DNA from: Stappia sp. 28M-7
GTDB taxonomy: Bacteria > Pseudomonadota > Alphaproteobacteria > Rhizobiales > Stappiaceae
Reading direction: 5' to 3'
NCBI RefSeq assembly: GCF_014252955.1
Contig: NZ_JACMIA010000001.1
Span: forward strand, 4,114,258-4,178,257
Length of the DNA: 64,000 nucleotides
A model generated the notes under the pieces. It saw only the letters and a list, made by a program, of their open reading frames with translations, was not told the origin of the DNA and searched no databases. The position numbers and the translations under genes are program-made. Positions 1-64,000 of the stretch are shown in pieces (positions within the stretch are counted from its first letter, which is position 1; the number at the start of each line of letters is the position of its first letter).

Positions 1-56
1 ACCTGGTCGGCGACGGCCTGCGCGATGCCCTCGACCCGAAGCTGAAGCGGAGCTGA
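1..56 (+). CDS. ABC transporter permease, C-terminal end (partial)
   Basis: Reading from base 3, the frame gives a short tail, LVGDGLRDALDPKLKRS, then TGA at 54-56. The GDGLRDALDP motif is typical of the extreme C-terminus of OppC/DppC-type peptide permeases. The gene enters from the left edge. It ends three bases before the ATG of the next ATPase gene, so it belongs to the same importer operon. Nothing further can be said because only about 17 residues are present. Confidence 0.7.
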   Translation, partial: LVGDGLRDALDPKLKRS

Positions 57-59
57 CCC

Positions 60-938
60 ATGAGCCTGCTCGAAATCCGCAATCTCAGCGTCGAATTCGA
101 CACCGCCGCCGGCCCGTTCCGCGCCCTTGCCGGTGTCGACTACACGGTCGAGGCCGGAGAGGTGCTTGCCATCGTCGGCGAAAGCGGCTCCGGCAAGTCG
201 GTCGCCATGCTGGCCCTGATGGGCTTGCTGCCCGACACGGCGACGGTCACCGCCGACAAGATGACCTTCGAGGACATAGACCTCCGGTTCTTGTCCGCAG
301 CGCGTCGGCGCCAGGTCATCGGCAAGGACATCGCGATGATCTTCCAGGAGCCGATCGCCAGCCTCAATCCGTGCTTCACGGTCGGCTTCCAGCTCGACGA
401 GGCGCTGAAGACCCACACGAAGCTCGACCGCCGGCAGCGCCGCGACCGGGTGATCGAACTGCTCACCGCCGTCGGCATTCCCGAGCCGGAACGCCGCGTC
501 GGCGCGTTCCCGCACCAAATGTCGGGCGGCCAGTGCCAGCGGGTGATGATCGCCATCGCCACCGCCTGCAATCCGAAGCTGCTGATCGCCGACGAGCCGA
601 CCACCGCGCTCGACGTCACCATCCAGAAGCAGATCCTCGACCTTTTGACCGGCCTGCAGCGCGACCACGGCATGGGCCTCATCATGATCACCCACGACAT
701 GGGTGTCGTCGCCGAGACCGCCGACCGGGTGGTCGTCCAGTATCAGGGGCGCCAGATGGAAACCGCCGACGTGCTCACCCTGTTCGAGAACCCAAGCAAT
801 CCCTACACCAAGGCGCTGCTGTCGGCCCTGCCCGAGAACGCCACCGGCGACCGGTTGCCGACCGTCGCCGATTTCGGCAGGGACTTCACGCCGGGTGCCG
901 GCAACGGGGCGGATACCGGGCGGGAGGCGCGCTCATGA
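60..938 (+). CDS. Peptide/opine-type ABC transporter ATP-binding protein (DppD/OppD-like)
   Basis: This 292-residue cytoplasmic ATPase powers a peptide/nickel/opine-class importer. Visible motifs in order are Walker A GESGSGKS near residue 40, Q-loop FQEP, ABC signature MSGGQCQR, Walker B LLIADEPTTALD, the switch His in ITHD, and a C-terminal NPYTKALL segment of the oligopeptide-HPY extension. The signature has Cys where most relatives have Met-Arg or Arg. The gene follows the permease tail by 3 bp and overlaps the next ATPase gene by ATGA, so translation is coupled. Substrate cannot be told from the ATPase; the binding protein lies outside the window. Confidence 0.9.
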   Translation: MSLLEIRNLSVEFDTAAGPFRALAGVDYTVEAGEVLAIVGESGSGKSVAMLALMGLLPDTATVTADKMTFEDIDLRFLSAARRRQVIGKDIAMIFQEPIASLNPCFTVGFQLDEALKTHTKLDRRQRRDRVIELLTAVGIPEPERRVGAFPHQMSGGQCQRVMIAIATACNPKLLIADEPTTALDVTIQKQILDLLTGLQRDHGMGLIMITHDMGVVAETADRVVVQYQGRQMETADVLTLFENPSNPYTKALLSALPENATGDRLPTVADFGRDFTPGAGNGADTGREARS

Positions 939-1771
939 GCGATGCGATCCTGAAAGTCCGCGACCTCAAGCGCGACTACGAGATCGGCGGCGGCCTGTTT
1001 TCCGCCCCCCGCCTGCTGCACGCGGTCAAGGGCGTCAGCTTCGACGTGGAACGCGGCACGACGCTGGCGGTGGTCGGCGAAAGCGGCTGCGGCAAGTCGA
1101 CCCTCGCCCGCATGCTGACGATGATCGACCAGCCGACCTCCGGCTCCATCGAGATCGACGGCAAGGCGATCGACATCGCCCGCCACGGCGTCACCCGCGA
1201 AATGCGCCAGGCGGTGCAGATCGTCTTCCAGAACCCGTACGGCTCGCTCAATCCGCGCCAGAAGATCGGCGCCGTGCTGGAAGAGCCCCTGCTGCTCAAC
1301 ACCTCGATGAGCGCGGCCGAACGGCGCGATGCGGCGCTTGCCATGCTGGAGAAGGTCGGGCTGAAGCCGGAACATTACGGGCGCTATCCGCACATGTTCT
1401 CCGGCGGCCAGCGCCAGCGCGTGGCGATTGCACGCGCGATCATGCTGCGCCCGCGCCTGCTGGTGCTGGACGAGCCGGTCTCCGCGCTCGACCTTTCGGT
1501 GCAGGCGCAGATCCTCAACCTGCTCGCCGACCTGCAGGACGAGTTCGGCCTCACCTACGTCTTCATCAGCCACGACCTGTCGGTGGTGCGCTACATCGCC
1601 GACAAGGTGATGGTGATGTATTTCGGCGAGGCGGTCGAATACGGCACGCGCGACGAGGTCTTTGAGAACCCGCAGCACGAGTACACGCGCACGCTTTTCG
1701 CGGCGACGCCAAAGGCCGATGTCGCAAGCATCCGTGCCCGGCTGGAAAAGAAGAAGGCCGCCGCCGGCTGA
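935..1771 (+). CDS. Peptide/opine-type ABC transporter ATP-binding protein (DppF/OppF-like)
   Basis: This 278-residue protein is the second ATPase of the same importer, expected to pair with the preceding one as a heterodimer on the inner membrane. It shows Walker A GESGCGKS, signature FSGGQRQR, Walker B LLVLDEPVSALD and switch FISHD. The start ATG overlaps the upstream TGA (ATGA at 935-938). The same frame is open further upstream, inside the preceding gene, but that part is out of frame with known domains. The C-terminal extension after NPQHEYT is short. It ends a co-directional operon and a convergent gene begins 42 bp later. Confidence 0.9.
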   Translation: MSDAILKVRDLKRDYEIGGGLFSAPRLLHAVKGVSFDVERGTTLAVVGESGCGKSTLARMLTMIDQPTSGSIEIDGKAIDIARHGVTREMRQAVQIVFQNPYGSLNPRQKIGAVLEEPLLLNTSMSAAERRDAALAMLEKVGLKPEHYGRYPHMFSGGQRQRVAIARAIMLRPRLLVLDEPVSALDLSVQAQILNLLADLQDEFGLTYVFISHDLSVVRYIADKVMVMYFGEAVEYGTRDEVFENPQHEYTRTLFAATPKADVASIRARLEKKKAAAG

Positions 1772-1813
1772 GTGCCGGGGCGGCGGCCCGGGTATCTGCG
1801 TCGGATCGGGCGA

Positions 1814-3043
1814 TCAGCCGCCGGCCTTGGCCTTGCTGCGCGTCGCCCGCTTGGGCGCCTCCGGCGGTGTCGGCGCGCCGTCCCCCGCCTGCGACTTGCG
1901 CTCGCGCACCGCACGGATGCGCGCGGCAAGCGACTGGGTGACCGCGCTGCCCGAGGCGCGCTCGCCCTCGGCAGCGGACACCTGCTCCGCATCGGCGACG
2001 GCCTGCAGAACCGGAGCCAGATCCTCGTCGGTTCCAAGAGAAGCGGCAACGGAAGCGGCCAGACCGGCAAGCTCCGAGCGCAGGGCAAGGAAATCATCGT
2101 TGCCGCGCAGTTCCGCCCGCAGGCGTTCGTTCTCGGTGCGCAGGCGCGCAGTCTCCCCGGCCAGCGTCTCGTCGCCCTGGGCGCCCTCCGCCAGCACCGA
2201 CAGGCGGGTGATCTCCGCCTGCGCGGCGATCAGGCGCGACTCCGCCTCGAAAAGCCGATCGTCTCTGGCCCGCAACTCCTGACGGCTGAGACCGGCGCTT
2301 CGGGCTCCCCCCGATGCCGGCTCCGCAGCCGCATCGCCTGCCTCGCCCGACTGGGCGGCACGCTCCTCGGCGCGCTTCAGCCTGCGCTTGAGCGCGGCGA
2401 TCTCGACCTCCAGCGCGGTCACCTTGGCAAGCTCGGAGGCACGGCCCATCGGATCCTCGCCAGCCTGATCGCCAGTCGGATCGCCAGCCTGCGGAACCGG
2501 CTGAGGCACAACGACGGCAGAGGGCACGGCGACCAGCGTCGGCATCCCGCCCTCGGCAGCCGCCTCCTCGCCATCCGCCTTGCCGGCCGTCGCTGTCTCC
2601 GCCGCCGCCATCAACCGCTTGAGGCTGCGCTCGAGCTCGCGGATACGGGCCTTCGCCCGCGCCAGCGCCTCGCCGCCGTCATGGATCTCGCGGCGCAGGT
2701 CTTCCTCGCGCGCCATCGCGTCGCCCAGCGCCTGATCCTTGGCGCGGAACTCGGCGCGCAGGTCGTCCGCCACCGCCTCGGCACGGTCCCGCGCGATGCG
2801 GTTTTCCGTCGCCTGCTGCTGCAGCCGCTCCAGCCCCGCCTCCAGTTTCCGGTAGTCGACCGCATGCCTGGCGCGCAGGCCGGCAATCTCGCCGCGCACA
2901 TCCGCATGGGTCATGGGTGTCGTCGCCTCGACGGCGGCACGGGTGAGCCGCACCGCACGGCGCCACACGGTCGGCATGAGCGCCACCGACAGCAGGCCGG
3001 CCAGGCAGAAGCCGAGGGCCACATACATTGCCGCTTCAATCAA
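1814..3043 (-). CDS. Membrane-anchored coiled-coil protein of unknown function
   Basis: This is a 409-residue protein I cannot assign to a named family. Residues 5-25 form one hydrophobic segment (YVALGFCLAGLLSVAL), followed by a basic patch. The remainder is rich in Glu, Ala and Arg with heptad-like spacing, best explained as long coiled coils at roughly 45-150 and 200-330. The last 25 residues are Lys/Arg/Pro-rich. The layout is a single N-terminal membrane anchor with a long helical domain, probably cytoplasmic. It lies 159 bp downstream of eipA on the same strand, so a shared envelope role is possible but inferred. No catalytic motif is visible. Confidence 0.75.
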   Translation of the reverse strand: MIEAAMYVALGFCLAGLLSVALMPTVWRRAVRLTRAAVEATTPMTHADVRGEIAGLRARHAVDYRKLEAGLERLQQQATENRIARDRAEAVADDLRAEFRAKDQALGDAMAREEDLRREIHDGGEALARAKARIRELERSLKRLMAAAETATAGKADGEEAAAEGGMPTLVAVPSAVVVPQPVPQAGDPTGDQAGEDPMGRASELAKVTALEVEIAALKRRLKRAEERAAQSGEAGDAAAEPASGGARSAGLSRQELRARDDRLFEAESRLIAAQAEITRLSVLAEGAQGDETLAGETARLRTENERLRAELRGNDDFLALRSELAGLAASVAASLGTDEDLAPVLQAVADAEQVSAAEGERASGSAVTQSLAARIRAVRERKSQAGDGAPTPPEAPKRATRSKAKAGG

Positions 3044-3202
3044 GACCGCTCACCACCGTCTGGCCCCTGAAACCTCGCAGGCCCGCATGCGCGCCTGGAG
3101 CCCGGCCGCCGCAGGCGGCCGCATCGGCACGCCTGCAAGTTTTACCATGCCTTCTGATACAAGACGCAGGGTCATGCGCCAAGCATCTCGCAAGGTCAGC
3201 TG

Positions 3203-3805
3203 TCAAAAAGGGTTCCAGGTCGGCTGGTCGGTAAACTTCAGGTAGCCGACATTGACGCCGAGACGCGCACCGACGCCGGCCCGCACCGGAACCACGTAGA
3301 TGTCGTGGTTGGACAGCACCGTCATGCCGAAGCCGCCGATCAGATAGGCGGAGCCGTTGACGCCGACATAGCGGCGGTAGATCGCCGAGGTGTCCGGCAG
3401 ATTGTAGACCAGCATCATCACCCGGGCGCCGTCGCCGCCGATGTCCCAGCCGAAGGACGGCCCCTGCCAGAACACCTTGTGGTTACCGGCGTTGCGCGTG
3501 TAGAGCTGCCCCTCGCCGTAGCGGGCACCGGCCAGCAGCGCGCCCGACCCTTCCTCGCCGAGGATGTAGCCGTTCGGCTGGCCGTATTGCGAGACCGCGC
3601 GCTCCACCACCGAGGCAAGTCCGCCCGACAGCTGGCCGAAGAAGCGGTGGCCGGCATCGACCAGTTCGCCCTGACTGTACTGCTCCGGCTGCTGCGCCCG
3701 CGCCTGCGGCACGCCCGCGGAAAGCAGCGCGGCGAGGCCGAGAACCAGCGTTGCGGCGAAGGCAGCCGCAGAACGGCGGGTGCGAAGATGGGAAAGTCGC
3801 GTCAT
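3203..3805 (-). CDS. eipA: EipA-family periplasmic envelope-integrity protein (DUF1134)
   Basis: This 200-residue secreted protein matches the DUF1134 family, whose Brucella member EipA is needed for envelope integrity. An N-terminal signal peptide (basic MTRLSHLRTRR, hydrophobic core, ARA cleavage site near residue 37) is followed by a compact small-residue-rich domain. That domain includes the GPSFGWDIGGDGAR segment and a Tyr-rich stretch leading to LIGGFGM. Length and composition fit the family. It is transcribed divergently from the YHS-like gene, with 160 bp between starts, and precedes the coiled-coil membrane gene. Family assignment is from recognised sequence pattern; function is transferred from Brucella. 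Confidence 0.85.
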   Translation of the reverse strand: MTRLSHLRTRRSAAAFAATLVLGLAALLSAGVPQARAQQPEQYSQGELVDAGHRFFGQLSGGLASVVERAVSQYGQPNGYILGEEGSGALLAGARYGEGQLYTRNAGNHKVFWQGPSFGWDIGGDGARVMMLVYNLPDTSAIYRRYVGVNGSAYLIGGFGMTVLSNHDIYVVPVRAGVGARLGVNVGYLKFTDQPTWNPF

Positions 3806-3966
3806 GATGGTCCGTCCTCAACGCTCTCATGCAAGGGAACGGCGCGAGCCTTGCGGGCGGCCGGCACGACCGGCGCCGGACGCGGGCCGCGCCGGAAACC
3901 TCCGCGGTTGCCCCCGGGCCCGCCTTGCGGGCACAGTCATCGTCCGGGGATCGCGGGACTGATTCG

Positions 3967-4461
3967 ATGTCAGAGTGTAGTCGAAATCGGAAAAGATTAT
4001 GGTGGACGGCGCACCGATACTTGCGCGCCCTCCCGGCCGTGCTGGCGCTCGCCCTTTTGGCAGGTCCCGCGCATGGCCTCGACTACGCCACCGACCCGGT
4101 TTCGGGCTATGCGCTCGGCGGCCGCGACCCGGTCGCCTATTTCATCGACCGCATGCCGCGCGAGGGCGACCGGCGCCAGGAGCTGCGCTGGGACGACACC
4201 GTGTGGATGTTCGTCAACGAGGGCAACCGCGCCGCCTTCGAGAAGGACCCGCAGATCTATGCCCCGCATCTGAAAGGCTGCGATCCGCTGGCTCTGGCGG
4301 AAGGCTTCGTCACCATCGGCAACCCGCTGATCTTCGCGCTGCATGAAGGTCGCCTGCTGCTCTTCCATTCGGAGATCAACCGCTTCCTCTTCCTCTCCGA
4401 CCCGGCCAGCCTGCTCGCCGAGGCGGAGAGCCGGGCGCGGGCGCAAGGGTGCAGCCGCTGA
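3967..4461 (+). CDS. Secreted YHS-like domain protein
   Basis: This 164-residue protein has a positively charged N-terminus and a hydrophobic segment (ALPAVLALALLAGPAHG) that looks like a signal peptide cleaved near residue 36. The mature part carries a YHS-type pattern: TDPVSGYALGGRDPVAYF, then a Trp, FVNEGNRAAFEKDP and YAPHLKGCDP. Such domains are often linked to metal handling, but the exact role is unknown. Two Cys remain in the mature chain (KGCDP and QGCSR). I chose the ATG at 3967 because it places the signal peptide at the N-terminus; the frame is open upstream without a signal. Confidence 0.65.
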   Translation: MSECSRNRKRLWWTAHRYLRALPAVLALALLAGPAHGLDYATDPVSGYALGGRDPVAYFIDRMPREGDRRQELRWDDTVWMFVNEGNRAAFEKDPQIYAPHLKGCDPLALAEGFVTIGNPLIFALHEGRLLLFHSEINRFLFLSDPASLLAEAESRARAQGCSR

Positions 4462-4622
4462 ATTCCGCCATCGCCGGATGGCTTGGCAGCATGGGAAGGG
4501 CGGTGTAACCCTTTCGCAAGGGCCGAATCGTGCCGCGCGGCGGGTTTGTGCCAGCACCGCATCGGCCACGGCCACCGGCAAGACCGTCACGCTCACTGCC
4601 AGGACATCCGCAAGGACATCGC

Positions 4623-5267
4623 ATGACCGCCATCGACGAACTCAGCGCCCTCGATCTTGCCGCCCTGGTGGCGAGCCGCGTCTGCCACGACATCATTTCT
4701 CCCGTTGGCGCAATTACCAATGGCCTTGAGGTTCTCGACGAGGAGAACAACGAGGACATGAAGGAATTCGCCATGGACCTGATCCGCAAGAGTGCGCGTC
4801 AGGCCTCGGCGAAGCTGCAGTTCGCGCGTCTTGCCTTCGGCGCTGCCGGATCGGCCGGCGCGGAGATCGACCTCGGCGATGCCCATTCGGTCGCGGCCGG
4901 CTTCCTGGCCAACGAGAAGGCGGATCTGGACTGGCAGGTGCCCCGTCTGCTGATGGCCAAGAACCGGGTCAAGCTGCTGCTCAACCTGATCCTGCTGGCC
5001 AATCAATGTGTCCCGCGCGGCGGCCTGATCACCGTCACCATGGACGGCGATGCGCAGGCGCCTACCTTCCGGTTGAAAGTAACCGGATCGACAACCAAGG
5101 TTCCTGCTCTTGTCCTCGAGATGACATCCGGCAAGGAGCCGGAGAGGATCGACGCGCATACCGTCCAGCCGGTCTATGCAGTGCTTTTGGCTCGGGAGTC
5201 GGGCATGGATTTAGAAGTCGTTAAGGAAGACGACGGAGTCAGCATTACTGCAGCCTCGATAGGTTAA
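4623..5267 (+). CDS. chpT: Histidine phosphotransferase ChpT
   Basis: ChpT passes phosphate from the hybrid kinase CckA to the response regulators CtrA and CpdR. The 214-residue protein shows the DHp-like motif SRVCHDIISPVGAI with the phospho-accepting His at residue 22. A second helix and a degenerate ATPase-like domain follow (residues about 85-210), without intact ATP-binding boxes, as in the family. Start ATG 4623 gives the normal length. It sits 130 bp upstream of cheA on the same strand, so cotranscription with chemotaxis genes is possible. It is one of three CtrA-pathway genes in the window. Confidence 0.9.
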   Translation: MTAIDELSALDLAALVASRVCHDIISPVGAITNGLEVLDEENNEDMKEFAMDLIRKSARQASAKLQFARLAFGAAGSAGAEIDLGDAHSVAAGFLANEKADLDWQVPRLLMAKNRVKLLLNLILLANQCVPRGGLITVTMDGDAQAPTFRLKVTGSTTKVPALVLEMTSGKEPERIDAHTVQPVYAVLLARESGMDLEVVKEDDGVSITAASIG

Positions 5268-5343
5268 ACTGCGTCAAAAGCACCCCAGGCTGTTTCAGTC
5301 TATCTTAACTGTTTAAGCCGCATTGTCTCTGGCAGGGATGGGT

Positions 5344-5365
5344 GGTCCGGATACAGGGTCCGGAT
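5344..5365 (+). repeat. 9-bp direct repeat ahead of cheA
   Basis: GGTCCGGAT occurs at 5344-5352 and again at 5357-5365, separated by ACAG, giving a 13-bp period 34 bp before the cheA ATG. The repeat is exact. It could be a regulator site or chance in GC-rich DNA. Confidence 0.6.
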
Positions 5366-5398
5366 CGTGTACCAGTAACCAGTCGGGTGAGTGTGGCC

Positions 5399-8164
5399 AT
5401 GGACGACCTGCTTAGCGAGTTCCTCACAGAAACGAACGAGAGCCTGGATGTCGTCGACGTCGAGCTCGTCAAGTTCGAACAGGAACCGAACAACGCGAAG
5501 ATTCTCGACAACGTTTTCCGGCTCGTTCACACGATCAAGGGTACGTGCGGCTTCCTTGGCCTGCCGCGGCTGGAAGCCCTTGCCCATGCCGGCGAAACGC
5601 TGATGGGCAAGTTCCGCGACGGCGCCAAGGTGACGCCCGACGCGGTCTCGCTCATTCTCTCCTCCATCGACCGGATCAAGGAAATCCTGGCCGAGCTGGA
5701 GGCCGCCAACGGCACCGAGCCCGCCGGCAGCGACCACGACCTGATCTCCGAGCTGGAGCGCATGGCGCTGGAAGCCGACACCCGCGGCGATGCAGCAGCC
5801 GATGACGCGGCCGAGGCCGAAGACGACGGCATGGCCCGCGGCGAGCTGGTCGAGCAGGTGCTGGAGCGCCCGCTGCGTCCCGGCGAAGTCTCCCTCGACG
5901 AGCTGGAGCGTGCCTTCCGCGAAGCCGAGGTCGAGGTCGAACTCCCCGTTTCCGCTCCCCTGACCGAGATCGAGGCCGATGCCGAGATGGAGGCGGAAGC
6001 CGCCCCGCCGGCGCCGCTCGCCCCGCGCAACCGCGCTCGCGACGAAGCTTCGGCACCGCGCGAGACCGCCGAGAAGGGCGAGAAGAAGGCATCTGTTTCG
6101 AGCCAGTCCATTCGCGTTGCGGTCGAGACGCTCGAACATCTGATGACGATGGTCTCCGAGCTGGTCCTGACCCGCAACCAGCTGCTCGAGATCGTCCGCC
6201 GTCACGAGGACTCCGAGTTCAAGGTGCCGTTGCAGCGCCTGTCGAACGTCACTGCCGAGCTGCAGGAAGGCGTCATGAAGACGCGCATGCAGCCGATCGG
6301 CAATGCCTGGCAGAAGCTGCCGCGCATCGTCCGCGATCTCAGCCAGGAACTCGACAAGCCGATCGAGCTGGAAATGATCGGCGCCGAGACCGAGCTGGAC
6401 CGGCAGGTTCTCGAGCTGATCAAGGATCCGCTCACCCACATGATCCGCAACTCCGCCGATCACGGGCTGGAGATGCCGTCCGACCGCCGCACTGCCGGCA
6501 AGCCGGAGAAGGGCACGATCACCCTGTCCGCCTATCATGAAGGCGGCCACATCATCATCGAGGTCAAGGACGACGGTCGCGGCATCGATGTCGACCGGGT
6601 CAAGGCCAAGGTGCTGGAGCGCGGGCTCGCCTCCGAGGCCGAGCTGGACAAGATGACGGATCAGCAGATCCACAAGTTCATCTTCCACGCAGGCTTCTCC
6701 ACGGCGCAGAACATCACCAGCGTCTCCGGCCGCGGCGTCGGCATGGACGTGGTGCGCAACAACGTGGAGCTGATCGGCGGCACCATCGATCTGCGCTCGG
6801 TTCCGGGCCGCGGTTCGAGCTTCATCATCAAGATCCCGCTGACGCTTGCCATCGTCTCGGCGCTCATCGTCGAGGCCGGCGGCGACCGCTTCGCCATCCC
6901 GCAGCTGTCGGTGGTCGAGCTGGTGCGCGTCCAGTCCAACTCCGAGCACCGTATCGAGCGCATCAAGGACACGCCTGTCCTGCGCCTGCGCAACAAGCTG
7001 CTGCCGCTGGTGCACATGTCGCAGTTGCTCGGCGTCGGTCCCAATGGCGGCGATCAGGAGATCGAGTCCGACACCGGCTTCATCGTGGTGATGCAGGTCG
7101 GCAGCCAGACCTTCGGCGTCGTCGTCGACGGCGTGTTCCACACCGAGGAAATCGTCGTCAAGCCGATGTCCTCCATGCTGCGCAACCTGACCATGTTCTC
7201 CGGCAACACCATCCTGGGCGATGGTGCGGTGATCATGATCATCGATCCGAACGGCGTCGCCTCGGCCATGGCAAGCCATGCCTCCAGCGTCGTCGCCGAG
7301 AACGAGCGCAAGGAAGCCGAGGACGCCATGACCTCCGCCCTCGACGGGCAGTCGACCGTGTCGATGCTGCTGTTCCGTGCCGGCTCGCCCGAGCCCAAGG
7401 CGGTGCCACTGTCGCTGGTCACCCGCCTGGAGGAGTTCGAGGTCTCCAAGATCGAGCATTCCAATGGCCGGGACCTGGTGCAGTATCGCGGCTCGCTGAT
7501 GCCGCTGGTCTACATCGAAGCCTCCCAGACACGCCGCGGCGAAGGCACCCAGCCGATGCTGGTCTTCTCCGACGCCGGCCGCTCCATGGGCCTCGTCGTC
7601 GACGAGATCGTCGACATCGTCGAGGACCGCATGCACATCGAGGTCGGCTCCGACCGGGCCGGCATCCTCGGATCGGCGGTCATCAAGGACAAGGCGACCG
7701 AGATCATCGACCTCGGCTACTACCTGCCGCAGGCCTTCGAGGACTGGTTCATGCGCAAGGAGATGGACATCGCCGCGCTGACCAAGAAGGTCCTTCTGGT
7801 CGACGACAGCGCCTTCTTCCGCAACATGCTGACGCCCGTCCTTAAGGCGGCCGGCTATGACGTCACCGCCGTCAACGGCGCGCGCCAGGCCTTCGAGCTG
7901 CTGGAGAACGGCGACACGTTCCAGGCGATCGTCAGCGACATCGAGATGCCGGAAATCAACGGCTTCGAGTTCTGCGAGGCCCTGCGTCGCGATCCGCGCT
8001 TCCGCAAGATGCCGGTTCTGGCACTGTCGGCCGTGGTCTCCCCGGCCTCCATCGAGCGCGGCCGTCAGGCCGGTTTCGACGACTATGTGGCGAAGTTCGA
8101 CCGTCCGGGGCTGATCGCCTCGCTGAAGGACCTGTTCGCCGGTGAAATGGGAATTGCGGCATGA
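5399..8164 (+). CDS. cheA: Hybrid chemotaxis histidine kinase CheA with C-terminal receiver
   Basis: CheA autophosphorylates in response to chemoreceptors and phosphorylates CheY and CheB. The 921-residue protein has an Hpt domain with His44 in LVHTIKG, then a long acidic Ala/Glu linker (about 110-235) where a P2 domain would lie. A dimerisation helix (VETLEHLMTMVSEL) and the ATPase domain follow, with N-box HMIRNSADHG, DDGRGID and SGRGVGMDVV. Two CheW-like regions and a receiver (KKVLLVDDSAFFR, SDIEMPEING) finish the chain. ATG 5399 starts directly at the Hpt domain. It overlaps cheW by ATGA at 8161-8164. The receiver may act as a phosphate sink. Confidence 0.93.
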   Translation: MDDLLSEFLTETNESLDVVDVELVKFEQEPNNAKILDNVFRLVHTIKGTCGFLGLPRLEALAHAGETLMGKFRDGAKVTPDAVSLILSSIDRIKEILAELEAANGTEPAGSDHDLISELERMALEADTRGDAAADDAAEAEDDGMARGELVEQVLERPLRPGEVSLDELERAFREAEVEVELPVSAPLTEIEADAEMEAEAAPPAPLAPRNRARDEASAPRETAEKGEKKASVSSQSIRVAVETLEHLMTMVSELVLTRNQLLEIVRRHEDSEFKVPLQRLSNVTAELQEGVMKTRMQPIGNAWQKLPRIVRDLSQELDKPIELEMIGAETELDRQVLELIKDPLTHMIRNSADHGLEMPSDRRTAGKPEKGTITLSAYHEGGHIIIEVKDDGRGIDVDRVKAKVLERGLASEAELDKMTDQQIHKFIFHAGFSTAQNITSVSGRGVGMDVVRNNVELIGGTIDLRSVPGRGSSFIIKIPLTLAIVSALIVEAGGDRFAIPQLSVVELVRVQSNSEHRIERIKDTPVLRLRNKLLPLVHMSQLLGVGPNGGDQEIESDTGFIVVMQVGSQTFGVVVDGVFHTEEIVVKPMSSMLRNLTMFSGNTILGDGAVIMIIDPNGVASAMASHASSVVAENERKEAEDAMTSALDGQSTVSMLLFRAGSPEPKAVPLSLVTRLEEFEVSKIEHSNGRDLVQYRGSLMPLVYIEASQTRRGEGTQPMLVFSDAGRSMGLVVDEIVDIVEDRMHIEVGSDRAGILGSAVIKDKATEIIDLGYYLPQAFEDWFMRKEMDIAALTKKVLLVDDSAFFRNMLTPVLKAAGYDVTAVNGARQAFELLENGDTFQAIVSDIEMPEINGFEFCEALRRDPRFRKMPVLALSAVVSPASIERGRQAGFDDYVAKFDRPGLIASLKDLFAGEMGIAA

Positions 8165-8640
8165 GGCACAACGACAATCTCGCGGCCGGTATCGACGATA
8201 CCATCCAGTATGTCACCGTCATCATCGGCGGCCAGCTCTTCGGGCTGCCGATCAGCCAGGTGCACGACGTCTTCGTTCCGGAGAGCGTGACCCGCGTGCC
8301 GCTGGCCGCTCCGGAAGTGGCAGGCGTGCTCAACCTGCGCGGCCGCATCGTCACGGCGATCGACATGCGCAAGCGCCTGCACCTGCCGGCCAGGGATGCA
8401 AACGCCCAGGTCATGGCGGTCGGCATCGAGCACAAGGGCGAGAGCTACGGCCTCGTCATCGACCAGGTTGGTGAGGTGCTGCGCCTGTCGAACGACTCGA
8501 TGGAGCCGAACCCGTCCAACCTCGACAAGCGCTGGGCGGAGATTTCCGGCGGCGTGCACCGGCTGGACGGCAAGCTGATGATCATCCTCGACGTCACCCG
8601 CCTCTTCGGAGCGATGTTCGAGCCCATGGCGGCGGCCTGA
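8161..8640 (+). CDS. cheW: Chemotaxis coupling protein CheW
   Basis: CheW links CheA to chemoreceptor arrays. This 159-residue protein is a single CheW domain: QYVTVIIGGQLFGLPISQV at the start, the conserved NLRGRIVTAIDMRKRL core near the middle, and LDGKLMIILDVTRLF near the end. It is slightly shorter than the usual 160-175 residues. The ATG overlaps the cheA stop by four bases (ATGA), indicating coupled translation and a fixed stoichiometry with CheA. Confidence 0.93.
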   Translation: MRHNDNLAAGIDDTIQYVTVIIGGQLFGLPISQVHDVFVPESVTRVPLAAPEVAGVLNLRGRIVTAIDMRKRLHLPARDANAQVMAVGIEHKGESYGLVIDQVGEVLRLSNDSMEPNPSNLDKRWAEISGGVHRLDGKLMIILDVTRLFGAMFEPMAAA

Positions 8641-8687
8641 CGCGACCAAACCGGCGAAGAGAAACCCGGCACTCGGGAGAACAAGAT

Positions 8688-9053
8688 ATGAAGCACTGTC
8701 TGGTCGTCGACGACTCCAGCGTCATCCGCAAGGTCGCTCGCCGCATTCTCGAGGACCTCTCCTTCGAGATCTCCGAGGCCGAGGACGGTCTCAAGGCCCT
8801 GCAGGCCTGCCGCGAGCGCATGCCCGACGCGATCCTGCTGGACTGGAACATGCCCGAGATGGACGGTCTGGAGTTCCTGCTGGCGCTGCGCAAGGAATAT
8901 GGCGGCGAGAAGCCCATCGTGGTCTTCTGCACCACAGAGAATGACGTGGCCCATATCACCCGCGCCATGCGCGCGGGCGCCAACGAGTACATCATGAAGC
9001 CGTTCGACAAGGACATCGTGGAAGCGAAGTTTCAAGAGGCCGGGCTGCTCTAA
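8688..9053 (+). CDS. cheY: Single-domain response regulator CheY
   Basis: This 121-residue stand-alone receiver presumably acts at the flagellar motor switch. The acidic pair VVDDS (Asp8, Asp9), the phospho-acceptor Asp52 in LLDWNMPEMDG, the Thr in FCTTEN and the Lys in MKPFD are all present. A GGAGAA ribosome site lies a few bases upstream of ATG 8688. It is third in the che operon, 47 bp after cheW and 22 bp before cheB. No output domain follows the receiver. Confidence 0.93.
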   Translation: MKHCLVVDDSSVIRKVARRILEDLSFEISEAEDGLKALQACRERMPDAILLDWNMPEMDGLEFLLALRKEYGGEKPIVVFCTTENDVAHITRAMRAGANEYIMKPFDKDIVEAKFQEAGLL

Positions 9054-9075
9054 CCCCTCTGCAGGGCTGTACCAC

Positions 9076-10284
9076 ATGAACGCCAGTTCTTCAGCGCCGG
9101 CCCCCCGGGACGGCGCCAGGGCGGATTGCATCCGCGTCATGGTTGTTGACGACTCCGTCGTCATCCGCGGCCTGCTCAGCCGCTGGGTCGAGGCAGACCC
9201 GGCTCTGGAGCTCGTCGCCTCCCATCGCAACGGCAAGCTCGCGGTCGACGACATCGAACGTTCCAACCCCGATGTCGTGGTTCTGGACATCGAGATGCCG
9301 GAGATGGACGGCCTGACCGCCCTTCCCCTGATGCTGCGCAAGAAGCGCGATCTCGTCGTCGTCATGGCCTCGACGCTGACCCGCCGCAATGCCGAAGTCA
9401 GCCTGCGCGCCCTCTCGCTCGGAGCGCAGGATTACGTCCCCAAGCCGGAATCGACCAGCGAGGTCACGACCTCGATCGATTTCCGCCGCGAGCTCATCGA
9501 CAAGGTGAAGGCTCTGGGTCAGCGCCGCCGCGGAAGCAGTTCGGCAGGCGGGCGCATGATGCGCGCCCAGACCGCAGCCGGCCGTACCGCATCGCAGGCC
9601 CCGGCCGGCTCGGCACCGGCCGGTTACACGCGTCTGGCCGCCGGCGCCGCGGCACCCGCCGCAGCTCCCGCGATCCGCACCCGCGCCTATTCCAGCGCCC
9701 GGCCGCGCATCCTTGCCATCGGTTCCTCCACCGGCGGTCCCCAGGCGCTGCAGCAGCTGTTCACCGACATCGGCACCGCGATCCGCGAAGTGCCGGTGGT
9801 GGTGACCCAGCACATGCCGCCGACCTTCACCGCCATTCTGGCCGAGCATATCGCCAAGGCGGCGCTGCGCCCGGCCAAGGAAGCGGAAAACGGCGAGGTG
9901 CTGAAGCCCGGTCACATCTATGTGGCGCCGGGCGGACTGCACATGGTCATCGACAAGGACGGCGGCCAGGTCGTGGCACGCCTGAACGACAGCCCGCCGG
10001 TGAATTTCTGCAAGCCCGCAGTCGATCCGCTGTTCGACAGCGTCGCCAAGATCTACGGCTCCGCCACCCTGGCAGTGGTGCTGACCGGCATGGGGCATGA
10101 CGGTGCAGCCGGCGTGCGCACCATCGCCGCCGGCGGCGGCAGCGTCATCGCGCAGGACGAGGCGACCAGCGTGGTATGGGGCATGCCCGGTGCGGCAGCG
10201 CAGACGGGCATGTGTTGCGAGATCCTGCCGATCACCCGTATCGGCCCCAAGATCTCCGGATTGTTGAGTGGAGGCCCCAGGTGA
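9076..10284 (+). CDS. cheB: Chemoreceptor glutamate methylesterase/deamidase CheB
   Basis: CheB removes methyl groups from chemoreceptors after phosphorylation by CheA, giving adaptation. The 402-residue protein has an N-terminal receiver (VVDDS, phospho-Asp71 in VLDIEMPEMDG). An Ala/Pro/Arg-rich linker at about 150-208 leads to the methylesterase domain. The catalytic triad is visible as Ser218 in GSSTGG, His246 in TQHMPP and Asp342 in GMGHDGA. Its TGA overlaps the GTG start of cheR (GTGA at 10281-10284). Confidence 0.93.
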   Translation: MNASSSAPAPRDGARADCIRVMVVDDSVVIRGLLSRWVEADPALELVASHRNGKLAVDDIERSNPDVVVLDIEMPEMDGLTALPLMLRKKRDLVVVMASTLTRRNAEVSLRALSLGAQDYVPKPESTSEVTTSIDFRRELIDKVKALGQRRRGSSSAGGRMMRAQTAAGRTASQAPAGSAPAGYTRLAAGAAAPAAAPAIRTRAYSSARPRILAIGSSTGGPQALQQLFTDIGTAIREVPVVVTQHMPPTFTAILAEHIAKAALRPAKEAENGEVLKPGHIYVAPGGLHMVIDKDGGQVVARLNDSPPVNFCKPAVDPLFDSVAKIYGSATLAVVLTGMGHDGAAGVRTIAAGGGSVIAQDEATSVVWGMPGAAAQTGMCCEILPITRIGPKISGLLSGGPR

Positions 10285-11144
10285 TTGCGTCACAGTTTGA
10301 GTATCTCAAGCAGTTCCTGAAGGCCAAGTCCGGACTGGTCCTGACCAACGAGAAGCAGTACCTGGTCGAAAGCCGGCTGCTGCCGGTTGCAAGGCGTCAC
10401 AACCTCGCCGGCCTGTCGGAGCTCGTCCAGGCGATGCAGAAGCCGACCGGCGCGCAGTTGTGCACCGAGGTGGTCGAAGCCATGACCACCAACGAGTCCT
10501 TCTTCTTCCGCGATGGCATGCCGTTCCAGCACTTCCGGGAAGTGATGCTGCCCGCCATGCTGAAGGCCCGCGCCGACCGCCGGACCATCCGCATCTGGTG
10601 CGCGGCCGCCTCCACCGGCCAGGAGCCCTACTCGCTTGCCATCTGCCTGAAGGAAGCAGCCCAGAAGCTCGCCGGCTTCCGTGTCGAGATCATCGGCACA
10701 GACCTGTCGACCGAAGTTCTGGAGAAGGCGAAGAACGGCATCTACAGCCAGTTCGAGGTCCAGCGCGGCCTGCCGATCCAGATGCTGCTGAAGTACTTCA
10801 CCCAGAAGGGCGACCTGTGGCAGGTCAACCCGGAGCTGCGCTCCATGGTGCAGTGGCGCAAGCTCAACCTGCTGGAGAGCTTCTCCACGCTGGGCTCCTT
10901 CGACATCGTCTACTGCCGGAACGTGCTGATCTATTTCGACCAGCCGACCAAGGTGGACGTGCTGCAGCGCATCTCCAAGCAGATGCCCGCCGACGGTTAC
11001 CTGGTGCTGGGTGCGGCCGAGACCGTCGTCGGCCTCACCGACGCCTTCCGGCCGGTTCCGGACTTGCGGGGCCTCTACCAGCCGACGGCTGCCACCGGCA
11101 CGCAGGGACTTGCATCCCGCTCGCGCTTCCAGGTGGCGGGCTGA
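10281..11144 (+). CDS. cheR: Chemoreceptor methyltransferase CheR
   Basis: CheR methylates glutamates of chemoreceptors using S-adenosylmethionine, opposing CheB. The 287-residue chain has an N-terminal helical CheR domain with TTNESFFFRD, then the SAM-binding domain with IWCAAASTGQEPYSLA and the late FDIVYCRNVLIYFD motif. The start is GTG 10281, overlapping the cheB stop, with GAGTGGAGG upstream. The frame is open further upstream but only as a shadow inside cheB. A hairpin at 11177 probably closes the operon. Confidence 0.92.
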   Translation: MIASQFEYLKQFLKAKSGLVLTNEKQYLVESRLLPVARRHNLAGLSELVQAMQKPTGAQLCTEVVEAMTTNESFFFRDGMPFQHFREVMLPAMLKARADRRTIRIWCAAASTGQEPYSLAICLKEAAQKLAGFRVEIIGTDLSTEVLEKAKNGIYSQFEVQRGLPIQMLLKYFTQKGDLWQVNPELRSMVQWRKLNLLESFSTLGSFDIVYCRNVLIYFDQPTKVDVLQRISKQMPADGYLVLGAAETVVGLTDAFRPVPDLRGLYQPTAATGTQGLASRSRFQVAG

Positions 11145-11176
11145 CACGCGGCAAACCGCACCTGCACGAACACGAG

Positions 11177-11202
11177 ACGCCGGCGCCAACGCGCCGGCGT
11201 TT
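11177..11202 (+). terminator. Hairpin after cheR, probable end of che operon
   Basis: ACGCCGGCG at 11177-11185 pairs perfectly with CGCCGGCGT at 11192-11200 around a six-base loop. Only three T follow, so it is a weak intrinsic terminator. Confidence 0.5.
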
Positions 11203-11403
11203 TGCATTGGGGCAATGCGCCGGACACAGGGCAGCACGCGACAGCCCGGGCGAAGCAATAGCTCACCGGGCCGGATGACCGGGCGAATGCTGGACCGCGG
11301 ACGCAATGGATCAGCCCGTGAGGGTGACAGGTCGTCTCGATTTTTGGATGGTTTCGCAGCACCGGAGGCAAGTCGCTTGTCTTTCAAGCGACTGCCGGAA
11401 GAT

Positions 11404-11479
11404 TGGCACCCCCAAGGGGACTCGAACCCCTGTTTCCGCCGTGAGAGGGCGGCGTCCTAGACCGCTAGACGATGGGGGC
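11404..11479 (-). tRNA. tRNA-Glu (CTC)
   Basis: On the minus strand a full cloverleaf can be drawn. The acceptor is GCCCCCA paired with TGGGGGT (G1-U72 wobble). The anticodon stem CCGCC/GGCGG encloses loop CTCTCAC with anticodon CTC. The T arm is AGGGG-TTCGAAT-CCCCT, with discriminator G and an encoded CCA. Length is 76 nt including CCA. It stands alone between cheR and the DUF6476 gene. Confidence 0.95.
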
Positions 11480-11509
11480 GTCGGGCCGGTCAGTGGCGAA
11501 CAGGAGGCG

Positions 11510-11538
11510 TGGATAGAACGCTCGCGCGCCGAATGCAA
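11510..11538 (-). promoter_or_regulatory. Candidate promoter of tRNA-Glu
   Basis: On the minus strand TTGCAT (11533-11538) and TATCCA (11510-11515) are separated by exactly 17 bp, about 30 bp upstream of the tRNA 5' end. This fits a housekeeping sigma factor promoter. Confidence 0.5.
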
Positions 11539-11668
11539 GCCCCATTTTTCGCAAAGCCTGTGGACAGTGAAAAAAGAGGCGCATTTTGCCCACTCGCCTG
11601 TCCGAAGGCGCCCTCGCCCGCGGCAGCGCTCTCCCGGAGAGCCGCCGCGAGGCCGGGCAGTGCTGCCG

Positions 11669-12028
11669 TTATTGCGCGACGAACGTGGTCTCGCCGATGA
11701 GCCGGCCGGTCGCTGCTTCCAGATGCAGAAGCTTGCTGGCGGTGCCGTCGCGCACCAGCAGGATCAGCCGATCGCCCGACAGGACCATGCTTTCCACCCG
11801 CCCGTCCTTGCCGATGGCCACCGTTGCGGCTATATCGCTCCCGTCCGCCCGCTTGCCGCTTTCGGACAGCTTGTAGATGATGGCCGCGAGAACGGCCATG
11901 AAGCCGAGCACCATGACGAGGCTAGAGACGGCGAGCAGCCGCTTCAGCTTCTTCTGAACCCGTTCCATCGCCGGATCCAGCGGGGCTTCCGCGTCGCGGT
12001 CTTCGTCGTCCATTGCCGGATGTGTCAT
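11669..12028 (-). CDS. Small single-pass membrane protein, DUF6476-like
   Basis: This 119-residue protein has an acidic N-terminus, a basic KKLKR patch and one membrane helix (VSSLVMVLGFMAVLAAIIY, near residues 38-57). A C-terminal domain of about 60 residues contains the pattern ILLVRDGTASKLLHLEAATGRLIG. The family recognised is DUF6476, common next to rluD in alphaproteobacteria and without known function. ATG 12028 lies back-to-back with the rluD ATG at 12027, so the two starts overlap in opposite directions. Other possible starts are 12040 and 12013. The second half resembles a beta-propeller-like repeat, but this is uncertain. Confidence 0.7.
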   Translation of the reverse strand: MTHPAMDDEDRDAEAPLDPAMERVQKKLKRLLAVSSLVMVLGFMAVLAAIIYKLSESGKRADGSDIAATVAIGKDGRVESMVLSGDRLILLVRDGTASKLLHLEAATGRLIGETTFVAQ

Positions 12029-13064
12029 GTCTATGTCCATTGAAGAGGAAGGCGATGCCGATGGCGTCGCGATCGCAGCCCTTGCCGTTTCCGATGAGGA
12101 TGCCGGCAGCCGCCTCGACGCCTGCCTTGCCCGCCACCTGCCGGAAATCAGCCGCAGCCGCATCCAGTCCCTGATCCGTCAGGGACGGGCGCGCGTCGGC
12201 GGGCGGACCATAATGGAGCCCAAATACCGGGTCAATTCGGGCGAGGAACTGGCGCTGGAGCTGCCCGAGCCGGAAGAGGCCGAGCCGACTCCCGAGGATA
12301 TTCCGCTGACGATCGTCTACGAGGACGAACACCTTGTCGTGATCGACAAGCCGGCCGGCCTCGTCGTCCACCCCGGTCCCGGAAACTGGAGCGGTACGCT
12401 CGTCAACGCGCTGCTGCACCATTGCGGCGACAGCCTGTCGGGCATCGGCGGCGTCAAGCGCCCCGGCATCGTCCACCGGCTCGACAAGGACACCAGCGGC
12501 CTGCTGGTCGTTGCCAAGACCGACCTTGCGCATCAGGGGCTCGCCGCACAGTTTGCCGACCACGGCCGCACCGGGCCGCTGGAGCGCGAATATGTCGCGC
12601 TGGTCTGGGGTGCGCCCATGCAGCTGCGCGGCACTGTCGATGCGGATCTTGCCCGCTCCTCCGCCAACCGGCAGAAGATCGCGGTGACGAAATCCGGCGG
12701 CCGCCACGCCATCACGCACTGGCAGGTGCGCGAGCGCTTCGGCGCGAAGGACGCCCCCCCGATCGCTGCCCTGATGGCCTGCCGCCTGGAAACCGGGCGC
12801 ACCCACCAGATCCGCGTGCACATGGCCCATATCGGCCACCCGCTGGTCGGCGATGCCGACTACGGCGCGCATTTCCGCACCAAGTCCGCGCGCCTGCCCG
12901 AGGAGGTCCGCGAGGTGGTGGACGCCTTCCCGCGCCAGGCCCTGCATGCAGGCCTGCTCGCCTTCGCCCATCCGGCGACCGGCGAGACGCTGCGCTTCGA
13001 AAGCCCCCTTCCCGAAGACATGGACACCCTGCTCAAGGCAATCCGGACGCTTTCGCCGGCATAA
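12027..13064 (+). CDS. rluD: 23S rRNA pseudouridine synthase RluD/RluC family
   Basis: The enzyme isomerises uridines of 23S rRNA (positions 1911/1915/1917 in E. coli). The 345-residue protein has an N-terminal S4 RNA-binding domain (GSRLDACLARHLPEISRSRI) and the RluA-type catalytic domain. The active Asp is in HRLDKDTSGLLVVAKT, followed by GRTHQIRVHMAHIGHP. Start ATG 12027 overlaps the divergent DUF6476 start; an ATG two codons later is also possible. It lies 158 bp before rpoH on the same strand, an arrangement seen in other rhizobia. Confidence 0.9.
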   Translation: MSMSIEEEGDADGVAIAALAVSDEDAGSRLDACLARHLPEISRSRIQSLIRQGRARVGGRTIMEPKYRVNSGEELALELPEPEEAEPTPEDIPLTIVYEDEHLVVIDKPAGLVVHPGPGNWSGTLVNALLHHCGDSLSGIGGVKRPGIVHRLDKDTSGLLVVAKTDLAHQGLAAQFADHGRTGPLEREYVALVWGAPMQLRGTVDADLARSSANRQKIAVTKSGGRHAITHWQVRERFGAKDAPPIAALMACRLETGRTHQIRVHMAHIGHPLVGDADYGAHFRTKSARLPEEVREVVDAFPRQALHAGLLAFAHPATGETLRFESPLPEDMDTLLKAIRTLSPA

Positions 13065-13078
13065 TTTGCAAAATTATG
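13060..13078. promoter_or_regulatory. 8-bp inverted repeat between rluD and rpoH
   Basis: CATAATTT (13060-13067) and AAATTATG (13071-13078) form a perfect palindrome with spacer GCA. It overlaps the rluD stop codon and lies about 145 bp before the rpoH ATG. An AT-rich CCTATATTG element follows near 13098. It could be an operator for rpoH; no terminator T-run is present. Confidence 0.4.
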
Positions 13079-13222
13079 TCCTGATATTGCCGAAATGAAC
13101 CCTATATTGGGAAGTCCGGCGTGCCATTCGGGCGCCGAAACAGAATGCCCTGCGATGGCGGTTGCGCATCCGGCCCGGGCCGACGCGACCCCGGAGGGAT
13201 CGTTGGGAGAAAGGGTGCATTC

Positions 13223-14125
13223 ATGGCCCAGAACATTCCGGCGCTGAGTTCCGGCGAAGGCGGTCTCAGCCGATATCTGGACGAAATCCGGCGGTTTCCC
13301 ATGCTGGAACCGCAGGAAGAATACATGCTCGCCAAGCGCTACAAGGAGCATGGCGACCCGGCCGCCGCCGAGCGGCTGGTGACCTCGCATCTGCGGCTCG
13401 TTGCCAAGATCGCCATGGGATATCGCGGCTACGGCCTGCCGATTTCCGAGGTCGTGTCGGAGGGCAATGTCGGCCTGATGCAGGCGGTGAAGCGTTTCGA
13501 GCCCGACAAGGGCTTCCGTCTCGCCACCTATGCGATGTGGTGGATCAAGGCCGCGATCCAGGAATACATCCTGCGGTCCTGGTCGCTCGTGAAGATGGGC
13601 ACCACCGCCAACCAGAAGCGTCTCTTCTTCAACCTGCGCCGGCTCAAGGGCCGCATCCAGGCGCTCGACGAGGGCGACCTGCGTCCCGAGCATGTCACCG
13701 AGATCGCCACCAAGCTCGGCGTCAGCGAGGAGGAGGTCGTTTCGATGAACCGCCGGCTCGCCGGCGACGCCTCGCTCAACGCGCCGATCCGCGCGGAGGC
13801 CGACAGCGGCGAGTGGCAGGACTGGCTCGTCGACGAGAGCGACAGCCAGGAGGCGATCTTCGCCCAGCAGGAAGAGCTGGATCAGCGGCGCAAGCTGCTC
13901 GGCGATGCGATGGAAGTCCTCAACGACCGCGAACGGCGGATCTTCGAGGCCCGCCGCCTGTCCGAGGATCCGATCACGCTCGAGGACCTGTCGACCGAGT
14001 TCGGCGTCAGCCGCGAGCGCGTGCGCCAGATCGAGGTTCGCGCCTTCGAGAAGGTGCAGAAGGCGGTGCGCCGCGGCGCCCGCGAGCTGGAACAGCCGCA
14101 GGCCCAGATCGCCGGCCAGGCCTGA
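13223..14125 (+). CDS. rpoH: RNA polymerase heat-shock sigma factor RpoH (RpoH1 type)
   Basis: This 300-residue sigma-32 factor directs heat-shock transcription. It shows region 1.2/2 (LSRYLDEIRRFPMLEPQEE), region 2.3-2.4 (FRLATYAMWWIKAAIQEYIL), the RpoH box NQKRLFFNLRRLKGRI and the region 4 helix-turn-helix (EFGVSRERVRQIEVRAFEKV). The sequence is very close to the Sinorhizobium RpoH1 pattern as I know it. ATG 13223 gives the normal N-terminus; the frame upstream is open but lacks homology. About 110 bases of probable 5' leader precede it, and family members are often thermally controlled through such leaders. Confidence 0.93.
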   Translation: MAQNIPALSSGEGGLSRYLDEIRRFPMLEPQEEYMLAKRYKEHGDPAAAERLVTSHLRLVAKIAMGYRGYGLPISEVVSEGNVGLMQAVKRFEPDKGFRLATYAMWWIKAAIQEYILRSWSLVKMGTTANQKRLFFNLRRLKGRIQALDEGDLRPEHVTEIATKLGVSEEEVVSMNRRLAGDASLNAPIRAEADSGEWQDWLVDESDSQEAIFAQQEELDQRRKLLGDAMEVLNDRERRIFEARRLSEDPITLEDLSTEFGVSRERVRQIEVRAFEKVQKAVRRGARELEQPQAQIAGQA

Positions 14126-14275
14126 CGGGCACCCGGCCCGTCTCGCCCGCCAAATCGCAGTCCCGCGCCCATCGCGCGGGACGCGAGCCTCCCGCAAAGC
14201 GGATTCCCCTTTCAGGCCCGATGCTCTAACCTTCCCGCGACGCAACGGACCGCATCAGGGGAGGCGGACAAGCAC

Positions 14276-16474
14276 ATGCGCATCACGCAACGCAAGCACC
14301 TGCTCGTGGCTGCGATCGGATGCCTGTTCCTGTTCGTCGTCACCGCGCTGCGGGCCTACGACCCCTCCTTCGTTTCCGCCATCCGCCTGATGGGGTTCGA
14401 CGGATACCAGCGCTTCTGGCCCCGTCCGCAGGGCGAGTTCCCCGTGCGCATCGTCGACATCGACGAGCGCTCCCTGGCCGTTCACGGCCAGTGGCCCTGG
14501 CGCCGCGACACTCTGGCCGAGCTGACCCGCGCGCTCACGGAGCTCGGTGCTGCCGCCATCGCCTACGACGTGATCTTCGCCGAACCCGACCGCCTCTCGC
14601 CGCATCGCTATGTCCCGGACCTGAAGATCGGCAACGACGCGGCGCTGGAAGGGCTGGCAGAGCGCCTGCCCGACACGGACAAGGTCTTCGCCGAGGCGAT
14701 TGCCGAGGCCCCCGTCGTGCTCGGTTTCGCGACGCTGCCCAACGCCAATGGCGGCAAGCCGGCGGCCAAGGCGGGCTTTGCCCATGCCGGCAGCGATCCG
14801 ACCGGCAGCATTCCATCCTTCGCCTCCGCGCTGGTCAGCCTGCCGGTGCTGGAGGAGGCCGCCACCGGAAGCGGCGGCGTCAGTCTTTCCAGCCGCGACA
14901 CGATCGGCATCGTGCGCCGCGTGCCGATGGTCTTCACCGACGGCACGGGCCTCTTCCCCAGCTTGGTGATGGAAGCCCTCAGGGTCGCCCAGGGCGCCGG
15001 GACCTTCATCATCCGCTCCGCCGATGCGAGCGGCGAACTGGGGGCCGGCGCTGCGGCCGTAACAGACATCAAGGTCGGCGCCCTGCCCTTCCCCACCACC
15101 GCACAGGGCGAGCTGTGGGTGTATTTCAACGAGGATCGGCCGGACCGCTACGTCTCGGCCGCCGACGTGCTGGATCCCGAGACGCGCGCGAGCCTTGCGC
15201 CGCAGATCGAGGGGCAGATCGTCTTCATCGGCACGTCCTCGGTCGGGCTCTACGATATCCGGGCCACGCCGCTCGGCGATCTCGTGCCGGGCGTCTCGGT
15301 CCACGCGCAGGCCGCCGAGCAGATCCTCGCCGGGACCTTCCTCAGCCGGCCGGACTGGGCGGACGGCGCCGAGATCATCGCCACCTTCCTGCTCGGCCTG
15401 ATCGTCATCGCGCTGATCATCGCCTTCGGCTCGATCTGGGCGGCCGTGGTCGGCGGCGTGATCGCCTTCTCGCTCTATGCCGGCGCCATCCACCTGTTCC
15501 GCACGCAAGGGCTGCTGCTCGATCCGCTTTATCCGACCGCCGTGAACCTCTTTGTCGTCTACGCGGCGGCGACCGCGCTGCTCTATTTCCTCACCGAGCG
15601 CGAGAAGCGCTTCGTGCGGGCCGCCTTCGGGCAGTATCTGGCACCGGAAATGGTCAAGCGGCTGGAGACGGCGCCCGACGCGCTGCGGCTCGGCGGCGAG
15701 ATGCGCGACATGACCATCATGTTCATGGATGTGCGGGGCTTCACCCCGATCTCCGAGCAGCTGACGCCGACGGATCTCGTCGCCTTCCTCAACGCGCTGC
15801 TGTCGCCGCTCTCCGATGAGATCCAGGCGCGCAGCGGCACCATCGACAAGTATATCGGCGACAGCATCATGGCCTTCTGGAACGCGCCGATGGACGTGGA
15901 CGACCATGCGGCCAAGGCCTGCCGGACGGCGCTGGAGATGGTGCGGATCGTGGACCGGCTGAATGCCGAGGATGCCTTCCGCTTCCGCGAGCGCGGCCTG
16001 CCGACCCAGACGGTACGGATCGGCGTCGGGCTCAACACCGGCGAGGCCTGCGTCGGCAACATGGGCTCCGACCGCCGCTTCAACTACTCGGTGATCGGCG
16101 ATGCGGTGAACGTCGCGGCGCGGATCGAGTCCAGCTGCAAGGCAGTCGGCGCCGATTGCGTCGTCTCCGAGGACACCGCCCGCGCGGCCGAGGGGTTTGC
16201 CTTCCTGGAGGCCGGCGCGATCCCGCTGAAGGGCAAGAGCGTGCCGATCCGCCTGTTCGCCCTGGTCGGCGACCCCGACTATGCCGCCGGAGAAGAATTC
16301 AAGGTACTGGCGGAAACCCACGCGGCGATGGTCGCGTCAATCGACGCCGGCAACCTGGAGGCGGCCCGCACAGGCCTTGCCGCCTGCCGCGAGAAGGCCC
16401 CCGAACGGCTGTCCGACATTTACGACCGCTTCGCCGAGCGCATCGAGGTGATGCCCCAGCGCGCGCCGGCTTAG
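14276..16474 (+). CDS. CHASE2-domain class III adenylate/guanylate cyclase
   Basis: This 732-residue membrane receptor probably makes cAMP or cGMP in response to an external signal. It has an N-terminal membrane helix (residues 8-24) and an extracytoplasmic CHASE2 domain (about 40-365). Three membrane helices follow (about 368-440), then a cytoplasmic class III cyclase domain (about 475-650). The two metal-binding Asp are Asp485 in FMDVRGFT and Asp529 in IGDSIMAF, with DKYIG just before the second. The catalytic Asn/Arg pattern is in GDAVNVAARIE. It lies 150 bp after rpoH. Its TAG overlaps the convergent permease stop (TTAG at 16471-16474). Confidence 0.88.
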   Translation: MRITQRKHLLVAAIGCLFLFVVTALRAYDPSFVSAIRLMGFDGYQRFWPRPQGEFPVRIVDIDERSLAVHGQWPWRRDTLAELTRALTELGAAAIAYDVIFAEPDRLSPHRYVPDLKIGNDAALEGLAERLPDTDKVFAEAIAEAPVVLGFATLPNANGGKPAAKAGFAHAGSDPTGSIPSFASALVSLPVLEEAATGSGGVSLSSRDTIGIVRRVPMVFTDGTGLFPSLVMEALRVAQGAGTFIIRSADASGELGAGAAAVTDIKVGALPFPTTAQGELWVYFNEDRPDRYVSAADVLDPETRASLAPQIEGQIVFIGTSSVGLYDIRATPLGDLVPGVSVHAQAAEQILAGTFLSRPDWADGAEIIATFLLGLIVIALIIAFGSIWAAVVGGVIAFSLYAGAIHLFRTQGLLLDPLYPTAVNLFVVYAAATALLYFLTEREKRFVRAAFGQYLAPEMVKRLETAPDALRLGGEMRDMTIMFMDVRGFTPISEQLTPTDLVAFLNALLSPLSDEIQARSGTIDKYIGDSIMAFWNAPMDVDDHAAKACRTALEMVRIVDRLNAEDAFRFRERGLPTQTVRIGVGLNTGEACVGNMGSDRRFNYSVIGDAVNVAARIESSCKAVGADCVVSEDTARAAEGFAFLEAGAIPLKGKSVPIRLFALVGDPDYAAGEEFKVLAETHAAMVASIDAGNLEAARTGLAACREKAPERLSDIYDRFAERIEVMPQRAPA

Positions 16475-17415
16475 GAAAGCCCGCCTCCGGCCGGGCGGTG
16501 CGGCCGAGCAAAAAGCGTCAGCACGCGCCCATCGAGCAGCAGCAGCCCGAAAATCAGCACCCCCATTCCAGCCATCTGCAACACGGACAGGGCCTCGCCC
16601 AGCAGGCTCGCGGACATCAGCACCGCCGAGACCGGGATCAGCAGCGTGACCAGCGAGGCGTTGGTGGCTCCGGCGTCGGCCAGCAGGCGGAAGTAGATGA
16701 GATAGGCGAGCGCGGTGCAGGCCGTGCCGAGGGCCGCGACCGAAGCCCATGCCGCTGGCCCCGCCATGGCCGGGGTCCAGCCGCCCGGCATGGAGCTTGC
16801 CTGCCAGACGGCGAGCGGCAGCAGCAACAGGCTGGATCCGGTCAGCTGCCCCGTCGCAGCGACCATGACCGGGACACCGCGAAAGCGGCGGGCGAATGCG
16901 GCAGCAAAGGCATAGGACAGCGCGGCGCCCAGACACAGGGCCTGAGCCCAGACCGGTTCGCCCGAAAGACCCGCCAGCGCCCCCGCCTCCAGCCCGGGAA
17001 GCAGCAGGAGCGCCACGCCGGCGAAGCCCACCGCAATGCCGGCGACGCGGTGCGCCCGCAAGACCTCCTGGCGAAAGAGCACGGAGGCGACCAGCACCGT
17101 GAAGATCGGCGTCGTCGCATTGAGGATCGAGGCAAGGCTCGCCGAAATGCCCGTCTGGCCCCACAGGATCAGCGAGAAGGGGATCGCATTGTTGAGCAGC
17201 CCCATCACCAGGAAGGCAGCGAGCGTGGAAGGGTCGCGCGGAAACACAAGTCCGCGCATCGCCAGCAGCCCATGCAGGACGAGCGCGGCCAGCAGCACCC
17301 GCAGGAAGGCAAGAACGAAGGGCGGAATCTCCACAAGCGCAATCTTGCCGAAGGGAAAGGTCGCGCCCCAAACGAGCGCGAGCGCGACAAGCAGCAGCCA
17401 GTTCTTCCAGGACAT
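16471..17415 (-). CDS. EamA-family (DMT) permease
   Basis: This 314-residue inner-membrane protein has ten predicted hydrophobic helices in two repeated halves. Each half begins with an EamA-like pattern (LALVWGATFPFGKIAL and LGAALSYAFAAAFARR). The family exports metabolites or amino acids, but substrate is not predictable. I chose ATG 17415 (MSWKNWLLL), which starts at the first helix; longer upstream versions add a non-hydrophobic tail. It is convergent with the cyclase, sharing four bases of stop codon, and divergent from the MFS gene. Confidence 0.85.
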   Translation of the reverse strand: MSWKNWLLLVALALVWGATFPFGKIALVEIPPFVLAFLRVLLAALVLHGLLAMRGLVFPRDPSTLAAFLVMGLLNNAIPFSLILWGQTGISASLASILNATTPIFTVLVASVLFRQEVLRAHRVAGIAVGFAGVALLLLPGLEAGALAGLSGEPVWAQALCLGAALSYAFAAAFARRFRGVPVMVAATGQLTGSSLLLLPLAVWQASSMPGGWTPAMAGPAAWASVAALGTACTALAYLIYFRLLADAGATNASLVTLLIPVSAVLMSASLLGEALSVLQMAGMGVLIFGLLLLDGRVLTLFARPHRPAGGGLS

Positions 17416-17580
17416 CGTCTTCCCCCAACGCGCGCATATGCCGTCCATGCCTAACGCGCGTGCTACCGCGCGCCCACCCGATATGAGACGCCGCCCGCCA
17501 TCCAAGGTTGAAAAGTCGAAACAAGGGCTTGTAGCGGGCGGCAAGCGGGGTCAGGATCATTTTTCCCGCCGCTGCCAGGA

Positions 17581-18861
17581 ATGCTGGCCCGAATGCCCGA
17601 CACCCTGACCTCCCTCGCCTCACGCCCGCTGCTCTACCGTCTCGTGCCGCTGCTCGTTGCCGCCGGCCTGCTGCTCGGTGCCAACGGCGTCGCGATGACC
17701 GTGATCGCGGTGCGCGGCCGGCTGAACGGCCTGTCCGACACGACCATCGGCCTGTTCGGCTCCGCCTATTATGCCGGCTTCATTCTCGGGGTCCTGGTCA
17801 CGCCGATCCTGATCCAGCGGGTCGGGCATATCCGGGTGTTCTCCGCCCTTGCGGCGCTGAGCGCCATCGCCGTGCTGCTGTTGCTGCTCACCGCGCCGGG
17901 CCTTTACTGGGCGGGCCTGCGCTTCGTCAGCGGCATCGCCTTTTGCGGCACGGCCATGGTGCTGGAAAGCTGGCTCAACGCGCTGTCGTCCAATGCCGAG
18001 CGCGGGCGCATTCTCAGCATCTACCGGATCGTCGACCTTGGCGCCGTCACCGGCGGCCAGTTCCTGCTGCCCGCTTTCGGCGCCGGCGGCTTCGAGATCC
18101 TGGTGGTCATCGGCCTCGTCTTCTGTGCCGCGCTGATCCCGGTCTCGCTCGCCCGCGAGGGCAATCCGCCGGTCTCCGATACGACGCGCATCAACTACCT
18201 GTCCATCTGGGTTATTTCTCCCGTCGCCGCCGTCGGCTGCCTGACCATCGGCCTGACCAACGGCGCCTTCCGGACGGTCGGGCCGGTCTATGCGGAAGGA
18301 GTCGGCCTCGATGCCGACGGGCTGGCGCTCCTGATCAGCCTGTGGGTGATAGCCGGCGCCATCTTCCAGTTCCCTCTCGGTTGGGCCTCCGACCGCATCG
18401 ACCGGCGTTATGTGCTGATCATGGCAACGCTGGGCGCCGGGCTCTCCTGCCTGTTCCTGTCGGGCGTCACCATGGAAGCGGCGATCTTCCTCGGCGCCTT
18501 CCTGTTCGGCGGCTTCGCGCTGCCGCTCTATTCGCTCTCGGCCGCCCATGCGAACGACCATGCCGGCCCCGGGCAATATGTCGAGCTGGCCGCCGGGCTC
18601 ACCATGTTCTTCGCCCTCGGCGCCATGGTCGGCCCGCTCATTGCCTCGGCGGTGATGGACCGGTTCGGCCCGACCGCCTTCTTCGTCTATACTGGTGGCC
18701 TGCATCTGGCCTTCGTCGCCTTCGTCGGCCTGCGGCTCTTCATCCGAGGCGCTGCTCCGGCGAGTCGCCGGGGCCGCTTTGTCTGGCTGCTGCGCACCTC
18801 TCCGGCGATCTTTCGCCTGGCAAGCAGTCAGAAGGGGCAGGACAAGCCCGACCGGGAGTGA
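17581..18861 (+). CDS. Major facilitator superfamily transporter
   Basis: This is a 426-residue integral membrane protein with twelve hydrophobic segments. The first half carries GLFGSAYYAGFILG and a YcaD-like helix 4 (GTAMVLESWLNALS). The second half has the conserved loop FPLGWASDRIDRRYVL, the MFS signature between helices. It is a probable drug, sugar or small-molecule exporter; substrate is not identifiable. ATG 17581 has AGGA only two bases upstream, and ATG 17593 (MPDTLTS) is a reasonable alternative. It is divergent from the EamA gene and 161 bp before purA. Confidence 0.85.
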   Translation: MLARMPDTLTSLASRPLLYRLVPLLVAAGLLLGANGVAMTVIAVRGRLNGLSDTTIGLFGSAYYAGFILGVLVTPILIQRVGHIRVFSALAALSAIAVLLLLLTAPGLYWAGLRFVSGIAFCGTAMVLESWLNALSSNAERGRILSIYRIVDLGAVTGGQFLLPAFGAGGFEILVVIGLVFCAALIPVSLAREGNPPVSDTTRINYLSIWVISPVAAVGCLTIGLTNGAFRTVGPVYAEGVGLDADGLALLISLWVIAGAIFQFPLGWASDRIDRRYVLIMATLGAGLSCLFLSGVTMEAAIFLGAFLFGGFALPLYSLSAAHANDHAGPGQYVELAAGLTMFFALGAMVGPLIASAVMDRFGPTAFFVYTGGLHLAFVAFVGLRLFIRGAAPASRRGRFVWLLRTSPAIFRLASSQKGQDKPDRE

Positions 18862-18923
18862 CTTTTCCGCCGCGCCGGCGTGGAAAGCGGGTCTAGGGGC
18901 TCGTAAATGCGGATCACCGCCGC

Positions 18924-18968
18924 TATAGTCCGCCTCGCATTGCCCCGGTCGGCTGAACCGGGGTTTTT
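18924..18968 (+). promoter_or_regulatory. Candidate promoter -10 and terminator-like hairpin ahead of purA
   Basis: TATAGT at 18924-18929 resembles a -10 box. About 14 bases later, CCCCGGT (18943-18949) and ACCGGGG (18957-18963) form a stem with a seven-base loop followed by TTTTT, 54 bp before the purA ATG. It may terminate the MFS transcript, or act as an attenuator or 5' stem-loop for purA. Confidence 0.5.
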
Positions 18969-19022
18969 CGTGTGCGCTGGTGCCGCTGCCAGCCGGTTTG
19001 CCTGATCGAAGGAACGTCTCGA

Positions 19023-20312
19023 ATGGCCAATGTCGTCGTCGTCGGATCTCAATGGGGTGACGAAGGGAAGGGCAAGATTGTCGACTGGCTGTCGGAGCAG
19101 GCAGACGTCGTCGTGCGCTTCCAGGGCGGGCACAATGCCGGCCATACTCTGGTGATCGACGGTGTCAGCTACAAGCTCTCGCTGCTGCCCTCGGGTGTCG
19201 TGCGCGGCAAGCTGTCGGTGATCGGCAATGGCGTCGTGATCGATCCGCATGCGCTGGTGGCGGAGATCGGCCGGCTGGCCGAACAGGGCATCCAGGTGTC
19301 GCCGGAAACGCTGGCCATCGCCGGCAACGCGACGCTGATCCTGTCGCTGCACCGCGAGCTCGACGCGCTGCGCGAGAACGCTGTCACCGGTACCAAGATC
19401 GGCACCACCAAGCGCGGCATCGGCCCGGCCTACGAGGACAAGGTCGGCCGCCGTGCCATCCGCATCATGGATCTGGCAAACCTGAAGAGCCTGCCGGCCA
19501 AGATCGACCGGCTGCTGGCGCACCACAACGCGCTGCGCCGCGGCCTCGGCGAGCCGGAAGTGGATCCGGCGACGATCTTCGGCGAGCTGGAAAGCGTCGC
19601 CGGCCAGGTGCTGCCCTACATGCAGACCGTCTGGTCGCTGCTCGACAATTGCCGCCGCGACGGCAAGCGCATCCTCTTCGAGGGCGCGCAGGGAACGCTG
19701 CTCGACATCGACCACGGCACCTACCCCTTCGTGACCTCCTCCAACACGGTCTCGGGGCAGGCGGCGGCCGGCAGCGGCCTCGGCCCGAGCTCCATCGGCT
19801 ACGTGCTCGGCATCACCAAGGCCTACACGACCCGCGTCGGCGAAGGCCCCTTCCCGACCGAGCAGGACAACGAGGTGGGCGAGTTCCTGGGCACCCGCGG
19901 CCATGAGTTCGGCACGGTGACCGGGCGCAAGCGCCGCTGCGGCTGGTTCGATGCCGTTCTGGTGCGCCAGAGCTGCAGCATCAACGGCATCACCGGCATC
20001 GCACTGACCAAGCTGGACGTGCTCGACGGCCTCGACGAGATCAAGATCTGCGTCGCGTACGAGCTCGACGGCCAGCGCATCGACCACCTGCCCGCCTCTC
20101 AGGGCGCGCAGGCCCGCGTCAAGCCGATCTACGAAACCCTTCCGGGCTGGAAGGAATCGACGGAAGGCGCCCGCAGCTGGGCCGACCTGCCGGCGCAGGC
20201 GGTCAAGTATGTCCGCCATGTCGAGGAGTTGATAGGCGCTCCGGTCGCCCTGCTCTCGACCTCGCCGGAGCGGGATGACACAATCCTTGTCCAGAATCCG
20301 TTTCAGGATTAA
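19023..20312 (+). CDS. purA: Adenylosuccinate synthetase
   Basis: PurA makes adenylosuccinate from IMP, aspartate and GTP, the first step from IMP to AMP. The 429-residue cytosolic enzyme begins with [10 protein letters not shown] (P-loop) followed by [13 protein letters not shown]. It also has the switch region [40 protein letters not shown] (quoted only as a landmark near residue 220) and [11 protein letters not shown]. Length matches the family. ATG 19023 follows a GGAA ribosome site. Regulation may involve the hairpin just upstream. Confidence 0.95.
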
Positions 20313-20324
20313 GCCTTAAACCGT

Positions 20325-20346
20325 GGACCGCGCCCTGGCGCGGTCC
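20325..20346. repeat. Perfect 10-bp inverted repeat between purA and next gene
   Basis: GGACCGCGCC (20325-20334) pairs with GGCGCGGTCC (20337-20346) with two bases between. There is no T-run, so it is not a standard terminator. It may be an RNA-processing or stability hairpin between cotranscribed genes. Confidence 0.6.
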
Positions 20347-20372
20347 TGTGTGCGGCGATCACGAGTGGCGAT

Positions 20373-22145
20373 ATGGCAGATTACTACCCGGTTTTGAAAA
20401 AAACCGTCGCAGCGCTTCCAGAGAACACCGGAGCAGCCCGGCGCGAGATCTACCAGCGTGCGCGCAAGGCCATCGTCGCCCAGCTCAAGGCCTATGATCC
20501 GCCGCTGTCGCCTTCGGAAATCACCGCAGAACAGCTGCGGCTGGAGGAATCCATCCGCAAGGTGGAGGCGGAGGCCGCGCGCGAAACCCTCGGGTTCTCC
20601 GCCGCGCAGCAGCCTGTCGCAACGCCTCGTCCGGCCGCACCGCAGCCGGCAGAAGCTCCCAAGCCGCCGCAACCCGCCGCCAGGCCGGCCGCGCCGGAAG
20701 CTCCCGCACAAGCTGCAAGCCCGGCGGCACCGGCGGCCGCTCGGCCGGCTCCGACACCGTCCGCTGCGCCCGCCGCACGCACCCCGGCAGCCACCGAGCC
20801 GCCGCGCGATACGCTGAAAAGCGCCATCGCCGAAGCCCGCAAGCTGGGCGATGCCGCCGATCAGGCAGGGCGTTCCGCCCGTGGCGCCCTGGACGGCGAG
20901 CCCGCCCGCACCGCGCCGCAAAAGCGCGAGCCGACCCTTGGCGCCGAACCGGCCATGGACGCCGGCGACGCCGGGTTTGGCGAGACCGGACGCGGATCGT
21001 CTGCACGCGGCAATCGCCTGCCCTCGTCTGCGCGCGATACCGGCCGGCCGCTGCCCTATGGCGGCGACATGCGTCCCTCCCGCCTTCCCGCCATCCTTGG
21101 CGGCGTTGCTCTCCTGATGCTGGTCGTTGGCGTCGGCGCCGTCGGCTATTCGCAGCGCGACGCGTTGATGGGCCTGTTCTCCGGCGACGAGAGCGAGACC
21201 GCGACGAGCCAGCCGGCCGCTCCGACCAGCACCACCGACACCCCGGCCGACAGCGGTTCGGATGCGGCGCCTTCCTCGCGCAAGGATACCGCGCGCCTGC
21301 TCGACGGCCCGGCTCCCGACGCACGCGCGGTCACCACGACCCGCATCACGCCCAACGGCCCGCAGACCGACACCCTGGCCCCGGCCGCTCCGTCCGGCCA
21401 GGACAGCGGCGGAGTGCGCACGGTGGAGCCGCAGGAGCCTGCGGCCCAGACCGACACTGCCGACACAACCGAAGAGCCGGATGCCGTCGAGACGCCGCTG
21501 GACGGCCCGGCCGAGACGCCGGCCGATGCCACGCCGCAGCAGGACACGCAGACCGCCGCCGCGACACCGGCCCAGCCCGATCCGACCGCCAGCAGCGATG
21601 CTCCGGTGGCCCAGCGTGCCATCCTCTACGAGGAAGGCGAGACGGGGGGCAGCGCCGGACAGGCCTCCGCCGGTCGCGCCGTGTGGAGCGTGGCGGAAGA
21701 AACCATCGACGGCCGCGCCGAGACGGTGCTGCGGATGCGCGTCGAAGTTCCCGAGCGCAACATCGCGGCCAATCTGACGCTGAAGCCGAACCGCGACAGC
21801 ACGCTGCCGGCGAGCCACCTGCTCGAAGTGCAGTTCGAACTGCCGGAAGGCTTTTCCGGACAGGGCGTCGCCGAGGTTCCCGGTCTCGTGATGAAGACCA
21901 CCGAGGAAGCCCGCGGCGATGCGCTGATCGGCGCTTCGGTGAAGGTCGCCGATGGCTATTTCTGGGTCGCGCTGTCCAACCTGCCGGATGAGCAGGAGCG
22001 CAACCTGAGCCTGCTGCGCGAGCGCGGGTGGATCGACATCCCGATGCTGTACGAGAACGGCAAGCGCGCCATCCTGACGCTGGAAAAGGGCACGCCCGGC
22101 ACCCGCGCGGTGCAGCAGGCGACCGACGCCTGGCGCGCCGGCTGA
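20373..22145 (+). CDS. Large single-pass membrane protein of unknown function
   Basis: This 590-residue protein is not recognised. Residues 1-75 form a charged helical domain starting ADYYPVLKKTVAALPEN. Residues 75-150 are Pro/Ala-rich. One membrane helix lies near 238-260 (LPAILGGVALLMLVVGVGAV). Residues 265-410 are an acidic Thr/Pro/Asp-rich low-complexity stretch, and residues 410-590 form a folded C-terminal domain (VWSVAEETIDGRAETVLRMRV onward) expected in the periplasm. It starts 60 bp after purA and ends at a bidirectional terminator shared with serA. The cytoplasmic head, anchor and spacer layout suggests an envelope-spanning tether, but that is inference. Confidence 0.75.
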   Translation: MADYYPVLKKTVAALPENTGAARREIYQRARKAIVAQLKAYDPPLSPSEITAEQLRLEESIRKVEAEAARETLGFSAAQQPVATPRPAAPQPAEAPKPPQPAARPAAPEAPAQAASPAAPAAARPAPTPSAAPAARTPAATEPPRDTLKSAIAEARKLGDAADQAGRSARGALDGEPARTAPQKREPTLGAEPAMDAGDAGFGETGRGSSARGNRLPSSARDTGRPLPYGGDMRPSRLPAILGGVALLMLVVGVGAVGYSQRDALMGLFSGDESETATSQPAAPTSTTDTPADSGSDAAPSSRKDTARLLDGPAPDARAVTTTRITPNGPQTDTLAPAAPSGQDSGGVRTVEPQEPAAQTDTADTTEEPDAVETPLDGPAETPADATPQQDTQTAAATPAQPDPTASSDAPVAQRAILYEEGETGGSAGQASAGRAVWSVAEETIDGRAETVLRMRVEVPERNIAANLTLKPNRDSTLPASHLLEVQFELPEGFSGQGVAEVPGLVMKTTEEARGDALIGASVKVADGYFWVALSNLPDEQERNLSLLRERGWIDIPMLYENGKRAILTLEKGTPGTRAVQQATDAWRAG

Positions 22146-22196
22146 TCGGCCGCCGCGCGCAATCGCGAGCGGCATGATCCTCTATTGGCGAATGAG

Positions 22197-22236
22197 AAAA
22201 GGGCCGGAGCGGCGATGCCGCTCCGGCCCTTTCTTT
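22197..22236. terminator. Bidirectional terminator between unknown membrane gene and serA
   Basis: GGGCCGGAGCGGC (22201-22213) and GCCGCTCCGGCCC (22217-22229) form a perfect 13-bp stem with loop GAT. It is flanked by AAAA on the left and TTTCTTT on the right, so it can serve both convergent genes. Confidence 0.85.
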
Positions 22237-22270
22237 CGTGTGGCAACGGGCGCCGCAAGGCGCCGCCCGC

Positions 22271-23857
22271 TCAGAACTTCAGCGGCTTCGCCTGCTTCAC
22301 ATGCGGCAGCGCCACGATCTTCGACAGCACCGCTTGGGGCACCTCGCCATCCACCTCGACTAGGCAGATCGCATCCTCGCCCGGTGCCGTACGGCCGAGA
22401 TTGAACGTCGCGATGTTCACGTCCGCCTCGCCGAGCAGCGTGCCGAGCTGGCCGATGAAGCCGGGCTTGTCCTCGTTGGTGACGTAGAGCATGTGGGGAC
22501 CGAGCTCGGCCTCCATGTTGATGCCCTTCACCTGGATGATGCGCGGCTTGCTGTCGGAGAAGACGGTGCCGGCGACGGAGCGTTCCTGACGCTCGGTCTT
22601 CACGGTCAGGCGGATGTAGTTCTCGTAGGCGCCAGCCTGGGCCCGGCGCACTTCCTCCACCAGAATGCCGCGCTCGCGCGCCATCACCGGAGCCGAGACC
22701 ATGTTGACGGTCTGCAGCAGCGGCTGCAGCACGCCGGTAAGGGCGGCCGCCGTCAGCGCCTTGATGTTCATCTCCGCCACATCGCCCTCGTATTCGAGGC
22801 GAATGCTGCTGAGACCCGTCTCGGTCAGCTGACCGGCAAACGACCCCAGAAGTTCCGCCAGCTTGACGAAAGGCGTCAGGCGGGGGGCTTCCTCGGCCGT
22901 GATCGAGGGCATGTTCAGCGCGTTGGAAACGGCGCCCTTCATCAGGTAGTCCGACATCTGCTCGGCAACCTGCAGGGCGACATTTTCCTGCGCTTCGGTG
23001 GTCGAGGCCCCCAGATGCGGGGTGCAAACCAGGTTCGGAGCGCCAAAGAGGACGTTTTCCGTCGCGGGCTCGTCGACGAACACATCGACGCCGGCCCCGC
23101 CGACCTTGCCGCTCTCGAGTGCCGCGCGCAGCGCCACTTCGTCGACCAGTCCGCCGCGGGCGCAATTGATGAGGATGACGCCCGGGCGCATCTTCTCGAT
23201 CGCCGCGGCATCGATGATGTTGCGCGTCTTGTCGGTCAGCGGCGTGTGCAGCGAGATCACGTCGGCACGCGCCAGCAGCGTGTCGAGATCGACCTTCTCG
23301 ACGCCGAGATCGATGGCTCGCTCGTCGGAGAGGAACGGATCGAACGCCACCACCCGCATCTTCAGGCCGATGGCGCGGTCGGCAACGATGGAGCCGATAT
23401 TGCCGCAACCGATCAGGCCGAAGGTCTTGGACGTGAGCTCCGCTCCCATGAAGCGCGACTTTTCCCACTTGCCGGCCTGGGTGGAGGTATCGGCGGCGGG
23501 AATCTGCCGGGCAACGGCGAACATCATCGCGATGGCGTGCTCGGCCGTGGTGATGGAGTTGCCGAAGGGCGTGTTCATCACGATGACACCCTTGGCGGAG
23601 GCCGCCGGAATGTCGACATTGTCGACACCGATGCCGGCACGGCCGACCACCTTGAGCCGGTCGGCAGCCTCGAGCAGCTTCGCCGTCACCTTGGTGGCCG
23701 AGCGGATCGCAAGGCCGTCATACTCGCCGATGGCGGCGAGAAGCGCGTCCTTGTCCTTGCCCAGATCCGGGCGGTAATCAACCTCGACGCCGCGCGAGCG
23801 GAAAATCTCGACAGCGGCTTCGGACAGCTTGTCGGAAATCAGAACCCTGGGGGCCAT
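22271..23857 (-). CDS. serA: D-3-phosphoglycerate dehydrogenase
   Basis: SerA oxidises 3-phosphoglycerate to 3-phosphohydroxypyruvate, the first step of serine synthesis. The 528-residue form is the long type. It has an N-terminal catalytic domain (VLISDKLSEAAVEIF), the NAD-binding domain with GCGNIGSIVADRA and the His-containing HLGASTTEAQ, an intervening domain, and a C-terminal ACT domain (PGFIGQLGTLLGEADVNIAT) for possible serine feedback. AGGGAAA lies 8 bp before the ATG. It follows serC on the same strand with 98 bp between, within which a perfect palindrome sits. Confidence 0.95.
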   Translation of the reverse strand: MAPRVLISDKLSEAAVEIFRSRGVEVDYRPDLGKDKDALLAAIGEYDGLAIRSATKVTAKLLEAADRLKVVGRAGIGVDNVDIPAASAKGVIVMNTPFGNSITTAEHAIAMMFAVARQIPAADTSTQAGKWEKSRFMGAELTSKTFGLIGCGNIGSIVADRAIGLKMRVVAFDPFLSDERAIDLGVEKVDLDTLLARADVISLHTPLTDKTRNIIDAAAIEKMRPGVILINCARGGLVDEVALRAALESGKVGGAGVDVFVDEPATENVLFGAPNLVCTPHLGASTTEAQENVALQVAEQMSDYLMKGAVSNALNMPSITAEEAPRLTPFVKLAELLGSFAGQLTETGLSSIRLEYEGDVAEMNIKALTAAALTGVLQPLLQTVNMVSAPVMARERGILVEEVRRAQAGAYENYIRLTVKTERQERSVAGTVFSDSKPRIIQVKGINMEAELGPHMLYVTNEDKPGFIGQLGTLLGEADVNIATFNLGRTAPGEDAICLVEVDGEVPQAVLSKIVALPHVKQAKPLKF

Positions 23858-23885
23858 TGGCTAGTTTCCCTGGCTTGCCGGTTCG

Positions 23886-23917
23886 CCTCCCTTTGCGAGC
23901 GAGCTCGCAAAGGGAGG
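23886..23917. repeat. Perfect 15-bp palindrome between serC and serA
   Basis: CCTCCCTTTGCGAGC (23886-23900) and GCTCGCAAAGGGAGG (23903-23917) are exact inverted copies with GA between. There is no adjacent T-run on either strand. It lies in the serC-serA intergenic region, 29 bp upstream of the serA start in transcript direction. Confidence 0.85.
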
Positions 23918-23955
23918 GAAGCCGGTCATGTCTGTCTCTCGTGTGGGAAAGAGGC

Positions 23956-25131
<1,176 letters not shown>

Positions 25132-25215
25132 CTGACTACCCTTTCAGATAGGTGCTCCTCGTTGGGGAGGAGTGGCCCACTGACGGGGATATCCGAAGGG
25201 CGGCCCGCCCGCAAG
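25132..25215 (-). promoter_or_regulatory. serC leader RNA (candidate)
   Basis: On the minus strand, CTCCTC-CCCAAC-GAGGAG is a perfect hairpin (plus-strand 25155-25172). A second stem, CTATC-TGAAAG-GGTAG (25136-25151), covers the GAAAGG ribosome site just before the serC ATG. The known serC leader of alphaproteobacteria (Rfam family as I recall it) is described as having its final stem overlap the serC ribosome site, which fits. Outer boundary is approximate. Confidence 0.65.
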
Positions 25216-25267
25216 CGGTCAAAACAACGGAGACGGTCCGCTCGCGCCCGCAACGGGACGGGCAAAC

Positions 25268-25298
25268 AAAAGGGACCGAGCGTAATCGCCCGGTCCCT
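25268..25298 (-). terminator. Terminator of the outer-membrane protein gene
   Basis: On the minus strand AGGGACCG (plus 25291-25298) pairs with CGGTCCCT (plus 25271-25278) and is followed by TTTTGTTTG, about 50 bp after the stop codon. Confidence 0.75.
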
Positions 25299-25348
25299 CG
25301 AAACTCGACGACAGCCCGTGCGGCACGACGCCGCGCAGGGCGATCGGC

Positions 25349-26146
25349 TTAGTACTTCGCCATGATCGGCTCCGGCAGGAAGGCCGGGCCCGAGTTGAAC
25401 GTGTAGCGCATGCCGACGCGGAACTCGTGCGCAGCCAGATCCTCGTAGCGGATCTTGTAGGACGGGTTGGCGCCGCCCGTGCTGAAGCTCTTGCTGTAGG
25501 CGTTGCCGATGTTCAGGTAGCGATAACCCGCATCGATGGCCCAGTTCTGGCTCAGCTCGTAGGAACCACCGGCCATCAGGGCCCAGGAGAAGTTCCAGCT
25601 GCTGTCGCCCGGATAGGAGCCGGAGGTGCCGTTCGGGTTGACGAACTTCACATCCTTGGAGGTGACGTAGGAGGTACCGACACCGGCGCCGACATACGGG
25701 GTGAAGCCCGCCCAGGTGCCCAGGTCGATATAACCGTTGACCATGAAGGTCAGCACGTCGATGTCGGCCGTCTCCGTGGAGAAGCCGCCGACGCCGGGGC
25801 CGCCGCACGGTGCAGGGCACGGCGCATAGCCGGTGACCTTGGCCGGGAACTCATAGTCCACCGTCACATCCGCGCGCAGATAGTCGCTGAACTTGTAACC
25901 GACGCCGACGCCGACCATGCCGGTGCGGTCCATCTTCTCATTGGCGAAGTTGGACGGCCCGTAGGCAACGCTCGGGGTCTGGTAGATCTTGTAGCCGATG
26001 TCGCCACGCAGATACCAACCGCCCGTAACAACCGGCACTTCGGGAACATGTTCGATCACCGGGATCGGCATATCCGCTGCATGGACGGCTGACGAGACGA
26101 TTATCGCGACGCCAGCCAGGCACATTTTCTTGATATGGCTGCTCAT
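25349..26146 (-). CDS. Outer-membrane beta-barrel protein (Omp25/31-like)
   Basis: This 265-residue protein has a signal peptide (HIKKMCLAGVAIIVSSAVHA). The body contains alternating aromatic and small residues typical of an eight-stranded barrel: GWYLRGDIGYKIYQ, GVGVGYKFSDYLRADVTVDYEF and GSYELSQNWAIDAGYRYLNIG. Near the end lies HEFRVGMRYTF. It resembles rhizobial Omp25/Omp31-class surface proteins. A loop with two Cys (APCPAPCGG) could be disulphide-bonded. Upstream lies a cluster of TTAA motifs including a full CtrA-type box. The gene stands alone with its own terminator. Confidence 0.85.
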   Translation of the reverse strand: MSSHIKKMCLAGVAIIVSSAVHAADMPIPVIEHVPEVPVVTGGWYLRGDIGYKIYQTPSVAYGPSNFANEKMDRTGMVGVGVGYKFSDYLRADVTVDYEFPAKVTGYAPCPAPCGGPGVGGFSTETADIDVLTFMVNGYIDLGTWAGFTPYVGAGVGTSYVTSKDVKFVNPNGTSGSYPGDSSWNFSWALMAGGSYELSQNWAIDAGYRYLNIGNAYSKSFSTGGANPSYKIRYEDLAAHEFRVGMRYTFNSGPAFLPEPIMAKY

Positions 26147-26220
26147 GTCTCGGTCCTCGTAGGGTGCGTCCGAACAGTCATCCTTTGCCGGCCGCGCACG
26201 TGAAACACGAGGCTAGATTT

Positions 26221-26278
26221 GTATAAAATGCTTAAGGCTGGCTTAACCGTAAAATTTAACCGCCTTTTTTTACCTTAA
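26221..26278 (-). promoter_or_regulatory. CtrA-type box and promoter ahead of outer-membrane protein gene
   Basis: TTAA (26232-26235), seven bases GGCTGGC, TTAA (26243-26246) match the CtrA consensus TTAA-N7-TTAA exactly. Further TTAA cores lie at 26256 and 26275. On the minus strand TTATAC (plus 26221-26226) is a good -10 sequence, so the box overlaps the -35 region, the usual layout for CtrA-controlled promoters. About 67 bases of leader would follow. The stretch 26147-26416 holds otherwise only the glmM terminator. Confidence 0.6.
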
Positions 26279-26360
26279 CGAAGAGTAAACAATCGCGAAT
26301 ACCCATTGCGATCGGCAATAGTTCTCCCCCGGTCTTTGCAAATCATTAACCATATGAAGA

Positions 26361-26387
26361 AGGCCGCCTCCCATTCGGGAAGCGGCC
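26361..26387 (-). terminator. Terminator after glmM
   Basis: On the minus strand AGGCCGCTTCCC pairs with GGGAGGCGGCCT around GAAT, with one G-U pair, followed by TTCTTC about 30-55 bp after the glmM stop. Confidence 0.65.
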
Positions 26388-26416
26388 TCGTCACTGAAAA
26401 ACTGGGGGCAAGCTGC

Positions 26417-27763
26417 TCAGGCGGCGGCGCGAGCCACGGCCTCGGCGATCCGGTCGACGACACCGGTCAGCACATCCTCGTTGTCCGCCTCGCCCATGAC
26501 GCGGATCAGCGGTTCGGTTCCCGAAGCGCGGATCAGCAGGCGCCCGCTGTTGCCGAGCGTCTTGCGGCCATCCTCGATCGCGGCCTGGACGCTGGGATCA
26601 TCGAGCGGCGTTGCCCCGGAATAGCGCACGTTGCGCAGGATCTGCGGCACCGGATCGAACCGGCGGCAGACCTCCGACACCGGCCGGCCGAGCTTGGAAA
26701 CACAGGCCAGCACCTGCAGCGCCGCGACGAGGCCGTCGCCGGTGGTGGCGAAGTCGGACAGGACGATGTGACCGGACTGTTCGCCGCCCACATTGTAGCC
26801 GTGCTGGCGCATGTGCTCGACCACATAGCGGTCGCCGACCTTGGTGCGCGCGAGCGTCAGGCCGAGGCCGCCGAGATAGCGCTCCAGCCCGAGGTTGGAC
26901 ATCACGGTCGCAACGATGCCGGAAGCCGCCAGGCGGCCGTCCTCGAGCCAGGACTGGGCGACAACGGCCATCAGCTGGTCGCCGTCGACCACCTTGCCGT
27001 TCTCGTCGACGATGATCACCCGGTCCGCATCGCCATCCAGCGCGATGCCGATATCCGCCCTCACCTCGTGCACCTTGCGGCACAGCGCATCGGTGTCGGT
27101 GGAGCCGCATTTCAGGTTGATGTTGTAGCCGTCCGGATCGACGCCGATGGCGATCACCTCTGCACCGAGCTCCCACAGGACCTCGGGGGCGACCTTGTAA
27201 GCGGCGCCATTGGCGCAGTCGACGACGATCCTCAGGCCCGCAAGGCTCATCTCGCGCGGCAGGGTACGCTTGGCGAATTCCACATACCGGTCGCGCATGC
27301 CGTCGATGCGCTTGGCCCGGCCGAGCTCCGAAGGAGAGGCGAGCTGGCGCGACAGATCCTGTTCGATCAGCCGTTCGATCTCGCTCTCCACCTCGTCCGA
27401 CAGCTTGTAGCCGTCGGGGCCGAAGAACTTGATGCCGTTGTCGTGATAGGGATTGTGCGAGGCGGAGATCATGACGCCGAGATCGGCGCGCACCGAGCGT
27501 GTCAGCATAGCCACCGCCGGCGTCGGCATCGGCCCGAGCAGCAGCACGTCGAGCCCGACGGCGGTGAAGCCCGCGACCAGCGCGTTCTCGATCATGTAGC
27601 CGGACAGACGCGTGTCCTTGCCGATCACCACCCTGTGGCGATGAACGCCATTGCGGAAGGACAGGCCGGCGGCCATGCCGACCTTGAGTGCGATGTCGGG
27701 CGTCATCGGCGCACGGTTGGCCGTGCCGCGAATGCCGTCGGTTCCGAAATACTTGCGCGTCAT
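26417..27763 (-). CDS. glmM: Phosphoglucosamine mutase
   Basis: GlmM interconverts glucosamine-6-phosphate and glucosamine-1-phosphate for UDP-GlcNAc, feeding peptidoglycan and lipid A. The 448-residue protein starts [14 protein letters not shown]. The active phosphoserine is Ser102 in [13 protein letters not shown], the metal loop is DGDADR, and the sugar-binding GEQSGH and phosphate-binding [11 protein letters not shown] motifs follow. The frame is open well upstream, but ATG 27763 matches the family start. It is last of the co-directional block after ftsH, separated by 286 bp that contains the ftsH terminator. Confidence 0.95.
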
Positions 27764-27992
27764 GTCGACCCTGTCTTCTGCGGCAGGAGGCGTGCCGACC
27801 GGCAGCCGTGCAACCGCCCCGCGAACCGGTGTCCGCCGCGCCAGTTGCGCCCGGCCTTTCCGCCGGTCCCGCTTGTCGCCCGCCGGCAGACACTCCTGCC
27901 TCGCCGACGGCCCCTCCATGTAGCACCAAGCTGCCACAAAGGAGTTCAAAATTTGTTTTCGTTCGTTACAGGCCGGGCCCCGCCGCCCGGCA

Positions 27993-28026
27993 CGAAAACG
28001 GCCCGGCAGTCGCCTGCCGGGCCGTT
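27993..28026 (-). terminator. Terminator after ftsH
   Basis: AACGGCCCGGCAG (27997-28009) and CTGCCGGGCCGTT (28014-28026) form a perfect 13-bp stem. On the minus strand it runs into TTTTCG, about 24 bp after the ftsH stop. The 230 bp from here to the glmM start show no other feature I can support. Confidence 0.8.
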
Positions 28027-28049
28027 CGCTTGACCTTTTGAGGATGCGG

Positions 28050-29978
<1,929 letters not shown>

Positions 29979-30108
29979 GAGCGGTTCCTTCACCGCGGCA
30001 AGGCGGCGGTCTGCGCTGGAAAGAAGTCCTTCTAAGCCAAAGATAGGTCCGCAGGAACGGGCTGCCAAGGCGACGAAGGAGATTCACACGAAACAGGTCT
30101 CATTTTTC

Positions 30109-31476
30109 TTAAATTTCCCGCCGGCCGAAGGGATTTGTCCCAAGCTCCGGCTGCCACAGGCTTTCCCGCCGTGTGATCGGGACGAGCCGGACACCGACAG
30201 GCGCTTCGCCGGCAAGGCCGGGACAATAGGCCGCATCGGCCGGACCAAGCAGAAGCGGCGCGCCGGCAAAGGACTGCCATGGCCAGTCGCCCACCGCCTT
30301 GCGGTCGATGCCGTGTTCCGAAAGCCGGCCGAGCGGCACCACGCGATACGGCCCGTTTCGCTCGACCTCCAGAAGGAATCGGCGGTCGAAGAGGCCCCGG
30401 CCGGGCCCGGCAAGCTCCAGGGACGCAAGCCCGGTCCGCCCCGGCTCGCGCCAGAAGACGATCTCGCCATCGCGCCGGCGCGCCACCACTCCCGAAAGCG
30501 TCGCCTGAACGCGCTCGCTTGCCGCCAGCCGCTCCACCAGCCCCTCCAGCCGCACCAAGCGCGGCGGATATGCCTCCCCCCCAACCTCCGCCAGCAGTCT
30601 TGCAAGGAGGCGCAGCATCGTCTCGCGCGGCAACGCGGACAGCGTCTCGACGCGCAGCCGCACCGGGCCGGCCGGATGCCGAACGGCGCCAGAGGCCAGT
30701 GCCGCATCGACCTGATCGTCGATGGCGGCAGCGGCCGAAGCCAGCCGGGCTGCGGTCGCGGCGAGCGTGGCGCCATCCAGCCCCTCGCCGGCCAGTGCGG
30801 GCATCAGCTGTCGAATTCTCGTCCGCGCATAGGCGGCATCCTCGTTCGACGGATCCTCCGCATAGGCCTCGCCCGCCGCCGAGCAAGTCGCGACGAGGCT
30901 TGCCTTGCTGACCGTCAGCAGAGGCCGCAACACGGTCACGCAGGCCCCTTTGCCATCGTGCCAGAGGCCCTGCGCCGGCATCGCTGCAAGGCCGTAAACG
31001 CCGCTGCCGCGGGCAAGGCGCAAAAGCAGCGTCTCGGCTTGGTCGTCCTGATGGTGGGCCAGAACCAGCGCCTCGGCTCCAAGCTCGGCACAAGCCGCAA
31101 CCAGCAACTCCCGGCGCAGCTCGCGGGCTGAGGCCTGCCGGTTGGCGGACGGCTTGGGCAAGGTCGATGTCAGGATCCGGCAGGGCAGACCCAGCCGGTC
31201 GCTGAGAGCGGCCACGGCACGCGCCTCGCCTGCCGCCTCCGGGCGCAGGCCGTGATCGAGGGTCAGGACGTGGATGTGGGGGGGAGCGGTCCTGCGCGCG
31301 CGCCAGGCGGCGACAAGCAGCAACAGGGCCGTGGAATCCGGGCCGCCCGACACGGCAAGCGCGAGGCGGCGAAAGGGGGTCAGCAGAGCAAGGAGGGCGT
31401 CGGCCTGCGTCTCACAGACGGGCCGCACGCGGTCAGACGCAGCCACCGCTCTGCTGCTGGGCCTGAGCTTCGGCAC
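30109..31476 (-). CDS. tilS: tRNA(Ile)-lysidine synthase
   Basis: TilS adds lysine to C34 of tRNA-Ile(CAU), changing its decoding from Met to Ile. The 455-residue protein has the PP-loop LALAVSGGPDSTALLLL near residue 40 and the following LTLDHGLRPEA and LAHHQDDQAETLLLRL motifs, then TilS substrate-binding and C-terminal domains. ATG 31476 overlaps the end of cpoB by 44 bp. A GTG at 31428, 4 bp after the cpoB stop, is an alternative that removes 16 non-conserved residues. It is in the usual cpoB-tilS-ftsH order. Confidence 0.92.
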   Translation of the reverse strand: MPKLRPSSRAVAASDRVRPVCETQADALLALLTPFRRLALAVSGGPDSTALLLLVAAWRARRTAPPHIHVLTLDHGLRPEAAGEARAVAALSDRLGLPCRILTSTLPKPSANRQASARELRRELLVAACAELGAEALVLAHHQDDQAETLLLRLARGSGVYGLAAMPAQGLWHDGKGACVTVLRPLLTVSKASLVATCSAAGEAYAEDPSNEDAAYARTRIRQLMPALAGEGLDGATLAATAARLASAAAAIDDQVDAALASGAVRHPAGPVRLRVETLSALPRETMLRLLARLLAEVGGEAYPPRLVRLEGLVERLAASERVQATLSGVVARRRDGEIVFWREPGRTGLASLELAGPGRGLFDRRFLLEVERNGPYRVVPLGRLSEHGIDRKAVGDWPWQSFAGAPLLLGPADAAYCPGLAGEAPVGVRLVPITRRESLWQPELGTNPFGRREI

Positions 31477-32440
31477 GGATCGAGGTCGGCGCGCCAGGAT
31501 ACTTGGTCAAGAGCTCGCTGAAGGTGGCGCAGGCGGCATCCTTCTGGCCGATGCCCTTGAGCGACAGGCCGAGCTTCAGCAGGCTGTCGGTCACCTTGGA
31601 ACTGTCGGGATAGTCGGTGTAGCTCTTCAGGAAAGCGTCGGCCGCATCCCGGTACTGCTTGCGGGCATAGAGGCTTTCGCCCAGCCAGAACTGCGCGTTC
31701 GCCGCCAGCGGGTCGTTCGGATGCTGCTGGAGGAAGTCCTTGAAGCCGGCCTCCGCCCCGGCATAGTCGCCGGCCATGATCATAGAATAGGCGCTGTCAT
31801 AGGACGCCCGCGGCGACGCCGAGTTCGGCGCAGACGCCATGCCGAACGAGTCCTGCGACTGTCCTCCGGAGACGCCGGGGGGCAGGTCGCCCTGCCCTCC
31901 GCCGGCTGCGAAACCGCCCGAGCCGGCCTGACCGCGCGCGAGCGCAGACAGGTCGAGCGGGCCCGCGCCGGGTGCGCCGGAGCCGTCCTGGGAGTAGCCG
32001 CCTTCCGCGCCGAACTCGGCGTCGCCCGACCCATCGGCAGGCAGCTGGCCGAGCGTTCCGGACGCCGGGCCGTAGCTCTCGCCGCTGCCCTGGAGACCGG
32101 CGAGATCGCCAGGCTGACCGGACGGTTGGCCGGCCGGCTGGCCGGGCGCTGCGTCAGACCGCTTGCGGCCGCCCTGCTCCAGCTGCTGGAAACGGTACTC
32201 GTTGTCTTCCTGCATCCGCTGCAGCTGCTCCTGCAGCTGCCGGATCTGGTAGTTGAGCTGCTCGATCTGACCGGTGAGGTTGCGCATCTGCTCCTCGACC
32301 TGGTTGATCCGCACAGCAGCATCACTGTCGTCGCGCGAGCCGAAAAGCTGCGCGGACGCCCCTTGCGGCAACGCAAGCAGCATCACCAGCGCGAACACGC
32401 CGGATAGAATTCTGAAAGCCATGGGTTTCAATCGCTTCAT
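31433..32440 (-). CDS. cpoB: Tol-Pal associated periplasmic protein CpoB (YbgF)
   Basis: CpoB coordinates peptidoglycan synthesis with outer-membrane constriction. The 335-residue protein has a signal peptide ending ASAQ and an N-terminal trimerising coiled coil (about 35-85, INQVEEQMRNLTGQIEQL). A Gly/Ser/Pro/Gln-rich linker of over 100 residues and C-terminal TPR repeats follow (AYSMIMAGDYAGAEAGFKDFL onward). The linker is unusually long. ATG 32440 (MKRLKPMAFRI) is chosen because it gives the signal peptide; the upstream open frame does not. It follows pal with a hairpin between. Confidence 0.88.
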   Translation of the reverse strand: MKRLKPMAFRILSGVFALVMLLALPQGASAQLFGSRDDSDAAVRINQVEEQMRNLTGQIEQLNYQIRQLQEQLQRMQEDNEYRFQQLEQGGRKRSDAAPGQPAGQPSGQPGDLAGLQGSGESYGPASGTLGQLPADGSGDAEFGAEGGYSQDGSGAPGAGPLDLSALARGQAGSGGFAAGGGQGDLPPGVSGGQSQDSFGMASAPNSASPRASYDSAYSMIMAGDYAGAEAGFKDFLQQHPNDPLAANAQFWLGESLYARKQYRDAADAFLKSYTDYPDSSKVTDSLLKLGLSLKGIGQKDAACATFSELLTKYPGAPTSIRAEAQAQQQSGGCV

Positions 32441-32575
32441 GCCTGTCCTCCGCCCGCGCGGCAGCCGGGCGAGTGCCTGACCATCCGCCTGAACGCAATA
32501 GCACAGGGCGCTGCGACTTCGGCCAAATTTTGACGCCGCACGGGGCATCGCTCCGCCCGCCGGGCAGAAACGCAA

Positions 32576-32608
32576 GGGCGGCCGCGACGGTTTCCCGTCC
32601 GGCCGCCC
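32576..32608 (-). terminator. Hairpin after pal
   Basis: On the minus strand GGGCGGCCG-GACGG and CCGTC-CGGCCGCCC (one extra G) pair around a GAAA tetraloop. The following T-run is poor (TTGCGTTT). It may partly terminate, or protect the 3' end of, the tol-pal transcript. Confidence 0.5.
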
Positions 32609-32645
32609 CAAAGGCAGGTCATCGCCGTTCCGGCAGGTAAGCCGG

Positions 32646-33131
32646 TCAGCTTCCGGCGTTGTCGAGCACGGTCACCGCACGACGGTTCTGCGTCCAGCAG
32701 CTCTCGTCGTTGCAAACTGCGACCGGACGCTCCTTGCCGTAGGACACCGTCTTGATGCGGTTGCCCGGAATGCCGCGGGCAACCAGATAGTTGCGCACTG
32801 CATCCGCACGCCTTGCACCAAGCGCGATGTTGTACTGGCGCGTGCCGCGCTCGTCCGCATGACCTTCGATCGTCACCGTGTAGCGGCTGTAGCTGTTCAG
32901 CCACTGGGCCTGCTTGTCCAGCGTCGCGGTCGCCTGCGGCGAGAGCGTCGTCTGGTCGTTGCCGAAGAACACGCGATCGCCCACGTTCACCACAAAGTCC
33001 TGACCGGTGCCGGGCTGGACGTTACCAGTCAGCCCGTCCGGCTTGGTCTGCGCGCAGGCTGCCAGAAGCATCGCGCCTGCGACAACGGAGGCAATGCGCG
33101 CGCCGCGGCCTCGCATCCCGAAATTCATCAT
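32646..33131 (-). CDS. pal: Peptidoglycan-associated lipoprotein
   Basis: Pal anchors the outer membrane to peptidoglycan and is the terminal partner of TolB. The 161-residue precursor has a lipoprotein signal with lipobox LAAC (Cys26). A short linker and an OmpA-like domain follow, containing IEGHADERGTRQYNIALGARRA, the peptidoglycan-binding core. Two Cys (VAVCNDESC) may form a disulphide, common in alphaproteobacterial Pal. It follows tolB by 143 bp. A degenerate TTAA-N7-TTCA sequence lies upstream near 33191. Confidence 0.93.
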   Translation of the reverse strand: MMNFGMRGRGARIASVVAGAMLLAACAQTKPDGLTGNVQPGTGQDFVVNVGDRVFFGNDQTTLSPQATATLDKQAQWLNSYSRYTVTIEGHADERGTRQYNIALGARRADAVRNYLVARGIPGNRIKTVSYGKERPVAVCNDESCWTQNRRAVTVLDNAGS

Positions 33132-33274
33132 CCAATCACACTCCTGATCCCCACCACCCCGACAGGGTAAACACTTCTACAGCGAAACCGGTTAAGCGCG
33201 CGTTCATCAACGTGGTTAACGAAATCTTGCGCGCAGCAAAAGCTGGGGGCCGCCCCTAGCCTAGCCCCGGCTGC

Positions 33275-34630
33275 CTATTCCAGCAAGGGAGACCAGGCCG
33301 GGTCCGAACCGAAGGCCGGGGTCGGCACGCGCTGCTCGTTGTAGCCGGTGAGATCCACGGTCCACAGCTGCGGCCCGCCATTGGCGCCCGGCGTGTCGCG
33401 GAAGAACACCAGCACGCGGCCGTTGGGAGACCAGGCCGGGCCCTCGTTGTGATAGCCCTCGGTCAGCACGCGCTCGCCCGAGCCGTCCGGGCGCATCACG
33501 CCGATCATGAAGCGCCCCTGGTTCATCTTCGTGAAGGCGATGAGATCCCCCCGCGGCGACCAGACCGGCGTCGAGTAGCGCCCCGGCCCGAAGCTGATGC
33601 GCTGCGGATTGCCGCCATTGGCGTCCATCACATACAGCTGCTGCGTGCCGCCACGGTCGGACTCGAAGACGATCCGGCTGCCGTCCGGCGAATAGGACGG
33701 GCTGGTGTCGATGGCCGGCGTGTTGGTCAGCCGCGTGGTGCGGCGCGAGCGCAGGTCCATCTCGAAGATGTTGGCATTGCCGCCCTGCTGCAGGCTCATC
33801 GCCACCCGCTGGCCGTCCGGCGAAAAGCGCGGAGCGAAGGTCATGCCCGGGAAGTTGCCGACCATCTCGCGCTGGCCCGTCTCGATGTTGAGCAGGTAGA
33901 CGCGCGGCTCGGTGCCGGCATAGGCCATGTAGGTCACTTCCTGCCGCGAGGGCGAGAAGCGCGGCGTCAGCACCAGGTCGCTGCCATTGGTCAGGTAGCG
34001 CACATTGGCGCCGTCCTGGTCCATGATGGCCAGCCGCTTGACGCGCTTGTCCTTGGTGCCGGTCTCGTCGATGTAGACGATACGGGTATCGAAATAGCCC
34101 TTCTCGCCGGTCAGCCGCTCATAGATCGCATCCGCGATGATATGGGCCATCCTCCGCCAGTTGTCGGCCGTGGTGTAGAATTGCTGGCCCAGCATCTGCT
34201 GGCCGGCAAAGACGTCCCAAAGGCGGAATTCGGCGCGGATACGTCCGTCCGACTGCCGCTCGATGGCACCGACCACCAGCGCCTGCGCGCCGATCGGGCG
34301 CCAGGAGCCGAACTCCGGCGGCGTGTTCACGTTGACGCCCTTCTCGATGAAGCTGGCCGGGTCGAGCGGCCGGAAGAGACCGGACCGGGCAAGGTCGGCC
34401 TTGATCACGTCGGTGATCTCGGACGCGAGCTTCGCCTCGCCGCCAGCTCCCGAAAAGGCCGGAAGGGCGATGGGCAGCGGCTCGATATTGCCCTGGTTGA
34501 TGACGATCTCCAAAGCTGCCGACGCGCGCTCGGCCGGAAGCAGTCCGAAGCTCAGCACGACCGCTGCAAGCAGCAGGGCGGCCGTTCGCGAGCAGGAGCG
34601 TGCAATGCTGGCAGATGCCTGTCTGATCAT
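33275..34630 (-). CDS. tolB: Tol-Pal system translocation protein TolB
   Basis: TolB is the periplasmic link between TolA and Pal. The 451-residue protein has a signal peptide (about 1-38, hydrophobic [17 protein letters not shown] then ERASA). An N-terminal mixed domain ([17 protein letters not shown]) precedes a six-bladed beta-propeller made of repeated motifs such as [19 protein letters not shown] and [15 protein letters not shown]. Length is normal. It lies between tolA (151 bp away) and pal in the standard order. Confidence 0.93.
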
Positions 34631-34781
34631 ACTCTAGGCTCCGTCGGTCCTTGTGTCGCGGCGTACCGCGAATGCGGTGGCGCCGATGTCCGGCCCATCC
34701 GTTGCTTGAGAATTGGTCATTTTCGCGTCCCTTACGGATCTTGGCACATCCGCAAAGGCTGCAGCACGTCCCGACCCATGC

Positions 34782-35738
34782 CTAACCGCCGAGCAGTTCG
34801 CGTGGATCGAACTCGATTTCCACCTCCCGCCAGGCCTCGTATTTCGCTGCGGGAAGCGAATAGGGCGCGCAGCGCAGAACCGCCCGGCGAGCACTCTCGG
34901 CCGCAATGCCAAAGGTCGGGTTGGAACTGGAGTTGATCACCGAGGGTTCGCGGTCGATTTCGCCGGCGATGGTCAGGGAGAATTTCAGCTTCACAGTCAG
35001 ATCGCCAGCGCCGGCCGCACCCGCGGGCGGGTTCCAGCAGCGCGAGATCTGTCCGCGCAGCGCATCGATTTCCGACTGGCTCATCGTCACGCCGCTCTGA
35101 CCGCGACGGCTGCCGAGCGAGGCCGGCTGCGTCGAATTCGAGCTCGACCCGCCCGCCGGCTCCACCTTGTTGAGCAGCGCGGCGATCTCGTTCGGATTGA
35201 AGTTCTCGCGCGGCGGTTCGCGCCGCGGCTGCGGCGGCGGGGTCGGCTTGGAACGCGGGCGCACGGTCGGCGGCGGCGGTGTTTCCGCCACCTTCTTCTC
35301 GGGCTCGGGCGTCGGGGCAGGTGCCGGCTCGGGCTCCGCGCGTGGTGCCGGCGGCTCCGGCTGCGGCGCGGGCGGCTCAGGCTGAGGCGCCGGAGGCTCC
35401 GGTGTCGGCGGCTCGGGCGCCGGGGTCGGCTCGGGGGTGGGTGCCGGCGTCGGCTCAGGCGCTGCCTGGTTCGGTCGCTTGGCCTCGGTTTCGGCCGGCT
35501 TTTCTTCCGCCTTCGGCTCTTCGACGGGCTTTTCCGTCGGGCGGGTCGCCTCGACCTCGCGTACTTCCGCCGTCTTCTCGCCGATGCGCAGACGCGTCAG
35601 CTCGGAGACCGGAACCAGATCGACAGGCAGGGTATCGACCGGGGCGATGTCGAACGGCTTCGCATCGGGGAATGAGACCACTCCCCAAAGCAGCACGGCC
35701 AGATGGCCCGCAGTCGATGCGATGAGCCCGACACGCAT
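34782..35738 (-). CDS. tolA: Cell-envelope protein TolA
   Basis: TolA spans the periplasm and transmits TolQR energy to the outer membrane. The 318-residue protein has one N-terminal helix (VGLIASTAGHLAVLLWGVVSF). A long central Pro/Glu/Lys-rich region (about 45-200) contains repeated PEPPAP units, replacing the Ala/Lys helix of enterics. The C-terminal TonB-like domain carries SEIDALRGQISRCWNPPAG. It starts 5 bp after tolR, so they are coupled. The repetitive segment is compositionally low-complexity. Confidence 0.88.
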   Translation of the reverse strand: MRVGLIASTAGHLAVLLWGVVSFPDAKPFDIAPVDTLPVDLVPVSELTRLRIGEKTAEVREVEATRPTEKPVEEPKAEEKPAETEAKRPNQAAPEPTPAPTPEPTPAPEPPTPEPPAPQPEPPAPQPEPPAPRAEPEPAPAPTPEPEKKVAETPPPPTVRPRSKPTPPPQPRREPPRENFNPNEIAALLNKVEPAGGSSSNSTQPASLGSRRGQSGVTMSQSEIDALRGQISRCWNPPAGAAGAGDLTVKLKFSLTIAGEIDREPSVINSSSNPTFGIAAESARRAVLRCAPYSLPAAKYEAWREVEIEFDPRELLGG

Positions 35739-35743
35739 GTTGC

Positions 35744-36193
35744 CTACTGCTGCTCCTCGAGCGTCACAAGGCCGAGCCGCTTGTAGCCGGCCGCGTTGAT
35801 GCGCCCCATCACCCCCATGATCGTGCCGTAGTCGGCATCCCGGTCGCCGCGCACGAAGATGCGCTCCTCGTAGCCGTTGCGCGCGATCGCCTCCAGCTTC
35901 GGCACCACCTCGTCGGCGGCGATCTCCGTGTCCTGGATATAGATGCGCCCATCGGCAGCGACCGAAATCGTGATCGGCTCCGTTGCCCCTTCCAGGGGCT
36001 TGGCCTGGGTCTCCGGCAGGTCGAGCGGCACGCCCACGGTGAGCAGCGGCGCAGCAACCATGAAGATGATCAGCAGCACGAGCATCACGTCCACGAAGGG
36101 CGTGACGTTGATCTCGCTCATCGGCTGATGGCGCTTTCGGCGACGGCGGCGACCGGCCTCCTCGGGCGCCGCACCGGCGGACTGCATGCCCAT
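35744..36193 (-). CDS. tolR: Tol-Pal system protein TolR
   Basis: TolR, with TolQ, forms the proton channel energising TolA. The 149-residue protein has a basic N-terminus (EEAGRRRRRKRHQPMSEINVTP) and one membrane helix FVDVMLVLLIIFMVAAPLL carrying the proton-binding Asp. A periplasmic domain (ISVAADGRIYIQDTEI) follows. ATG 36193 (MGMQSAGAA) is chosen by family start and is 4 bp from the tolQ stop. Between tolQ and tolA in a tight operon. Confidence 0.93.
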   Translation of the reverse strand: MGMQSAGAAPEEAGRRRRRKRHQPMSEINVTPFVDVMLVLLIIFMVAAPLLTVGVPLDLPETQAKPLEGATEPITISVAADGRIYIQDTEIAADEVVPKLEAIARNGYEERIFVRGDRDADYGTIMGVMGRINAAGYKRLGLVTLEEQQ

Positions 36194-36197
36194 GGGG

Positions 36198-36911
<714 letters not shown>

Positions 36912-37070
36912 CTAATTCAGGACCTCTTGCCCGATACCATTGGCGCACATGCCGGATCGGTTGCCGGTTGCCCGTATCGATCGGGCCAGTCGGTTTGTCC
37001 GCTGATCGACCGCCTCAATGACGAGCGATTTTGGCGAAACTGGGACTGTTTCCGCCGATAACCTGCGGCA

Positions 37071-37085
37071 TTAAGCCAGCGTTAA
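37071..37085 (-). promoter_or_regulatory. CtrA-type box upstream of tolQ
   Basis: TTAA (37071-37074), GCCAGCG, TTAA (37082-37085) match TTAA-N7-TTAA exactly. The gap 36912-37098 separates ybgC from tolQ. On the minus strand TTATCG lies nine bases after the box and may be a -10. The spacer differs by one base from that of the box ahead of the outer-membrane protein gene, read on the opposite strand. Confidence 0.55.
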
Positions 37086-37098
37086 GGTTACTGTCCCG

Positions 37099-37572
37099 TT
37101 AAGACGGCGACATGTCACCGGCAAGGCGCGCGGCCAGCGCCTCCGGCAGGCGACGTGGGCGTCCTTCCGGAGAGATCACGGCCACCGTCACCGCTGCGGC
37201 GAAAAGCAGCACCCCCTCGCGGCGGACTTCCTGAGCCAGGACGATGCGCGCACCGCGCGCTTCCCTGAGGTGCGTTTCGACCTCGAGCAGGTCGTCGATC
37301 CGGGCCGGGGCATGGAAATCGATCTCCATGTGCCGGACGGCAAAGGCCAGCGGCTCGCCGTGCGCCCCGCTCGCAAGTTCGTTGTGGTGGATGCCGCAAA
37401 GGCGCAGAAAATCCGAGCGTCCCCGCTCGGCGAATTTCAGATAGGCGGCGTGATAGACCACGCCGGTGAAATCCGTGTCCTCGTAATAGACCCGCACCGG
37501 CAGGACATGGCGCCCGGCCTCCAGCCGGCCGGCAAGATCCGGCCAGCGCGGCGCATCTTCACGCGTCGTCAT
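37099..37572 (-). CDS. ybgC: Acyl-CoA thioesterase YbgC, Tol-Pal associated
   Basis: YbgC is a hot-dog fold thioesterase encoded with tol-pal genes and linked to phospholipid metabolism. The 157-residue protein shows the catalytic Asp region [25 protein letters not shown] and a following core ending AVISPEG. ATG 37572 overlaps the ruvB stop by 14 bp, so the two are translationally coupled. The transcript may continue into tolQ, although a probable tol promoter intervenes. Confidence 0.92.
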
Positions 37573-38605
37573 CGGTGAACAGCCCGAGCTGCGGCACGTT
37601 GGAGCCCTGCGGCACCGCAAGGCCGAGATGCTGGAAGGCCTGTGGCGTCAGGATGCGGCCGCGCGGCGTGCGCTGGATGTAGCCCTGCTGGATCAGATAG
37701 GGCTCGACGATCTCCTCGATGGCATCGCGCGGCTCCGACAGGGCGGCGGCGATGGTCTCGATGCCAACGGGACCGCCGCCGAATTTCAGCGCGATCTGGT
37801 TCAGATAGCGCCGGTCGAGCTGGTCGAGGCCAGCGCTGTCCACCTCCAGCTGGGTCAGCGCCCGGTCGGCAATCGCCGCATCCACCGTTTCCTGCCCGCC
37901 GACAACGGCGAAATCGCGCACCCGCCGCAGCAGGCGGCCGGCGATGCGCGGCGTGCCACGTGCGCGCCGGGCGATTTCGCGGGCTCCGTCGTCGCTCATG
38001 CCGATGCCGAGAATGCGCGCGCCGCGGCGCACGATCAGCTCCAGCTCCTCGGAGGTGTAGAACTGCAGGCGGACCGGAATGCCGAACCGGTCGCGCAGCG
38101 GCGTCGTCAAGAGGCCGAGCCGCGTCGTTGCCGCCACGAGGGTGAAGCGCGCCAGATCGATCTTCACCGAACGCGCCGCCGGCCCCTCGCCGATGATCAG
38201 GTCGAGCTGGAAGTCCTCCATCGCCGGATAGAGCACTTCCTCGACGGCCGGGCTGAGACGATGGATCTCGTCGATGAACAGCACGTCGCGCTCTTCCAGA
38301 TTGGTCAGCAGCGCGGCGAGATCGCCGGCCTTGGCGATGACCGGCCCGGACGTCGCGCGGAAATTCACGCCGAGCTCTCGCGCCATGATCTGCGCAAGCG
38401 TCGTCTTGCCGAGCCCCGGAGGCCCGACGAACAGCACGTGATCGAGCGATTCGCCCCGCGCCTTGGCGGCGCCGATGAAGACCTTGAGATTGGCGCGCGC
38501 CTGCGCCTGGCCGACGAAATCATCGAGCACCTGCGGGCGCATCGTCGTGTCGATCTCGTCGCCGCGCAGTTCGGGCGAGACGAGACGGCCGGCGTCCTCG
38601 CTCAT
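37559..38605 (-). CDS. ruvB: Holliday junction helicase subunit RuvB
   Basis: RuvB is the AAA+ motor that drives branch migration with RuvA. The 348-residue protein has the N-terminal [12 protein letters not shown] segment, Walker [13 protein letters not shown] near residue 65, Walker [10 protein letters not shown], sensor motif [19 protein letters not shown] and a C-terminal winged-helix domain ([13 protein letters not shown]). It overlaps ruvA by four bases upstream and ybgC downstream. Order ruvC-ruvA-ruvB is standard. Confidence 0.95.
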
Positions 38606-39216
38606 CTGGCAAGCTCCTTGAGGCCGAGACGGATCAGTGTGGCGGCCTCGGCCCCCTCGCCTGCGCTCTTGACGGCGGCGGCCACCGCGGCGCTCGCCTG
38701 CGCCTGCTGGTAGCCGAGATTGACGAGGGCAGACACCGCATCGCCCACCGCCGTCGGCACGGCGGCCGAGGCCTGCTGCGAGGCCGCGATGGTGCCCGCA
38801 TCGACGCTGGCGAAAGCCGGCGCCTTGCTCTTCAGTTCGGTGACGATGCGCTCGGCCACCCGCTTGCCGATGCCCGGCGCGCGGGCGATCTGGGCCGTGT
38901 CGCCCAGAGCAACGGCATTGGCGAGTTCGGACGCCCGCATCACGCCGAGGGCGGCAAGCGCCACCTTGGCGCCCACCCCCTGCACCGTCATCAGAAGCTG
39001 GAACCAGGCTTTCTCGGAGGCGCTGGAAAACCCGTAAAGGCGGATCAGGTCCTCGCGCACCAGGGTCTCGATATGCAGCACCGCCGCCTCGCCGCGTCCG
39101 GGAAGCCCCTGCAGCACGCGCGCAGGCGCAAAGACCAGATAGCCGACGCCATGCACGTCGAGGATCAGGTGATCGTCGCCGATCTCGTCAACCACGCCCT
39201 TTAGCTTGCCGATCAT
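38602..39216 (-). CDS. ruvA: Holliday junction DNA-binding subunit RuvA
   Basis: RuvA binds four-way DNA junctions and loads RuvB. The 204-residue protein starts [20 protein letters not shown] (domain I) and contains two helix-hairpin-helix motifs ([14 protein letters not shown] and [13 protein letters not shown]). An Ala-rich linker and a small C-terminal RuvB-binding domain ending [11 protein letters not shown] follow. ATG 39216 is the family start. It is 43 bp after ruvC. Confidence 0.94.
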
Positions 39217-39259
39217 GCCCGTTTCCCGGCTCCCTGTTTCGCGGCACCCGTCGAAAGCC

Positions 39260-39778
39260 TCATCGCGCCAGCTTCTCGGCAATGCGCGCCGCGGCCGGCG
39301 TCACCCGGTGCTGGGCATGGCAGATGGCGATGGCCAGCGCATCGGCAGCGTCGTCCGAGTTGAACGTCGCCTTCGGCATCAGGACCTTCACCATCATGCG
39401 GATCTGGTCCTTTTCCGCGTGGCCGGTGCCGACCACGGTCTTCTTGACGAGGTTCGGCGCATACTCGGCCACGTCCAAGCCGTTCAGCGCCGGCACGAGC
39501 AGCGCGATACCGCGCGCTTGGCCGAGCTTGAGCGTCGCGCCCGCATCCTTGTTGACGAAGGTCAGCTCGACCGCCGCCTCGTGCGGTGCCTGCTGCCCGA
39601 CAACCTCCTGCAGCCCGTCATGCAACTGGCGCAAACGATCAGACAGCGGCAGGCGGTTGTCGGAAACGACCGTGCCGCTGGCCGCGAACGTCATGCGGTT
39701 TCCCTCCACGACGATCACGCCCCAGCCGGTGCGGCGGAGACCGGGATCGATACCGAGTATGCGAATCGGGAGTGCCAT
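39260..39778 (-). CDS. ruvC: Holliday junction resolvase RuvC
   Basis: RuvC cuts Holliday junctions symmetrically. The 172-residue protein begins [17 protein letters not shown] with the first catalytic Asp. Further acidic residues lie in [20 protein letters not shown] and near the C-terminal [14 protein letters not shown] chose ATG 39778. An upstream ATG at 39799 repeats the same first codons (MALPI twice) and gives a seven-residue extension; neither has a clear ribosome site. Confidence 0.92.
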
Positions 39779-39870
39779 GGAACAAATCGGTAACGCCATT
39801 CGCCGCGCCTGACCAGCACGGACATGCCCGAGGGGCCGCAAACCAGCAGAAAACCGGGCCTTGGAAACGG

Positions 39871-39904
39871 CAAGAGCCCGGCAGGACAGCCTGCCGGGCT
39901 CTTG
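39871..39904 (-). terminator. Hairpin after yebC
   Basis: CAAGAGCCCGGCAGG (39871-39885) and CCTGCCGGGCTCTTG (39890-39904) form a perfect 15-bp stem with a four-base loop, 27 bp after the yebC stop. The downstream T-run is weak (CCGTTTCC). Confidence 0.65.
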
Positions 39905-39931
39905 CATCAGCGCCAGGGAGAAACGCCTCGC

Positions 39932-40681
39932 TCAGGCCGCCGTGAGGCGGGCCAGCGTTTCCTCGTCCACGTCGAAGTTCGAGTAGACGTTCTGCACGTC
40001 GTCGTCGTCTTCCAGCAGGCCGATCAGCTTCAGCATGGTCTGGGCCTTGTCGGCATCGACCGGGGTCAGCGTCTGCGGCTTCCACACGGCCTTGACGGTC
40101 TCGGCCTCGCCGAGGGTCTCTTCCAGCGCCTTGGACACCTCACCCAGGTCCTCGAAGGCGCAGGTGATCACGTGGCTGTTCTCGTCGGACTGCACATCCT
40201 CCGCGCCGGCCTCGATGGCGGCCTCGAGCATGGCATCTGCAGTGCCGGCCGCGGCCGGATAGACGATCTCGCCGATACGGTCGAACATGAAGGCGACCGA
40301 ACCGGTCTCGCCCATCGAGCCGCCGCACTTGGAGAAGTAGGAGCGCACGTTGGAGGCCGAGCGGTTTCGGTTGTCCGTCAGCAGCTCCACGATCACCGCG
40401 ACGCCCGCCGGGCCGTAGCCCTCGTAGCGGAGCTCTTCGTAATTGTCGCCATCGCCGGCCTGGGACTTGTTGATGGCCCGCTGGATGTTGTCCTTGGGCA
40501 TCGACTGGGCCTTGGCATTCTGCACGGCCAGGCGAAGGCGCGGATTGGAGTTGATGTCCGGTCCGCCCATCTTCGCCGCGACCGTGATCTCCTTCGACAG
40601 CTTGGAGAAGATCTTCGAGCGGACGGCGTCCTGACGGCCCTTCCGATGCATGATGTTCTTAAATTGGGAATGTCCGGCCAT
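39932..40681 (-). CDS. yebC: YebC/PmpR-family protein
   Basis: Members of this family act in translation of difficult motifs or as transcription regulators. The 249-residue protein starts [17 protein letters not shown] and continues with [20 protein letters not shown], both family hallmarks. The acidic C-terminal region ([20 protein letters not shown]) is also typical. The frame is open upstream but ATG 40681 is the family start. It is commonly found before ruvCAB, as here. Confidence 0.93.
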
Positions 40682-40905
40682 GTCGCTTCCTGGTCTTGTC
40701 GGGAACGCCGGCGGTCTCGGCCGCGATCGCGCGCGGCCCGGACACGGTCTCCAGGCGCGTTCCTCCTGGATTGATGTCGGGCGGGCGGAGCGGATCGGGC
40801 GCAGCCGAACCGGGTCTGCCTGCAATCTCAAAAGATCGGCGCGTTATAGGCTGCAGCAGGGAGAAAATCCAGCATCCGCTGGCGACCCCGGCAAAGCCTT
40901 TTGCC

Positions 40906-41733
40906 TCAACCCGCCGTCCAGAACGAAGGCAATGCCCGGGCGAGCCGGCCTCCCAGCCGCACCGGTTCCACCGCCGTGGCAAGGCCGGTTGCATCATCCA
41001 CCTCGACCGCGACCCCGCAGACCGTCGCATCGCCCGTGGCCGGGGTGAAGCGGCCGGACGGGATCTTGCGCAGGAAACGGGAGATCGGCTCGTCCTTTTC
41101 CATGCCGAGGACGGAATCGTAGTCGCCGCACATGCCGGCATCGCTCATGTAGGCGGTGCCGCCGGGAAGGATCTGATGGTCGGCGGTGGGCACATGCGTG
41201 TGCGTTCCCACCACCAGCGTCGCCCGTCCGTCGACGAAATGCGCCAGCGCCTGCTTCTCGCTGGTCGCCTCCGCATGCATGTCGATGACGATGGCATCGG
41301 CCACCTGTCCGAGCGGCGTCGCGTCGAGCACCCGCTCCACCGCCAGGAAAGGATCATCGAGGCTGTCCATGAACACCCGGCCCATGGCATTCATCACCAG
41401 CACCCTTGCGCCATTGCGCGCGGTGAACAGGTTGGCGCCGCGCCCAGGCGCCCCTTGCGGGAAGTTCAGGGGCCGCAACAGGCGGTCCTGCCGCTCGATA
41501 TAGACGAGCGTGTCGCGCTGGTCCCACACGTGATTGCCGGTGGTGACGACATCCGCCCCCGCGTCCAGCACGTCCTGCAGGATCTCCTCGGTGATGCCGA
41601 AACCGGCCGCGGCGTTCTCGCCGTTGACGATGACGAAGTCGATGGAATGGCGCTCGACCAGTCCCGGCAGCACGTCGGTCGCCGCCTGTCGGCCGCTGCG
41701 GCCGACGAGATCACCCAGAAACAGCAGCCTCAT
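40906..41733 (-). CDS. TIGR00282-family metallophosphoesterase (YmdB-like)
   Basis: The 275-residue protein is a calcineurin-like phosphoesterase of the YmdB group, which can hydrolyse cyclic nucleotides. Metal ligands are visible in LFLGDLVGRSG (Asp near residue 7), FVIVNGENAAAGFG (Asn/Glu), TGNHVWDQ and VGTHTHVPTADH. It lacks a signal peptide. The ATG overlaps the stop of the cyclo-ligase gene (ATGA at 41730-41733). A link to the two nucleotide cyclases in the window is possible but only by inference. The 224 bp between it and yebC hold no feature I can support. Confidence 0.88.
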   Translation of the reverse strand: MRLLFLGDLVGRSGRQAATDVLPGLVERHSIDFVIVNGENAAAGFGITEEILQDVLDAGADVVTTGNHVWDQRDTLVYIERQDRLLRPLNFPQGAPGRGANLFTARNGARVLVMNAMGRVFMDSLDDPFLAVERVLDATPLGQVADAIVIDMHAEATSEKQALAHFVDGRATLVVGTHTHVPTADHQILPGGTAYMSDAGMCGDYDSVLGMEKDEPISRFLRKIPSGRFTPATGDATVCGVAVEVDDATGLATAVEPVRLGGRLARALPSFWTAG

Positions 41734-42353
41734 GCCCGATCGGGTCCTTCCAGTTGGACGAAGCCGCGCTCGGTCAGGATCCGGTCGAGACGGCGGTCGT
41801 GGTTTTCCTCCGGCACGCTTTCCACTTCCTGCAGCGAAAAGGCAATACCGACGGTGGCCGGCGGCGCTCCGCGTTCCGCGCCGATGCGCGCGATGGCCCG
41901 GTCGTAATAGCCCCGACCGTAGCCGATCCGGCCGCCGCGCCTGTCGAAGGCGGCCAGTGGAACCAGCATGCAGTCGGGCACGAGGACATCAGAGTCGGCC
42001 GGCGGTTCGGCCGTCCCGAACCCGGCCGGCACCAGCACGGTCTCGCGAGTCAGCCGGCGGAACACCAGGTCTCCGTCGACGATGGCCGGCAGGCACAGCG
42101 CATGCCCGCGGACGCGCAATGCGTCCATCAGAGGGCGAGGGTCGATCTCGTCGCGGATCGGCCAGAAGCCGGAGACGATGGCACCGGGCGGAAAGGCCAG
42201 CGCATCCACTGCATCGGCCAGCGCCAGGCCGCCCTCGATGCGCGCCTGGACGGCGAGACCTGCGCGGCGTCCGAGCGCCTCCTTGCGGCGCAGGGATTTG
42301 CGCTCGCGCAGCGCGCGGATGTCTTGCGGAAGATCGGTGTCGGGAAAGATCAA
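41730..42353 (-). CDS. fau: 5-formyltetrahydrofolate cyclo-ligase
   Basis: The enzyme converts 5-formyl-THF to 5,10-methenyl-THF using ATP. The 207-residue protein has an N-terminal DIRALRERKSLRRKEAL helix and the family motif GRIGYGRGYYDRAIA, which binds phosphate and substrate. VPLAAFDRRGGR lies just before it. The gene follows a 6S RNA region, as ygfA does in many proteobacteria. Its TGA overlaps the next ATG. Confidence 0.9.
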   Translation of the reverse strand: MIFPDTDLPQDIRALRERKSLRRKEALGRRAGLAVQARIEGGLALADAVDALAFPPGAIVSGFWPIRDEIDPRPLMDALRVRGHALCLPAIVDGDLVFRRLTRETVLVPAGFGTAEPPADSDVLVPDCMLVPLAAFDRRGGRIGYGRGYYDRAIARIGAERGAPPATVGIAFSLQEVESVPEENHDRRLDRILTERGFVQLEGPDRA

Positions 42354-42419
42354 GCGTCGCGCTCCCGGATGCGGCGGCCGAAGGGGCTGCCGACGCTCCG
42401 TCCAGGGCGACGGCGAACG

Positions 42420-42585
42420 AGGAAGATGACGTGGCCACCTCGGCCGTTGGAGGTTGCAATCCCGGGAAACCTACAGAGTAGGTGGGCGCCGTATACTCCA
42501 GCCCACGGGCCGGAGCAGGAACAGCTCCCTAGGGATGCGTAAGGCCCCGGGGATATGTCTCCTGACGCACCGCGCAGCCACGCCA
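42420..42585 (-). ncRNA. ssrS: 6S RNA (candidate)
   Basis: The 324-bp gap between zapA and the cyclo-ligase gene is where 6S RNA sits in many proteobacteria. On the minus strand the sequence can fold as a long rod. The apical stem GTGGGC/GCCCAC is at plus 42482-42487 and 42501-42506, with a smaller CCTA/TAGG hairpin nearby. A terminal pairing of GGAGA near the 5' end with TCTTC near the 3' end is possible. No ORF fits. Ends are approximate. Confidence 0.65.
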
Positions 42586-42591
42586 ACCCCG

Positions 42592-42620
42592 ATATAGGGT
42601 CGCTTTGCCGTGAAATACAA
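42592..42620 (-). promoter_or_regulatory. Candidate promoter of 6S RNA
   Basis: On the minus strand TTGTAT (plus 42615-42620) and CTATAT (plus 42592-42597) are separated by 17 bp, placing a start near 42585 at the 5' side of the 6S candidate. Confidence 0.5.
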
Positions 42621-42677
42621 CACACGTTTTCGCATGGCCGGCCGGCAGGGCTGAAGCGTGCCTGCGACCGTGTGCGG

Positions 42678-43055
42678 TCAGGCATCCGCCGGTCGCATGG
42701 ATCGCGCCAGGCCGTCGGCCAGCGCCTCAATCCGCTCGGCCGCCGTGACGATCTTGCCGGCAAGTTCCGCGTCGTTGCGCGCCGCGCTGTCCAGTGCCGC
42801 CCGCCGCGCCTCGCGCAGGCTGTCCACCTCGTCCTGCAGCGCCGCGAGCCGGCGCTCGCGCTCCGCCAGTTCGTCGGTGACCATGATCCCGGCCATCACG
42901 GTCAGGCGCAGGTCGCCGATTTCGCCGAAACTGCCGCGCAGGCTGTCGATGGCACTGTCGAAGCGGCGGGCAAGCGCGGTCAGCCGCTCTTCCTCGCCAT
43001 CGTCGCAGGCCATGCGGAAGCTGCGTCCGTTGATCGTCACGATTATCTGAGCCAT
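42678..43055 (-). CDS. zapA: Cell-division protein ZapA
   Basis: ZapA binds and bundles FtsZ filaments at the division site. The 125-residue protein has the start AQIIVTINGRSFRMACDDGEEERLTALA with the conserved folding core. A long C-terminal coiled coil follows (ERERRLAALQDEVDSLREA). Length is usual. It follows the DUF4164 gene by 12 bp and precedes the 6S RNA region, a typical alphaproteobacterial arrangement. Confidence 0.9.
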   Translation of the reverse strand: MAQIIVTINGRSFRMACDDGEEERLTALARRFDSAIDSLRGSFGEIGDLRLTVMAGIMVTDELAERERRLAALQDEVDSLREARRAALDSAARNDAELAGKIVTAAERIEALADGLARSMRPADA

Positions 43056-43067
43056 CGCCTCGTCGCC

Positions 43068-43418
43068 TCAGCCGCCATGCGTCTCGAGCACGGAGCGGAT
43101 CGATTCCATTGCCGACACCAGCCGTCGCGACACTTCGCGATTGGCATCCTCCAGCCGGGCGACACGCGCCTCGGCCGTGTCCAGTGTCGCGGCCAGCGAG
43201 GACCGGTCCTCGCCCAGCCGCTGCAGCTCTTCCTGCAGTCCGCCCAGCGACATGTCCGATTCCAGCCGCCGTTGCACCGCCGCGTCGAGCCGCGAAACGG
43301 CACGGGCCAGCCGCTCGAGCGCTGCATCCACGCTGGCGCCGGACCCTGCCGCGGACGCGACCGGCCGGGTCTCGTCCCCGCCCGACTGCCCCCCGGAAAG
43401 TCCCGACGTATCGTCCAT
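43068..43418 (-). CDS. DUF4164-family coiled-coil protein
   Basis: This small 116-residue protein has a Ser/Gly-rich N-terminal 40 residues and a coiled coil over the rest (ALERLARAVSRLDAAVQRRLE, LEDANREVSRRLVSAMESI). Proteins of this family are found next to zapA in Rhizobiales, and an accessory role in Z-ring regulation is plausible but not shown. The gene starts a zapA transcript that is divergent from tkt. Confidence 0.75.
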   Translation of the reverse strand: MDDTSGLSGGQSGGDETRPVASAAGSGASVDAALERLARAVSRLDAAVQRRLESDMSLGGLQEELQRLGEDRSSLAATLDTAEARVARLEDANREVSRRLVSAMESIRSVLETHGG

Positions 43419-43819
43419 TCCACCCCCTTGTGGATTCGCTGTGCGCTCAATGGCGCCCGCGGGCGGAATACCCGCATCCGCCCTCTGCCGCTATACCATT
43501 CCTTGCCGCCCGATGCGAGATCGACGGATGCGCGCCCTTCCCCCCGGGTCTCCGGCCATCCGCTTTGTTGACTCGCCCAAGGTTCCTGATATTTGTCGAG
43601 CCGCTTCGGCGGGGTCCGGTGAAAACCGGTCGCAACCGCCGAAAAACCGATATCGCCGGCGGCCCGGACACGACCCGCACCGACCCGTCCCGAGCGGGCG
43701 CAGCACCTCCCCGCAGCGCCAGCCAGGGACAGGCCGGATGTCGGAACCGGGGCCCGTGCGGTGCCCGCATCACGGACGAGTAGCCCGCGTGGGCCGCCGA
43801 CAGGGACGAACGGAATCAG
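43419..43819. other. Divergent intergenic region between DUF4164/zapA and tkt
   Basis: These 401 bp have no credible gene; open frames here lack start context and homology. It must hold promoters for both directions. The only clear signal is a TTGACT/TATTTG pair toward tkt. Confidence 0.5.
43568..43595 (+). promoter_or_regulatory. Candidate tkt promoter
   Basis: TTGACT (43568-43573) and TATTTG (43590-43595) are spaced by 16 bp, about 225 bp before the tkt ATG. The -10 match is partial. Confidence 0.35.
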
Positions 43820-45802
43820 ATGATCGATCTCGAAAAGCACAATCGCATGGCCAATGCGATCCGTTTCCTCGCAGCAGATGCCGTGGAAGCGGCCAAGTCC
43901 GGCCACCCCGGCCTGCCCATGGGCGCGGCCGATATCGCGACCGTGCTGTTCACCCAGGTCATGCACTACGACCCGACCCGCCCGGACTGGCCGGACCGTG
44001 ACCGGTTCATCCTGTCGGCCGGCCACGGCTCGATGCTGCTCTATGCGGTGCACTACCTGCTCGGCTCCGAGGACTTCACCCTCGACCAGCTGAAGAAGTT
44101 CCGTCAGATCGGCGCGCTGACCGCCGGCCATCCCGAGTTCGGCCACGGCGCCGGCATCGAGACGACCACCGGACCGCTCGGCCAGGGCCTTGCCAATGCC
44201 GTCGGCATGGCGATCTCCGAGCGTCATCTGCGCGAGACGTTCGGCGACGACCTCACCGACCACTACACCTACGTGCTGGCCGGCGACGGCTGCCTGATGG
44301 AAGGCATCAGCCAGGAGGCGATCTCGCTCGCCGGTCACCTGAAGCTCGACCGTCTGATCGTCATCTGGGACGACAACGGCATCTCCATCGACGGCAAGGT
44401 GTCGCTTACCGACAGCACCAACCAGCTGGAGCGCTTCGAGGCCAGCGGCTGGGCGACCGTCGCCATCGACGGCCACGACCCGGCAGCCATCGCCGCCGCC
44501 CTGGCCAAGGCGCGCGAGAACGACCGCCCGACCCTGATCGCCGCCAAGACCACCATCGGCTTCGGCGCCCCGAACAAGGCCGGCTCAGAGAAGGTCCACG
44601 GATCGCCGCTCGGCGCCGAGGAACTGGCCGCGACCCGCAAGGCGCTCGGCTGGGCCCATGAGGCCTTCGACGTTCCCAGCGACATTCTCGACGCCTGGCG
44701 CATTGCCGGCCTGCGTTCCGGCCAGGCCCGCAAGGAGTGGGAAAAGCGTCTTGCCGCCGCCGACACTGAGCTGCGCTCCGAGTTCGAGCGCCGTCTGCGC
44801 GGCGACCTGCCGTCCGGTTTCGCCGACGCGATGGCGAAGCTGAAGAAGCAGATCGCCCAGGACAAGCCGACCATGGCGACCCGCAAGGCCTCCGAATATG
44901 TGCTCGGCACGATCACCAAGGTGGTGCCGGAGACCATCGGCGGCTCCGCCGACCTGACCGGCTCGAACAACACCAAGACGGCCGACACCGCCCCGATCAC
45001 GCCGGACGACTTCACCGGCCGCTACCTGCACTGGGGCATCCGCGAGCACGGCATGGCCGCCGCGATGAACGGCATGGCGCTGCATGGCGGCACCATTCCC
45101 TATTCCGGCACCTTCCTGGTGTTCTCCGACTATGCCCGCCCGGCCATCCGCCTTGCGGCCCTGATGCGCCAGCGCGTCATCCACGTGATGACCCATGACA
45201 GCATCGGCCTGGGTGAGGACGGCCCGACCCACCAGCCGGTCGAGCACTACGCGGCGCTTCGTGCGATCCCGAACCTCGATTTCTACCGCCCGGCCGACGT
45301 CACCGAGACGCTGGAATGCTGGCAGCTGGCACTGGAAGCCGAGGAAACGCCGAGCGTTCTCGCGCTGACGCGTCAGAACCTGCCGCCGGTGCGCACGAGC
45401 TACGAGACCGAGAACCTGTCCGCCCGCGGCGCCTATGTGGTCGCCGACAGCGACGAGGCGCCCGAGGTCACCATCTTTGCCTCCGGTTCGGAGGTCGAGA
45501 TCGCCCTCAAGGCCCGCGAGACCCTGGAAGCCGCCGGCACCGCGACCCGCGTCGTCTCCGTGCCCTGCATGGAGCGCTTCGAGCGCCAGTCGGCCGACTA
45601 CCGGGCCGACATCGCCGGCTCGGCAAAGGTCAAGGTCGCCATCGAGGCCGGCATTCGCATGGGCTGGGACGCGATCATCGGTTCGGACGGCATCTTCATC
45701 GGCATGACCGGTTTCGGCGCGAGCGGCCCCTACCAGGAGCTCTACCGCCACTTCGGCATCACGCCGGAAGCGGTCGTCGCTGCGGTCAACGCCCGCCTGT
45801 AA
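43820..45802 (+). CDS. tkt: Transketolase
   Basis: Transketolase moves two-carbon units between pentose and triose/hexose phosphates with thiamine diphosphate. The 660-residue protein shows [21 protein letters not shown], the cofactor motif [13 protein letters not shown] with the metal ligand Asn in DDNG, and [18 protein letters not shown] from the second subunit half. The C-terminal domain ends at full length. ATG 43820 follows GGAA. It heads a same-strand run of tkt, cyclase, gap, pgk and aldolase genes. Confidence 0.95.
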
Positions 45803-45829
45803 GCGGCGGTTTCCGGCAAGATCCGGATG

Positions 45830-45851
45830 GGGCGGCGCACCGGCGCCGCCC
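45830..45851 (+). terminator. Hairpin after tkt
   Basis: GGGCGGCGC (45830-45838) pairs with GCGCCGCCC (45843-45851) around ACCG, 28 bp after the stop. The trailing TCTCCTGTC is T-poor, so termination is uncertain. Confidence 0.4.
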
Positions 45852-45918
45852 TCTCCTGTCCGCCGCGCTTGCGCGGCGATCGGCTTGAAGAGGTGTCGAT
45901 TAGCGGGAGATTGCCGAC

Positions 45919-47538
45919 GTGTTGCCCAATACCGGGAAGCACCGTTCCACCCACGCACTCTGGCGCTCCGTCGCCGAGCGGCCGTGGATTCTCGCTCTCG
46001 CGGTCGTTGCGGCCCTCGTGCTGCTGCCCATTGCCGTCTGGCTCGACCTCAGAAACCTCTCCGACGCAGGCCTGACGACCCAGGCCCGCACCCTCAACGC
46101 AATGGTGTCGGAGATCCGCGCCTATTACGGCGCCAATGTCGTCGGCCGCGTCCAGGGCTATACGGGCGATTCCGTTGCCGTTCACAATTACGAGGACGTC
46201 GCCGGGGCGATTCCCATTCCGGCGACGCTGTCGCTGGAACTCGGCGGCGTGATCGCCGGCAGGGGCGGCGGCGATGTCGATTATCGCTTCATCTCCGACC
46301 TTGCCTTCGCCAACCGGGCCCCGCACAAGCTCGATGCGTTCGAGACCGCCGCACTGGCGAGCTTCCGCCAGAGCCGGGCGCCGGATGCGATCGCGACCGA
46401 CTTCTCGGGCTCGCTGTTCGAGCGGCAGATCCGCATGGCCGTTCCGGTGGTGATGGGCCAGGCCTGCGTCTCCTGCCACAACACCCATCCCGAGAGCCCC
46501 AAGCGCGACTGGCAGGTCGGCGACGTGCGCGGCATCCAGGAAATCACGGTCCATCAGCCGATCGCCAGGAACCTCTTCTCCTTCAAGTACCTGTTCCTGT
46601 ACTTCGCCGGGGCCGGAGCCTTCGGCGCCGCCTTTGCCGGGCTGCAGTGGCGCCAGGCCAACGACTTCCGCCGGATGAACACGGAACTGGAGGAGGCGAA
46701 CGGCTTCCTCGCCTCCATCTCCATGAAGATCTCGAAATACCTTTCGCCGCAGATCTACAAGTCGATCTTCTCCGGCGAGAAGGACGTGGTGATCTCCACC
46801 GAGCGCAAGAAGCTCACGATCTTCTTTTCCGACATCAAGGACTTCACCGAGACGGCCGAGCATCTGCAGCCCGAAGAGCTGACCAGCCTGCTCAACGAGT
46901 ATTTCACCGAAATGTCGGCCATCGCCCAGGCCTATGGCGCGACCGTCGACAAGTTCATCGGCGATGCGATCCTCGCCTTCTTCGGCGATCCGGAGACGCG
47001 CGGCGCGCGCGAGGACGCCAATGCCTGCCTCGACATGGCCATCGCGATGCAAAAGCGCATGGCAGAGCTGAAGGCCCAGTGGCGGCGGCGCGGGATCGAA
47101 AAGCCGTTCGAGGTCCGCATGGGCATCAACACCGGCTACTGCAATGTCGGCAATTTCGGCTCGGCGGACCGCATGGACTACACGATCATCGGCGCCGAGG
47201 CGAACCTGGCCGCCCGCCTGCAGGGCATTGCCCAGCCGGGCGGCATTGTCATCTCCTACGAGACCTGGGCCCATGTGCAGGACCGGGTGCGCGTGCGCCG
47301 GCTGGACCCGATCACGCTGAAGGGCATTCCCGGCGAGATCGTGCCCTATGCGGTCGAGGGCCTGCACCAGGTGGAGGCCGCCGCCCCGCAGACGATCAAC
47401 GAGGAAGACGAAGGCCTCGTCCTGCATCTCGACATTGCAAAACTCGATGCGGAAGCCCGGCGCAAGGCCGAGGCCGTGCTCGAAAAGGCCCTCGGCGCGG
47501 TGCGGATGCAGGAGCGCGGGAAGGACGACAAGACCTGA
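45919..47538 (+). CDS. Class III nucleotide cyclase with DUF3365 haem-type sensor domain
   Basis: This 539-residue membrane protein has a first helix at about 24-43. An extracytoplasmic region (about 45-215) holds a CxxCH motif (Cys183, Cys186, His187 in [10 protein letters not shown]) of the Tll0287-like/DUF3365 type, where c-type haem can be attached. A second helix lies near 220-240, then a linker and a cyclase domain (about 295-480) with metal Asp305 in FFSDIKDFT and Asp349 in [10 protein letters not shown]. The NLAARLQ segment carries the catalytic Asn and Arg. It lies between tkt and gap on the same strand. Redox or ligand control of cAMP is inferred. Confidence 0.85.
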
Positions 47539-47732
47539 GCCATGCAGACGCATCGGCGAGATATGTTGCCGGACCCCGTTGCATCCGTGACGAGGCTTCG
47601 GTAACCAGCCATCGGGCGCCGCAAAACGGCGCTCCAAAGACCACGGGAGCCGGACAACACATCCTTGGATCGACCGGCTCGACCAGATCAATCGCCCAAG
47701 GAATGCGGTTCGCCGCCACAGGAGAGACAAGC

Positions 47733-48740
<1,008 letters not shown>

Positions 48741-48806
48741 ATTGGCAGCAGCGGCCGGCGCCCTTCGCGCCGGCCGTCGCACATGAGACATCCAGGCGAG
48801 CGATCC

Positions 48807-50000
48807 ATGACCTTCAAGACCCTTGACGATCTCGGCAACCTGTCCGGCCGTCGCGCGCTGGTGCGCGTCGACCTGAACGTGCCGATGGACGGCAACCGGG
48901 TGACCGACACGACCCGCATCGACCGGGTGCTGCCGACCATCCGCGAGCTCGCCGACAAGGGCGCTCGGGTCGTGCTGCTCGCCCATTTCGGCCGCCCCAA
49001 GGGCGCCGTGATGCCGGAGATGAGCCTGGCGCCCGTCGCCGCGGCCCTGACCGAGCGGCTCGGCCGGCCGGTTGCCTTCGCCGCCGACTGCATCGGCGAT
49101 CTTGCCGCCTCCGTCATCGACGGGCTGAAGGACGGCGACGTCGCGCTGCTCGAGAACACCCGCTTCCATGCGGGCGAGGAAAAGAACGACGGCGCCTTCG
49201 CCGACGCGCTGGCCGCGCTCGGCGATCTCTATGTCAACGACGCCTTCTCCGCCGCCCACCGCGCGCATGCCTCGACCGAAGGGCTGGCCCGCCGCCTGCC
49301 CGCCTATGCCGGCCGCACCATGCAGGCGGAGCTGGAGGCCCTCGCCTCCGCCCTGACCACGCCCGTTCGTCCGGTGCTCGCCGTGGTCGGCGGCGCCAAG
49401 GTCTCCTCCAAGATCGACCTGCTCGAGAACCTCGTGAAGAAGGTCGACATGCTGGTGATCGGCGGCGGCATGGCCAACACCTTCCTGGCCGCACAGGGCA
49501 AGTCGGTCGGCAAGTCGCTATGCGAGCACGATCTGGCCGACACCGCGCGGCGGATCATGGATGCGGCAGCCGCTGCGGGCTGCGAGATCGTCCTGCCGGT
49601 CGACGCCGTCGTCGCACGCGAGTTCAAGGCGGGCGCGGCCAGCGAGACCGTCTCGGTCGATGCGGTGCCGGCCGATGCCATGATCCTCGATGTCGGCGCT
49701 GCCTCCATCGACAATGTCCGCGCCAAGATCGACACGGCCGCCACCCTGGTGTGGAACGGCCCGCTCGGCGCGTTCGAGATCGAGCCCTTCGACACGGCCA
49801 CGGTCGCCGCGGCACGCCACGCCGCCGCGCGCAGCCGTGACGGCTCGCTGACGACGGTCGCCGGCGGCGGCGACACCGTCGCTGCGCTCAACCATGCCGG
49901 CGTTGCCGACGACTTCTCCTATGTCTCGACCGCCGGCGGTGCCTTCCTCGAATGGCTCGAGGGCAAGGCCCTTCCGGGCGTCGTCGCGCTCGAGAATTAA
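48807..50000 (+). CDS. pgk: Phosphoglycerate kinase
   Basis: PGK makes ATP from 1,3-bisphosphoglycerate. The 397-residue enzyme has [19 protein letters not shown] and the substrate-binding HFGRPKG at the N-terminal half. [18 protein letters not shown] lies in the hinge region and the nucleotide site GGGDTVAAL near the end. ATG 48807 follows AGGCGAG; a longer upstream start is less likely. It lies between gap and the aldolase gene in a glycolytic cluster. Confidence 0.95.
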
Positions 50001-50109
50001 TCCTTTCGACGAAACAGCTTGCGCCGCGCCTTCAAAAGCGCGGCGCTTTTGGTAGAAAGCCGCCAACGCAACGCGGCGATGCTTGCAAGCAAGAAGAGGG
50101 TCTCATCGG

Positions 50110-51141
50110 ATGAGTGAACGTCTCGAGGATATCGCACAGGCCATGGTGGCCACCGGTCAGGGCATCCTTGCCGCCGACGAAAGCACCGGTACGATCAAGA
50201 AGCGCTTCGACCAGATCGGCACGGAGAACAGCGAGGACAACCGTCGCGCCTATCGCGAGATGCTGTTCTCCAGCACCGAGGCGATGAACGACTACATCTC
50301 CGGCGTCATCCTGTTCGACGAGACGCTGCGCCAGAAGGCGGCCGACGGCACCCCGTTCGTCGAGATGATCCGCAAGGCCGGCGCCGTTCCGGGCATCAAG
50401 GTCGACAAGGGCGCCAAGCCGCTGGCCGGCTTCCCGAGCGAGACCATCACCGAAGGCCTCGACGGCCTGCGCGAGCGCCTTGCCGAGTATTACGAGCTGG
50501 GCGCGCGTTTCGCCAAGTGGCGTGCGGTCATCGACATCAACGAGGAAGACGGCCTGCCGTCCAGCACCTGCATCCAGGCCAACGCCCATGCGCTGGCCCG
50601 CTATGCGGCCCTGTGCCAGGAAGCCGGCATCGTGCCGATCGTCGAGCCGGAAGTGCTGATGGACGGCCCGTCCGCCGCCCACGACATCGAGACCTGCTAC
50701 GAGGTCACGGAGTGGACGCTGAACACGGTGTTCGCCGAGCTGTTCCAGATGGACATCATGCTCGAGGGCATCATCCTCAAGCCGAACATGATCGTTCCGG
50801 GCAAGAACGCCCCGATCCAGGCCTCGGCCGAGGAAGTCGCCGAGCTGACTCTGCGCTGCCTGAAGGCCACCGTGCCGGCGGCCGTTCCGGGCATCGCCTT
50901 CCTGTCCGGCGGCCAGTCCGACGAGCTGGCGACCGAGCACCTGCACCTGATGAACGCGGCCGGCCCGCTTCCCTGGAAGCTGACCTTCTCCTACGGCCGC
51001 GCGCTGCAGCAGGCCGCGCTGAAGGCGTGGGGCGGCAAGACCGAGAACGTTCCGGCCGGCCAGGCCGCGTTCCTGCACCGCGCCCGCATGAACGGCCTCG
51101 CTGCCAAGGGCGAGTGGGCAAAGTCGCTCGAGACCGCCTGA
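50110..51141 (+). CDS. Class I fructose-bisphosphate aldolase
   Basis: This aldolase cleaves fructose-1,6-bisphosphate by a Schiff-base mechanism. The 343-residue protein starts ERLEDIAQAMVATGQGILAADEST. The likely Schiff-base Lys is residue 224 in GIILKPNMIVPG, and FLSGGQSDELAT is the phosphate-binding segment. It is of the eukaryote-like class I type rather than the zinc-dependent class II often seen in bacteria. ATG 50110 has GAAGAGGG upstream. A clear terminator follows. Confidence 0.93.
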   Translation: MSERLEDIAQAMVATGQGILAADESTGTIKKRFDQIGTENSEDNRRAYREMLFSSTEAMNDYISGVILFDETLRQKAADGTPFVEMIRKAGAVPGIKVDKGAKPLAGFPSETITEGLDGLRERLAEYYELGARFAKWRAVIDINEEDGLPSSTCIQANAHALARYAALCQEAGIVPIVEPEVLMDGPSAAHDIETCYEVTEWTLNTVFAELFQMDIMLEGIILKPNMIVPGKNAPIQASAEEVAELTLRCLKATVPAAVPGIAFLSGGQSDELATEHLHLMNAAGPLPWKLTFSYGRALQQAALKAWGGKTENVPAGQAAFLHRARMNGLAAKGEWAKSLETA

Positions 51142-51173
51142 CCGGACACCGATCCGACTGGCAAGCTTGACGA

Positions 51174-51197
51174 GAGGGGCGGTTTCGCCCCTCTTTT
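51174..51197 (+). terminator. Intrinsic terminator after aldolase gene
   Basis: GAGGGGCG (51174-51181) and CGCCCCTC (51186-51193) form a stem with loop GTTT followed by TTTT, 33 bp after the stop codon. Confidence 0.85.
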
Positions 51198-51263
51198 GCC
51201 GTGATCGCCCCTCATTCCGGGACGGGTTCCAATTGCCCGGCCCACGAAGCGGAAGGATGCGCC

Positions 51264-51908
51264 GTGCACCCGCGCCTCTATCTCATTACGCCTGCGACCT
51301 TTGAACTCGACGGCTTCTGCAAGGACCTCGCCTCCGCCCTTTCCGGTGGCGATGTCGCCTGCCTGCTGATCACCGACGGCGGCTGGGGCGAGGCCGGTTT
51401 CCAGAAGATCGCGGAGACAATCGTGCCGATCGCCCAGGCGGCGGGCACGGCGGTTCTGGTGCAGAACGATTCGCGCGCTGCCGGGCGCAGCCGCGCCGAC
51501 GGCATCCATGTCGACACGTCCGGCGAGGACCTGAAGCGGGCACTGGAGAATTTCCACCCCCGCGGCATCGTCGGGGCGGGCGATATCCGCACCCGTCACG
51601 ACGCCATGACGGTGGCCGAGCTCGGCGTCGACTACGTTCTGTTCGGCCTGCTGGAACGCGAGGAGGACGTGGAGCCGCACGCCAAGACGCTGCAGTTCTC
51701 GTCATGGTGGGCTCAGATGTTCGAAACGCCCTGCGTCGCCCTGTGCGGCAGCGACCTCGCCGGCGTCGAGACCTGTGCTGCGACCGGGGCGGATTTCGTC
51801 GCCCTGCGCGGCGCCGTCTGGAACCATCCCGAGGGGCCCGAAGCGGCGGTTCGTGCCGCCAACGAGGTCCTGTCGCGCTACGAGCTGACGGAGGCAGAAG
51901 GCGGATGA
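51264..51908 (+). CDS. ThiE-like (thiamine phosphate synthase family) protein, divergent
   Basis: This 214-residue TIM-barrel protein resembles ThiE. It has LYLITPATFEL at the start, VLVQNDSRAAGRSRADGIHVD in place of the usual VNDR..GADGVHLGQ, and a final GADFVALRGAVW. The phosphate-binding Ser of the usual GVS motif is replaced by GAGDIRT. The FPTxTK loop is replaced by LLEREED, so true thiamine synthesis is doubtful. GTG 51264 is chosen because GGAAGGA lies six bases upstream; the nearby ATG is out of frame. Its TGA overlaps the next ATG. Confidence 0.75.
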   Translation: MHPRLYLITPATFELDGFCKDLASALSGGDVACLLITDGGWGEAGFQKIAETIVPIAQAAGTAVLVQNDSRAAGRSRADGIHVDTSGEDLKRALENFHPRGIVGAGDIRTRHDAMTVAELGVDYVLFGLLEREEDVEPHAKTLQFSSWWAQMFETPCVALCGSDLAGVETCAATGADFVALRGAVWNHPEGPEAAVRAANEVLSRYELTEAEGG

Positions 51909-53170
51909 CCGCAGGGGGCGGACGGTTGCAGGCGGGCGCGCTGGCCATGCTGCTGCTCCTTGGAGCTGCGGCACATCCTGCCTTTGCGCAAGACGGCACC
52001 GGCACCGCACCTGCCGAACCGAAGGCGGACGCACAGCCGGCGGCAACACCTGAGCCGGCTCCCGCTCCCGCCCCTGCTGCCGAGGCACCGCCCGAGGCAG
52101 CCTCTTCTCCGCAAGCGCCAGCCGCCACCGGAGCAGCTCCTGCATCCGATCTTCCCGGCGCCGGTTCGATGCCCTCTGCCGCCGAGATTTCCGAGCGTCT
52201 GTCCGCGGTGCCGCAGCAGCCCGTGGGCGGCGACGAGAACATTCCCCTGCTCGTGCCGCCGACCAGCGTCGCCCCGCCCCTGCCGCTCGAGATCGAGGGC
52301 GAGGTCCGTGACTACGCTTATGGTGCTTTCCAGCGCGGCTGGTATCTGACGGCCCTGTCGCTCGCCACTCCGCGCGCCGAGGCCGGCGACCCGGCCGCCC
52401 AGACCCTGCTCGGCGTGCTCTATGAGACCGGCCGCGGTCTGCCGCAGGATGCCGAGCGCGCTGCCAGCTGGTATCAGCTCGCCTCCTCAAGCGGAAACAC
52501 GCGCGCGGCCCTGCGCTACGGCCTCATGCTCCTCAACGGTCTCGGCGTTCCGGAAGACAAGGTGAAGGCCGGCGACATGTTCGAGCTCGCGGCCAATGAC
52601 GAGATCCCCGAGGCGATCTACAACCTTGCCGGCCTGTATCGCACCGGCGAGGGGCGTCCTCTCGATCCCGACCGGGCGCTGGAGCTTCTGGAAAAGGCCG
52701 CCGATCTCGGCGATGTCGATGCCCGTTTCCAGCTCGCACAGTTCTATCTCGACGGCCCCGCCGACATCCGCAGCGAGGCGCGCGCCGCCTTCTGGATGGG
52801 CCGCGCCGCCCGCCAGGGCCATGTCGGTGCGCAGGTCCGTTACGCCATTCTACGCTTCAACGGCCGGGGCGTTGCCCCCGACGAGGCCGAGGCCGCCGAC
52901 TGGTTCGAGCGCGCCGCCAGCGCCGGCAACCCGGTGGCGATGAACCGGCTTGCGCGGACCTATGCCTTCGGCCGCGGCCGGGAGGTCGATCTGGAAAAGG
53001 CCGCCGGCTGGCACATGGCCGCCCGCGCTCTCGGCATTTCCGATCTGGAGATGGACGGGCTGCTCGGCTCGATCGACGCGGAAACCCTGGCCAAGGCGAC
53101 GGCCTTTGCCGAGCGCTATGCGGCCGCCGCCGACCCGACGGTGGTGGAGAACCCCGACAACACGCCCTGA
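51905..53170 (+). CDS. Secreted Sel1/TPR-repeat protein
   Basis: This 421-residue protein has a signal peptide (LAMLLLLGAAAHPAFAQ). A Pro/Ala/Glu-rich linker of about 70 residues is followed by Sel1-type repeats over about 130-390. Examples are AGDPAAQTLLGVLYETGRGLPQD, AIYNLAGLYRTGEGRPLD and GHVGAQVRYAILRFNGRGV. These are protein-interaction scaffolds; a periplasmic role is inferred from the signal peptide. It is translationally coupled to the ThiE-like gene by ATGA, though the functions look unrelated. Confidence 0.85.
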   Translation: MTAGGGRLQAGALAMLLLLGAAAHPAFAQDGTGTAPAEPKADAQPAATPEPAPAPAPAAEAPPEAASSPQAPAATGAAPASDLPGAGSMPSAAEISERLSAVPQQPVGGDENIPLLVPPTSVAPPLPLEIEGEVRDYAYGAFQRGWYLTALSLATPRAEAGDPAAQTLLGVLYETGRGLPQDAERAASWYQLASSSGNTRAALRYGLMLLNGLGVPEDKVKAGDMFELAANDEIPEAIYNLAGLYRTGEGRPLDPDRALELLEKAADLGDVDARFQLAQFYLDGPADIRSEARAAFWMGRAARQGHVGAQVRYAILRFNGRGVAPDEAEAADWFERAASAGNPVAMNRLARTYAFGRGREVDLEKAAGWHMAARALGISDLEMDGLLGSIDAETLAKATAFAERYAAAADPTVVENPDNTP

Positions 53171-53173
53171 GCC

Positions 53174-53190
53174 GGCGAAACCGCCTTTTT
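53174..53190 (+). terminator. Short hairpin and T-run after Sel1 gene
   Basis: GGCG-AAAC-CGCC followed by TTTTT begins 4 bp after the stop codon. The stem is only four pairs, so this is a weak call. Confidence 0.35.
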
Positions 53191-53391
53191 GCTTGATTGG
53201 CAACCGGAAGTGTGGTGGACAGGCCGCGCACCAGACAATGTGCCCGGCCGACGCGACGGCGCCTTCTTCAAGGACCAGGTCCGGACCGGGCTCGGCGGCC
53301 TTGGCGGCGCCGGACACGCCTGCGGCTGGGGCCAGCGGATGGCCCCCGCGGAGCGAACCGCCGCAGGACCTTTGGAGACGGAACGAGACAC

Positions 53392-53955
53392 ATGAAGATC
53401 AACGGAAACGAGATCAAGCCCGGCAACGTGCTGCAGCACCAGGAGACGCTCTGGGCTGTGGTCAAGGTCGAGCACGTGAAGCCGGGCAAGGGCGGCGCCT
53501 TCGCCCAGGTCGAGATGAAGAACCTTCTCGACGGCCGCAAGCTCAACGAGCGTTTCCGCTCCGCCGACAAGGTCGAGCGCGTGCGCCTCGAGCAGAAGGA
53601 CTTCCAGTATCTCTATCCGCAGGAAGACATGCTGGTGTTCATGAACACCGAGACCTACGAGCAGATCGAGCTGCAGGCCGACTTCGTCGGCGAGCGCGCC
53701 GCCTTCCTGCAGGACGGCATGATGGTCACACTCGAGATGCACGAGGAGCGTCCGATCGGCATCACCCTGCCGCAATACGTGACGCTGGAGATCACCGAGG
53801 CGGATGCCGTGGTGAAGGGCCAGACCCAGTCCTCGTCCTACAAGCCGGCCATGCTGGAAAACGGCGTGCGCGTCATGGTGCCGCCGTTCATCACCGCCGG
53901 CGAGAAGATCATCGTCGACACCGAGCTGGTCGAGTACGTCCGCCGCGCCGACTGA
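53392..53955 (+). CDS. efp: Elongation factor P
   Basis: EF-P relieves ribosome stalling at proline runs. The 187-residue protein starts [20 protein letters not shown]. The tip loop KPGKGGAF places the conserved Lys at residue 33 for possible lysylation, and three beta domains fill the normal length. ATG 53392 is the family start; upstream frame is non-homologous. The 221 bp before it hold the weak terminator and presumably its promoter. suhB follows on the same strand. Confidence 0.94.
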
Positions 53956-54060
53956 TTTGCCTATCGGCCGGCGGCCCCGACTGCGCCGCCGGCCTCCCGA
54001 CTTCCCCCCGAAGGGCACGCCCTCCGGTCGTCCCCCGCCAGGAATTTTCCAGGAACCGCC

Positions 54061-54855
54061 ATGTCCCGCTCCGCCATCCTGAATGTCATGGTCCAGGCCG
54101 CGCTGAAGGCCGGTCGCAGCCTCGCTCGCGATTTCGGCGAGGTCGAGAACCTGCAGGTCTCGCGCAAGGGCCCGAGCGACTTCGTGTCGGCCGCCGACAT
54201 CGCCGCCGAGAAGATCGTGCGCGCCGAGTTGCAGAAGGCGCGCCCGAGCTACGGCTTCCTGATGGAAGAGTCCGGCGTCATCGAGGGCGAGGACCCGCAG
54301 CATCGCTGGATCGTCGATCCGCTCGACGGCACCACGAACTTCCTGCACGGCATCCCGATGTTCAACGTCTCCATCGCGCTTGAGCGCGAAGGCGTGATCG
54401 TCGCCGGCGTCATCTACAATCCGGCGATGGACGAGCTGTTCACCGCCGAGCGCGGCCGCGGCGCCTTCCTCAACGACCGCCGCCTGCGCGTTGCCGCCCG
54501 CAAGTCGATGCCGGACTGCGTCATCGCCACCGGCATCCCCTTCCTCGGCGTCGGCGACCATGCCCGCACGCTGAAGGAACTGCGCCACGTCATGGGTGAA
54601 GTCGCCGGCATCCGCCGCTGCGGCGCCGCTGCCCTCGACCTCGCCTGGACCGCTGCCGGCCGCTTCGACGGCTTCTGGGAGCACGGCCTGTCGCCCTGGG
54701 ACATGGCAGCCGGCCTGCTGCTGGTCCGCGAGGCCGGCGGCTACGTCACCGACATCAACGGCGGCGAGAAGATGTTCGAAACCCGCTCGATCGTCGCCGG
54801 CAACGAGCAGGTCCAGGCCCAGCTGCGCGAGCTTTTGAAGAACGCTCGCAGCTGA
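54061..54855 (+). CDS. suhB: Inositol monophosphatase family protein SuhB
   Basis: SuhB hydrolyses inositol-1-phosphate and related sugars and can affect RNA polymerase and antitermination in E. coli. The 264-residue protein shows the metal-binding FLMEESG, the signature DPLDGTTNFLHGIP and the second WEHGLSPWDMAAG. Length is usual. The ATG follows AGGAACC. It lies 105 bp after efp and precedes the MotA-like gene. Confidence 0.93.
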   Translation: MSRSAILNVMVQAALKAGRSLARDFGEVENLQVSRKGPSDFVSAADIAAEKIVRAELQKARPSYGFLMEESGVIEGEDPQHRWIVDPLDGTTNFLHGIPMFNVSIALEREGVIVAGVIYNPAMDELFTAERGRGAFLNDRRLRVAARKSMPDCVIATGIPFLGVGDHARTLKELRHVMGEVAGIRRCGAAALDLAWTAAGRFDGFWEHGLSPWDMAAGLLLVREAGGYVTDINGGEKMFETRSIVAGNEQVQAQLRELLKNARS

Positions 54856-54959
54856 CGGCTGCCCCTGCGGCAGGACCGCCCGCCGACATTACGGCTTTTC
54901 AGGCCGGTGAAAATCACGCTATCAAGGGCTTGTCCTCAACAGGGAGAAGACAAGCCGTC

Positions 54960-55961
54960 ATGGCGCGTGCCTATGATCCGTACAGCCTGTCCAGTCCCTG
55001 GGTCTATCTGATCCGGATGATCATCTTCCTGGCGGTGGTCGCGTTCATCGCGCTGATCCTGTACCGCCAGATCGCCACAGCCTTCATGAGCAACCCCGGT
55101 CTCAACGGACTGATCATCGGCACCGGACTCGTCGGCATCCTGCTCGCCATCCGCCAGGCGATCCGCCTGATGCCGGAGGTGAACTGGGTGAACGGCTTCC
55201 GGCTCGGCGACCCGGGCATCGAGGTTCGGCGTCCGCCGGTACTGCTGGCGCCGATGGCGACGCTGCTCGGCAACCGTGCCGGCGATACCATCCTGTCGCC
55301 GGCGACGACCCGCTCGATCCTCGATTCCATCGGCATGCGCCTCGACGAGGCGCGCGAGATGGCGCGCTACCTCACCGGTCTCCTCGTCTTCCTCGGCCTG
55401 CTCGGCACGTTCTGGGGCCTGCTGCAGACCGTCGGCTCGGTCAACATCACGATCCAGAGCCTCGATGTCGGCTCGGGCGATGCCAATGTCATCTTCGAGG
55501 ACCTCAAGGCGGGCCTCGAAGCCCCGCTTGCAGGCATGGGCACCGCCTTCTCGTCCTCGCTGTTCGGCCTCACCGGATCGCTGATCCTCGGCTTCCTCGA
55601 CCTGCAGGCCGGCCAGGCGCAGAACCGCTTCTACAACGAGCTCGAAGACTGGCTGACCACGCTGACCGACATCGAGCCGGAAGACAGCGCCGGTGGTAGC
55701 TCCGGTCTCGTCGAGCTGCGCTTTGCCATCGACAACCTGCGCAAGGCCGTTTCCGAGGGCGGAGGCGGCGCGGGGCGCAATGCCGCCGTTGCCATGGCCA
55801 ATCTCGCGGAAGGTATCCAGGGTCTCGTCCAGCATGTGCGCAGCGAACAGCAGATGATGCGCGACTGGGCCGACGAACAGTCCGAGCAGCAGAAGCGCAT
55901 CGAGCATCTGCTGAAGACCATGTCCACCGCCTTCGAACGGATCAAGGACGAGGCCAAATGA
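54960..55961 (+). CDS. MotA/TolQ/ExbB-type proton channel family protein
   Basis: This 333-residue inner-membrane protein has four membrane helices: about 13-33, 47-65, 132-155 and 190-212. The MotA/ExbB pattern is seen in LGLLGTFWGLLQTVGSV and GLEAPLAGMGTAFSSSLFGLTGSLILGF. The tail (about 240-333) is helical with a short coiled coil. With the next gene, whose product has a MotB-like helix and OmpA domain, it forms a probable ion-driven stator pair. No flagellar structural genes are near, so a role other than motility is likely. ATG 54960 fits the helix start. Confidence 0.85.
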   Translation: MARAYDPYSLSSPWVYLIRMIIFLAVVAFIALILYRQIATAFMSNPGLNGLIIGTGLVGILLAIRQAIRLMPEVNWVNGFRLGDPGIEVRRPPVLLAPMATLLGNRAGDTILSPATTRSILDSIGMRLDEAREMARYLTGLLVFLGLLGTFWGLLQTVGSVNITIQSLDVGSGDANVIFEDLKAGLEAPLAGMGTAFSSSLFGLTGSLILGFLDLQAGQAQNRFYNELEDWLTTLTDIEPEDSAGGSSGLVELRFAIDNLRKAVSEGGGGAGRNAAVAMANLAEGIQGLVQHVRSEQQMMRDWADEQSEQQKRIEHLLKTMSTAFERIKDEAK

Positions 55962-56047
55962 GCCGCCTCGCGGGGAATTGGCGCAAGATCGCCCGATCCG
56001 CCGGGCTTCCGACTGGCGGGCACCCGACGCCGAAAGGGCTCTAGACC

Positions 56048-57079
56048 ATGGCCGGCACGCGAATGAGGCGTCGGGACGGACGGACGGACTACTGGCCCGG
56101 CTTCGTCGATGCCATGGCATCGCTGCTTCTGGTCATCATCTTCCTGCTGTCCATCTTCGTGCTCGCCCAGTTCTTCCTCGGGCAGCAGCTGTCGGGCCGC
56201 GACACCGTTCTCAATCGCCTCAACGCCCAGATCACCGAGCTGACCGAGTTGCTGGCGCTGGAGCGGGCCGGAAGCCGCGATCTCCAGGACACCATCGCCA
56301 CCCTCACCGCCAATCTGACGGATGCCGAGGCGGAGCAGCAGCGCCTGCAGGGCCTGCTCGATGCCTCCTCCGACCGTGCCAGCCAGACCGGCGGCGCCCT
56401 TGCCGGCATGGAAAGTGCGCTTGAGGAAGAGCGCCGGCTGTCGCAGCGCGCCCTGTCCCAGGTCGAACTGCTGAACCAGCAGATTTCCGCCCTGCGCCGC
56501 CAGATCGCCGCGCTGGAGGATGCGCTCGATGCCTCGGAAGGGCGCGACCGCGAAAGCCAGGCCAAGATCGCCGATCTCGGCCGCCGGCTGAACGTGGCGC
56601 TGGCCCAGCGCGTGCAGGAGCTGTCGCGCTACCGGTCCGACTTCTTCGGCCGCCTGCGCGAGATCCTGTCCCAGCGCTCGGATATCCGTGTCGTCGGCGA
56701 CCGCTTCGTCTTCCAGTCGGAGGTGCTGTTCTCCTCCGGCGCCGAGACGATCAATCCGGCGGGCGAGCAGGAACTGCAGAAGCTTGCCGACGCGATCAAG
56801 GAGCTTGCCGTCCAGATCCCGGCCGAGATCAACTGGGTCCTGCGCGTCGACGGTCATACCGATGCCCGCCCCCTGTCGGGAACGGGGCGCTTCCGCAACA
56901 ACTGGGAGCTCTCCGCAGCGCGCGCCATCTCGGTCGTGCGCTACCTGATCGATCAGGGCGTCGATCCCAAGCGCCTGGTCGCCGCCGGCTTCGGCGAATT
57001 CCAGCCGCTGGAGGAAGGCGACAGCGACGAGGCGCTCGCCCGTAACCGCCGCATCGAGCTGAAACTGACCGAACGCTGA
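56048..57079 (+). CDS. MotB/OmpA-like peptidoglycan-binding protein, partner of the MotA-like protein
   Basis: This 343-residue protein has a short basic N-terminus and one membrane helix with an acidic residue at its base (Asp21 in GFVDAMASLLLVIIF), matching the proton-binding Asp of MotB. A coiled coil (about 45-200, rich in LxxxLxx with Glu/Arg) and a C-terminal OmpA domain (LRVDGHTDARPLSG, AARAISVVRYL) follow. It starts 86 bp after the MotA-like gene. Together they could form a cell-wall-anchored ion motor; flagellar use is not indicated by context. Confidence 0.85.
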   Translation: MAGTRMRRRDGRTDYWPGFVDAMASLLLVIIFLLSIFVLAQFFLGQQLSGRDTVLNRLNAQITELTELLALERAGSRDLQDTIATLTANLTDAEAEQQRLQGLLDASSDRASQTGGALAGMESALEEERRLSQRALSQVELLNQQISALRRQIAALEDALDASEGRDRESQAKIADLGRRLNVALAQRVQELSRYRSDFFGRLREILSQRSDIRVVGDRFVFQSEVLFSSGAETINPAGEQELQKLADAIKELAVQIPAEINWVLRVDGHTDARPLSGTGRFRNNWELSAARAISVVRYLIDQGVDPKRLVAAGFGEFQPLEEGDSDEALARNRRIELKLTER

Positions 57080-57128
57080 TCGCCGGCGCCCGAAGCCGGA
57101 CGCTGCTCGTTCCGCAATCCGAAAAAGC

Positions 57129-57164
57129 AAAAAGGCCGTTCCCTATCCGGAAACGGCCTTTTTT
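57129..57164. terminator. Bidirectional terminator between MotB-like gene and trcR
   Basis: AAAAAGGCCGTT (57129-57140) pairs with AACGGCCTTTTT (57152-57163), with CC/GG inside, giving T-runs in both directions for the convergent genes. Confidence 0.85.
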
Positions 57165-57232
57165 CATCGGAAATCGCTGAAGTCAGCTCGAAACAATGTC
57201 GCGCGGCATATGACTGACACGCGATGAGCGAC

Positions 57233-57958
57233 TTAATAGTCGTCGTCGTCCTCGTCGCGGGGCTTGCCCTTGAGCGAGTTAAGCTTCGCGAACACCGCGT
57301 CGGCGTCGATTTCCTCGTCCTTCGGCTGCGAAGGAGCGGGACGGGCGAAGGCGGCTGCCATCGCGTCCTCCGAGGTGGTCTCGTCGACCGGCAGCAGCGT
57401 CTCTTCGTAGTGCTCGCCCTCGGGCCGCGGCGGCAGGTTCTTCGAGGCCTTCTCGACTTCCATGTCCAGCTCGATCTGGCTGCACAGGCCGAGGGTCACC
57501 GGATCCATCGGGGTCAGGTTGTTGGAGTTCCAGTGGGTGCGCTCGCGGATCGCCAGGATCGTCGGCTTGGTCGTGCCGACCATGCGCATGATCTGCGAAT
57601 CCTTTAGCTCCGGGTGGTTGCGCACCAGCCACAGGATCGCGTTCGGGCGGTCCTGGCGACGCGACACCGGCGTGTAGCGCGGTCCCTTCCGCTTGCTCTC
57701 CGGCACGCGGGTCTTCGGCTCCTGCAGCTTCAGCCGGTAACCGGTGTTGCCCTGCGCCTTCTCGATCTCCTCTCGGGTGAGCTGGCCGGTCATTACCGGA
57801 TCGAGACCTTTGATGCCCTGGGCGGCCTCTCCGTCGGCAATGGCTTTCACCTCAAGCGGGTGGAGTTTGCAGAAATCGGCAATCTGGTCGAAGCTGAGAG
57901 ACGTGTTGTCCACAAGCCACACGGCCGTCGCCTTGGGCATCAAGGGAGTGGTCGCCAT
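57233..57958 (-). CDS. trcR: Cell-cycle transcriptional regulator TrcR (DUF1013)
   Basis: The 241-residue protein is of the DUF1013 family, named TrcR in alphaproteobacteria. It begins with a helix-turn-helix-like region (DNTSLSFDQIADFCKLHPLEVKAIADGE). A second possible HTH follows (NAILWLVRNHPELKDSQIMRMVGTTKPTILAIRERTHW). The C-terminus is acidic and ends DEDDDDY. No sensor domain is seen. It stands alone on the minus strand. Function is transferred from the family name only. Confidence 0.85.
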   Translation of the reverse strand: MATTPLMPKATAVWLVDNTSLSFDQIADFCKLHPLEVKAIADGEAAQGIKGLDPVMTGQLTREEIEKAQGNTGYRLKLQEPKTRVPESKRKGPRYTPVSRRQDRPNAILWLVRNHPELKDSQIMRMVGTTKPTILAIRERTHWNSNNLTPMDPVTLGLCSQIELDMEVEKASKNLPPRPEGEHYEETLLPVDETTSEDAMAAAFARPAPSQPKDEEIDADAVFAKLNSLKGKPRDEDDDDY

Positions 57959-58092
57959 GTGTAATGCCTCCTGTTCGCTCCGCCGGGAACCGCACTTGTA
58001 AGCGCAGGAGCCGGCAAAGCCAAAATCATCTGTCGCATGGAAGGGGAACTTTCAGGCTTATACGCGTTCCCCTTCATGAAATCAAACATGGA

Positions 58093-59103
58093 TCACGTCG
58101 CGGCTTCGGTCAAAAGGACGATCTTGCCGATGTGTCCGGAGCTCTCCATTCGCGCATGTGCCGCAGCGGCGTCCGCGAGCGGGAAGGTGGAATCCATCAC
58201 CGGCCGCACCGTGCCGGACTCGATCAGCGGCCACACCTTTTCGCGCAGCTGCGCGGCGATCGCCGCCTTGAACGCGGCCTCGCGCGGGCGCAGTGTCGAG
58301 CCGGTATGGACCAGCCGCTTGACCATCAGCCGCGAGAAATTGACGTTCTCCGCGATGCCGTTCAGCGTCGCGATCTGGCAGATGCGTCCTTCCACGGCCG
58401 CCACCTTCCAGTTCCGCTCCACATAGTCGCCGCCGACCATGTCGAGGATCACCTCGACGCCGTGGCCGCCGGTCGCCTCCAGCACCACCTCGACGAAGTC
58501 GGCCTTGTTGTAGTTGATCGCATGGTCGGCGCCGAGCTTGCGCACAGCCTCCGCCTTGTCTTCCGAGCCGACCGTGGTGAAGACTTCCGCGCCGAAGGCC
58601 TTCGCCAGCTGGATCGCCGTCGTGCCGATGCCCGACGTTCCTCCATGCACCAGGAACCGTTCGCCCGCCTTCAGCCCGACCCGGTCGAAGACATTCGTCC
58701 ACACGGTGAAGAACGTCTCGGGCAGCGCGGCCGCCTCGGCCATGGTGAGGCCAGCAGGCACGGGCAGCACGCTGCCGGCAGGCGCGGCCACATATTCGGC
58801 ATAGCCGCCGCCCGGCACCAGGGCGCAGACCTTGTCGCCCTTGGCAATGCCCGAGACGTCGGGGCCGAGCGAGACGACGGTGCCGGCAACCTCGAGGCCC
58901 GGGATATCGGTGACGCCCGGCGGCGGCGGATAGTGGCCCATGCGCTGGATGACGTCCGGCCGGTTGACGCCCGCGGCCTCGACGCGGATCAGCACCTCGC
59001 CGGCTGCCGCCGCCGGGACGGGGCGCTGCATCGGCGCCAGCACATCGGGCCCGCCGGGTGTCTCGAAACCGATTGCCGTCATCATGCGAGGTGTGTCGCT
59101 CAT
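58093..59103 (-). CDS. NAD(P)H-quinone oxidoreductase, PIG3/zinc-free MDR type
   Basis: This 336-residue medium-chain dehydrogenase probably reduces quinones with NADPH. It has the N-terminal GroES-like domain (AAGVNRPDVIQRMGHYPPPPG, lacking zinc Cys). The nucleotide-binding domain carries FLVHGGTSGIGTTAIQLAKAFGA and GADHAINYNK. ATG 59103 (MSDTPRMM) is chosen; a longer start adds basic residues. It is divergent from the DUF1192 gene with 139 bp between, and 134 bp downstream of it lies trcR. Confidence 0.9.
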   Translation of the reverse strand: MSDTPRMMTAIGFETPGGPDVLAPMQRPVPAAAAGEVLIRVEAAGVNRPDVIQRMGHYPPPPGVTDIPGLEVAGTVVSLGPDVSGIAKGDKVCALVPGGGYAEYVAAPAGSVLPVPAGLTMAEAAALPETFFTVWTNVFDRVGLKAGERFLVHGGTSGIGTTAIQLAKAFGAEVFTTVGSEDKAEAVRKLGADHAINYNKADFVEVVLEATGGHGVEVILDMVGGDYVERNWKVAAVEGRICQIATLNGIAENVNFSRLMVKRLVHTGSTLRPREAAFKAAIAAQLREKVWPLIESGTVRPVMDSTFPLADAAAAHARMESSGHIGKIVLLTEAAT

Positions 59104-59242
59104 CGTGCCAGTCCTCCTTCGGGCCGTTATAGCGTCCCGGTTTAAGACGTCCCGCAAGGCCTGACAATTGACGAGAGCATGATCGGACGGACATCCTGAC
59201 GCCGGTCGGGGCCTTGCGGATACTCAGGAGGAGAACGCGAAA

Positions 59243-59437
59243 ATGCAGGACGAGTTCGAATCGAAGACCAGTTCCCTCGCCTCTCCGGTCGTCGTGGGCG
59301 AGGATCTGTCGCGACTATCTGTGGATGAACTGACAAGGCGCATTGAGCGGTTGACAGAGGAGATTTCCCGCACCGAGCGAGAGCGGGACGCTCGCGGCGG
59401 CGTGCGCGCCGCTGCCGATGCCCTGTTCCGCAAGTGA
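59243..59437 (+). CDS. DUF1192 small coiled-coil protein
   Basis: This 64-residue protein has an unstructured start, then VGEDLSRLSVDELTRRIERLTEEISRTERER, the hallmark of DUF1192, and a basic tail. It is a small helical protein of unknown function found close to rcdA in Rhizobiales. An AGGAGG-like ribosome site lies just before the ATG. A long AT-rich non-coding region follows. Confidence 0.85.
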   Translation: MQDEFESKTSSLASPVVVGEDLSRLSVDELTRRIERLTEEISRTERERDARGGVRAAADALFRK

Positions 59438-59554
59438 TCGCATGATCGGCAGCGGCACAGTTAACTCACGCTATTTACTTCAAATTTGACTTTGGGAGCC
59501 TTTGCGTCAAGCAAGCAGATTCACTAAAAATTTAGTCATTTACTATTTATTAAG
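59438..59554. other. AT-rich non-coding stretch before sRNA candidate
   Basis: In strong contrast to the surrounding GC-rich DNA, 59460-59570 is rich in A and T with no open frame of note. It likely contains the promoter for the following RNA. With the sRNA candidate and 59672-59870 it makes a 433-bp gap without a protein gene; 59672-59870 presumably holds the rcdA promoter. Confidence 0.5.
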
Positions 59555-59671
59555 CTTTCTAATTCATAACTGTGGGTATCCAGTCATCTGGATTTCGAGT
59601 GGCTCCTGTCCACTCTGTTTGACGCCTCCCTGTTAATGACTTCGAGCCGCGGACACCGCGGCTCTTTTTTT
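59555..59671 (+). ncRNA. Candidate trans-acting small RNA with three hairpins
   Basis: Three stems follow one another: ATCCAG-TCAT-CTGGAT (59578-59593), GAGTGG-CTCCTGT-CCACTC (59597-59615) and GAGCCGCGG-ACA-CCGCGGCTC (59644-59664). The last is followed by seven T, an excellent intrinsic terminator. The linker between stems 2 and 3 carries CCTCCC and the loop of stem 2 carries CTCCT, both complementary to ribosome-binding sites. There is no protein frame with a ribosome site. The 5' end is a guess. It resembles in style the rhizobial MmgR (alpha-r8) or alpha-r14 RNAs. Confidence 0.6.
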
Positions 59672-59870
59672 GCCGGCTCCTTCGGTGTATCCCCTGTTGC
59701 GTGCCTACCCGCCTGCGCCAGACGGTGTGGCACGCCGATTGCACGATACACTTTGACCCGACCGCAACGCCCCGATTTGGGACATTTGCCCTGCCAAGGC
59801 CTCGCAGAAGCGCCGGCAGACACCGCGGTTGCAAGGTATTGAGACAAAGCTGGACAGGAGGCACTGGCGC

Positions 59871-60410
59871 ATGACGGACTGGTTCTCATCCACACGGAGA
59901 AGCACCATCGACTTCGCCGACCGGCTCGCCAATTCGGAAATGTTCTCCGCACTTTTCCGGGATGGCATGGCCCTGGTCGAAGAGACCGCCGCTTATCTCG
60001 ACGGCGAAGGACGGGTGCAGTCGAAGTCGCTGCCGCGTGCGGGCTCGCTCGCCTATGCGACGGAATCCATGCGCCTGACCACCCGGCTGATGCAGATGGC
60101 CTCCTGGCTTCTGCTCCAGCGCGCCGTCAACGAAGGCGAGATGTCGGCCGAGCAGGCCGGCAGCGAGAAGAACAAGGTGCGCCTCGACACGCTCTCCTCC
60201 ACGCGCGGCGGACCCGGCTGGCAGGAGCTCCCCGAGGAGCTGCGCGACCTGATCGAGCGCTCGGTGCGCCTGCAGGAGCGGATTCAGCATCTCGACAGGA
60301 TGATCTACGAAAGCCGCCACGCGGAGCCGGTGCCGGTCGACAATCCGGTCGCGATCCAGCTCGACGTGCTCAGCGCCGCTTTCGGCGGGCGCGGCAGCTC
60401 GCTCGGCTAA
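59871..60410 (+). CDS. rcdA: Regulator of CtrA degradation RcdA (DUF1465)
   Basis: RcdA is a ClpXP adaptor that helps degrade CtrA at the G1-S transition in Caulobacter. The 179-residue protein has RSTIDFADRLANSEMFSALFRDGMALVEETAAYLDGEGR, then RLTTRLMQMASWLLLQRAVNEGEM, the DUF1465 hallmarks, and a C-terminal helix. ATG 59871 with ACAGGAGG upstream fits the family start. It lies after the sRNA candidate and is convergent with rpmE, sharing a terminator. Confidence 0.9.
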   Translation: MTDWFSSTRRSTIDFADRLANSEMFSALFRDGMALVEETAAYLDGEGRVQSKSLPRAGSLAYATESMRLTTRLMQMASWLLLQRAVNEGEMSAEQAGSEKNKVRLDTLSSTRGGPGWQELPEELRDLIERSVRLQERIQHLDRMIYESRHAEPVPVDNPVAIQLDVLSAAFGGRGSSLG

Positions 60411-60564
60411 GGCAGGCCCTTCGGACAGGATCGGCCCCCAAAGGGCCATCCTTTCGAAGCGCAAACCCGGCCGCGGGAACGACAGCAGATCCCTTGCGGA
60501 CTGCCCGCCACCGCGGTACCGGCCTTTCCAGCGCCGCAGATTCTCGAAAACACGACGCGAAACG

Positions 60565-60597
60565 AAAAAACCCCGGAGCCTGAGGCATCCGGGGTTT
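60565..60597. terminator. Bidirectional terminator between rcdA and rpmE
   Basis: AAAAAACCCCGGA and TCCGGGGTTTTT form a stem with loop GCCTGAGGCA (itself GCCT/AGGC), with A-run left and T-run right, serving both convergent genes. Confidence 0.85.
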
Positions 60598-60644
60598 TTC
60601 GTGTCTTGTATCCACCCGGCAGGGCGGAGCGGATTTCCGGGCAA

Positions 60645-60869
60645 TCAGTTGCCCAAGAAACCGGCGTACTTGTTCTTGAAGCGCGAGACGCGGCCGCCAC
60701 GGTCCATGAGCTGGCGGTCGCCGCCGGTCCATGCCGGATGGGTGCGCGGATCGATGTCGAGCTGCAGCGAGTCGCCGTCCTCGCCATAGGTCGAGCGCGT
60801 GTGGAACTCGGTGCCGTCCGTCATGACCACCTTGATGGAGTGGTAGTCGGGATGAATGTCCTTCTTCAT
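60645..60869 (-). CDS. rpmE: 50S ribosomal protein L31
   Basis: This 74-residue ribosomal protein begins [21 protein letters not shown] and ends with a basic [11 protein letters not shown]. The Zn-binding Cys of other L31 forms are absent here, so this is the Cys-less type. The frame is open upstream, but ATG 60869 gives the family length. It is divergent from the ABC exporter. Confidence 0.94.
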
Positions 60870-61232
60870 CTTCTCGTCCCCGTGCCTGCGGCTTACACCG
60901 GCCCTGGGGAGGCGCGGCGCATTCATGTTGGAGTTGTCGGCGTGTCCCCGTCCGTCGGGCAGGACAAGCGCGCCCGGTGGCGTCGTGTCACAGCTTCTTG
61001 ACGAAGTCACGGATTCGTTGGCGGGCCACGCAGGCAAGCGCGCAGCACCTGAAACCTTGAGCGCGAGCCTATAGCCCATCCATCGGCCGAAAACAAGGCC
61101 GCAAAGCCGAGTTTCCGCCGCCGCCCGTCAGGGCCCCCGCGACAAATGCGACCGCTCGCGCAGGTTGGCCTTCCCGCCTCGAACCGGTATGGTCCGCCAG
61201 GCATCCGGCAGGAACAGAGAGCAAGAACAAGC
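60870..61232. other. Intergenic region between rpmE and ABC exporter gene
   Basis: These 363 bp hold no credible gene. Promoters for both divergent genes must lie here but I cannot place them. If the exporter starts at 61146, the region is 276 bp. Confidence 0.4.
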
Positions 61233-63065
61233 GTGTCCCGATACGGCTCCCCCTCAACGCCCGACCGCGGCGGCAAACGCGATCTCAGGCCACTGGCCAC
61301 CCTTCTTCCCTACCTGATCAAGTATCGGGGCCGGGCTCTCCTCGCGCTTCTGGCGCTGATGGGTGCGGCCGGGACGACGCTCGTCCTGCCGATCGCGATC
61401 CGCCGGATGATCGATTTCGGCTTCGGCGCGGACGACCCGTCCCTCGTCGACAATTATTTCTCGGTGCTCATTCTCGTCGCCGCCGCGCTCGCGACCTTCT
61501 CGGCCCTGCGCTACTACATGGTGACCTCGCTCGGCGAGCGGATCGTCGCGGACCTGCGGGCCGACGTCTACAGCCACATCATCCGCCTGTCCCCCGGCTA
61601 TTTCGACAGCGCCCGTTCCGGCGAGATGGTCTCGCGTCTGACGGCCGATGCCACCCAGGTCAAGTCCGCCGTCGGCGCCAGCGCGTCGATCGCCATGCGC
61701 AACCTGATGATGTTCCTCGGCGCCTCGGCGATGATGGTTGTCACCAGCCCGCGCCTGTCCATGTTCGTGCTCGGCGCGATCCCGGTCATCGTCCTGCCGC
61801 TCATCGCCTTCGGCCGCAGCGTGCGTCATCGCTCGCGCCACGCGCAGGACACGCTGGCCGACGCCTCCGCCTATGCCTCCGAGACGCTCGGTGCGGTCCG
61901 CACCCTCCAGGCCTTCACCAACGAGGCGATGGCCAGCCTGCGTTTCGGTGGCAGCGTCGAGGAGGCCTTCCGCGCCGCACGCACGGCGATCTTCGCCCGC
62001 GCCCTGCTCACCGCCTTTGCGATGTTCATCATCGCCGGCAGCGTCGTCACGGTGCTGTGGGTCGGTGCCAGCGACGTGTTCGTCGGCCGCATCACCGCCG
62101 GCGAGCTCGGCCAGTTCCTGCTCTATTCGATCTTCGCCGCTGGCGCGCTCGGAGAGCTCAGCCAGGTCTGGGGCGAAATCTCGCTGGCCGCCGGCGCCGC
62201 CGAGCGCCTGTCCGAGCTGCTGAAGATCGAGCCGGAAATCGCCGCCCCGGCAAACCCGGTGAAGCTGCCGCCGCGCCTGTCGGGCGCGGTCGGGCTCGAC
62301 GGCGTCTCCTTCGCCTACGGCGCGGGCGGCGGGCTGCCCGTGCTCATCGATGTCAGCCTCGATGTCGCGCCCGGCGAGACCGTCGCCATCGTCGGCCCGT
62401 CCGGCGCCGGCAAGTCGACGCTGTTCCACCTGTTGATGCGCTTCTACGATCCCACCAGCGGCACGGTGCGCGTCGACGGCACCTCCTTGCGCGACTGCGA
62501 TCCGCTCGACCTGCGCCGCCAGATCGCGCTCGTGCCGCAGGACACCACGGTGTTTGCCGCCAGCATCGCCGACAACATCGCCTTCGGCCGGCCCGAGGCG
62601 ACACGCGCGGAGATCGAGGCGGCTGCCCGCTCCGCCTTTGCCGACGAGTTCATCCGCGCGCTTCCCGAGGGCTACGACACCGCCGTCGGCGAGCGTGGCA
62701 TCACCCTGTCGGGCGGCCAGCGCCAGCGCATCGCCATTGCCCGTGCCATCCTGAAGGACGCGCCGATCCTGCTGCTCGACGAGGCGACCAGCGCGCTCGA
62801 TGCCGAGAGCGAGACCCTGGTGCAGACGGCGCTGGAAGGTTTGATGCAGGGGCGCACCACGCTCGTGATCGCCCATCGCCTTGCCACCGTGCTCAAGTCC
62901 GACCGGATCATCGTCATGGAGGGCGGGCGCATCGTCGAGAGCGGTACCCATGCCGATCTCGTCGCGCGCGGCGGCCTGTACGCCAAGCTCGCCAAGCTGC
63001 AGTTCGAGAGCGGGGCGCAGGCCTTCGACAGCCCGCGCGAGGATCGCAGCTCCGCCGCCGAGTAG
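61233..63065 (+). CDS. MsbA-like ABC exporter (fused permease-ATPase)
   Basis: This 610-residue half-transporter has six membrane helices in the first 310 residues (PYLIKYRGRALLALLALMGAAG onward). An ATPase domain follows with Walker A GPSGAGKST, Q-loop LVPQDT, signature LSGGQRQR, Walker B ILLLDEATSALD and switch His in IAHRL. It should work as a homodimer exporting lipid or drug. GTG 61233 is chosen because it starts just before the conserved part; ATG 61146 gives a longer basic tail. A bidirectional terminator follows. Confidence 0.9.
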   Translation: MSRYGSPSTPDRGGKRDLRPLATLLPYLIKYRGRALLALLALMGAAGTTLVLPIAIRRMIDFGFGADDPSLVDNYFSVLILVAAALATFSALRYYMVTSLGERIVADLRADVYSHIIRLSPGYFDSARSGEMVSRLTADATQVKSAVGASASIAMRNLMMFLGASAMMVVTSPRLSMFVLGAIPVIVLPLIAFGRSVRHRSRHAQDTLADASAYASETLGAVRTLQAFTNEAMASLRFGGSVEEAFRAARTAIFARALLTAFAMFIIAGSVVTVLWVGASDVFVGRITAGELGQFLLYSIFAAGALGELSQVWGEISLAAGAAERLSELLKIEPEIAAPANPVKLPPRLSGAVGLDGVSFAYGAGGGLPVLIDVSLDVAPGETVAIVGPSGAGKSTLFHLLMRFYDPTSGTVRVDGTSLRDCDPLDLRRQIALVPQDTTVFAASIADNIAFGRPEATRAEIEAAARSAFADEFIRALPEGYDTAVGERGITLSGGQRQRIAIARAILKDAPILLLDEATSALDAESETLVQTALEGLMQGRTTLVIAHRLATVLKSDRIIVMEGGRIVESGTHADLVARGGLYAKLAKLQFESGAQAFDSPREDRSSAAE

Positions 63066-63091
63066 AGCGCGCTCACTCTCACCCGCATACG

Positions 63092-63126
63092 AAAAGGCCG
63101 GACGCCTCGGGCGCCCGGCCTTTTTT
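63092..63126. terminator. Bidirectional terminator between ABC exporter and SDR genes
   Basis: AAAAGGCCGG (63092-63101) pairs with CCGGCCTTTT (63115-63124), with an inner CGCC/GGCG and one mismatch, followed by TT. Confidence 0.8.
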
Positions 63127-63152
63127 CGTCGTGTCGAGCGGGATGGCCCGGC

Positions 63153-63944
63153 TCAGTCCTCTTCGGCGACCGGCACCGTATAGTTGAGCGGCAGGCGCCC
63201 GCCGTCGGCATAGAGCGTCTGGCCGGTCATGTAGCTGGAATCGTCCGAGGCGAGGAACGCGGCAACGCCGGCGATCTCCGACGGCTCGCCGACGCGGCCG
63301 AGCGGGGTGCGCGAGAGCACCCGCATGCGCGCCGCCTTGTCCGAGTTCACCGAGGCCAGCATGTCGGTCATGATCGAACCGGGGCCGATGCCGTTGACGC
63401 GGATGCCGTAGGGCGCCAGCGACAGCGCCGCGACCTTGGTCAGCTGGTTCATGCCGCCCTTGGAGATCGAATAGGGCACCTGGTTGGCGATGGCGAAGAC
63501 CGCGTTCACCGACGACATGTTGATGATGACGCCGGGCTCGCCGCCCGCTTCCACCTTGTCGACCATGTGGCGAGCGACCGCCTGGGTGCACAGGAACGCA
63601 CCCTTCAGGTTCACCGACAGCACGCGGTCGAAATCCGCCTCGTCAAGATCGAGGAAGTCGCCGCCGATGACGATGCCTGCATTGTTCACCAGGATGTCGA
63701 TGTCGCCGAAGGCATCCAGCGTCGCCGCCACCAGGTTGCGCACGTCGAGCTTCTCCGCGACGTTGCAATGGACGTAGCGCACCTCGCCGAGGGCCTTCAG
63801 TTCCTCCTCGGCCGCCTCGCCGCGCGCATCGTCCACATCGGCGATGACCACCTTGGCGCCGTCGGAGAGAAACCGGCGCGCAATGGCGTAGCCGATACCG
63901 CCGGCCGCGCCGGTGACGATGGCAACCTTCTTTTCCAGGGACAC
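63153..63944 (-). CDS. Short-chain dehydrogenase/reductase
   Basis: This 263-residue NAD(P)-dependent oxidoreductase shows the cofactor motif TGAAGGIG, the structural NNAG and the catalytic Ser in NMSSVNAV. Tyr and Lys of PYSISKGG are present, with a C-terminal TGQTLYADGG. Substrate is unknown; 3-oxoacyl or sugar alcohol reductions are usual for this class. GTG 63944 is chosen because GAGGAA lies just upstream; a TTG at 63974 is possible but has no ribosome site. The window ends 56 bp further without another gene. Confidence 0.88.
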   Translation of the reverse strand: MSLEKKVAIVTGAAGGIGYAIARRFLSDGAKVVIADVDDARGEAAEEELKALGEVRYVHCNVAEKLDVRNLVAATLDAFGDIDILVNNAGIVIGGDFLDLDEADFDRVLSVNLKGAFLCTQAVARHMVDKVEAGGEPGVIINMSSVNAVFAIANQVPYSISKGGMNQLTKVAALSLAPYGIRVNGIGPGSIMTDMLASVNSDKAARMRVLSRTPLGRVGEPSEIAGVAAFLASDDSSYMTGQTLYADGGRLPLNYTVPVAEED

Positions 63945-64000
63945 GGGGTTCCTCGCTATTGTCTGTTCACGCAATTTCGGGACGGGCCACCCGTACCGGG

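Follow-up and report, generated by a model that had tools for sequence, protein, structure and literature searches.

A BjrC1505-family small RNA gene upstream of rcdA in Stappia sp. 28M-7 and its predicted CtrA-box promoter

The three-hairpin locus at positions 59574–59671 of the analyzed stretch of the Stappia sp. 28M-7 genome (64,000 nucleotides, referred to below as the window) is a genuine small-RNA gene that belongs to a known Rfam family, RF02356 (BjrC1505), with one copy of the RNA in this genome. The gene probably encodes a trans-acting small RNA that is activated by CtrA and uses its linker UUUGACGCCUCCCUGUU to pair with ribosome-binding sites. The family itself is already known, and the RNA at this locus is another member of it. 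The new element would be the CtrA-box promoter of the BjrC1505 RNA, in which the box was found directly and the binding of CtrA is predicted.

In the proposed mechanism, RNA polymerase would start about 20 nt after the CtrA box, which would replace the −35 element, and a trans-acting RNA of approximately 98 nt would be produced. Transcription should follow the level of phosphorylated CtrA through the cell cycle, provided that the predicted CtrA binding and start site are correct. The RNA would end at its own terminator, as comparison supports, and its two hairpins and terminator would frame the highly conserved C-rich linker, which most likely would pair with Shine-Dalgarno regions and block the translation of target mRNAs. 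The features of the locus are listed in Table 1.

Table 1. Features of the RNA locus and its surroundings in window coordinates
Feature	Position	Strand	Basis or remark
serC leader	25131-25182	-	
6S RNA	42428-42583	-	
DUF1192 gene (PF06698), upstream neighbour	59243..59437	+	
Rfam RF02356 BjrC1505 match	59532..59671	+	first ~40 model positions read as promoter
CtrA-box-like element TTTACTATTTATTAA (TTAA-N7-TTAA, one mismatch), -35 position	59539..59553	+	conserved in 74/77 dereplicated loci
-10-like element CATAACT	59565..59571	+	~12 nt after box; conserved TA there in 74 loci
Predicted sRNA transcript, 98 nt	59574..59671	+	5' end inferred from promoter, 3' end from terminator
Hairpin 1, stem ATCCAG/CTGGAT	59578..59593	+	sequence and covariation
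Hairpin 2, stem GAGTGG/CCACTC, loop CUCCUGU	59597..59615	+	sequence and covariation
Conserved linker UGUUUGACGCCUCCCUGUU, presumed seed	59616..59634	+	sequence conservation
Terminator stem GAGCCGCGG/CCGCGGCTC, 9 bp	59644..59664	+	sequence, terminator scan, covariation
Intrinsic terminator, 9-bp stem and seven U	59644..59671	+	sequence, terminator scan, covariation
rcdA (PF07323 DUF1465), downstream neighbour	59871..60410	+	

Identity, spread and structure of the RNA

The RF02356 model matched the locus over its full length (positions 1–140 of 140) with 116.3 bits, compared to a curated cut-off of 50. Sequence, structure and terminator were the same as in this Bradyrhizobium RNA, including covarying hairpins and an intrinsic terminator; discrete expression at the locus in Stappia is predicted. 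Madhugiri 2012 is reportedly the paper cited for the Bradyrhizobium BjrC sRNAs. The first-pass annotation had considered membership in the alpha-r8/MmgR or alpha-r14 groups, or a new RNA, and all three suggestions were superseded by the RF02356 match. The suhB/MmgR model RF00519 yielded a weak full-length similarity to the 3' part of the BjrC1505 RNA, at 23.2 bits against a cut-off of 41, and a separate MmgR copy was located in the same genome, 104 kb from the window start, at 63.9 bits. The Rfam ar14 model was not among the five matches obtained at E ≤ 10.

Within the same taxonomic family, 83 of 87 genomes contained a match to RF02356 and the other four did not. Across the order, 331 of 397 genomes from 122 of 141 genera matched, 288 genomes being above the cut-off, and across the class the corresponding values were 40 of the 385 genomes drawn and 17 above the cut-off. 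The model gave no match in any of the 14 control genomes, including Caulobacter vibrioides, which has rcdA. Three genomes of one same-family genus (G016, G020 and G027) were without a match despite a completeness of 99–100%, and the relatives in this genus that do match reached just 62–84.5 bits. Promoter and RNA of the window resemble the named Stappia loci L091 and L113. Two core RNA copies, 200 nt apart, were seen in L055 and L056.

A new covariance model, R1, was built on the transcript alone and matched 103 of 372 class genomes at E ≤ 0.01, its E-values being rough. Ten genomes scored with R1 had been chosen for their RF02356 matches, and their ten hits are a result of this selection. The best class matches were then compared with the position of rcdA, using 66 rcdA rows that were meant for genomes with an RNA match (some lack one) and an rcdA search that covered 359 of the 372 class genomes. 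A match that preceded rcdA on its strand by no more than 6 kb was seen in 20 of 33 cases at 40 bits or more, in 15 of 48 at 30–40 bits, and in none of 22 below 30 bits; for matches of 30–50 bits, this arrangement was found in 19 of 55 genomes. By this comparison, the weak tail of matches is partly real.

The structural claims of the first-pass annotation were borne out. Three perfect stems, the last followed by seven T, are present in the sequence, and a terminator scan agreed with the third. The upstream stretch is AT-rich (63% A+T at 59440–59573, compared to 33% in the window), of the two CTCC motifs one occupies the stem 2 loop and the other the linker, and the DUF1192 gene ends 206 nt before the terminator stem. 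A small RNA with its own terminator, as had been proposed, is supported by the stems, the terminator scan and covariation. No loss of the stems was observed in relatives that keep rcdA, since all 30 family loci, the window's own included, retained both RNA and rcdA.

The predicted 98-nt transcript had a folding energy of −38.7 kcal/mol (z −4.5), and the 140-nt Rfam extent folded with z −5.4; none of 200 shuffles was as good in either case. In the predicted fold, part of the linker forms a weak hairpin around CGCCUCCC. A large closing helix in the 140-nt fold (approximately 59534–59543/59633–59642) was dropped, as its 5' side lies inside the presumed promoter.

Covariation was evaluated in an alignment of box-bearing loci only. 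From 77 representatives less than 80% identical over promoter and RNA, three boxless loci and ten with deviating hairpins were removed, leaving 64 references, of which 63 were aligned and L100 was left out. The compensatory changes that the first-pass annotation had proposed to look for were found in all three helices, with 14 of 19 pairs changed on both sides. The number of cells changed on both sides was 59, compared to a shuffled mean of 11.8, which indicates that the stems are more than a product of chance. Paired cells amounted to 94.9%, compared to 34.6–54.0% when the partners were slid.

The linker UUUGACGCCUCCCUGU was nearly invariant among the 63 aligned representatives, although for loci L079–L196, which were picked by the linker letter string, this invariance exists by construction. 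The class loci that RF02356 detected likewise showed few changes in the linker. Rhizobium-like copies (L230–L234) carry an altered linker, UUUUUCUCCCUGUUUU, and reached 38–40 bits with model R1.

The promoter region and its CtrA box

At the position of the promoter, a TTAA-N7-TTAA element was observed, which in the window reads TTTA-N7-TTAA, with one mismatch. The full palindrome is a Caulobacter CtrA motif (PMC4287350). Because RF02356 itself contains the box, loci found with that model may be biased, and a set defined by the linker string only was therefore used. It comprised at least 118 loci (L079–L196), of which 113 entered the box count. Among the loci listed, the box with at most one mismatch was present in 111 of these 113 and perfect in 53; after dereplication (<80% identical), it was present in 50 of 52 listed linker-string loci, and in 47 of the 52 it fell into one 12-nt slot. 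When the 77 representatives of all loci were considered, the box was perfect in 39; in the final count as a whole, only L035, L082 and L180 were without it. Dinucleotide shuffles contained the box in 12.9% and a perfect box in 1.1% of cases, and the control region, the 80 nt preceding DUF1192, contained it in 1 of 60.

Loci with too little upstream sequence are excluded from these counts (180 loci were counted against shuffles, and 113 and 73 in the final count). From 194 candidate loci, L050 and L059 were dropped, having no core match; their genomes were found again with R1 (L221 and L214), and both carry the box. The first core regular expression also missed L045, L049, L051, L053, L054 and L058.

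Conservation extended to positions outside those used for selection, namely a C after the first half-site (77%) and a T at position 20 (81%). At the place expected for a −10 element, approximately 12 nt downstream of the box, a TA pair was conserved at 69% and 78%. The best −10 hexamers were only slightly better than shuffles, so the −10 element is weak, and a promoter scan of the region found no consensus sigma-70 promoter.

The fixed spacing of the half-sites, the additional conserved C, the near absence of the box upstream of DUF1192 and the agreement with the consensus TAA-N7-TTAAC of verified S. meliloti CtrA sites (PMC3616915) all speak against the view that the TTAA-N7-TTAA pattern stems from a different regulator or from an AT-rich element of the promoter. 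Such a source, to which the imperfect window copy (where CtrA binding is a prediction) and the sigma-70 promoter predicted for S. meliloti sm84 (PMC2573895) lend some weight, is considered unlikely. The conserved promoter instead suggests that CtrA switches the RNA gene on. The cell-cycle link proposed in the first-pass annotation was thus a good guess, although it is best supported by the CtrA box of the promoter and less by the neighbouring rcdA.

From the position of the box we infer a transcription start near 59574 and an RNA of 98 nt, so that the first 40 or so positions of the RF02356 model appear to be promoter rather than RNA. Unlike the transcript predicted here, the Rfam model seems to include the promoter as RNA.

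Elsewhere in the window, further TTWA-N7-TTAA sites lie at 5210–5224, 26232–26246, 26275–26289 and 37071–37085, two of which match on both strands. In this GC-rich sequence, seven matches were counted, including the RNA's own box, compared to 0.01 expected from shuffles. A tRNA is located at 11407–11479 (−).

Relation to rcdA and candidate targets

Among the loci listed, 161 had at least 1200 nt of downstream sequence, and in 149 of them the next gene on the RNA strand was rcdA. The RNA was found without rcdA nearby in the other 12, and the box was present in all 12. In the rcdA-less loci inspected, the next genes were, for example, O-acetylhomoserine sulfhydrylase-like or thioesterase-like, as named by eye. 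In G127, G254 and G351, three genomes of the class whose RNA matches are strong, rcdA lies 42–46 kb from the RNA and on the other strand. Because the box is kept in the 12 rcdA-less loci, the RNA looks like a separate gene and not simply a leader of rcdA.

These loci bear directly on the possibility that the RNA is a 5' leader or attenuator of rcdA, in which the CtrA box would be the rcdA promoter and the hairpins would terminate transcription or allow read-through, tuning rcdA. The predominant adjacency of the two genes fits such an arrangement, as do the CtrA-dependent rcdA start site in Caulobacter (PMC4287350) and the conserved CtrA control of rcdA predicted in a comparative study (PMC2877005). 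Besides the rcdA-less loci and the three genomes with a distant rcdA, however, two results from S. meliloti argue against it: CtrA binds the rcdA promoter region, yet CtrA depletion left rcdA mRNA unchanged (PMC4433202), and the RNA detected at the corresponding position forms a discrete species of 80–100 nt (PMC2573895, PMC2873474). A leader function is accordingly rated as quite improbable. Several start sites are described for rcdA in agrobacteria, where the predicted CtrA boxes are also more distant upstream than those of Caulobacter (PMC10469942). The S. meliloti CtrA motif scan covered regions upstream of ORFs (PMC3616915); given this scope and the comparative prediction, a small-RNA promoter at this place would be credited to rcdA.

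A second box between the terminator and rcdA was observed in 24 of 63 representatives, compared to 3.2 expected from shuffles, and in 9 of 10 Rhizobiaceae-like loci (L225–L234), whose family label is taken from their likeness to named Mesorhizobium loci. No second box occurs between the RNA terminator and rcdA in the window. A perfect second TTAA-N7-TTAA, often followed by CTTGC, was seen in L094, L095, L100, L104, L115, L148, L173, L176 and L181, and likewise before rcdA in L225–L227 and L229–L234. In many lineages, the sole box of the RNA–rcdA intergenic region would then sit at the RNA, while in lineages with a second box CtrA may also control rcdA, and in Rhizobiaceae-like genomes the boxes may serve both the RNA and rcdA. 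A reading frame at 60645–61079 (−) resembles ribosomal protein L31 (rpmE), by eye.

Pairing with rcdA was evaluated for both exposed regions of the RNA. Loop 2 can pair over 10 bp with TGGACAGGAG at 59851–59860, just before the rcdA start, which is the sole perfect match of this 10-mer in the window apart from the RNA itself, and in Roseibium-like loci and some others, a GAGGCGT close to the start of rcdA is compatible with linker pairing. The RNA could on this basis be a cis-linked regulator of rcdA, with loop 2 and linker pairing with the rcdA ribosome-binding site. However, among 30 family loci the full 10-bp match was limited to the window genome and its close congeners L006, L010, L015 and L022, and pairing of the linker with rcdA starts over 63 representatives, some of whose automatic starts are wrong, was no better than in shuffles (median z −0.15, 5 of 63 below −2). 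General targeting of rcdA was therefore rejected, and a cis-linked role is held to be improbable as well. A comparison of median linker pairing over 111 loci (−15.3 kcal/mol for rcdA, compared to −12.7 for DUF1192 and −10.6 for qor) was discarded, as its starts were badly chosen and it included no shuffles.

GcrA, SciP (we take DUF1153 to be SciP) and FlbT were present in 41 of 41 family genomes. The starts of their genes showed no excess of pairing with the linker or loop 2, the linker z values being −0.35 for gcrA (n = 30), +1.07 for sciP (n = 30) and +0.19 for flbT (n = 29). A scan of 25 genomes for long antisense targets, made with the 14-nt linker complement and at most one mismatch, returned the RNA gene and scattered other sites. 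No target emerged from these comparisons. Action of the trans-acting RNA through linker pairing is thus proposed by analogy with other alphaproteobacterial small RNAs and from the C-rich, conserved and unpaired or weakly paired nature of the linker.

Published relatives and significance

The gene order serC leader, 6S RNA, SmelC671 and MmgR in S. meliloti is also the order in the Stappia genome, and the strands of the serC leader, 6S RNA and BjrC1505 RNA agree between the two, with MmgR reversed. From this gene order, the BjrC1505 RNA would correspond to SmelC671/Sm84. The gene SMc03989 is presumably rcdA. SmelC671/Sm84 lies in forward orientation between the forward genes SMc03988 and SMc03989 (PMC2573895), and its length was 100 nt by sequencing (PMC2873474), whereas the 2008 table gives about 80 nt under detection, a column taken here as northern blot (PMC2573895); size range and placement between two forward genes are shared with the Stappia RNA. 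ReC71 of R. etli is given as a relative of SmelC671 (PMC3927594), and the SmelC671 row of a review table, in the excerpt available, shows no sigma factor (PMC7143759).

Other small RNAs of the cell cycle differ in their location. CcnA of Caulobacter crescentus has 182 nt, and its gene is found at the origin of replication and not next to rcdA (PMC8959179, PMC4287350). EcpR1 (SmelC291) and GspR (SmelC775) are rhizobial small RNAs that act on cell-cycle mRNAs (PMC4414408, PMC5928217); both were rejected as counterparts, EcpR1 being located at rpmG/divK-pleD (PMC4414408) and GspR at SMc03844/SMc03845 (PMC5928217), compared to DUF1192 and rcdA as neighbours here.

In the literature searched, which consisted of excerpts of openly accessible papers, no report was found of CtrA control of the BjrC1505, SmelC671, Sm84 or ReC71 RNA, nor of a CtrA-regulated small RNA matching this one. 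BjrC1505 appeared there as a table entry of a single paper, with neither function nor regulation described. A search with the sequence-motif letters of the RNA returned no bacterial small-RNA paper, judged by title and abstract.

More tentatively, the RNA may be an ancient arm of the alphaproteobacterial CtrA circuit, in which CtrA activates the RNA through the box credited to rcdA in the literature and the RNA represses a set of mRNAs post-transcriptionally, with rcdA included in some lineages. If this is true, repression of rcdA in those lineages would feed back on the degradation of CtrA itself. If CtrA drives the RNA, the finding that CtrA occupies the S. meliloti rcdA promoter region without an effect of its depletion on rcdA mRNA (PMC4433202) would become testable. 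A box driving the small RNA would explain at least part of that result, with the second box as a caveat. A functionally undescribed Rfam family would likewise gain a regulator and a corrected 5' end, and few small RNAs are known to form part of the core cell-cycle circuitry.
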